A stretch of DNA of 51,421 nt, from positions 1 through 51,421 of the IMG/VR virus record IMGVR_UViG_3300019886_000007. One strand, 5' to 3'. The translations under genes were made by a program, and so were the position numbers. Below, one piece after another: positions 1 to 51,421 of the stretch; the first letter of the stretch is position 1, and each line of letters opens with the position of its first letter. The DNA comes from a virus. A model generated the notes under the pieces. That model saw only the letters and a list, made by a program, of their open reading frames with translations. It was not told the DNA's origin and searched no databases.

Positions 1-109
1 TCTCATCTGGCGCATCGTCAGCAAACATACCACCCAACGGTGATGTATCTACTGGCGGCGCTGCCTGTGTGGTATCGTCAGGAAATAGATCAGAAAGTGG
101 TGTAGTCAT
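1..109 (-). CDS. 5' end of the 1675-aa virion protein (partial, repeat copy)
   Basis: The first 36 codons of the gene annotated in full at 46355-51382. They appear here because the window ends overlap. The ATG at 109-107 overlaps the TGA stop (108-106) of the upstream gene as ATGA. Codon 30 is Ala here and Pro in the other copy. Confidence 0.9.
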   Translation of the reverse strand, partial: MTTPLSDLFPDDTTQAAPPVDTSPLGGMFADDAPDE

Positions 110-148
110 TGAATAATCTTCTTAGCAATTAGTTCATCAAGTACAGCT
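1..148. repeat. Terminal direct repeat, left copy (circle junction)
   Basis: Bases 1-148 match 51274-51421 except position 22 (C here, G at 51295). Genes on the minus strand read through the junction in frame, so this is most simply an assembly overlap of a circular or circularly permuted/terminally redundant genome. The mismatch changes codon 30 of the 1675-aa virion protein: Pro in the right copy, Ala here. Confidence 0.9.
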
Positions 149-1581
149 TTCGCGGCCTTAGATTTCTTTGCACGCTCTCTAAGATCAGTAGCGAATTTGG
201 ATTTTGCTGCGGTACGAGAACGTGGGTCTTGTCCCTTTTGCATTTCATCAAGTACACCTAATGCTGTAGCGGCAGCTTGTGATAAGCTACCAGCAGGTGC
301 AGATACAGATACAGATGTACGCGAACCTCCAGCTTTACCGCCACCACCAACCGTCGCAGCATTCGGTGGAGTATTCGGTGTAGCTGTACGCGGTGCATTA
401 CTAGGCCCGACACTAGAAACTGTGTTCTCAGGATTGATAATCGTACCATCTGGATTCAATGCACGTAAGCCGTTTTTCTCATCGTACAACACGTTAATAC
501 CGTAAGGATTACCAGCAGCTTGCATGGCGGTAACGATACCAGCTAACACATTAGGCGGTTCATCGTTAGCTTTCGCTTTGAGGTACAATCCCATCAGTGA
601 TCTAATACCACCGATAGCAGCAACAGAACCTTTCTCATCAAACTGTCGCTGTGTAGTCCTACGCGCAAGTTGTGCCTGAACCACTTGCTCAGGAGTTACA
701 CCACCAAACTCAGATACTAATGGATTATCAGCACCTAAGTTAAGTGCTAAGAATGCAGCAGGAGTTGAGTAACCAGTAGTGCGTGCTTCTAATAGAGCAT
801 TATATACCAAGAGTTTTCTAATTGCATCCTCACGCTTTGCATCATCCTGACCAACCTTCATCTTCGCTAATGCTTCGCGTGTATCATTTGCTTCACCAGC
901 AAGTTTGGCTCGCAACTGTAAATCGAGTGCTCTACCCATCGGTTGCGAAAATATCGCGTTAAGCTCTCCGGGTGTATAACCACCCTCTTGTCCAGTTACA
1001 CCTTTGAGTAACTTACCAATGATAATATCTGGCTTTTCAGTTGCAATAATCTTCGCAGCAGTCATAGCTGTAGTTGCACGAACCTGTTGTTCTTGAAACG
1101 CGCCTACACCTTGTCCAGTAGCCTTTTTAGTAACTGCACCCAACGCCAACGCTGGATCAGATTCGATAGCTTCAGTCGTAGCTTTTGCCACACGTCCTTT
1201 ATACTTATCTTCCTCCACAGAACCTGGTGTTCCTTTACCACCAGTTGCCTGTGATACACCTACAAACTGTGCAATATCGGGAGAACGTAGGGCTTTCTCA
1301 ATAAACGGTGTTACAGTTTTCTCTATGATAGCGTCGTTAGATGGACGCATATTTTCAAAGAATCTACCAGCATTCGGACCAAACAACTTCTCTGTGGAAC
1401 CTGGTGTTTTGAATTCCATATCAGCAAGTTTCGTTGCAAGCTCAGGATGCTCTGCAATTGCACCCTTTAATGCTTGTTCGATACGTTTATAGGGCTGCAC
1501 GATTCCTTGAACAGCACCAGCTATGTTAGATAACGCTGGTCCAATAACATCGTCGGCACCCTGTAGCATTGGTATAGTCAT
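106..1581 (-). CDS. Probable internal virion / DNA-ejection protein
   Basis: 491 aa, mostly helical and Ala/Lys/Glu-rich, without signal peptide or membrane segments, and with a Gly/Pro/Ser-rich linker near residues 390-430 before a basic C-terminus. I recognise no catalytic motif. It lies directly upstream of the 1675-aa gene (ATGA overlap) and downstream of the 208-aa Gly-rich gene, in the place where short-tailed phages carry ejected inner-core proteins, so the role is inferred from position. The ATG at 1581 lies one base after the previous stop and has GGATTGGATAAT upstream. An in-frame ATG at 1620 would add 13 residues but overlap the previous gene by 38 bp. Confidence 0.6.
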   Translation of the reverse strand: MTIPMLQGADDVIGPALSNIAGAVQGIVQPYKRIEQALKGAIAEHPELATKLADMEFKTPGSTEKLFGPNAGRFFENMRPSNDAIIEKTVTPFIEKALRSPDIAQFVGVSQATGGKGTPGSVEEDKYKGRVAKATTEAIESDPALALGAVTKKATGQGVGAFQEQQVRATTAMTAAKIIATEKPDIIIGKLLKGVTGQEGGYTPGELNAIFSQPMGRALDLQLRAKLAGEANDTREALAKMKVGQDDAKREDAIRKLLVYNALLEARTTGYSTPAAFLALNLGADNPLVSEFGGVTPEQVVQAQLARRTTQRQFDEKGSVAAIGGIRSLMGLYLKAKANDEPPNVLAGIVTAMQAAGNPYGINVLYDEKNGLRALNPDGTIINPENTVSSVGPSNAPRTATPNTPPNAATVGGGGKAGGSRTSVSVSAPAGSLSQAAATALGVLDEMQKGQDPRSRTAAKSKFATDLRERAKKSKAAKAVLDELIAKKIIQ

Positions 1582-1582
1582 A

Positions 1583-2209
1583 TTATCCAATCCCGCTAGT
1601 ATCAAATCGTGGAGCAGCACCAGCTAATGCACCTAAATCTTGTCCGGTAATCTGAGAATTTAATCCACCACCTGGTAATGATGACCCTAATCCCGGTGCA
1701 ACGAAATTCAATGCTGGCCCCGCAAGTTGACCAACTACACCAAGCGCCTGTCCTAGTCCAGTTTTCTTCTGTATCGTTTGTGCACCAGGAGTCTCTTTAT
1801 TGTATACGCTCAGATACTGTTGTAACAGTGGACCTAGTGCTTCTAATTGTAACTTACCAATCTGTGCAGTGGCTTGAGGTGCAGCTTGTGCACGATACTG
1901 ACTCTCAGCATATGCAGCAGGCGTACCAAATGACATACCGCCCTGAGCACCAAACCTAGAACGCAATGCACCAACATCACCAATTTGCTGTTGCTTTAAA
2001 ATTTCACCTAATGCACCACCAACCTTACCAGCACCTTGTGATAAGAGATCCTGGAATGTACCACGTACACCGCCTACCGCATTTGACCCTGCTGCTTGAT
2101 TAGCACCAATACCACCACCATTTAACAGGTCACTTAACAAGCCAACAAAGTCATTAGATAACGCTTTGCCGCTTTTTGATCCACCAACTGTTTCGGTTTT
2201 AGCTCCCAT
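1583..2209 (-). CDS. Gly/Ala-rich putative virion protein
   Basis: 208 aa of low complexity, rich in Gly, Ala, Gln and Leu, with alternating helical (residues 60-135) and glycine-rich segments and no recognisable enzyme motif. It overlaps the GNAT-like gene upstream by 11 bp and is followed one base later by the 491-aa gene. Composition and position fit a small inner-core or ejection protein, as found ahead of the large core proteins in podoviruses. That assignment is by context only. Confidence 0.55.
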   Translation of the reverse strand: MGAKTETVGGSKSGKALSNDFVGLLSDLLNGGGIGANQAAGSNAVGGVRGTFQDLLSQGAGKVGGALGEILKQQQIGDVGALRSRFGAQGGMSFGTPAAYAESQYRAQAAPQATAQIGKLQLEALGPLLQQYLSVYNKETPGAQTIQKKTGLGQALGVVGQLAGPALNFVAPGLGSSLPGGGLNSQITGQDLGALAGAAPRFDTSGIG

Positions 2210-2810
2210 TTTGAGCCTCCAGCATTCTCATTCGATTGTCACCATAATCCATCTCGGGAAGTTCCTCGCGTAGTAATCCATAACACAACACATCAAACCA
2301 CTGTCCCTTGTATATAGCTTTACTACGCTTACGGCCTTCGTATCGGAAACCAACTTCCGAGATGAACTTTGTAGTCATGTTACTTACAAACATAGGTACT
2401 TCCACACTGAACCGTCTGAACGAATATTTCTCAAATACATGATAAAGCATAGCTCGTGAAAGATCAACGCGACCCTTTTGTCGCCTGTCGAAAAATGAGT
2501 AATGAACTTGTGCATCTAGTCCTGGTTCGATTTCTGTCATATAGAACATACCAACGAAATCATCCACTACCCAAAATAGACCATTCACTTCGATTCCGTG
2601 TGGCCCGTCTTTGACAATAAGGTTGATGAACTTGCGGAAATCTCCGCTAATCTCTTCACCAAATAGTGTTGGAAACCTGCGTGACTTCTCCCAAAACTGC
2701 TTGAGATTGTCCAAACTCAGAGGCATGAATCTAATGTGGCGTTCAAAATCGCCCTCTGGTTCGTGACAGGTAACAGATAAAATAGATGGTTCATTAAGTA
2801 TGGATGACAT
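2199..2810 (-). CDS. GNAT-type N-acetyltransferase-like protein
   Basis: 203 aa. The C-terminal half has a GNAT-like layout: alternating strands, an Arg/Gly-containing helix start (RRQKGRVDLSRAML), then a VGFRYEGR segment and a closing strand (GQWFDVLCYGLLREE) as in RimJ-like acetyltransferases. Such proteins often sit among podovirus tail genes and may modify a virion or host protein; the substrate is unknown. The ATG at 2810 is one base after the nozzle-gene stop and has a good AGGAAG site 4 bases upstream. An in-frame ATG at 2852 lies inside the previous gene and lacks this support. Confidence 0.65.
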   Translation of the reverse strand: MSSILNEPSILSVTCHEPEGDFERHIRFMPLSLDNLKQFWEKSRRFPTLFGEEISGDFRKFINLIVKDGPHGIEVNGLFWVVDDFVGMFYMTEIEPGLDAQVHYSFFDRRQKGRVDLSRAMLYHVFEKYSFRRFSVEVPMFVSNMTTKFISEVGFRYEGRKRSKAIYKGQWFDVLCYGLLREELPEMDYGDNRMRMLEAQNGS

Positions 2811-2811
2811 A

Positions 2812-4467
2812 TTACTTCCTATATGTACCAGACGGGTAAACTTTAACTTCAAATCCTTCTACATCGAAGTAACCATTTGTAGCTACCAGCCGCCACGTAA
2901 CGCGACGACAGTGAAGTACCTTTGAAAATTTAAGCAAACTGGATTTGTTAAGTTCAGTAACAGTAAACGTCTTAGTCTTTGCTACAACAAATGCTTTTCC
3001 GTCCTTGCTGTATTCCAAACGTACCGATCCACTCGTATACGCCCTGAGCTTCAAGGTAATCCGTGAGAAGTAAGAATCAACTTCCTCTGTCTCGAAATCC
3101 TTACTCTCTAGTTCTGTGCTAAACGTACCAGAGTTAGGATCAGGACTACCAGATACAGCAGGGTCATTGTACGTGTTAATGTCCTCCAAGACAATTTCAC
3201 CATCTGTTCTCCCATACATTCTAAGGTATGCGGAGACGTCAGATGGAGATAGATCATTGATTTGACCTATTAACTCATTAATAGTTCCCGGTAATGCGTC
3301 AATGGATAATCCCGCAGATGCAAATGGAATATCTGCAATACGCGAGACAATTTCCATTTCGTCATATTCCCAAGCTTTGGTACGGAAATTAAAAGTCCAG
3401 TTGCGTGTAATACCCGCACCCGCAAGTGGAATACCAATTGTGTATTCATTCTCGTCAGGCTTATAACTCCCGAATACACGATCCTTTTCATCTACTGCAC
3501 GTAAGATATCCTTTTCTACATTACGTCCAATAGGTTCAGGTGTACCATTAGGAGAATAGGCCCATACAGTCTTTGTACGTGTATCAAGCCAACATAAGTT
3601 ATTCAATGCTACAGCAGCAGAATACGGACAATCACAACCTACACCTGGAAATGCAGCGTAGAAGTTAAACGGGTTAGTAGGGATAGGATTCTTAGTTGCA
3701 ATCCATACCGATTGTTCACGTAACACTAGCATGATGTTAGTGAATCCGAAGATACCCGTTAAGAAATCCGAGAAATCGCCGGGAGAGTCTACAAGTGGAC
3801 CTGACCCTGCGCTCTCGTTTACGGATGGATTCCATTCATCTAAGACACCATCTGCACTCCAACCAACCTGTACAGGATTAGGAGAACCACCCTGTAAATT
3901 AGCACCAACAATACGATTAAAGAATGCTGTTAAGAATCTATAGTTAGTCTTAACTGTGGCTTCTGAAACGTTTAGTACCTTGTAATTAGGAATCGTAGTA
4001 ACTAATTCCTGTACTGGATTGACACCATTGTTAACAAAGAATACACGATCAAATGCAGCTACAAATTGCATCAGATCACTTTCATCGCCTGCAAGCGTGG
4101 TTACAGCAGGAGGAACGTTAGTCCATACACCACCAGCACGACTATGAATAGTATCCTTTGTGGCCCGGAAGAAGAATTCGCTTCCAGAAGATTTCTTAAA
4201 ATAATATACACATAGTACAGCTTTACTGTTAGGCTTTGTAGGAGTAAGTAATATTCCACCCGGACGACGACTTACTCTATCAAACCTAACACGAACATTC
4301 TTAGCAAGACGTAATGCGCCATTAGGAATATCAGCAGGGTCCAGAGATGTAATCATACCCTCGTTGACACGTCCTTCTGCAAGCGTAATCTCTTGCATTT
4401 GACGCACACTTTGGCCCTGCTGAATCATCTTTATCTCGCCAAATGGGCGACTCTGTGGACGGGCCAT
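2812..4467 (-). CDS. Tail nozzle / tail-hub protein (P22 gp10-like candidate)
   Basis: 551 aa, beta-rich throughout. Residues about 190-220 (RIVGAN...VGWSADGVLDEWNP) resemble the WS-D-P-x-W pattern of podovirus nozzle and P22 gp10-type proteins. There are paired aromatic/Gly strands at 240-370 and a C-terminal beta domain at 440-540. It would close the tail tube below the adaptor. It starts with a TAATG overlap after the 199-aa structural gene and ends one base before the GNAT-like gene. There is no enzymatic motif. The family call rests on motif resemblance and neighbours. Confidence 0.65.
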   Translation of the reverse strand: MARPQSRPFGEIKMIQQGQSVRQMQEITLAEGRVNEGMITSLDPADIPNGALRLAKNVRVRFDRVSRRPGGILLTPTKPNSKAVLCVYYFKKSSGSEFFFRATKDTIHSRAGGVWTNVPPAVTTLAGDESDLMQFVAAFDRVFFVNNGVNPVQELVTTIPNYKVLNVSEATVKTNYRFLTAFFNRIVGANLQGGSPNPVQVGWSADGVLDEWNPSVNESAGSGPLVDSPGDFSDFLTGIFGFTNIMLVLREQSVWIATKNPIPTNPFNFYAAFPGVGCDCPYSAAVALNNLCWLDTRTKTVWAYSPNGTPEPIGRNVEKDILRAVDEKDRVFGSYKPDENEYTIGIPLAGAGITRNWTFNFRTKAWEYDEMEIVSRIADIPFASAGLSIDALPGTINELIGQINDLSPSDVSAYLRMYGRTDGEIVLEDINTYNDPAVSGSPDPNSGTFSTELESKDFETEEVDSYFSRITLKLRAYTSGSVRLEYSKDGKAFVVAKTKTFTVTELNKSSLLKFSKVLHCRRVTWRLVATNGYFDVEGFEVKVYPSGTYRK

Positions 4468-5066
4468 TATAATGTTACCGAACAGTTAGGTACAGTATAT
4501 GTTACACGGAAACCATACGCACGTGGTCCATTACCAACTAAGCGAATAAACAATAGTGTATCAGCGGTTACAGGAAAAGCTAATACACCCGATGCTGAAC
4601 ATTGTCCAATACTAGCAAGCGAACGTGTAATAATAGAAATACTAGCTTTGGTACCAGTTAAGAAACCTGTACTATATAATTCTACAGTAACAAGAACACC
4701 ACTTACAGAGTTAATTGTAGCTTCAAATCCAGTAATAGTACAACCGGCTGGCAAGCTAAACGAACCCTGCATTGCTTGTGTACCATCAAGTTGAACATAC
4801 TCTTCTTGGTGAGTTGTATCATGTTCATCTTGACGATTGGTAAGAATATGCGGACCAATTAGTAATGTCTTGGTCGCATTACCTAAAATCTCCGGTTTCA
4901 CTACAACATCAGCCTCGACCGTAGTATTGGGCATTGGTGTAGTAAACAACTTTGCAGCAAAACGTTCATCTAAATCTTGTCGTACTTCTTGAATTGCACT
5001 ATCAATCTCATTGGCATTTCTAGTGCCAGGAGGTGCTGCATTGTCCCATCCACGAGTGAATGCCAT
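4467..5066 (-). CDS. Putative tail appendage protein
   Basis: 199 aa. The N-terminal segment (MAFTRGWDNAAPPGT, then NEIDSAIQEVRQDLDERF) is a short helical lead common on small phage fibre proteins. Residues about 95-199 form a predicted beta-sandwich (VLVTVELYSTGFLTG; FRVTYTV near the end) of carbohydrate-binding type. It probably decorates the tail or fibre. It is co-transcribed with the nozzle gene through a TAATG overlap. The exact role is not determined. Confidence 0.5.
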   Translation of the reverse strand: MAFTRGWDNAAPPGTRNANEIDSAIQEVRQDLDERFAAKLFTTPMPNTTVEADVVVKPEILGNATKTLLIGPHILTNRQDEHDTTHQEEYVQLDGTQAMQGSFSLPAGCTITGFEATINSVSGVLVTVELYSTGFLTGTKASISIITRSLASIGQCSASGVLAFPVTADTLLFIRLVGNGPRAYGFRVTYTVPNCSVTL

Positions 5067-5075
5067 TTTATCTCC

Positions 5076-5423
5076 TTACTCGTTTTCGTACCACACACTA
5101 ACCATGCGTGTGAAGGTGTACACTTTATTTGCTGCGAGTAGCTTGTTAGCTCCAGTATTCGTTTTAATGTTGGCCCCATTCGTAATAGTCATTTGTCCAT
5201 CACCCAATATCTTGATTACCTGTCCTTCTTGACCGAAGGTAAATTGGGTAACAGTAACGGGGCCAGTATTGGTACCTCTAAAAATAACTAGGTTCTTAAC
5301 ACTAGGAGTCGCTCCCTTCATCGTAGCCACAAACTCTTTATCCAATACAGAGTGAGTCTGTGGGGCCTCGATGATCTTCTCCCCTATCGTTCTTTGTGGA
5401 AGCGTCTTATCCTCTTGTTCCAT
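5076..5423 (-). CDS. Small structural protein with fibre-tip-like beta domain
   Basis: 115 aa. The C-terminal two-thirds (residues 45-115) carry the repeating GDGQMTI / NGANIKTNTGAN / LLAANKVYTFT pattern often seen at the C-terminal ends of phage fibre proteins, where it forms a trimeric beta cap. Here it is a separate small gene. It overlaps the preceding 86-aa gene by 17 bp. A fibre-tip or fibre-associated role is inferred from the pattern. Confidence 0.5.
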   Translation of the reverse strand: MEQEDKTLPQRTIGEKIIEAPQTHSVLDKEFVATMKGATPSVKNLVIFRGTNTGPVTVTQFTFGQEGQVIKILGDGQMTITNGANIKTNTGANKLLAANKVYTFTRMVSVWYENE

Positions 5424-5667
5424 TCGTTGCCTTTAAACGATTCGGGTTAATATCTGTACCATTCATCAATCTACCAAGTAGCGAATTATGAAAGTATCTT
5501 TCATTAGCTGACATTCTATCATTGCGTCCTCTATGCTCAAGCCCGTGAATGGCAGCAATTAATGCAGGTGATGGGCTAGGCTGTTCTAATGCTGCATCTA
5601 ATAATGCTCTCCACCTAGGCCCGTTTTGTTTTCTGCCACCTGCCCCAATGTATTTAATAGTAGCCAT
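5407..5667 (-). CDS. Hypothetical protein, basic, 86 aa
   Basis: 86 aa, Arg/Asn-rich, with a helical centre (residues 15-50) and no recognisable motif. It sits three bases after the secreted-protein gene and overlaps the fibre-tip-like gene. No function is suggested beyond membership of the tail/lysis part of the late unit. Confidence 0.5.
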   Translation of the reverse strand: MATIKYIGAGGRKQNGPRWRALLDAALEQPSPSPALIAAIHGLEHRGRNDRMSANERYFHNSLLGRLMNGTDINPNRLKATNGTRG

Positions 5668-5669
5668 GT

Positions 5670-6143
5670 TCAGAAAGAGTCGTGTACAATCTTAATTAGT
5701 GTCATCGGCGGTGGAACAGCAGTACGAATATACGCGAAGGCCCACGCACCAGGAACGCTGCACTTGCCACCACGACATTGATAAATAGAATCACCAATAA
5801 CATTAACTGAGTCACCATATGCTGGCTTCTTTAGCTTAAACGAATCAGCAAGTCCTGCTGTACCAAATTTCCGTCTAATTCTCGTATTAGCTATACGAGT
5901 TACGGTATCAATACCATAGAACTTGAAGTTTTTACTCACATGCATGATATAAACTGTACTATCAGCAACACCAAGACTATCTTTAGGTTGCGTCCAAGAT
6001 AGAGCAATCTTTAATGAATCACCAGCAATGGTAACATTGTACGCATCCGGTGCCCAACTAAGCTGAACAGGTGGAGGTGCTACTGTTGCTGTCTGTGCAG
6101 CCATTGTTGAAACTAATAAACCAATCATAATAATTGTTTTCAT
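5670..6143 (-). CDS. Secreted fibronectin-III-like protein
   Basis: 157 aa. It starts with a Sec-type signal peptide: MKT, then a hydrophobic stretch ending near MAAQTA at about residue 20. One beta-sandwich-like domain follows, with WAPDAY near residue 33 and repeated DSL/DTV pairs, in the style of fibronectin type III modules. Two cysteines in the C-terminal third (CRGGKC) could form a disulphide after export. The ATG at 6143 overlaps the endolysin stop as TAATG, with GGAG 10 bases upstream; an ATG three codons earlier has that GGAG only 1 base away. Its place beside endolysin and holin suggests envelope action. Confidence 0.6.
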   Translation of the reverse strand: MKTIIMIGLLVSTMAAQTATVAPPPVQLSWAPDAYNVTIAGDSLKIALSWTQPKDSLGVADSTVYIMHVSKNFKFYGIDTVTRIANTRIRRKFGTAGLADSFKLKKPAYGDSVNVIGDSIYQCRGGKCSVPGAWAFAYIRTAVPPPMTLIKIVHDSF

Positions 6144-6580
6144 TATTGCCATTCTCCGGTGCGAAGTTGTTCTGCTAGTCTCTTAGCTCTATCTGGCGTC
6201 TGTGTAGCCCACTTACTCTGCAACATCGCGTGAGAAGCCTCTTCAAATTTTCCATCACGAATGAGATTCAGTGTGTTCACGAAAAGAAACAAACCACCAG
6301 TTCCCATCTGAAATGCCATATTTAAGAGCACACCTTGGCGTGGTGGATTTAGGTTATCAAGCCACGGAAGATATTCCTTAATCGTAGCTGTGATTCGCCG
6401 TATATCATTGTTCAGTAAATATGCTGCCTCTTCTTTTGTGATTCCACCACCTTTACGGCGATCAATTAATCTTCCAACACCTATTGTCCAGAAACCAAGA
6501 TGATCTTGATAAGCATGAAGTACCTCAAGCTCATCAATTCTCAATTGACTTTCCAGATTATGAACACCTGCTCGTCCCAT
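6143..6580 (-). CDS. Endolysin, T4-type lysozyme (GH24)
   Basis: 145 aa, a usual length for single-domain GH24 lysozymes. The catalytic Glu-Asp-Thr triad is visible: E17 in LRIDE, D26 in YQD and T32 in WTIGVG, with the spacing of T4 lysozyme. The downstream MAFQMGTGGL and KWATQTPDRAKRL segments match the C-terminal lobe. It cleaves the glycan strands of host peptidoglycan. There is no signal peptide, so it needs a holin; the adjacent 95-aa membrane protein (end-to-start overlap at 6580) is the natural candidate. Confidence 0.92.
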   Translation of the reverse strand: MGRAGVHNLESQLRIDELEVLHAYQDHLGFWTIGVGRLIDRRKGGGITKEEAAYLLNNDIRRITATIKEYLPWLDNLNPPRQGVLLNMAFQMGTGGLFLFVNTLNLIRDGKFEEASHAMLQSKWATQTPDRAKRLAEQLRTGEWQ

Positions 6581-6867
6581 TATTCTCCCTCGCTTCGTAT
6601 CGCTTCAGGTGCATCCGCGTCAGGACGAACCTCCCTACGATCACCGATACCTTTACCAAGAGCAACGAGGAATGTACCGAGTGCACCAGCAATCTTACAG
6701 ATGGTCGTTAACGCCGGAGCATGATCATGAATCCACTCAGGACCAATTTGGATGCACGCAGCACTAAATGCAGCAACGGTGAGACCAATATACGAAACAG
6801 TCTTCTTATCTGATGCCGCATGCAACTGATACTTGATCCACTTCACAATTTCTGCTACACGTTCCAT
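6580..6867 (-). CDS. Candidate holin
   Basis: 95 aa. Two hydrophobic segments are visible, at residues about 24-42 (SYIGLTVAAFSAAC) and 52-70 (LTTICKIAGALGTFLVALG), followed by a charged tail rich in Arg, Asp and Glu. That layout and the direct overlap with the endolysin gene are typical of class II holins. A second small two-helix membrane protein at 20787-20990 is an alternative or partner (for example an antiholin). Confidence 0.65.
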   Translation of the reverse strand: MERVAEIVKWIKYQLHAASDKKTVSYIGLTVAAFSAACIQIGPEWIHDHAPALTTICKIAGALGTFLVALGKGIGDRREVRPDADAPEAIRSEGE

Positions 6868-7358
6868 TACTCGCCTACCTTTTCTTTATAATCGGTGACA
6901 GGCGCATCCTCTACAAGCTGAGGCTTTGGTAATTCCTTTGGAGTATTTGTTAACCACTCATATAAACTATCAGCCTTACGTGTGTAGCGCGCCTGCCATG
7001 CAACTTCATTTAGAGCAGTCATTAACAAATCAAACTCAGTATCTTCTAATGATACGATACCACCATCATCCCCCAAATCGAACGATTTAGATTGGGTAGT
7101 ACGCCCGCTAACGTGTCCGATATTCTCCAGCTTAGTGAGAACTCGCCCAAAAATTCTCGTTTCGGGCTTAGTGAAACCATGTGGAGTGTTACTACCTGAG
7201 TCATATATAAGTTGATACAACTCCTTGAAAGTTTCGATGGCCCCTAAACCATCTTCCCGAGTATCGGATTTTCCAAAGACTAGGTGATGCATACGGGTAA
7301 CCCTCTTTCCTTGATTGAGTACAAGACCTGGGTATTTGTTACGCTGGCGCTTCCGCAT
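6867..7358 (-). CDS. Hypothetical late protein, 163 aa
   Basis: Hydrophilic, helical, no recognised domain. The first 22 residues are strongly basic, then comes MHHLVFGKSDTRED. The ATG at 7358 overlaps the upstream gene by 20 bp and has only a weak site. An internal ATG at 7292 (codon 23) has a better GGAAAGAGG site 9 bases upstream, giving a 141-aa product, so the start is uncertain. It sits between the fibre and lysis genes and could be fibre-related or a lysis accessory, but nothing in the sequence decides this. Confidence 0.5.
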   Translation of the reverse strand: MRKRQRNKYPGLVLNQGKRVTRMHHLVFGKSDTREDGLGAIETFKELYQLIYDSGSNTPHGFTKPETRIFGRVLTKLENIGHVSGRTTQSKSFDLGDDGGIVSLEDTEFDLLMTALNEVAWQARYTRKADSLYEWLTNTPKELPKPQLVEDAPVTDYKEKVGE

Positions 7359-7626
7359 TGAGTACCGCCAAACATGTAGTGGTTAAATCGGTGTCAACAA
7401 CCGCAGCACCTTGATTCTGAATAATGTTCTTACGTAGTACACGTGGAATCAATACTTGTAGACTTTTACGATCAAATAATAGATCTTTGGCCCACTGTTT
7501 CTTAGTTGTTGATGTAGCTCCATCAGCAATAATTGTTTCTAATCCATTCTCTAACGCAGCTGTAATACGTCTACTTAAATCCTCATCCAGTTTTAGATTA
7601 AACTGTTGTAACAGTGTCAATGCCAT
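7339..7626 (-). CDS. Hypothetical late protein, 95 aa
   Basis: A mainly helical small protein directly after the fibre gene (one-base gap) and overlapping the next gene by 20 bp. No motif is recognised. Position right after a fibre gene would suit a fibre assembly chaperone or connector, but there is no sequence support for that. Confidence 0.5.
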   Translation of the reverse strand: MALTLLQQFNLKLDEDLSRRITAALENGLETIIADGATSTTKKQWAKDLLFDRKSLQVLIPRVLRKNIIQNQGAAVVDTDLTTTCLAVLNAEAPA

Positions 7627-7627
7627 A

Positions 7628-10342
7628 TTAAACCTCGGCCGGTAGTAGTTTTGCAGCCACTAATGCCTTCTCAATTCTATTAAAGCGTTCACCTAGCTGT
7701 CGAATAGCACCGGTGTGAAGCATTGTTAAGCGGCTCATGTTAACGAAATGATGCCCGTCATCATTGAAAGATACCAACTTTAGTTCAACTAAATCGGCAC
7801 GAGTTTTTTCCATCCATTCGCGGAACCCATATCTCAATGGGTCGTCCTTTCTAGTTACATGAGCCGATAGCTTGTTTAGAAGCTCTATGTCATCATGTGT
7901 ATCGAAGTTAGTCCACGCTGTGCCTACATCTTGGTGTGAATCTCCGTCTGCATCTAAGATAAATCTAGTATTTGTGTCCGATTGAACCACGAGAATATTA
8001 GCGTTCGCGCCGGGCGCACCAACAGTTGTACCACTCTTCTTGGATGCACGGATATTGACTGCGCCATCGGAACTGTTTGTCTTAGATGTGTCATCAGTCG
8101 TATATCTAGCATTGAAAGCAATAGCTGTACGGTCTGAGATATAACCAAAGAAGTTTAATCCACCAGTTGTTGGTCCCACTTTCGTAATATAGCCAAAGGT
8201 ATCAGTCTCAGTTAGAGTTGTCATCCCATGTGCAACATCTGATGATTTGAGACTCAAGATTTCGTCATCATTTGCAGCTTGATTAATCGTTAAACCAAGT
8301 GTACTACTAGCATTTGATACATCACCAATAAACATTGTACCATCAAATCGTGCCGCTCCAGCATCTACCCAAATCGCCCAATTCTGTGCGCCAGATGCAG
8401 CAGGAGCATCAGAGATATAGACAGTTGCAGCGTCAGTTACAGCAGCAGCGCCACCGGTGATAGTTGGTGCAGTTACCGATAATCCCATCAATCGTGCATG
8501 TGTACCAGAACCAGCTTCTGTAATTGTGCCAGTAATATCTACACAGACAGCATTTGCGTTAGCAGCAGGAAGTGGAGCTAATGTGTAAGCTGCAAATGTA
8601 CTAAGAGTTAACCGTGTAGTAGCTGTTTGAATTGTAGAACTAGATGCTCCCGGCTGGCCCGTTTGAAATATAATGTTACCTTGTGTAGCACTGCCAGTTG
8701 AACGTGGAGCAATAAATGTTACACCAGTTACTGCATTATCAGAACCACTACCATTTACGTGATTATACACAAATCCTGGGTAAGTTGCTTCAGTTGGCCC
8801 TCCACCCATGCGAATGGACGTATTCGCCATGTTGCCGGCAGCCAACGTATTACCGCCACCATTACCAAGAGTAATCTCACGTGAAACAGAACTCGCAATG
8901 CGTGTCCCAATGATAATTGAGGCATAGTGAGTATTACCTAGTGAGCTATTGGCACCAACTACAATACCACCTTGCACTAAGTTAGCTTGTGTAGCAGAAG
9001 CACCAATAGAGATAGATTCAGTGAATGAACCTAATCTAGTTACAGTTGCCAGATGCCCGATAACTACTGAATCTCTACCATTACAAGTAGACTGACTACC
9101 GATAGATATATTACGAGTATCAGCAATAGTAAGCTGATCGCCAATGGCTACAGAATTTGATGTGGTAGAAGCAATACCTACTGGATTGTTACCGATGATA
9201 ACTGTATTCTGTGCAGCATTAACTGGTAAGTTATGTCCAATATGAACATATGTCGTACCCGTCTGTGATCCTGACGAGTTACCAATTAACAATATTTCCT
9301 GTCCAGAAGTAGGATTTGCAAGAGCCCCACTACCAATAACAATACCTCTTGAACCACCGGCACTAGATTCTAACTTGGCTCCTCTACCAATAACTATGGA
9401 ACCAAGATTGGAACCACTAGTAGTAGCTTTAAGTCCAGCATCAGCACCAATAACTATAGAGGCTGAAGTAAATGTCGCAGTACCAGTAGTAGCAATAGTA
9501 GCTAACTTGCCAATAACAATATCTTCTGCAATCTTTGGTGTAGCTATACGGCCAATACTGATATTGTCAGCGGCAACAGCAAGTGCTCCATTACCAATAG
9601 CAATGGCGCTAGTAACTGCTGCTGAAATAGTTGCAGCTGTACCAAATGCAATACTGTTATCAGCAAGAGCACCTAATGTAGCTGCCTTACCAAATGCGAT
9701 ACCAGAAACAGATGTTCCAGTTGTGGCAGCAGAACCAAATGCATATGCATCTGCACCATTTGCAATTGCTGATTTACCAAATACACCTACATTTATAGCA
9801 CCTATAGTAATACCATTACCAATACCAATAGCATCAGTGGTAGTAGCACTAAATGTACCTGTTGTTCCAGTTACAATAATAGCATTATCTGTAGCTTCTA
9901 CAAAGCTAGCAAATTTACGCCAACCAGTATTTCCTACTCCAGTTGCTTTGAACCATACAGAATGTCCACCAGCGGCGGCATCCCTCTGTTCGTATAACTT
10001 ACCAATTGGCGCTGTGACTACAGTTTCAGGTGACCCATTACCAGATAGGTTTCCACCAATAGCTGCCCATCCAGTATTGCCAATACCACTCATCTTGATA
10101 TAGAATATCTGTCCCGTCAAATCAATAAAAGCTGCACCGGGACCAGCAGTTTGTGCTCCTTCTGGAGTTGCAACACCTGTGTATTTAACTAAGAATCCTG
10201 GAAAATCATCTGTCTCAGCTAGATCAGATTGTGTAACTATAAACTTACCTACACGATTATCTACATCATCAAACGTAGGATGGTTTTCACCAACCACACG
10301 TTCATCAAACTGTACCCACGGAATAGCAGCAGGTGTACTCAT
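7628..10342 (-). CDS. Tail fibre with YadA-like head repeats
   Basis: 904 aa, the largest tail protein. Residues about 165-530 contain many short SIAIG / IVIG / IAFG-type units at about 14-residue spacing, the pattern of trimeric-autotransporter (YadA) head repeats that fold as a left-handed beta-roll trimer. The N-terminus (IPWVQFDERVVGE...) probably attaches to the virion. The last about 105 residues (from DVGTAWTNFDTHDDIELL to AIRQLGERFNRIEKAL) form a helical tail like those terminating many phage fibres, possibly for trimerisation. It is probably the receptor-binding adhesin. No glycosidase or S74 peptidase motif is seen. Confidence 0.8.
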   Translation of the reverse strand: MSTPAAIPWVQFDERVVGENHPTFDDVDNRVGKFIVTQSDLAETDDFPGFLVKYTGVATPEGAQTAGPGAAFIDLTGQIFYIKMSGIGNTGWAAIGGNLSGNGSPETVVTAPIGKLYEQRDAAAGGHSVWFKATGVGNTGWRKFASFVEATDNAIIVTGTTGTFSATTTDAIGIGNGITIGAINVGVFGKSAIANGADAYAFGSAATTGTSVSGIAFGKAATLGALADNSIAFGTAATISAAVTSAIAIGNGALAVAADNISIGRIATPKIAEDIVIGKLATIATTGTATFTSASIVIGADAGLKATTSGSNLGSIVIGRGAKLESSAGGSRGIVIGSGALANPTSGQEILLIGNSSGSQTGTTYVHIGHNLPVNAAQNTVIIGNNPVGIASTTSNSVAIGDQLTIADTRNISIGSQSTCNGRDSVVIGHLATVTRLGSFTESISIGASATQANLVQGGIVVGANSSLGNTHYASIIIGTRIASSVSREITLGNGGGNTLAAGNMANTSIRMGGGPTEATYPGFVYNHVNGSGSDNAVTGVTFIAPRSTGSATQGNIIFQTGQPGASSSTIQTATTRLTLSTFAAYTLAPLPAANANAVCVDITGTITEAGSGTHARLMGLSVTAPTITGGAAAVTDAATVYISDAPAASGAQNWAIWVDAGAARFDGTMFIGDVSNASSTLGLTINQAANDDEILSLKSSDVAHGMTTLTETDTFGYITKVGPTTGGLNFFGYISDRTAIAFNARYTTDDTSKTNSSDGAVNIRASKKSGTTVGAPGANANILVVQSDTNTRFILDADGDSHQDVGTAWTNFDTHDDIELLNKLSAHVTRKDDPLRYGFREWMEKTRADLVELKLVSFNDDGHHFVNMSRLTMLHTGAIRQLGERFNRIEKALVAAKLLPAEV

Positions 10343-10345
10343 TTA

Positions 10346-10579
10346 TTAGGCACTCAAGGTTGCCGAATAGATTGGCGTACCATCATAGAAGAAGTTACCA
10401 TCGTATAATACCAATGTGACAGCAACTAATTCACCACATGCGCATAATGAAATATCACCTATTGAAATCGTTAATGCGCCAGCTTCCTTTACGAACGCAG
10501 ACTGAGCACCAGACTCATCCGTAAAGGTTGGAATCGTTGGTGATTCTACAACTACAGTTTCACCAGTGCATCTAGCCAT
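10346..10579 (-). CDS. Hypothetical small structural protein, 77 aa
   Basis: 77 aa, beta-rich, with a CAC pair near residue 47 and alternating hydrophobic strands. It lies between the adaptor gene (end-to-start overlap at 10579) and the fibre gene (three-base gap), so a small virion or fibre-anchoring protein is likely. No family is recognised. Confidence 0.5.
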   Translation of the reverse strand: MARCTGETVVVESPTIPTFTDESGAQSAFVKEAGALTISIGDISLCACGELVAVTLVLYDGNFFYDGTPIYSATLSA

Positions 10580-11232
10580 TACACATCATATTCGTTAAGT
10601 AAAACTTCAATACCAGCAGTCGGAGAGTCAATTTCCTCTTTGCTTTCCACAGGAACAGTGGTATTGATAAGTTGAGCATGGAGGTTCTTGATACGCTCGC
10701 AACGTACAATATCACCGAGGCGTAAGTAGCCACGCCACAATGCGCCGTATCCTAGAATCTCATGCCAATTCTGCGGGAATCCAGGTGTTTCATCTACTGC
10801 ACCAATTAGATCATCTAGCACAGTCCAGTATCGAATCGTGATAGTGTATTCATCATCAGGAGTGGGCCACAACTTAATACAATTCTTCTCCCGATAATAC
10901 TCTGTTGGGAAATCTTCGTCATCTGTATTGTTAACAAACTTCCTGTCGTATTCTTTTTGATTGATACGTACTAACGGAGAAAGTTTATCATCATCAGGAT
11001 TCTGAATTGACAATGATTTCAACGCTTCAAACGGTGATGGTACAGCATATAGGTTAATAGATGCTGTAGTCGAGAACGCTGCCGTGACTTCCTTCTCACG
11101 AAAGGGAAACTTATCTAGAAGTTCCCAATAACTCTTATTCAGTAGTAATAGTGCATCCTCATCTGTTAGATCATCTTCATCTAATCCCAGATGCTGACGC
11201 AAATCCTCGATGAGTGTCAGTGTTTCAATCAT
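10579..11232 (-). CDS. Head-tail adaptor protein (SU10/P22 gp4-like)
   Basis: 217 aa. An N-terminal helical bundle (IEDLRQHLGLDEDDLTDE, then NKSYWELLDKFPFREKE), a central strand pair with LWPTPDDEYTITIRYW, and a C-terminal helix pair (NWHEILGYGALWRGYLRLGD) match podovirus adaptor proteins that dock on the portal. The LWPTP-x-x-x-YTI segment is especially typical. It would link the portal to the nozzle. It is coupled to the flanking genes by short overlaps. Confidence 0.75.
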   Translation of the reverse strand: MIETLTLIEDLRQHLGLDEDDLTDEDALLLLNKSYWELLDKFPFREKEVTAAFSTTASINLYAVPSPFEALKSLSIQNPDDDKLSPLVRINQKEYDRKFVNNTDDEDFPTEYYREKNCIKLWPTPDDEYTITIRYWTVLDDLIGAVDETPGFPQNWHEILGYGALWRGYLRLGDIVRCERIKNLHAQLINTTVPVESKEEIDSPTAGIEVLLNEYDV

Positions 11233-11534
11233 GCTGCGGCCTCATCTTTAACTAGACTAGCAAAGATATCAATGTAGCGTTCTGTGCCTGGAGTTACCAT
11301 AACAACTTCTACCACACATGGTCCATATAACTTGGCTACCCCACCAAAATACTCTAATACATTTCTGATTTGAGCAACTCCACCATCAGGACCGGGACGT
11401 GAAATGTGATAGTGTATTTCGACCTTAGAGTCTAAAATACTACTTTCAATCATCCACGTCCCATTTCCTAAAGAGACACGGGCGCAGTTCTTTAGAACCT
11501 TTGGGCGTCCGCTGATTAAGAGAGGGAGCCTCAT
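11229..11534 (-). CDS. Putative neck / head-completion protein, 101 aa
   Basis: 101 aa, compact alpha/beta, with LLISGRPKVL at the start and VVEVVMVTPGTERYI near the end. It overlaps the adaptor gene by 4 bp (ATGA) and follows the capsid group, the usual place of a head-completion or neck protein. The family is not recognised; the role is inferred from order. Confidence 0.5.
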   Translation of the reverse strand: MRLPLLISGRPKVLKNCARVSLGNGTWMIESSILDSKVEIHYHISRPGPDGGVAQIRNVLEYFGGVAKLYGPCVVEVVMVTPGTERYIDIFASLVKDEAAA

Positions 11535-11559
11535 TCTTGTGTCTCCAGAGTCACTATAT

Positions 11560-12444
11560 TTAAAACAGTTCTACTAAGACAGCAGACGCGGCCGCGCCAC
11601 CATCTTGTAGTGCCATACCACGAGGAATAGCAGAACCAACAAGATCGTAATATTCAGTACGTGGAATTACAGCACCATCATCCAGTGCAGTAGTACCACC
11701 GACGAATGAACCAACAGTCGGATTCACAATTAAGAATCCAAGGGTAATTAATGCAGCAGAACCAGCCGGCAATGTAAGTGCAGGCTTAGTAGCTGCAACT
11801 AATGAACCCGGTGCTGCCGTCATGGTAGTACCGTTGGATGCAGTACGGAATTCCCATAAACCAAACTGACCAACAGTAACAGTACCAACTAAAGCTGCAT
11901 AGTCAACGCCCGCAGCTAATGCGGTGCCGGGACCACCGGCAAATACAGTACGCGCTGCAAATGCTGCTTCTGACAGTGTGGAAGTACCAGCACTACGCTG
12001 CTGACCAGGAGTAATTTCTGCAAAGTACGTCAGCATATCTCCAATGATACGGCCGGCAGTTGTGCGTCCGGCAGAGAATGCTTTACCAGCCTTAATACCA
12101 GTAGCATCAGCGATACCGTAACAGACACCACGAGTCATGACATATACATCATCACCCACAATACCTGCGGCAACACCAATAGCACCAGCATCAAGAATTG
12201 CACTCATATATGTATTCTTGCCACCAACTACAATACCAGTTTGACAACCACCAGCATAATAGCTATTACCTAACGTCTTAAACCAACGTCTAATACCGGG
12301 AACTAATACAACGAAATCACCGATATTTAACGTTTGTCCAGCCGTACCACGACGTACACGCCCACCGGGAGAAGCGCCACCAGCAGCGTCTGTATCTTCT
12401 CCGTGCTCAATTACACGGAAGTTGGTTGGTGTATGCTGACCCAT
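11560..12444 (-). CDS. Putative capsid decoration/structural protein
   Basis: 294 aa, Gly/Ala/Thr-rich and beta-rich, with repeated AGG/GTA segments and LNIGDFVVLVPG near residue 40. It lies 12 bases after the major capsid gene. Together with the 167-aa gene on the other side of the capsid gene it is a good candidate for a capsid decoration or fibre-like head protein. No family is assigned. Confidence 0.5.
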   Translation of the reverse strand: MGQHTPTNFRVIEHGEDTDAAGGASPGGRVRRGTAGQTLNIGDFVVLVPGIRRWFKTLGNSYYAGGCQTGIVVGGKNTYMSAILDAGAIGVAAGIVGDDVYVMTRGVCYGIADATGIKAGKAFSAGRTTAGRIIGDMLTYFAEITPGQQRSAGTSTLSEAAFAARTVFAGGPGTALAAGVDYAALVGTVTVGQFGLWEFRTASNGTTMTAAPGSLVAATKPALTLPAGSAALITLGFLIVNPTVGSFVGGTTALDDGAVIPRTEYYDLVGSAIPRGMALQDGGAAASAVLVELF

Positions 12445-12456
12445 TTTAGTTTTCTC

Positions 12457-13368
12457 CTAAGAAGGGTTAGCGCCAGCCCAACCACGCCAATCTACGAACC
12501 AGATCAAGAATCTGGTAGAAGCTTTCGCCTTCATCGCATCCGTATCAAAGTCGAAAGTATCTTCGAAAGTGACAGGACGACGAGTAAGGAACCACGCATC
12601 GTTCCACTTAGAGTCCACCATGAAATAGCTGCGCACAGAACTCTTGAAGTGTGAAACGATGATCTTCGGCTTCGGAATACGCATACGAATCGCGTTTTCC
12701 TGATTCTCAGCAGTAAATGGCTCTAACTGAGAATTAAAGATTTGAAGCGCACGGTGATAATCACCCGCGTTGTTACCAAGAATGACCGTATCGGGGAATA
12801 CACGAATCGGATCACCGTTCTCATCCTTCATCACCTGATACAGATCGAGCAGAGCGGTAATACCCGTTACACTAAATTGCACTTCTGTAGATGGACGGTT
12901 AGCTACAGTTGCAGACGAATTAATAAGGGTATGTGCGGTGTTGATAAGCGAAAGGCTATCAATACCCTTGAAGTCAGTACCAGTGAATGCATCATCCAGC
13001 AATGCAGCAGACCGATACTCCATCGTCATACGTGCAGCATTCGCTAACCACTTCGACGCCTGATTCGCTTTATTGTACTGGTCATCTTCAACCGTCTTAC
13101 GAGAGACGATATAACCAGAAGCGAATTCCTTATCTACTCCCATCACTTTCGGCCCTAACTTCGGCTGATCGTAAGTAACGGGTTCACCATCTCCACGCTC
13201 GTACAGACGCGAAAGCCCCGCCATAATCGTGGCGGATTGTTCCGGCATAGTAGTAGAACCTGTGCGCAGGAACATTGGATACTCTGGATCAAACTGTTCA
13301 TAACTGTCACGGAAATCCTTTCGGAGTCCGGGACGGAACAGCAGATTGAATGCGCCTTGCACAATCAT
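12457..13368 (-). CDS. Major capsid protein (HK97 fold)
   Basis: 303 aa. It is recognisable as a phage major head protein: an N-terminal arm (MIVQGAFNLLFRPGLRKDF), a peptide-like P region with KEFASGYIVSRKTVEDDQYN, a central ALLDDAFTG segment, the GITALLDLYQVMKDENG helix, and a C-terminal strand with TRFLIWFVDWRGW. The size is right for an HK97-fold protein without a delta domain. It assembles the icosahedral shell with the scaffold (14430-15323). The AAGAGGCGCTACA leader gives a strong ribosome-binding site. Confidence 0.85.
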   Translation of the reverse strand: MIVQGAFNLLFRPGLRKDFRDSYEQFDPEYPMFLRTGSTTMPEQSATIMAGLSRLYERGDGEPVTYDQPKLGPKVMGVDKEFASGYIVSRKTVEDDQYNKANQASKWLANAARMTMEYRSAALLDDAFTGTDFKGIDSLSLINTAHTLINSSATVANRPSTEVQFSVTGITALLDLYQVMKDENGDPIRVFPDTVILGNNAGDYHRALQIFNSQLEPFTAENQENAIRMRIPKPKIIVSHFKSSVRSYFMVDSKWNDAWFLTRRPVTFEDTFDFDTDAMKAKASTRFLIWFVDWRGWAGANPS

Positions 13369-13404
13369 TGTAGCGCCTCTTGTGAGGAACCTACCGAATC
13401 TTGG

Positions 13405-13908
13405 TTAAACAGCAGTGATTTCAATTGCAGTGGCAACGAACTTAACAAACGTCAGACCTTCAAGTAAGTCTACATCAACAATCTTGAAGATGAGTGTAGT
13501 AACTTCTGAACGGTCAATACGCCACTCACCAGCAACGTTTAATACACCGTAAACTTCACCAACGTGCGTCTGTGCAGGAGCAACGATGTTACCAGAACCA
13601 TCTTCCTGTCTGATAGAATAGACAGTATCAGTATCCGCCTGCACAAACGAAACTTCCTGCACGCGACCAGTAACAACAGTTGGTGAGTTTGCAGCATCCC
13701 ATCCAGGCTTAGATGCAGCCTTTTCTAATGCAACACCGGCAACGTTAATAGCAGTAGTACCTGTGTGGAGAATAAGCAAACCGGAAGCGTTATGTGCAAG
13801 TAAACTACCCTGCACAATCACCGCACCAGTATTGTATGCTCCAGACAGAATATCTGGCACCTTTCCTTTCGGGTGCCGAACTGGATAAAGATATGGCTTT
13901 GCACTCAT
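13405..13908 (-). CDS. Putative capsid decoration protein
   Basis: 167 aa, a beta-rich protein of head-decoration type: many VxVxG strands and AHNASGLLILHTG near residue 40. It lies immediately upstream of the major capsid gene (36-bp gap), where decoration or capsid-stabilising proteins are usual. ATG 13908 is chosen because GGAG is 9 bases upstream. An ATG two codons earlier (13914) has the same site only 3 bases away. Confidence 0.6.
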   Translation of the reverse strand: MSAKPYLYPVRHPKGKVPDILSGAYNTGAVIVQGSLLAHNASGLLILHTGTTAINVAGVALEKAASKPGWDAANSPTVVTGRVQEVSFVQADTDTVYSIRQEDGSGNIVAPAQTHVGEVYGVLNVAGEWRIDRSEVTTLIFKIVDVDLLEGLTFVKFVATAIEITAV

Positions 13909-13922
13909 GTGCATTTACTCCA

Positions 13923-14426
13923 TTACTCGGGGATAATTCCTAATGCTTGCTCGATTACTTCTTTGCGAGCTTCATTCACAGAACCCTCACCAATCGGGTC
14001 CAGTCCTTCACGTTCAGTCATCTTGTTAAAATCCTTCTCTTCTTTCTGTGTCTTGCCTTTGCGGTTTAACCGCGTGTATTGCTCTCGTTTAATTTCGTCG
14101 ATTAAGTCTTTCGTTTCTTTTTCACACGTCATGAATACAACATCTCCGACGTATGAAGCACCAGTTCCCTTACTGTGTAATGCGCGCTTCGGAGCATACT
14201 CCGTGTCAACCGTGAAACCTAATGCTTCCATTCGCATGATTTCAGTTTGATCGTTGAAAATCCATTCACCATGTAGGTTATCTGGAAGATCAACTTTCAA
14301 TCTGTCACCAACGATTCCACGATCAAGAACAGATGCTAACCGAATCTTCTTTTGAGCGCGCGTTAATTCTTCGGTTGCCACCTGTGTTTGATCGCCTACC
14401 TTTAATTCTTCGCGTTCTTGTGACAT
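13923..14426 (-). CDS. Hypothetical head-region protein, 167 aa
   Basis: Charged, helix-rich protein (KREQYTRLNRKGKTQKEEKDF near residue 115) with a small alpha/beta core around residues 40-90. It lies three bases after the scaffold gene and upstream of the decoration/capsid genes. It may be a head-assembly factor, but no family is recognised. Confidence 0.5.
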   Translation of the reverse strand: MSQEREELKVGDQTQVATEELTRAQKKIRLASVLDRGIVGDRLKVDLPDNLHGEWIFNDQTEIMRMEALGFTVDTEYAPKRALHSKGTGASYVGDVVFMTCEKETKDLIDEIKREQYTRLNRKGKTQKEEKDFNKMTEREGLDPIGEGSVNEARKEVIEQALGIIPE

Positions 14427-14429
14427 GAG

Positions 14430-15323
14430 TTATCTCGTTGGCTGAGTATTAGTAGCACGTTGTACTTGTGACTGTGGATTCGCGTTTGCATCTGGCTTCG
14501 GCTTCCCGATTGTAGATGTAGCAACTTGTGTTGCTGGCAAATCCAACCATTGTAAATACTCTTCCTTGTTTAATCCACGCTCTTTCGCTAAACGTGCTTC
14601 CAATTCAGTAAGATCACGCGTAGCGGGAGCATTATTCTCAGGCTGTAAAGTTACAGGAGTAGAACGTAAATGCGCTGGAGTAATCACACGACCCTGCTGC
14701 TGTTGTGGTTGATTAGATGGTGGAGCACCAGTAACCTGTGTCTGTTGCTGCTGTTGTTGTCCATTTGCAGGTGTTAACTGTACCCCAGGCACCTGTCCAG
14801 TTACAACAGAACCAATTGCACTAAGTACAGCAAGTTGCATATTCTGATCGTTAGCTTCTGCACCCGTCATCATCTGATCTACCATACCCTCAATCTTCGG
14901 GAAGATTTCCGCGTATCGAGGATCATTCTTGAATCGAGACTTTAGACCATCATATCCAGACTGACGCTCCATCTGCGTCTTGAAATCATAAAGAGGTTTT
15001 ACAGCACGCTGTGTCTCTTCACGAATAAGCTTCTGGATATTAGCAGCAGGATTTTGCCAGAAATCACCTGCCGTCTCCGTAGGAATCGGAGGGTTTAATT
15101 CGCTCTGCTGTCCAGCATTCCGTAACCGTGTATTTTCAGCTTCTGCTGTACGTAACCGTGCTGCTTGGTCACGCATATTGGCTTCCATTAATTCTAGAAG
15201 CCGATTATTCTGTGGTGCCGGTTGTTCAGTAGCCGTCGTCGTCGGCAAATCCGCTGCCGGTGTCTCTGTTTGCGCGGGCGGCTGTTCCGTCTGTACCTGC
15301 TCCGGCTGTACTGGGGCTGCCAT
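14430..15323 (-). CDS. Scaffolding protein
   Basis: 297 aa, strongly hydrophilic with the layout usual for scaffolds: a Pro/Gln/Thr-rich N-terminus (1-40), a coiled-coil segment (RLLELMEANMRDQAARLRTA, about 41-70), a helical core (95-165), Gln-runs at about 188-194 and 206-210, and a charged C-terminal helix (TELEARLAKERGLNKEEYLQ) near residues 245-265. It lies between portal and major capsid genes, as scaffolds do. It would direct shell assembly and then leave or be degraded. Its 5' end overlaps the nested gene 15226-15564 in another frame. Confidence 0.75.
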   Translation of the reverse strand: MAAPVQPEQVQTEQPPAQTETPAADLPTTTATEQPAPQNNRLLELMEANMRDQAARLRTAEAENTRLRNAGQQSELNPPIPTETAGDFWQNPAANIQKLIREETQRAVKPLYDFKTQMERQSGYDGLKSRFKNDPRYAEIFPKIEGMVDQMMTGAEANDQNMQLAVLSAIGSVVTGQVPGVQLTPANGQQQQQQTQVTGAPPSNQPQQQQGRVITPAHLRSTPVTLQPENNAPATRDLTELEARLAKERGLNKEEYLQWLDLPATQVATSTIGKPKPDANANPQSQVQRATNTQPTR

Positions 15324-15564
15324 CGTTGTGTTCCTCAGAGTAGAGGTTTAAAATTAATTCTAATAAGAATCTACTTTGTTGTAACGCACCTTTACGAGTA
15401 AATGCATCTTTCGATTTACTGAAGGCGACCAGCTCCGTTTCCGCCTGTCTCTCCAATAGCCGACATAATTTGGTTAAGGAGGTCCATTCCCTCTGGCGAG
15501 CCAGCGTTTTGAGGTTGAGATAATCCTCCTGGCTGAGTCCCAACTTCTGTAGGTCCACCGCCAT
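15226..15564 (-). CDS. Overlapping gene bridging portal and scaffold
   Basis: 112 aa, read in a different frame from the portal 3' end (149 bp shared) and the scaffold 5' end (98 bp shared), and filling the 92-bp gap between them. The ATG at 15564 has an excellent GGGAG site 6 bases upstream. The first about 80 residues look like real protein: LGLSQEDYLNLKTLARQREW, then LTKLCRLLERQAETEL and a QQSRFLLELILNLYSEE helix. That is the same layout as the small alpha-helical proteins with a ..LLE-Q...-R.LLEL pattern many phages encode between portal and scaffold. The last 30 residues are low-complexity and constrained by the scaffold frame. Confidence 0.65.
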   Translation of the reverse strand: MAVDLQKLGLSQEDYLNLKTLARQREWTSLTKLCRLLERQAETELVAFSKSKDAFTRKGALQQSRFLLELILNLYSEEHNDGSPSTAGAGTDGTAARANRDTGSGFADDDGY

Positions 15565-17383
15565 TTTGTGCTCCCGGCTGATTAGCCGCTGCTCCAGGTA
15601 GTAATGCTGCTTGACCTTGATTCTGTAATTCAGACATAACAATACGCTCAATATTGCGAACATCGAATGTCTCTAAGAACTGTTTCATTGCTTCTGTACC
15701 AGCAAGCATACCCTTTTGTACAACGAACATAATCAGTTGCGGATTCTGTGTAAACTGTGCTAACTGTAACATACCTGTATAATACTGTTGTACACCTGCA
15801 CTAATCTGTGCCCAATTCTGGCGATCAAGAATCTTATTCTGTTGCTGACCAGCAGGATTGATTTCGATTAAGAAGTTTCCACGAATCAATTCTGTCGGCA
15901 AACTGAAAAATTTCTGCGCTAAATCTCCATTCTCTACCAGATTGTAGTATTCTACATTGCGGGCCCCAAACTGGCGAATGTTCACCGCCACGTCGATAAT
16001 CAACTCTCTCATCCATTGCTTTACATTCTTGAAGGCAAAGTCGAATTTCTTATTGCCTTCTTGAATACGCGCAAGATCGCTCGTCGCCGTTCCCGGTGTT
16101 CCCACTTGAGGCATTCCGAGAACGACTTCATTAACACCTGTTCTCTGTTGCGCGTAGATGTTTGACGCTTGTTCGTTTGAGTATGCACTTGGATTAACTT
16201 CCGACATTTTGAAAGGTTCGATAAATGACATATCATCTACGAACCACATCTTACCCGGAAAGATAGGTTCCTTGGGACCATACCCAGAAAGCTTGTGAAT
16301 CTTAAGCATAGGCATATTTGCAATTGTTCCAGCATCCAGACGCTGCCTATGCATCGTAGTAATTTCGCGCTGAAATTGTTCTGCTTGCTTACAAATCCCA
16401 ATACCTGCCCAACGGTGTTCAACAGGAAAATAAACACCCTTACGATAAGGACGATGAAGATCGTCATACCAGTTATACCTAACACTCATGAGTGTGCCAG
16501 ATTGACGATGATAGTGTACGACAATTTCCTTATCGAATCCACTACCGTCCACATCCCATCCCAGCCATAACTCATGCCACTCAATTAATCTCGGCCACTG
16601 TGCAGCACGCTTCTCTAAATCCTCTTGCTGAGTTTCAGTTTCGCGTGTCTGTATAGTTCCAGTACCTGTACGCGAGTATGAAACCCATGCTTCCATCTTC
16701 TCCATAACTTCTGGATAGAAGAAACTGCTTTGAACTAACTGTTTTACTTCATATGGAGAACCCTGATGTTCTTCACCACACCAAGGCGAAGTTTGTGGGT
16801 CTTGATGTGCAAAAGGCATAACATATCTGCCCGATGGAACGGCATCAATACACGCGCCTTGCCGTGTGACAACATCAAACTCTCGTGATTCAATTACATT
16901 TCCGTCTTGATCTGTGATATCGCGTACTGCTGTGCGTAATTGATACTCATATGAACACTTGGCGATACCAGTACCATACTTCTCTAACTCCAAGATACCA
17001 GAGTCAATCTGAGAATAGTTACGACTGTTCCCAAGTATCTCATGATCCAACATTTTCTCTACTGCCACATCCACATCTACTAAATCTTTCGATTTAGCCT
17101 TCGCACTAACAAATTGTGGTAACCCAAACAAAGTTGTCATTGTGCGAGCGTGCACCGCTTCCACGGAAATAGCTGTAATTGGGATAATTAGACGACTCGC
17201 ACCCGTAAACGGAAAGGTTGCACGCTCCTTCTTGCTCTTGGCCCAATAATCTCGCTGCCATGACTTCAATTCCTCTCTGTAATCCGTGTTTTCAGCATAG
17301 TGACGTAGCAATTCATCATCCAGATAGCTTCTTAGCCTCTGTTCTGTCTCTGCATCTAGCCGAATATTACGTGGATACGGCAT
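15416..17383 (-). CDS. Portal protein
   Basis: 655 aa, the size of podovirus-type portals. Recognisable parts are an N-terminal clip-entry region (RDYWAKSKKERATFPFTGAS), a stem/wing region with ISVEAVHARTMTTLFG, a helical channel part near residues 440-500 (NKKFDFAFKNVKQWMREL), and a Gln/Gly/Pro-rich C-terminal tail (about 590-655). It forms the dodecameric vertex through which the terminase packages DNA and onto which the adaptor docks. The C-terminal tail is where the out-of-frame gene 15226-15564 is embedded, which may explain its low-complexity composition. Confidence 0.88.
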   Translation of the reverse strand: MPYPRNIRLDAETEQRLRSYLDDELLRHYAENTDYREELKSWQRDYWAKSKKERATFPFTGASRLIIPITAISVEAVHARTMTTLFGLPQFVSAKAKSKDLVDVDVAVEKMLDHEILGNSRNYSQIDSGILELEKYGTGIAKCSYEYQLRTAVRDITDQDGNVIESREFDVVTRQGACIDAVPSGRYVMPFAHQDPQTSPWCGEEHQGSPYEVKQLVQSSFFYPEVMEKMEAWVSYSRTGTGTIQTRETETQQEDLEKRAAQWPRLIEWHELWLGWDVDGSGFDKEIVVHYHRQSGTLMSVRYNWYDDLHRPYRKGVYFPVEHRWAGIGICKQAEQFQREITTMHRQRLDAGTIANMPMLKIHKLSGYGPKEPIFPGKMWFVDDMSFIEPFKMSEVNPSAYSNEQASNIYAQQRTGVNEVVLGMPQVGTPGTATSDLARIQEGNKKFDFAFKNVKQWMRELIIDVAVNIRQFGARNVEYYNLVENGDLAQKFFSLPTELIRGNFLIEINPAGQQQNKILDRQNWAQISAGVQQYYTGMLQLAQFTQNPQLIMFVVQKGMLAGTEAMKQFLETFDVRNIERIVMSELQNQGQAALLPGAAANQPGAQNGGGPTEVGTQPGGLSQPQNAGSPEGMDLLNQIMSAIGETGGNGAGRLQ

Positions 17384-17392
17384 CTAAAACCT

Positions 17393-17959
17393 CTATTTGA
17401 CCACCGAAATGACTGTTATTAGACCGATTCCAGCCAAAATACCATACCCAAATACCTTAGGATTATGCCAAAAACCATGCTTTTCTGACGCTGGAAACGG
17501 TGTAAATGTGATCCTTGGAGTCGAATTTGAGTCAAAATCAGCCTCTAAATCCGTAATATAACCTGTACTAAATAGCTTAGAGACAGCTTCTGTGCCTGTC
17601 CGAAGAGAAAATGACCTAATAACTGTAGTATCGCCCCAAACTCTGCCACCATTAACAGAAAGTACAGGCCAAATATTAGGCCGTTCTTCTGCCGGAGCAT
17701 TAACAGGAATATGAACATCGCGCAAAGTGATAACAGTTGGTGTTAAATTCACTGTATCAGTTGTATGAACCCGTTTGCGCCACTTTTTGATGCTATCTGT
17801 AAGCCATTTAGGCTCTTTATCCACTGTATCGTACACTGTAATGATCTTTGGTACTACTTTTGGTGCTTCTTTAGTACGCGCACACATCGTGGAGCCTAAC
17901 ACGAATGCAAAGAAACTAACTATACATGTGAGAATAACCTGTTTCCACGTCACGTTCAT
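17393..17959 (-). CDS. Candidate unimolecular spanin / two-ended membrane protein
   Basis: 188 aa with a hydrophobic N-terminus (residues 7-24, ILTCIVSFFAFVLGSTMC) and a hydrophobic C-terminus (about 169-187, VFGYGILAGIGLITVISV) flanking a beta-rich soluble domain. This is the topology of unimolecular spanins, which join inner and outer membranes in the last step of lysis. The Cys at 26 could be a lipidation site, but STMC is not a good lipobox. The gene overlaps the terminase end by 44 bp. Alternatively it is a membrane protein of unknown role. I rate the spanin idea as plausible, not shown. Confidence 0.4.
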   Translation of the reverse strand: MNVTWKQVILTCIVSFFAFVLGSTMCARTKEAPKVVPKIITVYDTVDKEPKWLTDSIKKWRKRVHTTDTVNLTPTVITLRDVHIPVNAPAEERPNIWPVLSVNGGRVWGDTTVIRSFSLRTGTEAVSKLFSTGYITDLEADFDSNSTPRITFTPFPASEKHGFWHNPKVFGYGILAGIGLITVISVVK

Positions 17960-19511
17960 TTAATAAATCTTCTTCCGCCTTCTTGTATGAATCCCATACT
18001 TCCTGACTTAAAGCTGGCTGCCAGTGTTTGGGACCATAAGCAAGAGCATCAAGTAAATGAATATCATCTGAAGCACCAAAACGATCAAATTCCTCAATAA
18101 GATCAGCTTGCCCTTCACTAAAGAATATCTGGCCCGCAGAGAAATAGTTAGCTAGACCACGAATACGTGCATCCTTCTCACGCTGCTTAGATGGTAACGG
18201 AACAATATTGAATCTGATATTCCGTAACTGCATCTCCCTCGGTAACCAATTCTGATACAAGCCACTAAAGTTAACTTCTTCGATACCTACTAACCGTGGA
18301 TGGAATCGAAGTACAGTTTTGAATAAATAATCTAATGCCTCAGGTGGTTTCCAAGGCTTCTTTTGTGCATCCAATACGAAAACTCTGTTTTTCTCGTCTG
18401 TACCAGTGACAATAAATCCACCAACACCTGATGCAGTTTTACCCAAAGCTGGGTCATATAAGACAATGATATCAAGTTTGCGTACATCAACGCGAAGTTG
18501 TGTGTGGCCCAGAAATGCAATAATCGTTGTGCGATCTGCCCAATAATAGAACTTCTTCCAAGTTGGATCAAATTCTGTTGCACCTTCTTTTGGATCATTG
18601 ATGTACTGTGCTGTCCAAATCTTACGATTCTTGCGTAAGACAACAAGAGATGATAACGGAAACTCCTCAGGAAATATAGAATGACGAACACCATCATCAC
18701 CAACTTCTTCAACGGCACGAATATATTTCCTAAGAGTATCGCCGTAAACCCTGTGAATATGTGCGTATAAGTCGTCAAATGACCATCTCGTTCCAGCCAA
18801 ATCCAGATGATCTTGCGCATGTGAGGAGAAGAAGGATTGTATGTTGTCAAACCAATCCTTGGCATTCTGCATCTCGGTTTTACTATCACGCGCTTTGTCA
18901 CCGATTAAGTCGTCCGCTTTGATATAATTGTAGTGGCGTCCCTGTGATCTACCACCGACACCCATTGTATCAAACGTTGGTTCTGACCAGAACTCCTGTC
19001 TTGGTAACTCTAACTCAAATTTATTTACACGCTGCGTCTTTGTATTTGGTACAAGCTCAGGGAATAAACCCATGAGCGTGACGTTCTGTAAAAAGTGATC
19101 TGCAATTTCCTTTAGGAATCTCGCGGCAGATTCCACGACTTCGTGTGCGAGCAATACTCTACAATTGGGTCCCAAGTTTCGGGGCCAAGGTTGATCCCCA
19201 ACATCATCGGTAAGTACAATCTGTATTCCGTCAGCCTTAGTAACAACAGTAGTCTTGTAGTGTCCACGGGGTAACAAGACTTCTCTAAATTGATCTTCAA
19301 TTGTCCATCTCATCCATGTACATAGATGACCATGCAAATTCGTCGATAGTTTTTTATATCCGAGGACGCCGCGGGCCAAAAAGAATAAATCAGTTTTTGC
19401 GCGGCGCCTTAAATACTTCCACTCGTCAGTCGTTAAGCCACTAAATTTTTTCTCAGCAGCCCGTTGATATTGTAATACTAACTCTGGGTCGATGTTATCT
19501 AGGTCTAGCAC
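17916..19511 (-). CDS. terL: Terminase large subunit
   Basis: 531 aa. The ATPase domain has a Walker A-like PRGHYKTT (81-88, the R-G-H-x-K-T variant), Walker B IKADD (197-201) and a coupling motif LAGTRW (238-243). The RNase-H-like nuclease has D353 (YDPALGK), E411/E412 (GIEEV) and D488 (HLLDALAY). It pumps DNA into the prohead through the portal and cuts it. The start is GTG at 19511; the upstream site (AGAGAG) is weak. It lies between several small genes and the candidate spanin. The small subunit is probably at 23809-24390, separated by about 4 kb. Confidence 0.92.
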   Translation of the reverse strand: MLDLDNIDPELVLQYQRAAEKKFSGLTTDEWKYLRRRAKTDLFFLARGVLGYKKLSTNLHGHLCTWMRWTIEDQFREVLLPRGHYKTTVVTKADGIQIVLTDDVGDQPWPRNLGPNCRVLLAHEVVESAARFLKEIADHFLQNVTLMGLFPELVPNTKTQRVNKFELELPRQEFWSEPTFDTMGVGGRSQGRHYNYIKADDLIGDKARDSKTEMQNAKDWFDNIQSFFSSHAQDHLDLAGTRWSFDDLYAHIHRVYGDTLRKYIRAVEEVGDDGVRHSIFPEEFPLSSLVVLRKNRKIWTAQYINDPKEGATEFDPTWKKFYYWADRTTIIAFLGHTQLRVDVRKLDIIVLYDPALGKTASGVGGFIVTGTDEKNRVFVLDAQKKPWKPPEALDYLFKTVLRFHPRLVGIEEVNFSGLYQNWLPREMQLRNIRFNIVPLPSKQREKDARIRGLANYFSAGQIFFSEGQADLIEEFDRFGASDDIHLLDALAYGPKHWQPALSQEVWDSYKKAEEDLLNERDVETGYSHMYS

Positions 19512-19531
19512 GTCTCTCTAATCCTATCCAA

Positions 19532-19783
19532 CTACTGTGAATAGACACTGACAGTCGTATTGAAAGATACATCGCTGGAGGTTCCGCCACTGGCATGAGC
19601 TGATACAGAAAACGAACAACCGTAATGATTGTCATTGGGAACAAGCTTTTTGAACAAATCGGCGGCTACGTCGATATGCTCAAGTTCCCTTTCATTACGG
19701 CCCTCCTTCGCTTGGGCAACTTTGTCTTTAAGCTGCTCGTGTGCAAGATCACACCTTCCAGATAAACTAAGTGACCAACTCAT
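19532..19783 (-). CDS. Hypothetical protein, 83 aa
   Basis: 83 aa: a charged helical N-terminal half (residues 14-48) and a Ser/Val-rich beta C-terminus (SFSVSAHASGG, SFNTTVSVYSQ). It overlaps the preceding gene by 4 bp (ATGA) and lies 20 bp before terL. Function not recognised. Confidence 0.5.
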   Translation of the reverse strand: MSWSLSLSGRCDLAHEQLKDKVAQAKEGRNERELEHIDVAADLFKKLVPNDNHYGCSFSVSAHASGGTSSDVSFNTTVSVYSQ

Positions 19784-19986
19784 TTCTCAAAATCCTCCGC
19801 TCTGCGGTAAGGATGATTGTTAGATGGTAATTCATAATACCTATTGAGTATATCAGCTATCAAACGTGCCTCACGTGCGAATAACTTCTCACCTGGCCCC
19901 AGAATCAAGAATGGTGTATGGTCCTGGTATATATCGTAGCATGGTGTCCGTCTACCGTAGTGCGGTTTCTTTACTGCATGAAACAT
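19780..19986 (-). CDS. Hypothetical protein, 68 aa
   Basis: 68 aa, with an aromatic/basic N-terminus and a helix near residues 33-52 (EKLFAREARLIADILNRYYE). It is coupled to neighbours by TAATG (start) and ATGA (end) overlaps. The family is not recognised. Confidence 0.5.
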   Translation of the reverse strand: MFHAVKKPHYGRRTPCYDIYQDHTPFLILGPGEKLFAREARLIADILNRYYELPSNNHPYRRAEDFEK

Positions 19987-20165
19987 TACTGAAAATGCTT
20001 TAACAAGTTAGAAATAAATCCAGGCTTCTCGGAATCTGCGGTGGATTCTGCCTCACCAATTTTCGCAGCCGTCTTACGCATTGCAGCACCCTTCTTACCA
20101 TATGCCTCTACAGCAAGTGAATCATCTTCACTCATAGGAGGCTTCTTTGGCTTTGGTCCCGTCAT
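19986..20165 (-). CDS. Hypothetical basic protein, 59 aa
   Basis: 59 aa starting MTGPKPKKPPMSEDD, then AYGKKGAAMRKTAAKIG, ending ISNLLKHFQ. It is Lys/Ala-rich and looks like a small nucleic-acid-binding or virion-associated peptide, but no family is known to me. The ATG at 20165 overlaps the upstream stop as ATGA, and its TAA overlaps the next ATG as TAATG, so it is firmly part of the unit. Confidence 0.6.
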   Translation of the reverse strand: MTGPKPKKPPMSEDDSLAVEAYGKKGAAMRKTAAKIGEAESTADSEKPGFISNLLKHFQ

Positions 20166-20383
20166 GCGTTCCCCCTTACAGATTTGTCTGCATCAGGTGG
20201 CGCAGTACTCGCGGTCGTTGTACCCATGTTTGGATCACCTACACTATCACTAAACTCCCCGCCTTCATGTAAGTGCGTATCTACATTCTTCTGTGTTGGA
20301 CCTTCTTCTGTCTGTCCACGCATGGCGAGATACTTGTGTTGATTAATCTCACCAGATCCTGGATAATTTCCTTGTACACCCAT
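20162..20383 (-). CDS. Hypothetical hydrophilic protein, 73 aa
   Basis: 73 aa, Gly/Asp/Thr-rich and probably disordered, with no motif. The ATG at 20383 has a very strong AGGAGG site 5 bases upstream, which suggests high expression. It overlaps the next gene by 4 bp. Confidence 0.55.
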   Translation of the reverse strand: MGVQGNYPGSGEINQHKYLAMRGQTEEGPTQKNVDTHLHEGGEFSDSVGDPNMGTTTASTAPPDADKSVRGNA

Positions 20384-20418
20384 TACACACCTCCTAGAGT
20401 AATTAAATCTATAAGGGA

Positions 20419-20436
20419 GGCCAGATTGCTCTAGCC
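20419..20436 (-). other. Intergenic hairpin with GCAA loop
   Basis: In the 62-bp gap between two late genes the minus-strand RNA can form GGCTAGA / TCTGGCC around a GCAA (GNRA) tetraloop, with one G-U pair. No U-run follows, so it is not a standard terminator. It may be an mRNA-stability or processing element. Confidence 0.4.
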
Positions 20437-20445
20437 CCCATGTTA

Positions 20446-20787
20446 TTACGCCGCTGGCGTATTTGCAGCCACAGCAGCAGAAAGAGCCTGCGTCTGAGAC
20501 TCGATCTGTGCATTTACAGCAGCAACGCGGCTCATATCACCAGATGCAATTGCAGCATCAAGTGCAGCCTTTAAACCGGAGAGAAGCGTAACTGCGGACT
20601 GAATAACATCGGTCTGTGCGGTAACATCAGATTCAAGCGTGTCAAGTTCACCAGCCATTTGAGTAACCTCTGCTTTAGTTGTGAGTACAGCGTTGAGAAT
20701 CTGATCTATCTTATTATGCGTAGCTTCGTCTGCCTCACTTGTGATATGAAGGTGGACGTGAACTTCTTTCTCTTTCTTAGGCGCCAT
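20446..20787 (-). CDS. Coiled-coil protein, 113 aa
   Basis: 113 aa. After a short charged strand (EKEVHVHLHITSE) it is one long heptad-patterned helix (residues about 22-113; DQILNAVLTTKAEV...LDTLESDVTAQTD), rich in Ala/Val/Leu at a/d positions. It is a likely trimeric or dimeric coiled coil, perhaps a virion spacer or fibre stalk. The ATG at 20787 overlaps the preceding TGA stop (TGATG) and has an AGGTG site; a GTG one codon earlier is possible. Confidence 0.6.
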   Translation of the reverse strand: MAPKKEKEVHVHLHITSEADEATHNKIDQILNAVLTTKAEVTQMAGELDTLESDVTAQTDVIQSAVTLLSGLKAALDAAIASGDMSRVAAVNAQIESQTQALSAAVAANTPAA

Positions 20788-20990
20788 CACACACCTGCTA
20801 ACGGTAATAGAATCTGAATTGCAAGAATAAAGATAATGAGAACACCAACTACAAGAGCAATCTGTTTGAATACAGCATCAATAGGAAGTAGTCTTACAAT
20901 GTAAACTATACCACCAATGATAACCACCCAGATTAGAAATCGAACCAAACTGTGTGACACATCAGCAGCAAGTAACATGATCGAGAGCAT
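20787..20990 (-). CDS. Small two-helix membrane protein (Thivi_2564-like)
   Basis: 67 aa with two hydrophobic segments (about 16-34, VRFLIWVVIIGGIVYIVRLL; about 44-65, IALVVGVLIIFILAIQILL) joined by PIDAVFKQ. The short loop and I/V/L-rich helices resemble the Thivi_2564 family of small membrane proteins seen in phages and bacteria. It could be a second holin or antiholin. It is translationally coupled to the coiled-coil gene. Confidence 0.6.
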   Translation of the reverse strand: MLSIMLLAADVSHSLVRFLIWVVIIGGIVYIVRLLPIDAVFKQIALVVGVLIIFILAIQILLPLAGV

Positions 20991-20993
20991 AGA

Positions 20994-21143
20994 CTACCTC
21001 CCTTTATATTTGTCTCCACCTTTGCTCTTACGCGATTCAGATAGCGCAATTGCAATAGCTTGTTTCTGTGGACGACCAGACTCACGTAATTCCTTAATAT
21101 TCTTACTAATCGTTTTCTGGGATGATCCTTTCTTGAGTGGCAT
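20994..21143 (-). CDS. Small basic protein (DUF6496-like)
   Basis: 49 aa: [19 protein letters not shown], then [19 protein letters not shown]. The order 'MPLKKG...ISKNI.EL...[12 protein letters not shown]' is the signature of DUF6496-type small phage proteins, of unknown function and often next to structural genes. The internal ATG at 21143 is chosen because the family begins there; an in-frame ATG 19 codons upstream would overlap the previous gene. Confidence 0.7.
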
Positions 21144-21144
21144 A

Positions 21145-21372
21145 TTAGACTCCGATCTTGTTCTCATCCAACTTATGATCACCACACCAGTCGGTAACAA
21201 ATACTACTGGATATCCATTCATTGTAGGTGCATGTCTACGACAACGCCCTAAATTAGATTCACTTTCATCAGCTTTTGCTTTTTTAACAAACCACATACA
21301 ACTAGCACAACTCATTCCCTTTGATCTATGTTTCCAAGGATCATCAGTAGTTGCATTAATGGTTGGTAGCAT
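21145..21372 (-). CDS. Cys-rich putative zinc-binding protein, 75 aa
   Basis: 75 aa with C22-x2-C25, C44 and C63-G-D-H66 ([34 protein letters not shown]). The set of four Cys and nearby His suggests one zinc site. The GRCRRHAPT...TDWCGDHK pattern is one I recognise from many phage genomes as an uncharacterised family. No enzymatic role is evident. Confidence 0.65.
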
Positions 21373-21377
21373 ACTAA

Positions 21378-21824
21378 CTATCCTCTCCCACCTCTACGAC
21401 GCTTGAAAGATCCCTTATCTCCACCACCACCGCTAAACGGAATCTTTAATACATCCACGAATAGCGAAAATACCACTCCAATGTTGATTGATCTAAAGAA
21501 CCGTACACTTTCAGTCACCGCCACGGCAAAGGTAACTGTGATATTTGTGAACAGACCCACCTTCTTTTGGACACCAACTGAGTAGATTACCGATATCGCC
21601 TTGGTTGCCTTAATTAACTTCTGTACTCCTACAGCATACGTTATAGTAATCGCTGCCGTCTGGAAATACTTAACTAGCCTACTAGTTGTAACCCCAAATG
21701 TAACTGGTATATTCTGAAACTGGTTAATTTTCTTTTGTACACTCACACTATATGTGACAGCTATATTCTGTGTTACAAAATTTAATACTCCACCAGCAGC
21801 ATCATCAGCAAGTAATAAACTCAT
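21378..21824 (-). CDS. Repetitive beta-strand protein, 148 aa
   Basis: About six copies of a ~20-residue unit with the pattern (N)I-x-V-T-Y/F-x-V-x-V-Q/T-x-x-x-x-x-F (for example NIAVTYSVSVQKK, NIPVTFGVTT, AISVIYSVGVQKK, NITVTFAVAV), ending in a Gly/Lys/Arg-rich tail (GGGGDKGSFKRRRGGRG). This looks like a stacked beta structure or amphipathic hairpins rather than transmembrane helices. The C-terminal basic tail could bind nucleic acid or membrane. The ATG at 21824 overlaps the previous TGA (ATGA). Function unknown. Confidence 0.6.
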   Translation of the reverse strand: MSLLLADDAAGGVLNFVTQNIAVTYSVSVQKKINQFQNIPVTFGVTTSRLVKYFQTAAITITYAVGVQKLIKATKAISVIYSVGVQKKVGLFTNITVTFAVAVTESVRFFRSINIGVVFSLFVDVLKIPFSGGGGDKGSFKRRRGGRG

Positions 21825-22519
21825 GCCCAACCATCAACAACAGCAGGATCAATTTCTGCCCACTCAACTGAAACAGATGCCATCCATGTACCAGTACCAG
21901 GAACAGCAACGCTACGAACTACGAAACCTTCTTGGTTTGCTAATATAACTGGATACTCATCATTTGAATTTCTTTGCCATAGATAAGTACCGGGAGCAAT
22001 AATCTGCCCATTTAAGGATGCTGTAATAGGTCCAGGTGCTGCTAATGCTGCAAATGCAGTACCATCTAATGTCTTAGTACCTACACCTAATGCAGCAGTC
22101 GTAGCAATACGAACGTCACCAGCAGCTAATAATGATGTACCATGATTAGTACGTTTTTTACTATCATTAGCACCAAACGTAATACCAGTACCTAATGTTC
22201 CCTGCGCAGACCATGAACGTGCAATACGAGCTTCAAGTTGTACAGGTACACCAGCAGCAAAGAATGTTGTAGATACACATGCTGATACAACAATGGATCG
22301 AATTAAAACAAGTCTACCAGATGCGTCTACGAATCTGAATTGAAATATTTCAGAATTAGCAGCAAGTGCAGCAGGTAAAATACCTGTAAATAAGCTAATA
22401 CCATATGATCCACGAGCACCTAATGGCATAGGACGTGCAGACATTCTAGCTGCAAAGTTAGCATCTACAGCTAATTGTGTTGCGCCATCTTTACCTAATA
22501 CTCTATGAATCCAACTCAT
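21821..22519 (-). CDS. Putative structural protein, 232 aa
   Basis: 232 aa, beta-rich and Ala/Gly-rich, with VLIRSIVVSACVSTTFFAAG near residue 75 and a C-terminal strand ending WMASVSVEWAEIDPAV. It belongs to a run of four small beta-rich genes (21821-23807) that resembles a set of virion or host-recognition accessory proteins. The ATG at 22519 overlaps the upstream stop (ATGA). An ATG four codons earlier is less likely. Confidence 0.5.
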   Translation of the reverse strand: MSWIHRVLGKDGATQLAVDANFAARMSARPMPLGARGSYGISLFTGILPAALAANSEIFQFRFVDASGRLVLIRSIVVSACVSTTFFAAGVPVQLEARIARSWSAQGTLGTGITFGANDSKKRTNHGTSLLAAGDVRIATTAALGVGTKTLDGTAFAALAAPGPITASLNGQIIAPGTYLWQRNSNDEYPVILANQEGFVVRSVAVPGTGTWMASVSVEWAEIDPAVVDGWA

Positions 22520-22803
22520 GACCACACCCACCTTACATTAAAAGTACCTACACCTAGCATAGCAATTGGGTGGGCAAATATAGTAAATCCTGTTCCTGCA
22601 ATAATGTCACCAACCACTAATGGACAGAGTGCAGCAGCTTCTTCGTGTTCATCTACAGTGTTATCTGATGTACTTTCTTTCATAAAGAATGCCTCTACAT
22701 GTGAGCCAGCTATAATTCCTGCTTGGCCCGTTACAGCTATGGAGGCACTTTCCGATGGAGTAGCTGTGAAATCTAAAACTGCTGTTCCCTTAGATGCTGC
22801 CAT
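22516..22803 (-). CDS. Small phage structural-type protein, 95 aa
   Basis: 95 aa with a single beta-sandwich-like domain: AVLDFTATPSESASIAVTGQ at the start, GSHVEAFFMKE and DEHEEAAAL in the middle, GTGFTIFAHPIAM and GTFNVRWVWS at the end. This ordered pattern (VLDF..., TGQ.GI..GS.VEA, DEH, GTGFTI, FNVRWVW) recurs in small proteins of many phages and is of unknown function, probably virion-associated. Confidence 0.6.
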   Translation of the reverse strand: MAASKGTAVLDFTATPSESASIAVTGQAGIIAGSHVEAFFMKESTSDNTVDEHEEAAALCPLVVGDIIAGTGFTIFAHPIAMLGVGTFNVRWVWS

Positions 22804-22806
22804 GAT

Positions 22807-23175
22807 TTACGCTGGATCAAGTGTAACTGTGTACTGAATCTGGTCACTGATAGCAAGAACGATATTGCCGTGATCGAAGTGAACTAATAGATTACCTAAT
22901 GTAAGCGCATCAAAGCAACCTGCATTGGTAATCGTCTTAGCTCCAGCGGCAGTTAATGTAAATATGTTCTGCCATTTTGCTGCTGCACCAGATCCCTGTA
23001 AACTAACAGTACCAGCTACTCGTGCTTCTGATTCTGCTGTAAACAAAGTGGTATCAGCTTTTGCTGCTGTACCTGCACCTGAACCCCAATGTCCAAAGTG
23101 ACCATCTAAAGCATTAGATTGGACTATAGCTCCAGCAGCCCATTCTTCACCGAGGTTTGTCAGGACTGCTGCCAT
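22807..23175 (-). CDS. Small phage structural-type protein, 122 aa
   Basis: 122 aa, beta-rich, with HFGHWGSGAGTAAKADTTLF, VSLQGSGAAAKWQNIFTLT and TITNAGCFDA, a pattern common in small phage proteins encoded near terminase or tail genes. Probably a virion component. It shares 29 bp with the end of the preceding gene. Confidence 0.6.
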   Translation of the reverse strand: MAAVLTNLGEEWAAGAIVQSNALDGHFGHWGSGAGTAAKADTTLFTAESEARVAGTVSLQGSGAAAKWQNIFTLTAAGAKTITNAGCFDALTLGNLLVHFDHGNIVLAISDQIQYTVTLDPA

Positions 23176-23542
23176 GTATCCTCACATTTCCTTTTTCTGT
23201 AGAAGCTATCTCACCTAAATCTTCATATGTACCTGTAGCTGCACGAAATACTTTAGCTCTAACACTTACTTTTGCTCTCACTTGAACATTATGCTCACTG
23301 GCCCGCACAGACAATCCGCCATCTTTACCTACTGTATCTTCCACTTGTCTACCATATGAAAGTGTACCTTTACGTATTCTATATTCCGTAATCCATGAGC
23401 GTACCCAGCTTCTAGTGTGTCTCCACCACTGAGTAATCAACTCTTTAAGTAAGGAGATAAGTCTTATTAGCTTTGAACGTGCGATCAGCAGCAACGTTAG
23501 AAGCTGCTTTGATCCTGAATGCAGCAAAGACAGGAATCTCAT
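23147..23542 (-). CDS. Hypothetical basic protein (start uncertain)
   Basis: From ATG 23542 the product is 131 aa: a hydrophobic/basic N-terminus overlapping the upstream gene by 98 bp, a Trp/Arg-rich segment (ITQWWRHTRSWVRSWITEYR) and a C-terminal beta part (LSVRASEHNVQVRAKVSVRA). A TTG at 23440, just after the upstream stop, would give 97 aa without the hydrophobic part but has no clear ribosome-binding site. The conserved-looking section is the last ~95 residues in either case. Confidence 0.45.
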   Translation of the reverse strand: MRFLSLLHSGSKQLLTLLLIARSKLIRLISLLKELITQWWRHTRSWVRSWITEYRIRKGTLSYGRQVEDTVGKDGGLSVRASEHNVQVRAKVSVRAKVFRAATGTYEDLGEIASTEKGNVRIHGSSPDKPR

Positions 23543-23807
23543 AGAATACTCTCGCCTTGCTTGCTGTAGCTACAGACGAATCAGCAAGTGTATCTGAACC
23601 TATTTGTAGTGTAAACCATGTAGATGCAGCAGTTGCAGCAGGATCATTAGAAACTTCTACAGTAAATGCTACGGCATCAATTGTAGCAGGAGTCATAATC
23701 CCAACAGCATCTGCGTCTGCATACTGTTCTTTGGCGAGTAAAATATTCGATACCGCTGTACCGTTAGGAATAACTAAATCTTTAAGTGGAGAACACGAAC
23801 GAGCCAT
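23445..23807 (-). CDS. Putative structural protein, 120 aa
   Basis: 120 aa, one beta-sandwich-like domain (AVAFTVEVSNDPAATAASTW, FTLQIGSDTL, FYEIPVFAAFRIKAAS). The 'VEVSND' and 'FRIKAAS' strands resemble small phage proteins with immunoglobulin-like or carbohydrate-binding folds. It lies directly after the small-terminase candidate. Role inferred only from fold-like pattern and position. Confidence 0.55.
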   Translation of the reverse strand: MARSCSPLKDLVIPNGTAVSNILLAKEQYADADAVGIMTPATIDAVAFTVEVSNDPAATAASTWFTLQIGSDTLADSSVATASKARVFYEIPVFAAFRIKAASNVAADRTFKANKTYLLT

Positions 23808-23808
23808 G

Positions 23809-24390
23809 TTAACCTACTTTCTTGTTAACTTCGGCACCACCAGATATTAGTTCAAACGGTTTATGTTCGTGTAAATCTTTAACCTCGTCAGAGAGCGTAA
23901 TCGCGTCTCGCAAGTTCTTTGCAGATTCTTCCGAGAGGATTACAGCTTTACCAATGAATGTATTGTTTTGTACGCCTGGAGGTCTACTAGAACCATCACT
24001 ATCACTTGCAGTCTTTAAATGTCCAATACCCTTGATGATTTGTAACCCTCTGTCGATAACTGCAAACGGAGACTTTTTAAATAACTCTTCATCATTAGCG
24101 ACAAGCTCAATCTTGTTCATGAATTTCTCTGCAACGTTAGTTAAGCGTTGTCCAAGATCGGCGTTTATGTTAGCGAGGAGTCGCTCCTGAATAATCTTGA
24201 TGCGGGCCCGGCCCTGCAACGATACTAATATATTCGATACCGCTTGAGGAGTGATACCTGTCTCTGCTGCTACTCTAGTGTTATCATAACCTAAGCAATG
24301 TTTGTACACAACATGATCGTAACGTGGCTTCCACGTCTTAGGTTCCCACCGTGTAGTTGTACGTGCTTCTAGTAACTTACGTTTACCCAT
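23809..24390 (-). CDS. Candidate terminase small subunit
   Basis: 193 aa. Residues about 24-55 form a helix-turn-helix (YDHVVYKHCLGYDNTRVA, then AAETGITPQAVSNILVSLQG), followed by a long helix (RIKIIQERLLANINADLGQRL) and an acidic/hydrophobic C-terminus. This layout fits small terminase subunits, which bind the packaging site and regulate the large subunit. It is the second gene of the late unit; the large subunit is 4.3 kb downstream. A phage DNA-binding regulator is the main alternative. Confidence 0.6.
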   Translation of the reverse strand: MGKRKLLEARTTTRWEPKTWKPRYDHVVYKHCLGYDNTRVAAETGITPQAVSNILVSLQGRARIKIIQERLLANINADLGQRLTNVAEKFMNKIELVANDEELFKKSPFAVIDRGLQIIKGIGHLKTASDSDGSSRPPGVQNNTFIGKAVILSEESAKNLRDAITLSDEVKDLHEHKPFELISGGAEVNKKVG

Positions 24391-24395
24391 AACCG

Positions 24396-24527
24396 TTACT
24401 TACCTCTCTTGCGGTTATACGCTTTTACACCCACACCAGCAAGTTTAGGTGGCGTGAGCGATTTATTCATCAACCTGATTTTCTTCATAGCATACGTGTT
24501 CTTGCCAACTCCACGTGGTCTTTTCAC
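24396..24527 (-). CDS. First late-unit gene, 43-aa basic protein (GTG start)
   Basis: 43 aa: MKRPRGVGKNTYAMKKIRLM, then NKSLTPPKLAGVGVKAYNRK, RGK. It is highly basic and likely binds nucleic acid. The GTG at 24527 has a near-perfect AGGAG site 5 bases upstream, and translation runs to TAA 5 bases before the small-terminase candidate. Its position at the head of the late unit suggests a strongly expressed small protein. Confidence 0.65.
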   Translation of the reverse strand: MKRPRGVGKNTYAMKKIRLMNKSLTPPKLAGVGVKAYNRKRGK

Positions 24528-24618
24528 ATATACTCCTCATCCGTATTCATGTATAAAGTTACACGTCTCTCCTATATACAAGAAAGAGGCCCGCTGCGCC
24601 AGCCCGCACCTAACCCCT

Positions 24619-24657
24619 CTCCAATTGGAAAGTTGGATCATAGTTGGATAATTGGAG
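24619..24657. repeat. TTGGA element, copy A
   Basis: CTCCAATT ... AATTGGAG form 8-bp inverted ends enclosing GGAAAGTTGGATCATAGTTG. It shares the order CCAATTGGAAA-TTGGAT-GGATAATTGGA with copies B (26351-26384, inverted) and C (26546-26588). It lies in the untranslated leader of the late unit. Probably a binding site for a phage or host protein. Confidence 0.6.
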
Positions 24658-24673
24658 TCGAGGACCAGCCACC

Positions 24674-24701
24674 CTAGTTCGTAAATACAAGCTAGTTCGT
24701 A
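24674..24701. repeat. CTAGTTCGTA direct repeats
   Basis: Two exact 10-bp copies, 24674-24683 and 24692-24701, start 18 bp apart in the leader of the late unit. On the minus strand they read TACGAACTAG. An operator or activator site is possible. Confidence 0.45.
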
Positions 24702-24867
24702 TATGCATATCACTCATACACATAATCACTCCTTTGTATATATACAGTTGAAAAAAGTGAGTTACGTATTATCTTGAGATGTTGCGCGCGCTTAGCGTTC
24801 GTGAATTTACCCCCGGTGGGGGTCAGCGTGAGTGAGTACACACACAACAGCAGGCCCACCGCAAGAG

Positions 24868-24889
24868 AATGATAATCAATCTCATTATA
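24868..24889 (-). promoter_or_regulatory. Candidate late promoter -10 with overlapping palindrome
   Basis: The minus strand has a perfect TATAAT (24889-24884). Its -35 at 17 bp is poor (TATGCA), so activation or an alternative sigma would be needed. Directly downstream, AATGA-N9-TCATT and TGATAATCAATCTCA (24870-24884) match 12 of 14 positions of the 7-1-7 Fur-box pattern. A repressor or activator site there could control late transcription. Confidence 0.35.
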
Positions 24890-24967
24890 TGTATGTGTTG
24901 CATTGGTGCATATTGTGTTGTCACATTGCCGCATCGCCTCACGTATATGCATGGCGCGAGTCTGTAT

Positions 24968-25006
24968 ATATGGGGCTGGCCCCGTATCTGTGGCTGTATC
25001 TGTGGC
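24968..25006. repeat. GC hairpin followed by 12-bp tandem repeat
   Basis: ATATGGGG-CTGG-CCCCGTAT is an 8-bp inverted repeat with one G-T pair (24968-24987). It overlaps a tandem pair of (C/T)GTATCTGTGGC units at 24983-25006. No T-run follows. Possible protein-binding or mRNA-leader structure. Confidence 0.4.
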
Positions 25007-25370
25007 ATGTGGTATGCTATGTATCCCTGTGTAATTGTGTCGGTGACTCTCACCACAGGATGACAGAAGTAGAAAACTGGCTGGGCCTGACGGGCCTTGG
25101 AGATCATACTCCACACAGCCAATGTGTACAGATCAATCCACCTGTAACCGGAGGGGCCAGCAAATCTAAATAGGCTGTAGAAACGGGCCGCAACGGATGC
25201 GGATACACCTAGTGGCAGTATTGCCGATAATGGTGAATCTATCACGTAATTGTGTATATGCGGGCGGGGCCAGTCGCCAGTTTTCACCGCTTGCGCAAGA
25301 GGCAAGGCAGGTCACATCTAAGCCACTACCGGGCAAGGTGTTACCTAGCTGCCGCTACTTGCGCCCTCTA

Positions 25371-25399
25371 TTGACCTGAGACTGCCACTACTATATATT
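25371..25399 (+). promoter_or_regulatory. Early promoter, sigma70-like
   Basis: TTGACC (25371-25376), 17-bp spacer, TATATT (25394-25399): 5/6 matches in each hexamer. It is followed 58 bp later by the first early gene. An inverted repeat ACTGCC (25381-25386) / GGCAGT (25403-25408) brackets the -10 element and could be an operator. Confidence 0.75.
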
Positions 25400-25456
25400 A
25401 GAGGCAGTTAGATAGATGTACAGGTCACTTCCACCATTCTTTTGAGGATTCTACAA

Positions 25457-25942
25457 ATGACTGCTCCCGCCGTTGCTGCACCCGAGACTTCCGCCACTAC
25501 TGCGGATGAGACGAAAGCGCCTGTCGTGGATCATACTTGGCGTGAAGAGGAAATCACCGTCACCAAGATTCCGAATCACGAGGACGTGAAATTCAAAATC
25601 CGTTACAAGGTTTACAAGGGTTTCGATAACCTCGTGGCTGCGTTTGGTGGTCAGTCGGTGGCTGAGAATGTGCTTGCTGCTGCGCACGACAATCGTACCA
25701 AGGGCAAGGCGAGCACGACTATCCGCCAGAAGATGAAGAAGGGTGAAACTGTGGAGAAGGCAATTGCTGCCGCGCAAGCCGTTGCCGAGGCGTTTGTGTA
25801 TTCTGAGCGCGGAACGTCCGCCAAGAAGGTTGGCGAAGCTGTGCAGGAATTGCAGAAGGAAATCAGCACGCAGGGCCTCGACCCCGAGAAGATGGACGAG
25901 GCGCAGCTTCGTGAATGGATGCGCAGGTTTACGCAGCTTTAA
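25457..25942 (+). CDS. First early gene, unknown, 161 aa
   Basis: 161 aa. An Ala/Thr/Pro-rich N-terminus (to residue 25), a strand-rich centre (REEEITVTKIP, VKFKIRYKVYKG) and a helical C-terminal half (about 70-161) with many Lys/Glu residues. No family is recognised. Codons are more GC-rich than in neighbouring genes, and with the strong promoter this suggests very high early expression, as for host-takeover or nucleic-acid-binding proteins. ATG 25457 is preceded by GAGG 9 bases away. A TTG five codons upstream would place that site inside the gene. Confidence 0.65.
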   Translation: MTAPAVAAPETSATTADETKAPVVDHTWREEEITVTKIPNHEDVKFKIRYKVYKGFDNLVAAFGGQSVAENVLAAAHDNRTKGKASTTIRQKMKKGETVEKAIAAAQAVAEAFVYSERGTSAKKVGEAVQELQKEISTQGLDPEKMDEAQLREWMRRFTQL

Positions 25943-26036
25943 GTATCTGCTCCGCTCGCATATACACAGAACATGGGCGCCGCTTACACAGGGCGCTCAT
26001 TTCTTCCCCTCCGCTCACTCTCACTCTGAGGCATCT

Positions 26037-26222
26037 ATGTTCGGGTTTATGATTGGTCATACTGTGTATGGAGTCAGCGATACGTTAGAGGCGTGTCAAG
26101 AGATTCTAGCAGATTGGCGTTTCAAATGCCTAATTCATCCTCGTGGTGATGAGGCAGGAAAGAAACGGCTCAAATATCTAGATAGTGCAAAGTTTGTACA
26201 GATTACCCCCGTGTCCACATGA
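26037..26222 (+). CDS. Small early protein, 61 aa
   Basis: 61 aa: MFGFMIGHTVYGVSDTLEAC, then a helix and AGKKRLKYLDSAKFVQITPV. It has a GAGG site 5 bases before the ATG. Unknown function. The stop codon lies in the loop of the terminator at 26206-26235. The 94-bp gap upstream contains GCGCC/GGCGC repeats that could form a weak hairpin between it and the first early gene. Confidence 0.6.
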   Translation: MFGFMIGHTVYGVSDTLEACQEILADWRFKCLIHPRGDEAGKKRLKYLDSAKFVQITPVST

Positions 26223-26235
26223 ACGGGGTTTTTTT
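26206..26235 (+). terminator. Rho-independent terminator
   Basis: CCCCGT (26207-26212) pairs with ACGGGG (26223-26228) around a 10-base loop containing the TGA stop of the 61-aa gene, followed by seven T. It should end the first early transcript, separating these two highly expressed genes from the rest of the unit. Confidence 0.85.
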
Positions 26236-26345
26236 GTGCTGGCACCATATGTGAGTGAGTAGTCACGTTGAGCACTCACTTGCATAGCTGTGTATGCACG
26301 ATGTGGACAGGATACAGTACATACGCAATATACATAAAATACACT

Positions 26346-26613
26346 TGTATATTTCCAATTATCCCATCCAATTTCCAATTGGAAGCTTCGGGAGGCAGGC
26401 GCTGGCGTGTCCACTTGGACACAGGCAGGGGGTGTTAGGTTGTTATACATATAAAAAAAATATATAATAATACTACACAACGACTTACGAGGTCGGGGTG
26501 TCAAAAAAATTTCCAGTAAGGATTGGGGCATATCCCCCATGGGTGTTCCAATTGGAAAATGGATGGATGGATGGGTGGGATAATTGGACGGCGTGGAAAA
26601 TTGGAAATACACA
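26346..26613. other. Candidate replication origin: inverted TTGGA elements around an A/T tract
   Basis: Copy B of the TTGGA element (26351-26384) and copy C (26546-26588, with a tandem GGAT/GGGT expansion) are in opposite orientation; both carry the 12-bp palindrome TTCCAATTGGAA (26373-26384, 26546-26557). Between them lie GTGTCCA-CT-TGGACAC (26407-26422), an almost pure A/T tract (26447-26475) and CGAC/GTCG. Inverted iterons flanking an easily melted tract, in a non-coding gap next to replication genes, is the design of many origins. It could instead be a promoter/operator region. Confidence 0.45.
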
Positions 26614-26899
26614 GATTCACGAGTATATACACACACTCAAGTATATACACAGATACACGCTCACAGTTATATACTCAGTCGCCAGTATACATGAAATATA
26701 CACATTTGTGGCATGGTTCTTGCCGTTGTTGTGTACGTGCTACAAATGTGGTATACATACAACAACACCGTGAGTTAAATCGTTGTGGCGTCAGGAGTTA
26801 GGTATGGCACAGTCTATGCTACACTAGCTAGGAAAAAAGTTTCTGCTCATTCCTGTATATACACAGTAGTTTTACATTCACACTAGGGAGATTCTAAAA
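26614..26899. promoter_or_regulatory. Non-coding region with TATACAC repeats
   Basis: No gene is supported here. GTATATACAC occurs at 26623, 26641 and 26856, and shorter TATACA/ATACAC variants are scattered between them. CACATTTGT (26701-26709) and ACAAATGTG (26742-26750) are a 9-bp inverted repeat. It probably contains the promoter for 26900-27430, but I see no convincing -35/-10 pair. Confidence 0.45.
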
Positions 26900-27430
26900 A
26901 TGGCCGATGGTAGTGAATACTCTTCAGGGCAGCTAGAGAAATTCCTAGCGTTTGTGCAAGGTGCCGCAATTGCATCTATGCGCGAATTGGCCCCACACTA
27001 TAACCTGAATCCCGAAAAGTTGGACCTGAAATGGGATAATCGGTTAGGTGACGACGTTTGGAAGTATGAAATTCGTGACGGTCGCGGTACACTTATATTC
27101 GGTATGTCAGCAATTGACAAAAATTTCAAGTATACTCTGCACCACGCGCTTGACGTGCTAGGTAAGACCCCCTCACATCACGTTGTGGATTTTACCAGTA
27201 TACAGACTAACGAGTCACGTAATACTCGTATTAATGAGCGTTTTGAGTCTTTACATGAGGGCAAGAAATTACTTAAGCCGTCAGAATATGAAACCCACAC
27301 GTTTACCAGTGTTATGATGGTACACAAGAAATCCGGCCAGTCAGTAATGGTCAGCGGTGAAGGTTTAGCCGCATTCAACCTGCAAACGGAAGCGTACATG
27401 TTACTGTGTAAGAAAGTGTTGGATATCTAA
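26900..27430 (+). CDS. Hypothetical early protein, 176 aa
   Basis: 176 aa, alpha/beta: an N-terminal helix (GQLEKFLAFVQGAAIASMRE), charged central part, and a C-terminus (MMVHKKSGQSVMVSGEGLAA) ending in a helix. The last part faintly resembles the end of peptide-release-factor-like (RF-1) domains, but no GGQ is present, so I do not assign it. A strong GGGAG site lies 9 bases before the ATG. It is followed one base later by the SNF2-type helicase. Confidence 0.6.
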   Translation: MADGSEYSSGQLEKFLAFVQGAAIASMRELAPHYNLNPEKLDLKWDNRLGDDVWKYEIRDGRGTLIFGMSAIDKNFKYTLHHALDVLGKTPSHHVVDFTSIQTNESRNTRINERFESLHEGKKLLKPSEYETHTFTSVMMVHKKSGQSVMVSGEGLAAFNLQTEAYMLLCKKVLDI

Positions 27431-27431
27431 C

Positions 27432-29711
27432 ATGAGTCAAGAAGATATCGACCGCTTACGCGCGGAAGAGATGGAATTAGAAAACGCAATTAAATCGTTG
27501 CGTGAGAAGCGTAAGGCGCTTGAAGAGGAAGAGAAGCGTATAAAGGAATTGGCGCGGCCTATTGAAATTCGCGTCGTCAAATTCGAGATTGGCGAACAGG
27601 AAGTTACATTCCACACTTCCACCGTGCGCACAGATTTCGTGGACTATGCAACAAACTTGGATCATGCGCGATTTGGTGGCGCAGGATCATTTGTTGTATC
27701 GCGTGACGGATTCCTGATAATGCTAGGCGAGTATCTGGCATCCGGCCTGAATATGCAGAAGCCAGATGGTGGCGTTGTACCGATCAATGAATCAATCTAC
27801 GCGCAATTCAATCTCGTATTCAAGGATGGTACGCCAGATCGTGAAACGGTGAACATCTTTACACGTATCATTCACAATGAACGTACACCCGATTACATCG
27901 TTGACATTGATAAGAAGCAATACAGTGTTGTCCTCTACAATCACGCTCCCGCTAATCCATTCTCCGGTATCCCCGGTACACGCTGGGCAGTCGCAGCAGA
28001 TAAGACTCACGATAATGTAATCGTTCCACTATCTGAGGGGTGGAGATTATACGAGCGTTTAATGGCTGTGGCTCCCAAGTATATCACGCAATGGAGCGAC
28101 GAAGCATTAGCAACGGCCATTGCACAAGCTGAGAAGCGTAACAAACTGCTCGCGATTCTCAAATGCGAGGACTACGATATAGATGCAATGTTCATGAATG
28201 GGTACACGCTTCGCCCATTCCAGCGCGTAGGTGTTGCATACGCGGAAGCTGCCGAAGGTAGATGGATGACATGGGATGAAATGGGGCTGGGCAAAACATG
28301 GCAGGAGTTAGCATTTGTGTGGAGGCAAATTCTCAAGAGACGTGCTGAGAAAGCATTAGACGAGAAAGTAAGAAAGTATAAAGCACTATTCGTGGTCCCT
28401 GCGAATCTCATTATTAACTGGAAGCGTGAGATATTGAATCTCACAGGTATTCATGCGCATATCCTCTCCGGTCGCGCACCAAACAATGCCGATATCATGG
28501 CAATGATGAGCGGCAATCCTGAAATCTTCATCATTAACTATGATGCATTAGCTACACGCAAGGTTATTGAACCGTATATCACGAAGCATACAGATGGACG
28601 TGATGTACTACACAAGGAAGAGGAAGTATGGCCATGGGTGGACCTGTTTAATCAAATGGGCTTCTCATTCATTGGATTTGACGAGGGCCATTACCTCAAG
28701 AATAGTGAATCTCTCCGCTCGCAAGCTGGCCGGATGCTCAAGAATTCATTACACGCATCCATCGCCACAGGTACACCCGTTGTAAATCGTGTAGATGAGT
28801 TGTGGCCCCTCTTGAATATCATTGATCCAGACACGTTCCCATATGAGCAGACATTCACCACACAGTATGGTGATGGCAAGTATGCACGTAACGTGGATCA
28901 ATTGCGTGAGGTGCTCAAATTCATTGCCATAAGGAGATTAAAGAAGGACGTTGTTAAAGATCTGCCGCCTATCAATGAGATTGTGAAGTATTTTGAATTG
29001 CCACCCAAGGCGCGTAAGTTGTACGACAAAGTGCTCGCGGGTGTATACACAATCATGGCGGATTGGGACCCGTCACAAGCTGGTAGTCAGATGAAGATTA
29101 CCAGTATGCTTGCGCAGATTATGAGGCTTAAACAGATTGCATCTATCGCCAAGATTGATTTCGTTGCTGATCTTGCGGTGGAGCAATATGATTCTGCACC
29201 TGAGGATGAAGTTAATAACAAGGTTATCATCTTTACACAGTTTGTACCTGTTGCCAATGCCATTGCGCGTAGATTAGGTGCGGAGGCATTATGTCTAACT
29301 GGACAAGTAGAAGCTGGCACCGCTCGTACACAGATTGAGGATCAATTCCAGAATGATCCCAACATTCACTTCCTCGTATGCACGAAAGGTGTAGCACAGG
29401 AGGGATTAAATCTCACGCGGGCAGGATACGTAATCAAAGCTGATCTATTCTGGACACCGAAGGACCACGACCAGTGTATCGGTCGCGCATATGGACGGTT
29501 AAGTAATCTACATGGTGCCAACGTCACGTATTGCGTAGCTGATGACACAATTGAGGAATGGATTCAGGAGATTATCCATACCAAGCGTGCATTGATTGGT
29601 CAGGTTGTAGATGGACGTGTAGTAACTGGCGACGAGTCTGTTGCTGGCGAATTGCTCGCACGTATGAAGGAAGCGATGGGCGAAGCTAGACGTAACTTGA
29701 AGAAGGAGTAG
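27432..29711 (+). CDS. SNF2-family (superfamily 2) DNA helicase/translocase
   Basis: 759 aa. Residues 1-42 are a charged coiled coil, followed by an uncharacterised domain to about 250. The SF2 core then follows: Q-like box TLRPFQRVGVAY (259-270), motif I DEMGLGKT (282-289), motif II DEGH (417-420), motif III SIATGTPVVN (443-452), and in lobe 2 motif V QEGLNLTRA and motif VI QCIGRAYGR. The DEGH box and QEGLNL are typical of SNF2-type translocases. It uses ATP to move on duplex DNA, probably in replication, recombination or displacement of host proteins. Confidence 0.88.
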   Translation: MSQEDIDRLRAEEMELENAIKSLREKRKALEEEEKRIKELARPIEIRVVKFEIGEQEVTFHTSTVRTDFVDYATNLDHARFGGAGSFVVSRDGFLIMLGEYLASGLNMQKPDGGVVPINESIYAQFNLVFKDGTPDRETVNIFTRIIHNERTPDYIVDIDKKQYSVVLYNHAPANPFSGIPGTRWAVAADKTHDNVIVPLSEGWRLYERLMAVAPKYITQWSDEALATAIAQAEKRNKLLAILKCEDYDIDAMFMNGYTLRPFQRVGVAYAEAAEGRWMTWDEMGLGKTWQELAFVWRQILKRRAEKALDEKVRKYKALFVVPANLIINWKREILNLTGIHAHILSGRAPNNADIMAMMSGNPEIFIINYDALATRKVIEPYITKHTDGRDVLHKEEEVWPWVDLFNQMGFSFIGFDEGHYLKNSESLRSQAGRMLKNSLHASIATGTPVVNRVDELWPLLNIIDPDTFPYEQTFTTQYGDGKYARNVDQLREVLKFIAIRRLKKDVVKDLPPINEIVKYFELPPKARKLYDKVLAGVYTIMADWDPSQAGSQMKITSMLAQIMRLKQIASIAKIDFVADLAVEQYDSAPEDEVNNKVIIFTQFVPVANAIARRLGAEALCLTGQVEAGTARTQIEDQFQNDPNIHFLVCTKGVAQEGLNLTRAGYVIKADLFWTPKDHDQCIGRAYGRLSNLHGANVTYCVADDTIEEWIQEIIHTKRALIGQVVDGRVVTGDESVAGELLARMKEAMGEARRNLKKE

Positions 29712-29713
29712 AT

Positions 29714-29854
29714 ATGACAAACGTTGTGTACTTCTCACGCAGAGATAAGAAGTGGTCACCATTTCGTTGGCGCTGGACATTCTGGAAGTGGACGTGTGTG
29801 GATGAAATGGAATCCACAGCAAAGCTTCCAGAGAATATCTATCAGGGGGCCTAG
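29714..29854 (+). CDS. Small Trp/Arg-rich protein, 46 aa
   Basis: 46 aa (MTNVVYFSRRDKKW then SPFRWRWTFWKWTCVD). The unusual cluster of six Trp among basic residues (15-27) suggests membrane-surface or nucleic-acid contact. It begins two bases after the helicase stop, with AAGGAG upstream. Function unknown. Confidence 0.5.
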   Translation: MTNVVYFSRRDKKWSPFRWRWTFWKWTCVDEMESTAKLPENIYQGA

Positions 29855-29857
29855 CAC

Positions 29858-30043
29858 ATGATTACACTCCGACAGATGCTAGACGCAATGGCGATTCCAT
29901 ATGTGGATGATGGGTCGCCAGAGTTAGATTACGAGTTACGTATCACTGATCCTGATTTGGAAGGTGATGATGAAATCAAAGGTATGGTAAACGATCACGA
30001 AGAGAAGCGTATTGTCCTATCTACGGAGGTAATAGGATCATGA
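29858..30043 (+). CDS. Small acidic protein, 61 aa
   Basis: 61 aa, MITLRQMLDAMAIPYVDDG at the start and many Asp/Glu (DPDLEGDDEIKG). No family recognised. A GGGGG tract precedes the ATG, and it overlaps the next gene by 4 bp (ATGA). Confidence 0.5.
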   Translation: MITLRQMLDAMAIPYVDDGSPELDYELRITDPDLEGDDEIKGMVNDHEEKRIVLSTEVIGS

Positions 30044-30228
30044 TGGACCTACTCCCGTTGTACATGTTCTATCTCGTGAAGATGTTATGGTATGACGAGA
30101 TGGATAAGCAATTCGATACTGTATATGTGGCCCCGCAAGGCGAAACGTGTATAGATTTAAGCACGGGTTGCCATACACAATACGAAATTGCACACTGGTA
30201 TGATGCGACTGGAGGCGTAGCACCATGA
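30040..30228 (+). CDS. Hypothetical protein, 62 aa
   Basis: 62 aa with a hydrophobic N-terminal segment (MDLLPLYMFYLVKMLW) that may be membrane-associated, then a polar part with two Cys (ETCIDLSTGCH). GGAGG lies 10 bases upstream and it overlaps both neighbours by ATGA. Confidence 0.5.
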   Translation: MMDLLPLYMFYLVKMLWYDEMDKQFDTVYVAPQGETCIDLSTGCHTQYEIAHWYDATGGVAP

Positions 30229-30398
30229 ATCCATTTGTGAATTCACAGTGGCGTAAGCTCACAGAGGTACTTGGCGTTATTCCTATAGAATTCAAGATTA
30301 TTGCTATACAAATGGCAAAAGATGCTGTACGTGCAGGTGAACAAGCAATGGTTGAGTTCCGTACAAATGAGGATGCATTAACAAGAATCAAGAGATGA
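30225..30398 (+). CDS. Hypothetical protein, 57 aa
   Basis: 57 aa, helical and basic/amphipathic (VIPIEFKIIAIQMAKDAVRA). The start and stop overlap neighbouring genes as ATGA. Unknown function. Confidence 0.5.
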   Translation: MNPFVNSQWRKLTEVLGVIPIEFKIIAIQMAKDAVRAGEQAMVEFRTNEDALTRIKR

Positions 30399-30508
30399 CC
30401 ATTCAACCACGCCACCTTACATGGTGGGAGCGCATTGTTATAGCTATCGGCGTATTCGTGTACGCAGGTTACGTGCTTGGAATCATTGGTGGTAGATACA
30501 CACCATAA
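30395..30508 (+). CDS. Small membrane protein, 37 aa
   Basis: 37 aa: polar MTIQPRHLTWWER, then one transmembrane segment (IVIAIGVFVYAGYVLGIIGG) and a short tail. ATGA overlap with the previous gene. Unknown role; one of several single-span mini-proteins in this unit. Confidence 0.5.
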   Translation: MTIQPRHLTWWERIVIAIGVFVYAGYVLGIIGGRYTP

Positions 30509-30551
30509 CATCGCTAATAGATTTGTGGGTACACGCAAGAATCGTGCCAGC

Positions 30552-30580
30552 TTGACTTTTTTACAACACTTTATTACATT
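30552..30580 (+). promoter_or_regulatory. Middle promoter, sigma70-like
   Basis: TTGACT (30552-30557), 17-bp spacer, TACATT (30575-30580), in the gap between 30508 and 30622. It has the same hexamer style and spacing as the promoters at 25371 and 33809. It would transcribe the 58-aa gene, tRNA-Lys and the genes beyond. Confidence 0.7.
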
Positions 30581-30621
30581 GGTAGTGACGGGCAACATAT
30601 ACACTAAACGGGAGATATACA

Positions 30622-30798
30622 ATGTTCGACGCAACTGTGGCCGAAGCTGCGCATTGGTCCAGTATTATGAAGCAGTCTCTGCGTGGTGTATACGTGAAAG
30701 AGAGTACCGATATTCCTCCTGCTATTATTGAAGAGGCGGAAGTGTTGGAGAATCAGACCGTGATTGATGCCGGTGATCGTGTGTTGTTCTACAAGTAG
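30622..30798 (+). CDS. Hypothetical protein, 58 aa
   Basis: 58 aa: MFDATVAEAAHWSSIMKQSL, ..., VLENQTVIDAGDRVLFYK. Compact alpha/beta, with a GGGAG site 9 bases upstream, and it is the first gene after the promoter at 30552. Unknown. Ten bases downstream the tRNA-Lys begins. Confidence 0.6.
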   Translation: MFDATVAEAAHWSSIMKQSLRGVYVKESTDIPPAIIEEAEVLENQTVIDAGDRVLFYK

Positions 30799-30808
30799 AA
30801 AGATAGGA

Positions 30809-30881
30809 GGACACATAACTCAACTGGTAGAGTAGCGGACTTTTAATCCGCAAGTTGTGGGTTCAAATCCCACTGTGTCCA
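30809..30881 (+). tRNA. tRNA-Lys (anticodon UUU)
   Basis: A 73-nt cloverleaf: acceptor GGACACA/TGTGTCC, D-arm with CAACTGGTAGAG, anticodon stem GCGGA/TCCGC with loop CTTTTAA (anticodon TTT), T-arm GTGGG-TTCAAAT-CCCAC, discriminator A. CCA is not encoded. A start codon follows only two bases later (30884). Confidence 0.95.
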
Positions 30882-30883
30882 TT

Positions 30884-31015
30884 ATGAAAACATATGAGAT
30901 GGTAATAGCATTCAGGTTTAACTGGCTACCATTCCTTATTGGAATAGTAATAGGGTATGTAGCGAGAGCATTGTGGGTTAGTTATGTAATACATAATGGG
31001 TACGGGAGATGGTAG
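30884..31015 (+). CDS. Small membrane protein, 43 aa, next to tRNA-Lys
   Basis: 43 aa: MKTYEMVIAFRFNW, a transmembrane segment (LPFLIGIVIGYVARALWV), then a polar end. The ATG lies two bases after the tRNA discriminator, so no ribosome-binding site can exist outside the tRNA. Translation may be leaderless after tRNA processing. Unknown function. Confidence 0.5.
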   Translation: MKTYEMVIAFRFNWLPFLIGIVIGYVARALWVSYVIHNGYGRW

Positions 31016-31016
31016 A

Positions 31017-31283
31017 ATGATGTATAGCTTTAGTTGCACATGTGGTGAAGATCAAGAAATAGATATCACCGTTACATACGGTGGTTCTTCTGGTTCGTTT
31101 GGCCTCCCCGAAACAAGTTATCCACCCGAAGGTGCCGAGTGGCACGTAGATAAAGATATCATATGTGAAGGGTGTGGGAGGAAATGGGATAATACTAGTA
31201 TGAGTGAGAAGTTTGAGGATGATATACAACAGCAGATTGCTGAAGCACATTATGATCGTGGAGAAGAGGACTACGAGGGATAG
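31017..31283 (+). CDS. Zinc-ribbon-like protein, 88 aa
   Basis: 88 aa with C-T-C near residues 7-9 (FSCTCGEDQ) and C-x2-C near 50-53 (ICEGCGRKW): two knuckles fit one zinc ribbon. An acidic helical tail follows (SEKFEDDIQQQIAEAH). The ATG at 31017 is 8 bases after GGAG; an ATG seven codons upstream would lie inside the preceding gene. Unknown role. Confidence 0.55.
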   Translation: MMYSFSCTCGEDQEIDITVTYGGSSGSFGLPETSYPPEGAEWHVDKDIICEGCGRKWDNTSMSEKFEDDIQQQIAEAHYDRGEEDYEG

Positions 31284-31294
31284 CGTCCGTGTAA

Positions 31295-31329
31295 GCCTCC
31301 ATATAGTCCACAGTAAGACTAGGGGAGGT
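31295..31329 (+). promoter_or_regulatory. Hairpin sequestering a ribosome-binding site
   Basis: GCCTCC (31295-31300) pairs with GGAGGT (31324-31329), the ribosome-binding site of the gene at 31338. Inside this, TAGTC (31304-31308) pairs with GACTA (31317-31321). The site is therefore fully hidden in a two-part stem of 11 pairs. An RNA thermometer or other translation switch is possible. Confidence 0.55.
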
Positions 31330-31337
31330 TGCTCTAT

Positions 31338-31484
31338 ATGTTCAAGTCTCTTCGTAATCGCAAGGGTTTCATGGAACCAGTAACGTGGGCAGTTCTTGGT
31401 ATCGCGTACATGACAGCAGCGTTTTGGCTTATTGTTCTCAAGATGAGTCAAGATGCTGGTGGTACTGTAGAGAAGTGGTTCTAA
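31338..31484 (+). CDS. Small membrane protein, 48 aa
   Basis: 48 aa: basic N-terminus MFKSLRNRKGF, one transmembrane segment (VTWAVLGIAYMTAAFWLIVL) and a polar C-terminus. Its strong GGGGAGG site is held in the hairpin at 31295-31329, so expression is probably conditional. Could be an inner-membrane effector such as a superinfection or lysis modulator; not determined. Confidence 0.55.
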   Translation: MFKSLRNRKGFMEPVTWAVLGIAYMTAAFWLIVLKMSQDAGGTVEKWF

Positions 31485-31500
31485 CGTAATCTCCAGAGGC

Positions 31501-31528
31501 TTACACGGGCCTTACACGTAGGTTACAC
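31501..31528. repeat. Three TTACAC repeats at 11-bp period
   Basis: TTACAC begins at 31501, 31512 and 31523, i.e. on one face of the helix, just upstream of the gene at 31542. A protein-binding array is possible. Confidence 0.45.
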
Positions 31529-31541
31529 AGTTGAGGGTCAT

Positions 31542-31868
31542 ATGATTCATCTGGTGATAGACAATTTAGGTAGGCGTAAAGAATACGCAGAAGGTGATGC
31601 GTTATGGTTATTGGCCCGCTCCACAATTGTTGCGTGTGCAGTCCCGCATTACGATGATTCGCATACTGGTGCATTCATAGACAAATGTGAAGCTACAGTC
31701 TATCATCCCGGTACACGTAATAACCACATCATATCTATGGAAGATGTAGACTCACGTCTCAAAGAGCGTCCTGTTGTAGACACCGCAATCATGTGTCAAC
31801 GTTGCAAACAATCTATCGAATCATGTACGTGTCCACCACGCGGTATACCAGCTAGAGGGGATGCGTAA
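31542..31868 (+). CDS. Hypothetical protein with C-terminal Cys cluster, 108 aa
   Basis: 108 aa. Ends with CQRCKQSIESCTC (about residues 85-97), a possible one-zinc knuckle. The N-terminal part is alpha/beta. Weak ribosome-binding site (GAGG). It overlaps the next gene (TAATG). Function unknown. Confidence 0.55.
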   Translation: MIHLVIDNLGRRKEYAEGDALWLLARSTIVACAVPHYDDSHTGAFIDKCEATVYHPGTRNNHIISMEDVDSRLKERPVVDTAIMCQRCKQSIESCTCPPRGIPARGDA

Positions 31869-32065
31869 TGGCTAAGGTACCTGTACGTACAGCACAGCGT
31901 GTAGCTTTAGAAACAGGTAACGATCTTGTAATTATTATTGCGTGGAATCCTGATGGCAACATGACGGAAATTGCTACATATGGTGCAACTAAAAGTCTAT
32001 GTAAGTATGCAGCAGATCGTGGTAGAAGCATCGCAAAGTTTCTAGGACTAACAATAGATGACTGA
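31868..32065 (+). CDS. Hypothetical protein, 65 aa
   Basis: 65 aa, with a basic first strand, LVIIIAWNPDGN in the middle and a C-terminal helix (LCKYAADRGRSIAKFL). Compact alpha/beta and overlapping both neighbours. Family unknown. Confidence 0.5.
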   Translation: MAKVPVRTAQRVALETGNDLVIIIAWNPDGNMTEIATYGATKSLCKYAADRGRSIAKFLGLTIDD

Positions 32066-32414
32066 TCTATCAGCAGATACGATAGCATTCTTAAAGCAGA
32101 GTGGCGAGAAGGCCGCCACCTATGGTCATATAATTATGGCGGCCCAAATACATGAAGCGATATCTACATTACACCAAGTATGTAATCAACTACCAAAAGG
32201 GGAGGATAACTATGAATCTCGTGTAATGTTTCTCAACGGCGCTATCAAGATTCTAGAGAAAGAATTACAACGCAACCTAGATAGCGCAATCACTCACTGG
32301 ATTCTAGTACGGAGGCAATATGGCGCGAAAGAAACTACGGTGGCAGCAGACAGCAAAGGGTCGCAAGAAAATGAGCGAGATAGCGACTCTCCGACACGCA
32401 CAGAAGAAGGCTGA
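32058..32414 (+). CDS. Helical hypothetical protein, 118 aa
   Basis: 118 aa, mostly helical (residues 5-80; HEAISTLHQVCNQLP, LNGAIKILEKELQRN), with a disordered charged tail. Its last 95 bp are shared in another frame with the next gene, which suits the low-complexity tail. Confidence 0.5.
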   Translation: MTDLSADTIAFLKQSGEKAATYGHIIMAAQIHEAISTLHQVCNQLPKGEDNYESRVMFLNGAIKILEKELQRNLDSAITHWILVRRQYGAKETTVAADSKGSQENERDSDSPTRTEEG

Positions 32415-39337: not shown

Positions 39338-39804
39338 TGAAATCTAACTTGAATTTTGAAGCGTGGAAAGAAAACGTTGAACGTTGGAAGGCTAAGTATG
39401 GCGTGCAACCAATACGTTCTTTCTCTATTACTAGCATCGTGGTTGTTAAGCGGTGTGCTAAATGTAACTCTGTACGGGTTAAGATGCATCGGCATCATAA
39501 AGGGCACGAGTATCTTTTTGCCTGCATCATGGAAGAACGTTATGCTCAACGCTACATCCAGTTTCATCCTGATGATGTGGATTGGCTCTGTGTTCGTTGT
39601 CATAAACGAGCGCATACGATTTACCAACGTATCTTGGTTCACTTGTGGGCCTACCTTGAGCGATGTGAGCTTAACAGTCAAATACCCACTTACGATCAGT
39701 TGGAAATCTATCGTAAGATGATAGTTACAACGTATAACAAATGGGTAACCTACAAGAAGAAACGACGAAAAAGGAGACGTAGCCATGCCAAACGCACAAC
39801 GTGA
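39337..39804 (+). CDS. HNH-endonuclease-like protein starting on the tRNA
   Basis: 155 aa. C40-x2-C43, MHRHH at 50-54, C85-x2-C88-H89 and H93 (LCVRCHKRAH) match a zinc-stabilised HNH endonuclease fold. The tail (KKKRRKRRRSHAKR) is highly basic. The ATG begins at the last base of tRNA-Leu, with no ribosome-binding site. HNH nucleases next to tRNAs are often mobile or homing elements, but a packaging or degradation nuclease is also possible. Confidence 0.65.
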   Translation: MKSNLNFEAWKENVERWKAKYGVQPIRSFSITSIVVVKRCAKCNSVRVKMHRHHKGHEYLFACIMEERYAQRYIQFHPDDVDWLCVRCHKRAHTIYQRILVHLWAYLERCELNSQIPTYDQLEIYRKMIVTTYNKWVTYKKKRRKRRRSHAKRTT

Positions 39805-40000
39805 AATTGAAGTACACATTCGTACACAGCATTTCAACGGTGATGTAGAACGTGATGGTAGTATTAGCATTCAGGATAAGGAATCGCGAGACTTTGTTCT
39901 ATTGTCCGCTAAGCCAGAAGAAGTGGACGATCTTATAAACTTGTTGCAACTACTTAAAGAGGAAAGAGTCAAACATGGTTATGAGAGTCCCCGGAAGTAA
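39785..40000 (+). CDS. Hypothetical protein, 71 aa
   Basis: 71 aa, beta then helix (REIEVHIRTQHFNGDVERDG, SISIQDKESRDF, then VDDLINLLQLLKEER). GGAG lies 8 bases before the ATG. It overlaps neighbours by 20 and 26 bp. Unknown. Confidence 0.5.
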   Translation: MPNAQREIEVHIRTQHFNGDVERDGSISIQDKESRDFVLLSAKPEEVDDLINLLQLLKEERVKHGYESPRK

Positions 40001-40493
40001 CGTTGCATGTGTACCGATCTTCGATCCAGATATGGTAGGGAGTTTATACGTACCAGATATAGCAAAAGAAAGATGCGATCAGGGTATTGTAAAGTACGTT
40101 GGACCTTTAGTACGGTGGGTAAAACCAGGTGACCATGTATTGTTCTCCGGTTATTCAGGAACACTTCTATCTGTTGAAGGAGAGGGAAAGCTCATTGTCA
40201 TGCCAGAGCGATTCCTCCACGCCAAAGTTGACAGTCCCGATACGGACATTCCAGGTGTTTATTTTAAATCGAGAGATGGTATCTACTTCGTCGCCACATA
40301 TGAAATGGTTATGGAATTGATAGCTGACGCATTTCAGGGTGCGAAGTGGTTACCAAGAAGGATACTTGATAAATCCGCCAGACGAGAGACAGATAAAGGA
40401 AGTCACTACATCTTCGCTGGACACGCAGATGAGGATATGGTGGGAGATGATTTACAGCCGCCTGAGAAGGAGTCTACCAATGCCGGGGATTAA
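39975..40493 (+). CDS. GroES-like co-chaperonin
   Basis: 172 aa. Residues 3-85 carry the Cpn10 signature: R-V-P..NVACVPIFD, GSLYVPDIAKER-C-DQGIVKYVG, VKPGDHVLFSGYSGT, GEGKLIVMPERFL. That is the order of GroES and of phage T4 gp31 (R..V......G.I.IPD.AKE..QG.V...G...VK.GD.VLF..Y.G). The C-terminal 85 residues are an extra extension. It probably works with the host GroEL to fold the phage capsid protein, although the capsid genes lie in the late unit. Confidence 0.75.
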   Translation: MVMRVPGSNVACVPIFDPDMVGSLYVPDIAKERCDQGIVKYVGPLVRWVKPGDHVLFSGYSGTLLSVEGEGKLIVMPERFLHAKVDSPDTDIPGVYFKSRDGIYFVATYEMVMELIADAFQGAKWLPRRILDKSARRETDKGSHYIFAGHADEDMVGDDLQPPEKESTNAGD

Positions 40494-40707
40494 TGGTAGC
40501 GATTTGGAGAAGATGTTTACCTATCAGACACCTACGCCCGAAGCGAAAGAGCGTCATAGTTACATTGACGCAAGTGCGCAGAGCTTTGCGAAAGATATAC
40601 TCGACAACGTACCAGAATGTCCAGAACAAACGTTAGCTATTCGTCACTTGCAAATGGCCCGCATGTGGTCAAATGCTGGTATTGCACTCAACCATGACAA
40701 GTTATAA
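40480..40707 (+). CDS. Acb2/Tad1-type hairpin protein (anti-CBASS/anti-Thoeris candidate)
   Basis: 75 aa, MPGINGSDLEKMFTYQTPTP then ERHSYIDASAQSFAKDI, CPEQTLAIRHLQMARMWSNA, GIALNHDKL. The order Y-x-x-P-x-P, RH..I...A..FA..I, P...Q.LA...L..A.MW.NA.IA is the signature I know from Acb2/Tad1-hairpin (DUF7681-type) phage proteins. Acb2 binds cyclic nucleotide signals of CBASS and Thoeris. An AAGGAG site lies 8 bases before ATG 40480. It would protect the phage from cyclic-nucleotide defence; binding is not shown here. Confidence 0.65.
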   Translation: MPGINGSDLEKMFTYQTPTPEAKERHSYIDASAQSFAKDILDNVPECPEQTLAIRHLQMARMWSNAGIALNHDKL

Positions 40708-40976
40708 TGGATATCACAATTCATATACCAGACAGCTATCCAGAAGAGATGAAGGAAAAAGCCCGTATCGCTCTGGATGGCAAGACATTGTTTGTATCAC
40801 ATCACTGTGAAGATGATGATGTATCTGTAATGGTGGTATGGAATACTATACAACGTGTACCTACTGCATGTGTAGAGAGACAGATGGATGGTATCCTAGA
40901 TAGAATGGTTGATGAAGAGAGAAAAGATATAATTAATGAGGCAATCAAACGTGTGGGAGGATCGAGTGGCAACTAA
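40707..40976 (+). CDS. Hypothetical protein, 89 aa
   Basis: 89 aa: ITIHIPDSYPEEMKEKARIA, then a beta/alpha core and a C-terminal helix (DGILDRMVDEERKDIINEAI). It starts with a TAATG overlap and overlaps the next gene's GTG. Next to the Acb2-like gene, so a second anti-defence protein is possible, without sequence support. Confidence 0.5.
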   Translation: MDITIHIPDSYPEEMKEKARIALDGKTLFVSHHCEDDDVSVMVVWNTIQRVPTACVERQMDGILDRMVDEERKDIINEAIKRVGGSSGN

Positions 40977-41121
40977 ACAAGAAATGCTTGACGCTATTGC
41001 TGGTATGGATGATGATGAAGAAGTAAAGTTTTTATTTGAGGAAGAAGAGGTAGTATATGATCTATTCGATAGTGGACACAAGGATGGACAGTTCTATATC
41101 TATCTGAGGGAAGAGGCATGA
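40966..41121 (+). CDS. Small acidic protein, 51 aa (GTG start)
   Basis: 51 aa: MATKQEMLDAIAGMDDDEEV, then acidic FEEEEVVYDLFDSG. GTG 40966 has a strong GGAGG site 5 bases upstream; an ATG at 40936 lies inside the previous gene. Unknown. Confidence 0.5.
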   Translation: MATKQEMLDAIAGMDDDEEVKFLFEEEEVVYDLFDSGHKDGQFYIYLREEA

Positions 41122-41267
41122 AGTACGCTGGCCCATTTCTAATATTAATACTTAATGGTGTCTTAGAGGATGAAATAGTTTGTTCTCCTTGGGCACCACC
41201 TGAGATGACTGTTATGCATAGCAGAGTCACAAAGCGTATTCACGTTGTTTATCATGGGTTAAACTAA
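41118..41267 (+). CDS. Hypothetical protein, 49 aa
   Basis: 49 aa with a hydrophobic beginning (AGPFLILILNGV). ATGA overlap with the previous gene and TAATG overlap with the polymerase gene. GAGG precedes the ATG. Unknown. Confidence 0.5.
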   Translation: MKYAGPFLILILNGVLEDEIVCSPWAPPEMTVMHSRVTKRIHVVYHGLN

Positions 41268-42991
41268 TGCCCAAGCCAACACCAAATAAATCTAAATTCG
41301 CCATTGGTGATATCTATGTCCCAGACGAAGGACCAACGTCTAGTAAAATCCTTTTCGTTGGTGAAGCACCGGGTGAAAGCGAAGAACTTGACAAGCGACC
41401 TTTTATCGGTGCAGCAGGAAATATGCTTATCAATTGCATTATGCGCAACGGGCTTGCGCGCGAAGAGGTTCGACTTGCCAATCTCTGTCATTTTAGGCCC
41501 CAATACAATAAATTCGAGACGCTACTCGGGACAAGTGTATTACAGTCCGGGATCGAAGAGCTTAAACATTACATTAAAACTTATCGACCGAATGTCATTG
41601 TCGCACTTGGGAACTGGCCGCTCTTTATCCTTACGGGAAAAGGAACTGGTTACGCAGGCATTTCTGCGTGGCGTGGAAGTATCCTTCCCTACATCTTTGA
41701 TGAAAAAATAAAGGTCGTACCTACATACCATCCTAGCTACATTGTAAGGCAGCGTGTAGATTATCCGATCTTCGATCAGGATATCAAGCGTGCTGTCATA
41801 GACTCTGGACATACTGATTTCAATTACCCACAACGTAATATCATTATTGATCCCAAAGACTTAGCGGTAGAAGAGTGGACGCAACAGCTATGCAACAGTG
41901 AATTCTTAGCAGTCGATATCGAATCAGTTATCAAGACTACACATATCCTGTGCGTAGGCTTCGCACCGAATCCATACACCGCAGTTGTGTTTCCATATAC
42001 CGAATACAACGCTAACTTCATAGATCGTATTCTAAAATCTCGTGCCAAGAAAATATTCCACTTCGGTATCTTCGATACTGAGATGTTGTATCTCAACGGC
42101 CATGAAACAGAGAACTACGTCCATGATACCTTGGTGATGCAACATGTATTACAACCCGAGTTACCTCAAAGCCTTGACTATATCACGTCCGTTTATACAC
42201 GAGAACCATACTACAAAAGCAGTGGTCGTGCAGACATACCGAAAGATCAGAAGGCTTGGAGCAACAAAACGAATCGCACGAATCTTTATCGTTACAATGG
42301 TAAGGATTGTTGCTGTACTTTTGAGTGCTTTATACCGATGATGGCAGAGTTGAAGCAAGAGAAGTTTATACCCACATACGAATATAAGATGGAACTTATC
42401 CCTGCGTTCGGTAGTATTGGACGTGCAGGATTGCCAATTGATATGGAGCGTCACACGTTACTCAAGAACAGTCTAACGAATCGTTACGAGACTTTGCAGT
42501 TTGTGTTTGAAAAAATTGTTGGTCATTCAATGAATGTTAAGAGCCCGAAGATTAAGGATTTACTCTATGTCGAGCACAAGCTCCCCGCAAGACGAAACAG
42601 AGAAGGATCACTCACAGCAGACGAAGATGCAATTGTCTCGCTTATTGGATTCGTTAAAAACCATATTGCAAGTCTCAAAACTGACAGGACACTCTTTGAG
42701 TGGGAGCGAAAACTCTCGATACTCACAGGTATACTTAAGATACGAGGTGTCCGACAGCTTATCTCTGTTTATCTCAATGCCCGTATATCGGACGATGGAC
42801 GAATTCGATCTACATATAAACCTGCGGGTCCAGAAACTGGACGATCCGCTTGTCAAAAATATGTTGACGGTAGTGGATTCAACGCTCAGACAATGCCGAG
42901 AGAAGCTATTGAGGTAACGGAAGTAGAACTTAGAGCTACACCGACTATTAGCATTGATGATGTTGATGAGGAAGAAGAGGTTGCGGCGTGA
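41267..42991 (+). CDS. DNA polymerase A, N-terminal part fused to uracil-DNA glycosylase
   Basis: 574 aa in three parts. 1) Residues about 25-180 resemble family 4/5 uracil-DNA glycosylase: VGEAPGESE (31-39), and H155-P-S157 (TYHPSYI); the Fe-S cysteines of family 4 are absent. 2) 3'-5' exonuclease: Exo I VDIES (D217/E219), D270 in FGIFDTEM, D287 and Exo III YNGKD (D347). 3) Start of the family A polymerase: LLYVEHKLPARRN, STYKPAGPETGRSAC and FNAQTMPRE. It ends in an acidic tail (DDVDEEEEVAA) exactly before motif A. The rest of the polymerase is encoded at 43315-44196. Confidence 0.85.
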   Translation: MPKPTPNKSKFAIGDIYVPDEGPTSSKILFVGEAPGESEELDKRPFIGAAGNMLINCIMRNGLAREEVRLANLCHFRPQYNKFETLLGTSVLQSGIEELKHYIKTYRPNVIVALGNWPLFILTGKGTGYAGISAWRGSILPYIFDEKIKVVPTYHPSYIVRQRVDYPIFDQDIKRAVIDSGHTDFNYPQRNIIIDPKDLAVEEWTQQLCNSEFLAVDIESVIKTTHILCVGFAPNPYTAVVFPYTEYNANFIDRILKSRAKKIFHFGIFDTEMLYLNGHETENYVHDTLVMQHVLQPELPQSLDYITSVYTREPYYKSSGRADIPKDQKAWSNKTNRTNLYRYNGKDCCCTFECFIPMMAELKQEKFIPTYEYKMELIPAFGSIGRAGLPIDMERHTLLKNSLTNRYETLQFVFEKIVGHSMNVKSPKIKDLLYVEHKLPARRNREGSLTADEDAIVSLIGFVKNHIASLKTDRTLFEWERKLSILTGILKIRGVRQLISVYLNARISDDGRIRSTYKPAGPETGRSACQKYVDGSGFNAQTMPREAIEVTEVELRATPTISIDDVDEEEEVAA

Positions 42992-43119
42992 GAGCATGGG
43001 CGATAGTTACAGCGATAATGCTGAGTATCATGGTTAGTATCCATCTCATATGGAATGTACCACTAGAACCCATGCTGATAGGATATGCAATGTCACAGAT
43101 AACGTGGGTGGCGCGATGA
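42988..43119 (+). CDS. Small membrane protein inside the split polymerase locus, 43 aa
   Basis: 43 aa, GTG start overlapping the polymerase stop (GTGA), GAGG 9 bases upstream. One or two hydrophobic segments (AIVTAIMLSIMVSIHLIW; LIGYAMSQITW). Together with the next gene it occupies the gap in the polymerase. Unknown. Confidence 0.5.
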   Translation: MRAWAIVTAIMLSIMVSIHLIWNVPLEPMLIGYAMSQITWVAR

Positions 43120-43328
43120 CAAAATTCGACTACAACGCGTCGATATATGTTCGCGTTATCATAGAACAAAATGACGAACGTCGTGGTGATATTAGTTTCA
43201 TGATTAAGCCTGGTGAAACCACATTGGGTGAAATCAATGGTATGTTGATTAACTTGAAGCGCAAGATTGAAGAACGTCTAGATGAGATTTTCACCCACTA
43301 CAGAATATGGAAAGATGCCCAAAGTTAA
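43116..43328 (+). CDS. Hypothetical protein inside the split polymerase locus, 70 aa
   Basis: 70 aa: beta then helix (ASIYVRVIIEQNDERRGDIS, TLGEINGMLINLKRKIEERL). ATGA overlap with the preceding gene. It overlaps the polymerase C-part by 14 bp. No nuclease, intein or intron motif is seen. Unknown. Confidence 0.5.
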   Translation: MTKFDYNASIYVRVIIEQNDERRGDISFMIKPGETTLGEINGMLINLKRKIEERLDEIFTHYRIWKDAQS

Positions 43329-44196
43329 AATACGTAGTATGGTAACGGCCCGCTCCGGCTACGAACTATTAGCATTCGATCTGTCTCAAGCAGAGTCTTG
43401 GATTGTAGCGTTCGCAGCTAACGAACCTAACATGAAGAAAGCATTGATGTATGGAGATATACATTCACAAACTGCGGTTGCTATTTATCATCAAGAGGCA
43501 ATTTATTGCGACCATACATGGGGAAGCGCACCCAATGATGGTAAGATATGTATACGGGAAGATGGATGTGGAACTGTGGTTCTTTACGACGAAAGATATT
43601 TGGGCAAGAAGTCTAATCATGCAAGTGCCTATGGGATGGAACCGCCAAGGCAAGTGGAGGTCATTAATAAAGAATCGGATAAGCCTCCTTATATCACAGT
43701 CAATCTAGATCAGACCAAGATGATGAATAGGGCTTGGCACGATTACTATAGTATCAAAGGTTGGTGGAACGAGATTCAAGAACAGTTACAATCTCAACAA
43801 CGTGTACTATATAACTACTATGGATTCGCACGCACATTCTATCAGATTTGGGGTAATGAGTTATTCAAGGAAGCATATGCCTTCAAACCACAATCCACCG
43901 TCGCAGATCATTTCAATGGTGCTACCCATCCCGAGCTTGGGATTCGTGGTGGTTTCCTTGAACTTTATAAGAGACATGTCAGAGACAAGCACTACTATGA
44001 AGTCATTAATCACGCTCACGATTCAGTGTTACTCCACATACCTAAGCCCGTGAGTGAGGACCTAATTTATGAAATCCGATCTATCCTTGAACGCCCGCTT
44101 GTCGTGGAAGGAGAGACTTTCACAATTCCTGTTGATTGTGAGAGGGGGGAGAGATTTGGAGAGTTGGAGAAAGTTAAATGGAGGAAGGCTGCCTAA
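43315..44196 (+). CDS. DNA polymerase A, C-terminal catalytic part
   Basis: 293 aa holding the palm and fingers: motif A LLAFDLSQAESW (D22), motif B KKSNHASAYGM (about 98-108) and motif C AHDSVLLH (HDS, where most family A enzymes have HDE). Between A and B an insert with C64-D-H66, C79 and C85-G may bind zinc. It resumes where the 574-aa N-part stops (after NAQTMPR), so the two products must associate. ATG 43315 is assumed; ATG 43282 would add 11 residues and overlap the preceding gene more. Confidence 0.8.
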   Translation: MPKVKIRSMVTARSGYELLAFDLSQAESWIVAFAANEPNMKKALMYGDIHSQTAVAIYHQEAIYCDHTWGSAPNDGKICIREDGCGTVVLYDERYLGKKSNHASAYGMEPPRQVEVINKESDKPPYITVNLDQTKMMNRAWHDYYSIKGWWNEIQEQLQSQQRVLYNYYGFARTFYQIWGNELFKEAYAFKPQSTVADHFNGATHPELGIRGGFLELYKRHVRDKHYYEVINHAHDSVLLHIPKPVSEDLIYEIRSILERPLVVEGETFTIPVDCERGERFGELEKVKWRKAA

Positions 44197-44203
44197 ATGG
44201 AAG

Positions 44204-44578
44204 ATGAAGATTTCACGATGGTTCTTGAGAGAACATGAAGGTGAAATTATCAAGCCGCCGTGGATGGGGATTGCGTATCATCACTTTGATACGGATGTTG
44301 AAGTCTTGTATCTCATCCCTTTTAATTTTATTATTGCTTGGATTAGGAACCTGTATTGTTATATTCGTTATCAGTATTCCCCCTTTGCGTGGGAGAAGAA
44401 ACTCTACGCAGCCAGAGCAGCGGGATACAGAAGTGCATTAGAGCAGAGACAGTGGCTTGATAATGATAGACTCAGGCATGAGGATGCTAGACTTCAGAAA
44501 GCACGCGAGGATGGTTTCGTTTCTGGTTGTGATGCTACAGTAAGACTAGTTGAAATGAGGATAAAGGGCGATGTTTGA
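44204..44578 (+). CDS. Membrane/coiled-coil protein, 124 aa
   Basis: 124 aa from ATG 44204 (just after the polymerase stop): MKISRWFLREHEGEIIK, an aromatic hydrophobic segment (VLYLIPFNFIIAWIRNLYCY, about 33-52), then a charged helical part (AARAAGYRSALEQRQWLDND). A shorter shifted reading frame at 44235-44441 also looks hydrophobic, but this frame continues to the next gene (8-bp overlap) and is preferred. Confidence 0.5.
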   Translation: MKISRWFLREHEGEIIKPPWMGIAYHHFDTDVEVLYLIPFNFIIAWIRNLYCYIRYQYSPFAWEKKLYAARAAGYRSALEQRQWLDNDRLRHEDARLQKAREDGFVSGCDATVRLVEMRIKGDV

Positions 44579-44897
44579 ACGTCACTACTTTAAAATCAAG
44601 AGCGAGAAACTCCAACAAAAGGTACAGGAGTTTACTAAGTCTACACGCTTCTGGACTGCCTATCCTGCCGATACTCTCGAAACTGTGCTTAAGCACTATA
44701 ACATCCTACCTGCTGAATATCGCTACGCCCATTTCAATCCCGATACAGAAGAAGCAATCTTTGTTGGCTCGCCGTACATTCCTGAGCGTGATCTACCCGA
44801 AGGTGTAACTATACTGCCAGATACTGGCATACAGCAACCACTAATTGGTGATGTTAACGCTCTTAGAGCATTACCGAAGTCACCTGATGAAAAATAA
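44571..44897 (+). CDS. Hypothetical protein, 108 aa
   Basis: 108 aa, soluble alpha/beta, rich in Pro and aromatic residues (FWTAYPADTLETVLKHYNIL; AHFNPDTEEAIFVG). Followed immediately by the DUF3987-like helicase. No family recognised. Confidence 0.5.
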   Translation: MFERHYFKIKSEKLQQKVQEFTKSTRFWTAYPADTLETVLKHYNILPAEYRYAHFNPDTEEAIFVGSPYIPERDLPEGVTILPDTGIQQPLIGDVNALRALPKSPDEK

Positions 44898-46133
44898 ATG
44901 GCCGAATATAAACGGAAGTGTGAAAACTGGCTTACGACTTTTGGAGAATGGACACTCCCAAGATGCGAAAGCCCAGAGTCATTTGTATTCTGGTCCGGAC
45001 TATTCATATTATCGTCAGCTTTACGCCGACAGGTTAAGGTACCTAAGGAATATCTCGGTTCGTGGGAGTGTCCCCCACATTTATACATCATCTTTATTGG
45101 TGATGCGGGTAAGGTACGTAAGACTACAGCTGCAAATTTTGGTAGCGAATTGCTGGATGAAATTCCGTTCATTAAAAAAGGCCCTGCGATTGTAACACAA
45201 GCAGCATTGATGACGAAGTTAGCAGAGGCTCAAGATGCATCGGTGTATCTTATATCAGAAGAGTTCTCTGACCTTATCATGAAGTCTAAAGATGACATGT
45301 TTCAGTTTCTCACCAGTCTTTTTGACGGGCGCAAATCCATTGAAGCTACAACTACTAGTAGAGGTATCGAGCTTGCCATGCGACCGTGCGTTAATATGCT
45401 GGCAGCTACTACCCCACAATGGATTGCCGGAAATATGCCGGAAGCTATTATCGGTGGTGGTTTTGCATCACGCGTGATCTTTATTCAGGAGGAAAAGGTA
45501 CGTCAACGGAGAATGTACTATCGTAAGGTGTACAAGCAAATCAACTTCAACAAGTTGCGTGATGATCTATTAGCGGACCTAGCATACATTGCAGAGTTTA
45601 TTGCTGGAGATTTTGCACTCACAGAAGAAGCAGAAGAGTATATGGAAGCGTGGTATCAAGCACACGCTGAAGGTGAAATTGATAACTACAAGTTATCGGG
45701 TTATTACCAACGTCGTCCAGCACATATTCACAAGATTGCCATGTTGTTGCACATTGCCCGCAACGACTCTTTAATCCTTGATATATCGGATTTTCAGAAT
45801 GCCATTGCCATCATTCAAGGTATCGAACGGAATCTCCCGAAGGTGTTTGAAGGAGTTGGAAAGAACCCGTACACGTTTGATATCCACAGAATGCGCGCTT
45901 TTATTCATCAATCCGAACCTGTTGCGCACTCGGAGATACTTGGCGCGTTCTCATCAAGTGCTGAACCTCGCAAGCTTGAGGAATTGTTAATGTCGTTGGT
46001 AGCTATGGAAGAGATTATACAATTCAAAAGGGGAAGCACAATTTACTATGCCTCCCCCACATTCGTCATTAGAACATCTGATAATAACAAACCTAAGTTT
46101 GATCCTAACAATATTGAAACGTGGAATGCTTAA
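44898..46133 (+). CDS. DUF3987-like helicase/primase-type ATPase
   Basis: 411 aa. Walker A-like GDAGKVRKTT (68-77; K-T-T at its end), a Walker B-like LISEEFSDL (118-126), and a sensor-type segment MLAATTPQW (167-175). The pattern (SxFWSGLFILSSALRRQV; TTSRGIELAM; LLHIARND) is that of phage DUF3987 proteins, replicative-helicase-like AAA ATPases often located near the polymerase. It probably unwinds DNA at the fork, replacing a DnaB-type helicase. Confidence 0.75.
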   Translation: MAEYKRKCENWLTTFGEWTLPRCESPESFVFWSGLFILSSALRRQVKVPKEYLGSWECPPHLYIIFIGDAGKVRKTTAANFGSELLDEIPFIKKGPAIVTQAALMTKLAEAQDASVYLISEEFSDLIMKSKDDMFQFLTSLFDGRKSIEATTTSRGIELAMRPCVNMLAATTPQWIAGNMPEAIIGGGFASRVIFIQEEKVRQRRMYYRKVYKQINFNKLRDDLLADLAYIAEFIAGDFALTEEAEEYMEAWYQAHAEGEIDNYKLSGYYQRRPAHIHKIAMLLHIARNDSLILDISDFQNAIAIIQGIERNLPKVFEGVGKNPYTFDIHRMRAFIHQSEPVAHSEILGAFSSSAEPRKLEELLMSLVAMEEIIQFKRGSTIYYASPTFVIRTSDNNKPKFDPNNIETWNA

Positions 46134-46358
46134 ATGCGCTGCCCAGAATGTTCTAAACAAGGTAAAAGCCACGTTGTATTTGTTGGCCCCACACGTATTA
46201 CATTAATGGGCTATGCTCGATTCTACGATCAAGATGATAAGTTACATGACCATAACCCAAATAGAACCACAATAGATTACAGCTGTTCAAATAACCACAC
46301 TTGGGAAGATGTTAGTGGTACCATATGCTGGTGTGGTTGGAGAAGTAGATATGCTTAA
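46134..46358 (+). CDS. Zinc-ribbon-like protein ending the early unit, 74 aa
   Basis: 74 aa with C3-x2-C6 (RCPECSKQG), C51 (SCSNNHTW) and C-W-C near residues 65-67. It resembles a two-knuckle zinc ribbon. It is the last gene of the rightward unit; its TAA overlaps the stop of the oppositely oriented 1675-aa gene. Confidence 0.55.
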   Translation: MRCPECSKQGKSHVVFVGPTRITLMGYARFYDQDDKLHDHNPNRTTIDYSCSNNHTWEDVSGTICWCGWRSRYA

Positions 46359-49300
46359 TAAGCTTGTCCCGGCGCTGGTCTTGGCGGCCGTCCACCTGTG
46401 GATTCAAACGCAGCTTGTCCTAACTTTCCAGCCTTGGCGGAATGAAATGCGTTTATCATTGCATCAATCTGATAAGAGAATGGCATGTAAAGATGTGGCC
46501 CCTGCCAATCACCATTCTTATCAAGAGGCAGAATCTGTTTCAACTTACGCATTGCTTCACTCTTCCGCATCCCCCGTCCTGTTAGCGCATCCCAAACTGT
46601 GCGCGAGGATTCTACAAGGGGACCTCCTAGATTCGTCGCTACTGGAACTACAGGCGCATTATCGTCAAATAGATTCGACCCTGGAAATATGTACCAGTTG
46701 CCAAGATCCAAACCAGTTGCATCTGCTACTTTTGACAGTCCATAGGTAAATGCAGCGGCTCGTGCAATTTTGCCACCACGTTCTGCTAATGTACCCGTAG
46801 TAATTTGACGCCCAATATTGCGGGCTTGGAAGGCTGACCATGTACCGAATTGTCCAAAAATCCTACCGGCTAAATTCCCTGAATAGTGGAGTCCATTCGA
46901 CTGACCAAACTTCCCAATTATTTGTTCTTGAGCAATTTTTGCCAAGTATACCGACGCTTCATCAAATTTTGCAGCAGTTACCAGTCGATCATATTCTTGT
47001 TGAATTGGTAATTCAAAGGCATTTAGGCCCACCTCCTTATACGCAGCGGACTTATTCAGAATCTTACGACTCAGCTTTGCTAGAGCGGCATCTGAATCCT
47101 TTAAGAACGTAAGATATACACCAGCGTGGGCAAATCTATATGCAGCAGGCTGCAAAGATACATCCAGTCCTACTTCTGCAATGCGATTTGCCCCGCGAAT
47201 TGCTGCTGATGGATCAAGTGTCGCTCCACGCTCCGCAGGATTTTCCAATATCAAAGCACTACGCTCTGGCACTACTCCACTTTCTACTAGCGAACGTGTA
47301 TTATGGAGCGTACCTCGTGCCTCTGCACCCAACAACCCATACTGAAGGAATTTCCTTGTTTTATCCAATCCATGTTCAGTAAACATTACACCGACATTAG
47401 TAACGAAATCTCGTACACCTGCAAGTGGTTTGGCTCCCTGTGCGGCAGTCTCACCAATTAAACCAATAGCATTCGCAATCTTCTTGGCGTCGATGTTTAA
47501 CCCAAGATGACCGTTGATGAATCTATCCAGCGTTTCGTTAATCACACGATCAAACTTCGGTGTCACATTTTGTACATCACTGAAAAATCTCTGCAATGAA
47601 TTATGTACAGCTACCTTACGTCCATCATTCGGTAATGCCTTCAACATTGTTTCTGCTGATTTCTTAGCTGCATCAAGAGCAGGCATAAGGTGGTCAGCTT
47701 TAAGGCCAGCGCGAGTGTATCGCACGAGAGCCACAACGGGGTCCCGCTCGTAGGTGTCAATCTCACCTGTGCGTGCCATCCGTGCGTAGAAATCAGTATC
47801 AACATTTCCAAACCCCGAAGAGAATTCTCTTACAGTAGACGGCACGAATAATCCCTCTTCGTACAATCTAATGTGTGTCATGTAGTGGCCTAATCTACGG
47901 CCGTCTGGAATGTTGAACGTATCGGCAAAGTCGTTATATGCTGTCTCCAATTCTTTCAGCAACATATCCTCTTGCGGACCAAACTTGTTCTCCTTCATAA
48001 ATTCCTGCCGCGACAATTCACCCTGACCATCGCGAGCCATACGCGAACGTGCTAAACGTAGCGACGCACCCTTATCACCCTTGAGATTATCTACACGATC
48101 AATTGCTTCAGCCAAGATGGGATTCTCATGTAGGCCCGCCTCTAGTTTGAGACGTAAAATCTCGTTCTCATACTCGACAGACCCTCTCGACATTCCTTCG
48201 GTAGCTTCACGTCTCGCAGCCCTAAAATCATAAATCTCACGAAGATCTACTTTGTTATCTGATAACCAATCTCCTAGTTCTATTTCTCCCGCTCCAAGCT
48301 GTCTATGTTTGAAGTACAAGTTGATAACTTCATCAGGACTCATAGCTTCAAGTGCTTCACCAACTTTGACACGGCGTTCTGCGCCAAGCGTTCGTGCCAT
48401 ATTCTGAATACGAATTAATCGCGGTTCCACCTTACGCATATTAAATGTGAATGCATCGTATCCACCTTGCACGACACGGAACACATTGTTGAAGAATGAG
48501 GTTTTCCCTTGATACGTAATATCGTGATCTAAGAATAACTTGTTGTTAGTTACTAACGCCTTACCAGCGGTTGTAGCTCTTGCAAGTAATTCCTGCAATT
48601 TGGTTACAGCAGGAGGATCATACGGCAATTGGTTAGGTGGCAATGGACCACGCGGTGTGGATAAATCACCACCAATTACCCACGGTGGAATAGGTCCATT
48701 CGTAGAACCACCATCGAATTCAATACCACGTTCGCTACCAGCCTTATTAATGAAGTTACGTGCCTCAGCTAACGTGCTAACTTGGCCCACTTTCTTATTT
48801 GAATTCACATCACGGAGGATTACTTCTCCAGACTCCGCACGCTCCAAATACAACCCTGCGCGACCAGCACGGTCAACAACACGATGCAAACTAACCCTAT
48901 CTTCCAACTGACGACGCTCAAGCTCGCGGCCATATTCAGAAATAGCGCGCCTGTATACCTCAGCATCTGACCCATTCATATCCTTGAGAAGTTCTTGCGA
49001 GAACCTCTTAGCAAACTGTTGCTTGAGTCCTTCTACGTTACCTAACTTGAATTCCTTTGCAAAATCATTTACACTCTCATCAAACGATTTACCATTACCC
49101 AATACTTCTTTAAGTTCTGAAGGCTTAGTCTTAGCCTCACGAATAACTGTGTTCTCAACCTTACCAGTCTCCAACCTAGTAACATAGTCTTTCCAGAAAG
49201 TTAACTCGGCGTCAATGTTACCAAGAAACTTGTTCTTCGTCTGCATAGATTCTAGTTCATCTACCTTATTCCTTGCACGATCTAGCTCTGTAAACGCTCC

Positions 49301-51382
49301 ACGATTAGCCTCTGGAATTGGCTCTTTCATCGCACGTAAGCGTACTAAATCCTTGGCTTCATCACCAGTAAGAGGCTCTAGAATATCACGCCCCGTTGCG
49401 GGGTCTTGTCCGTGTACCGTAGATTGTTTAGTCTCAAGAGCCTGTAATCTAGCAGTTTCCTCAGGAGTTAACTTGTGTGCAACTGTAGGATCATCAACTT
49501 GTCCAAGAATACGCTTTCTGAAATCTTCATATAGACGTGTAGTTACAGCTTCCTTTGTGGCCGCAACGAATGCTTCTTTGTGATTTATGTCTGTCAAATC
49601 GTTAACGTCTACGGTGTATCGCTTACCAGTAGCCATAGTTTCTACGATGGCATTTGGTCCTACAAACTCCTTGATGCGTACATCGTTGCCACCATGATCT
49701 GCAATCTGTTCTTTGATAAATCCTGTACGTTGAAAGTCTAGAACGTTAGCTGGTGTACCAGCAGTAGGAATAACACCCTGATCTAACTGCTCAAATGATT
49801 TTTCTAGATGTGCATTAACACGCTGTCTCATCTGCGCAATATCAGCGAGACTAGTTTGCTCATCATCGGTTAATTGATCTGTTAGCTCCTGTAACTCTTT
49901 CTCATACGAAATCCTGTTCAACATATCCTTCTCAGCGGATTTCGCAATGTACTCAGGAGATTTCTCAGACCATAATCCACGTCTAGCTTCTCTGGCTCGC
50001 CCACGAGCATCCATGAATCTAAGCTGCTGCTGTAACTTAACAACTCTATCAGCAGTACCAGTTAATCCAATAGCTTCAAGTGGTGCTGCTTGTGGACGAA
50101 CAAGCTCGCCAAGATCGGCAGACTCACCAGAAATTAATACGTCATTCAGAATCTCAGTAGGTCCAGCACCCGGTACTTTATGAACAGTATAGTTAAGGTG
50201 TGGATTATCTGTTTGAATCTTAGTTAATTCTTCATCAGTTACACCACGTATTACATTTGTCTCGTGTGGTTTCGTAACCTTAGCAATAGCCTGATTGAGA
50301 GTCTCCGATGTAGCTAACGCATCTACACGTTGCACAACATCGGGTAATAGATCAAGCTGTGTAGCCTTAAACTGTCTATAGTTGGCAAGTTGTCCAGCTA
50401 ACTTAGCCATCTCTAGTGGTTGATTTGGTGCCTTCGTAACAACACCGATACCACCAGTAATCAATGTAGCAGCAGTACCAATACCAGCAAACATGAATGC
50501 AGATGCTAACATCTGTGATGCTTGATCTGGACTATCTGCACCCTGAATCATTCCATATGCTAGACCAGCAGCGGCGCCAGATGATGCATTAGTTAGAGCA
50601 CTACGTACAAAAGGACTCCGAACAAAGAAATCTTCTTGTGTAACAGCAGCAAGACGTAATGCCTGTGTGGAGATAGATGAGGGTACACCACGCGGTAATG
50701 CTTCAGCAGCAATTAATGCAGCCTCGTCTGTTAAACCACCTAATGCAGCACGCTGGCCCCGCAACATCAATGCTTCTACACCTGAATGCGCACCCTTAGC
50801 AATGGCGAATGCTACACCGTTTGCAATAGTATTAACAGTAGCAGTTGCACGTTCCTCTGGATTCGCAGCACGGATACCAGAAGGGTCATCAAACTTAGTA
50901 CCAGAGATAGTAGTAATAGCATCCAATGCTGGATCAACAACAAACCCCTGTATTAATCCATCAAATGCTTTACCTGGATCAGTCTTGAATTCATGCATCT
51001 GGGCACCAATAATATTCTTGGTACCAGTTAATACACCACCGATAGCAGTCATCGGATTCTGACCCATTGCATCAGCGAACATACCAACGCCACCGAAGAA
51101 ATTCTCGGCCTTCTTACCTAAGATCGCAGCCGTACCGGGACCAGTGTATCCGTGGTCAGCAAACATTTGATTACGCTCTTGATCTGAACCTAACCAGTAT
51201 CCTGCCCAATTGTTACCAATAGTTTTTACACGAGTTAATAAACTTGGGCGTGTAGGTTCAGTAGCAACCACAGTCTCATCTGGCGCATCGTCAGGAAACA
51301 TACCACCCAACGGTGATGTATCTACTGGCGGCGCTGCCTGTGTGGTATCGTCAGGAAATAGATCAGAAAGTGGTGTAGTCAT
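46355..51382 (-). CDS. Large internal virion / DNA-ejection protein
   Basis: 1675 aa, by far the largest product. It starts with an acidic Pro-rich tail containing two FPDD motifs (9-12, 29-32). Long helical parts follow (about 370-520, 640-760) and a helical domain near 930-1170 with LFLDHDITYQGKTSFF. The C-terminus has an amphipathic region (GTLAERGGKIARAAAFTYG). No RNA polymerase, lysozyme or protease motif is seen. Size and its place at the end of the late unit suit an ejected inner-core protein such as T7 gp16. The ATG overlaps the previous stop across the circle junction (ATGA). Confidence 0.65.
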   Translation of the reverse strand: MTTPLSDLFPDDTTQAAPPVDTSPLGGMFPDDAPDETVVATEPTRPSLLTRVKTIGNNWAGYWLGSDQERNQMFADHGYTGPGTAAILGKKAENFFGGVGMFADAMGQNPMTAIGGVLTGTKNIIGAQMHEFKTDPGKAFDGLIQGFVVDPALDAITTISGTKFDDPSGIRAANPEERATATVNTIANGVAFAIAKGAHSGVEALMLRGQRAALGGLTDEAALIAAEALPRGVPSSISTQALRLAAVTQEDFFVRSPFVRSALTNASSGAAAGLAYGMIQGADSPDQASQMLASAFMFAGIGTAATLITGGIGVVTKAPNQPLEMAKLAGQLANYRQFKATQLDLLPDVVQRVDALATSETLNQAIAKVTKPHETNVIRGVTDEELTKIQTDNPHLNYTVHKVPGAGPTEILNDVLISGESADLGELVRPQAAPLEAIGLTGTADRVVKLQQQLRFMDARGRAREARRGLWSEKSPEYIAKSAEKDMLNRISYEKELQELTDQLTDDEQTSLADIAQMRQRVNAHLEKSFEQLDQGVIPTAGTPANVLDFQRTGFIKEQIADHGGNDVRIKEFVGPNAIVETMATGKRYTVDVNDLTDINHKEAFVAATKEAVTTRLYEDFRKRILGQVDDPTVAHKLTPEETARLQALETKQSTVHGQDPATGRDILEPLTGDEAKDLVRLRAMKEPIPEANRGAFTELDRARNKVDELESMQTKNKFLGNIDAELTFWKDYVTRLETGKVENTVIREAKTKPSELKEVLGNGKSFDESVNDFAKEFKLGNVEGLKQQFAKRFSQELLKDMNGSDAEVYRRAISEYGRELERRQLEDRVSLHRVVDRAGRAGLYLERAESGEVILRDVNSNKKVGQVSTLAEARNFINKAGSERGIEFDGGSTNGPIPPWVIGGDLSTPRGPLPPNQLPYDPPAVTKLQELLARATTAGKALVTNNKLFLDHDITYQGKTSFFNNVFRVVQGGYDAFTFNMRKVEPRLIRIQNMARTLGAERRVKVGEALEAMSPDEVINLYFKHRQLGAGEIELGDWLSDNKVDLREIYDFRAARREATEGMSRGSVEYENEILRLKLEAGLHENPILAEAIDRVDNLKGDKGASLRLARSRMARDGQGELSRQEFMKENKFGPQEDMLLKELETAYNDFADTFNIPDGRRLGHYMTHIRLYEEGLFVPSTVREFSSGFGNVDTDFYARMARTGEIDTYERDPVVALVRYTRAGLKADHLMPALDAAKKSAETMLKALPNDGRKVAVHNSLQRFFSDVQNVTPKFDRVINETLDRFINGHLGLNIDAKKIANAIGLIGETAAQGAKPLAGVRDFVTNVGVMFTEHGLDKTRKFLQYGLLGAEARGTLHNTRSLVESGVVPERSALILENPAERGATLDPSAAIRGANRIAEVGLDVSLQPAAYRFAHAGVYLTFLKDSDAALAKLSRKILNKSAAYKEVGLNAFELPIQQEYDRLVTAAKFDEASVYLAKIAQEQIIGKFGQSNGLHYSGNLAGRIFGQFGTWSAFQARNIGRQITTGTLAERGGKIARAAAFTYGLSKVADATGLDLGNWYIFPGSNLFDDNAPVVPVATNLGGPLVESSRTVWDALTGRGMRKSEAMRKLKQILPLDKNGDWQGPHLYMPFSYQIDAMINAFHSAKAGKLGQAAFESTGGRPPRPAPGQAY

Positions 51383-51421
51383 TGAATAATCTTCTTAGCA
51401 ATTAGTTCATCAAGTACAGCT
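51274..51421. repeat. Terminal direct repeat, right copy
   Basis: The copy of positions 1-148, identical except 51295 (G; C at position 22). Confidence 0.9.
51379..51421 (-). CDS. 3' end of the 491-aa virion protein (partial, repeat copy)
   Basis: The last codons of the gene annotated in full at 106-1581, repeated because the window ends overlap. The TGA stop at 51381-51379 overlaps the ATG of the 1675-aa gene. Confidence 0.9.
   Translation of the reverse strand, partial: AVLDELIAKKIIQ

Follow-up and report, generated by a model that had tools for sequence, protein, structure and literature searches.

A phage UDG-exonuclease-PolA DNA polymerase encoded by two genes and broken within the palm

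Introduction

What becomes of a phage DNA polymerase when its gene is cut in two inside the palm? This question is raised by a 51,421-nt viral metagenome contig (the whole stretch analysed here, hereafter the window), in which a family A polymerase is encoded by two genes with two small genes lying between them. Such an arrangement could be an assembly error, an interrupted gene restored by splicing, a polymerase in decay, two proteins that work apart, or a fixed split whose products work together. The record also holds a terminase, portal, major head protein, helicase, exonuclease and Sak4-like annealing protein, which identifies it as a tailed phage that carries a replication block of its own.

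Results

Gene layout at the polymerase locus

The only recognisable DNA polymerase of the window is a UDG-exonuclease-PolA enzyme encoded by two genes, here called the N-part and C-part genes (Table 1). A sequence-only reading of this DNA had already proposed this split, with two small genes in the gap, and its coordinates hold. Overlaps join all four genes, as had also been claimed: the GTG start of gap gene 1 overlaps the N-part stop as GTGA, the start of gap gene 2 overlaps gap gene 1 as ATGA, and the end of gap gene 2 overlaps the C-part start by 14 bp. An ATG further upstream, at 43282, would also give an open C-part frame, but a relative that is 90% identical in the C-part (L001; relatives are cited by row label) keeps MPKVKIRSM at the position of 43315. 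The proposal that both halves had gained new ends stood only in part: the long acidic tail is a trait restricted to the window's sub-clade, N-parts of the other sub-clade ending 3-20 aa past QT.PR, and the C-part has hardly any new start, with 5 residues before IRSM.

Table 1 Features of the polymerase locus and its surroundings, in window positions
Feature	Position	Strand	Description
tRNA-Lys(ttt)	30809-30881		
tRNA-Leu(taa)	39254-39337		
GroES-like co-chaperonin gene	39975-40493		Cpn10, E 8e-7
N-part gene	41267-42991	+	574 aa; UDG-like and 3'-5' exonuclease domains; thumb; first palm strands, reaching NAQTMPR; 29-aa acidic tail
UDG-like domain	41267-41824		Family 4 motifs GEAPGE at residue 32 and HPSY at 155
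Acidic C-terminal tail of N-part	42902-42988	+	EAIEVTEVELRATPTISIDDVDEEEEVAA; 11/29 residues D/E
Gap gene 1	42988-43119	+	43 aa; starts with GTG; hydrophobic product with one likely membrane helix
Gap gene 2	43116-43328	+	70 aa
C-part gene	43315-44196	+	ATG start, 293 aa; rest of PolA palm and fingers; motifs A, B and C
Cysteine/histidine insert in fingers	43507-43575		CxH..C..C, between motifs A and B
Equivalent of E. coli Pol I 762	43618-43620		C-part residue 102
DUF3987 primase/helicase-like gene	44898-46133	+	Replication-block neighbour; PF13148 E 4e-21; phrog_14296 DNA primase E 1e-46
1675-aa reading frame	46355-51382	-	Adjoins replication block

In addition to the two tRNA genes of the window, tRNA genes are found upstream of the polymerase in several relatives.

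Domains and motifs of the two parts

Pfam and PHROGs matches agree with the assignment of the N-part as a UDG-like domain, a 3'-5' exonuclease and the start of a polymerase, with Pfam returning UDG at residues 19-163 (E 5e-24), DNA_pol_A_exo1 at 200-362 (E 7e-7) and the start of DNA_pol_A at 399-529 (E 8e-4). The exonuclease residues (DxE, D, YxxxD) are present as D217/E219, D270 and Y343/D347, and the thumb and the motif 1 arginine are kept. Residues 11-184 of the predicted structure align with the family 4 UDG 1ui1 (Z 23.9 over 165 residues), and the family 4 motifs are retained. The four family 4 Fe-S cysteines are missing, however: the sole cysteines of the domain are Cys57 and Cys74, there is no N-terminal Fe-S pair, and His or Phe (HFRPQ) aligns to the KCRPP cysteine.

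The C-part matches PF00476 (E 4e-8) and phrog_17 (E 1.5e-20), and all three of the polymerase motifs previously ascribed to it could be located: motif A as FDLSQAE (D22), motif B as K98-x3-H102-x3-Y106 and motif C as H235-D236. Family A motif residues are invariant or nearly so across split and intact rows. At the position equivalent to E. coli Pol I 762, for which PMC9069017 and PMC13228545 discuss only F, Y and L, His is found in 29/29 split rows; since 44/45 intact UDG-exonuclease-PolA rows have His there too, it was rejected as a mark of split polymerases. The fingers also contain an inserted CxH..C..C stretch, shared with L001 and present as CxH..CxxC in L002, whose cysteine and histidine pattern is possibly zinc-binding.

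Structural tiling across the break

AlphaFold2 (AF2) predictions were based on an alignment of 51 relatives, with the N- and C-part folded separately, and reached pLDDT values of 89.5 and 92.8, respectively, the end of the N-part tail being predicted as disordered (pLDDT <50 at 558-574). When the predicted structures were aligned to solved ones, N-part residues 191-548 corresponded to Klenow 329-685 and C-part residues 2-285 to Klenow 684-928, up to its last residue (1kfs, Z 21.1, rmsd 2.6); on Bst polymerase, the two parts covered 297-635 and 631-876. Klenow-type polymerases were also returned when the alignments were used as profiles to search solved structures. The parts thus tile the polymerase without a duplicated piece and meet at Klenow 684/685, which places the break inside the palm, in the loop that links the QNIP segment to motif A, in line with the earlier suggestion of a break in the loop before motif A. 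The complete thumb-palm-fingers fold is reached only by both parts together (Klenow 329-685 + 684-928), and on these models nothing is missing from the enzyme when the two are combined.

This tiling bears on whether the parts might have mostly separate roles, with the N-part acting in repair through its UDG and exonuclease and the C-part joining a different partner to form a polymerase. Both the UDG and the exonuclease domain of the N-part are complete, the long acidic tail of the window's sub-clade could bind other replication proteins, and the two genes lie 2-3 kb apart in L023 and L027. Yet the C-part lacks the thumb and first palm strands, the two parts fit together with no piece in common, and the thumb and motif 1 arginine of the N-part would be useful only in a polymerase, so that separate roles seem quite improbable. 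In its working form, the enzyme is most likely a complex of two chains.

One clade shares the break

The same break was found in 28 further IMG/VR contigs (~23 distinct sequences), down to about 38% identity. The C-part query alone recovered seven IMG/VR relatives and alignment queries added more; for the N-part, a single-sequence scan of viral contigs gave no matches, and an alignment query recovered relatives there. Across the clade, N-parts end 3-45 aa after [QM]T.PR and C-parts begin shortly before IRS[MFIV]. In maximum-likelihood trees of the joined parts (25 split rows, 23 once near copies were removed), the split rows form one clade (SH-aLRT 100), nested in a wider family of mostly intact UDG-exonuclease-PolA. 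An unsplit form was sought in related genomes, and the intact relatives all lie outside this clade, none of whose members has a single reading frame; every N-part relative nearer than the best intact one, and with both parts readable, is split. Searches found no close relative among phage isolates and no relative in prokaryote genome contigs, the latter sought as a host clue.

The catalytic Asp residues of both exonuclease and polymerase are kept in all 29 split rows. When the window is compared with L001, the body of the N-part has a dN/dS of 0.09 and its acidic tail one of 0.23; in the C-part, dN is 0.097 and dS is saturated. These values indicate that both parts are under purifying selection. 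An assembly error is ruled out by the same break in independent contigs, and these contigs, the selection on both parts and the Klenow tiling together bear out the sequence-only reading in favour of a fixed gene split.

The same data address the possibility that the polymerase is being lost, with the split gene degenerating and replication relying on the host. A UDG domain devoid of its family 4 Fe-S cysteines would fit such decay, but the catalytic residues kept across split rows, the strong purifying selection, the deep single clade and the retention of neighbouring replication genes make it barely credible. No other PolA, PolB or PolIII was found in the record, where another complete polymerase had been sought as a challenge to the split; since this metagenome contig has no repeats at its ends, a polymerase encoded elsewhere or use of the host polymerase is still conceivable.

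Intron and intein

A self-splicing intron (group I or II) could occupy the gap and carry the small ORFs, with the mature mRNA encoding one polymerase. Group I introns do occur close by in SPO1-like polA, the Goe26 interruption lying between TGRLSSENPK and LNAQNFPR, about ten residues upstream, and the authors describing split PolA in OM43 phages considered an intron for their own case and left the matter open (PMC10580990). Rfam at the curated threshold misses the Goe26 element too, so that a negative there is weak, and a sensitive Rfam scan returned nothing in the window at E <=5 but matched the Goe26 control only weakly (RF00028, group I, E 0.2), which is modest evidence. Given this weak control, we relied instead on gap-free members and codon-level selection. 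Three members have no room for an intron, with gaps of 3 bp (L011), -1 (L019, a TAATG overlap) and -20 bp (L017, the C-part start lying inside the N-part); an intervening sequence long enough for a ribozyme is thus not present in every clade member. Further, protein-level constraint continues past the break as far as the stop codon, as seen in the acidic tail, and the gap genes, which differ between relatives, connect through 4-bp overlaps (ATGA or GTGA). For a split intein, the 3-45 residues that follow QT.PR are too few, as an N-intein domain would take roughly 90 aa at least. Neither a HNH nor any other homing endonuclease was recognised in the window's gap by Pfam or PHROGs, consistent with the earlier claim that no intein or HNH is present, and no intron was detectable. 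Judged from these sequence features, an intron or split intein is very unlikely.

Independent breaks elsewhere in the family

Other branches, outside the clade, hold further split rows (L080, L083 with L103, L096, and L146) in which the break lies closer to motif A by a few residues, and well-supported branches force at least three further changes beyond the clade's split. One origin for all splits was rejected (p-AU 7e-43, for a group named after the tree had been seen). The gap of the independently split L080 holds a MazG-like protein and that of L096 a HNH endonuclease (phrog_826, E 8e-13). Further breaks near the same spot occur in the OM43 phages and in Alcaligenes phage QDWS535, while in L117, L135 and Kuura the break lies near the exonuclease/polymerase boundary. 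Separately, L082 has a ~350-aa insert between motifs A and B, ending ..VTGNS inside motif B, that looks like an intein.

Gene content of the gap

Gap gene 1 has a homologue in L001 (64% over 33 aa), and its dN/dS against L001 is 0.18, compared with 0.56 and 1.0 in the other two frames, which indicates that it is a conserved gene; it had no Pfam or PHROGs match that would assign it to a family. For gap gene 2, a predicted gene, no homologue was found. Gap genes are mostly unrelated between members, close relatives excepted, and L001 shares with the window only gap gene 1. Elsewhere in the clade, gaps contain DUF3310 (five loci), a DHH phosphoesterase (L003), an epimerase (L023), and, in L027, ThyX together with a Tad2-like (Thoeris anti-defence 2-like) protein, the latter encoded at 4239-4463. 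By its gene content, the junction is a cargo slot with mostly unrelated genes. At one locus, L007, two extra copies of the N-part end QTLPRLEIEI (5509-5538, 5737-5766) each lie directly upstream of a gap gene, a pattern matched by 0/2000 dinucleotide shuffles; these repeats may be scars of repeated recombination with related phages at the junction. Similar junction repeats were sought in 24 other gaps, and none were found.

Discussion

Overall, we consider it highly probable that this locus represents a fixed split of a UDG-exonuclease-PolA, with a single ancestral break and two parts that would assemble non-covalently into an obligate two-chain family A enzyme, the phage's replicative polymerase. 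A single-chain gene was broken once, in the ancestor of the clade, between the palm QT.PR segment and motif A. As possible causes, L096 hints at a homing endonuclease that was later lost, and the gap-free members at a stop codon with internal restart. The parts have since been separate genes, usually translationally coupled, and would be made from one message. The N-part, with UDG, exonuclease, thumb and the first strands of the palm, and the C-part, with the catalytic palm and the fingers, would associate across the palm, and the pair would then act in phage replication, with recombination placing and replacing small unrelated genes at the junction.

A more ambitious view, which we hold to be doubtful, is that phage PolA is prone to repeated fission in the loop before motif A, which yields an obligate heterodimer and a DNA-level recombination slot. 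The split would then be kept for its function, e.g., dosing of exonuclease/UDG versus the catalytic part, or as a landing site for host-takeover or anti-defence genes in an essential operon.

A palm-cut replicative polymerase kept across a deep clade would offer a direct test of how an essential enzyme survives gene fission, with the test material at hand in split pairs, intact relatives and several independent repeats of the fission; if confirmed, it would be a natural two-chain family A polymerase. A published PolA survey restricted to single proteins that carry the motif 1 arginine, D705, K758 and F/L/Y at 762 (PMC9069017) would miss the clade on two counts, and such enzymes are thus probably under-counted.

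Among known systems, a precedent of a working split polymerase is the split gp43 (43A/43B) of T4-like Aeromonas phage 25, whose products co-purify and are active (PMC2988022), which by analogy makes a two-chain assembly plausible for the window. In phages 25 and 44RR, too, the replicative polymerase takes up two genes separated by inserted material; however, gp43 belongs to family B, and the gap holds a seg homing endonuclease (phage 25) or an untranslated spacer (44RR) (PMC2988022). A family A case is provided by the marine OM43 (Methylophilales) phages MEP401 and MEP402 (PMC10580990; OP830906), where PolA is likewise in two genes, the break falls between the QN segment and motif A, the gap holds a small ORF (one there), and most relatives are split. 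Unlike in the window, this PolA has no UDG domain and belongs to a distant family, and its N-part ends ..QNFDGEIKTLFLSRYGE and its C-part starts MILNADAKALEWV, a break ten or more residues nearer motif A. In two other lineages, the PolA of Alcaligenes phage vB_Af_QDWS535 lies in two overlapping genes with no gap and a break just before motif A, and that of Caulobacter phage Kuura is broken at the exonuclease/polymerase boundary. Intact UDG-exonuclease-PolA (Desulfofustis phage LS06-2018-MD01, Microcystis phage Mel-JY34 and most IMG/VR rows L044-L145) have the same domain order, motifs and His at 762, but in one reading frame as opposed to the window's two; among SPO1-like genes built on broadly this plan, an intron may be present instead. 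No description of the UDG-bearing split clade was found in the literature searched. Split phage polymerases as a kind are already known. The new elements here are a clade with a UDG domain that was split once, deep in its history, at a precisely placed break in the palm, the repeated breakage of the same zone, and the use of the gap as a cargo slot.
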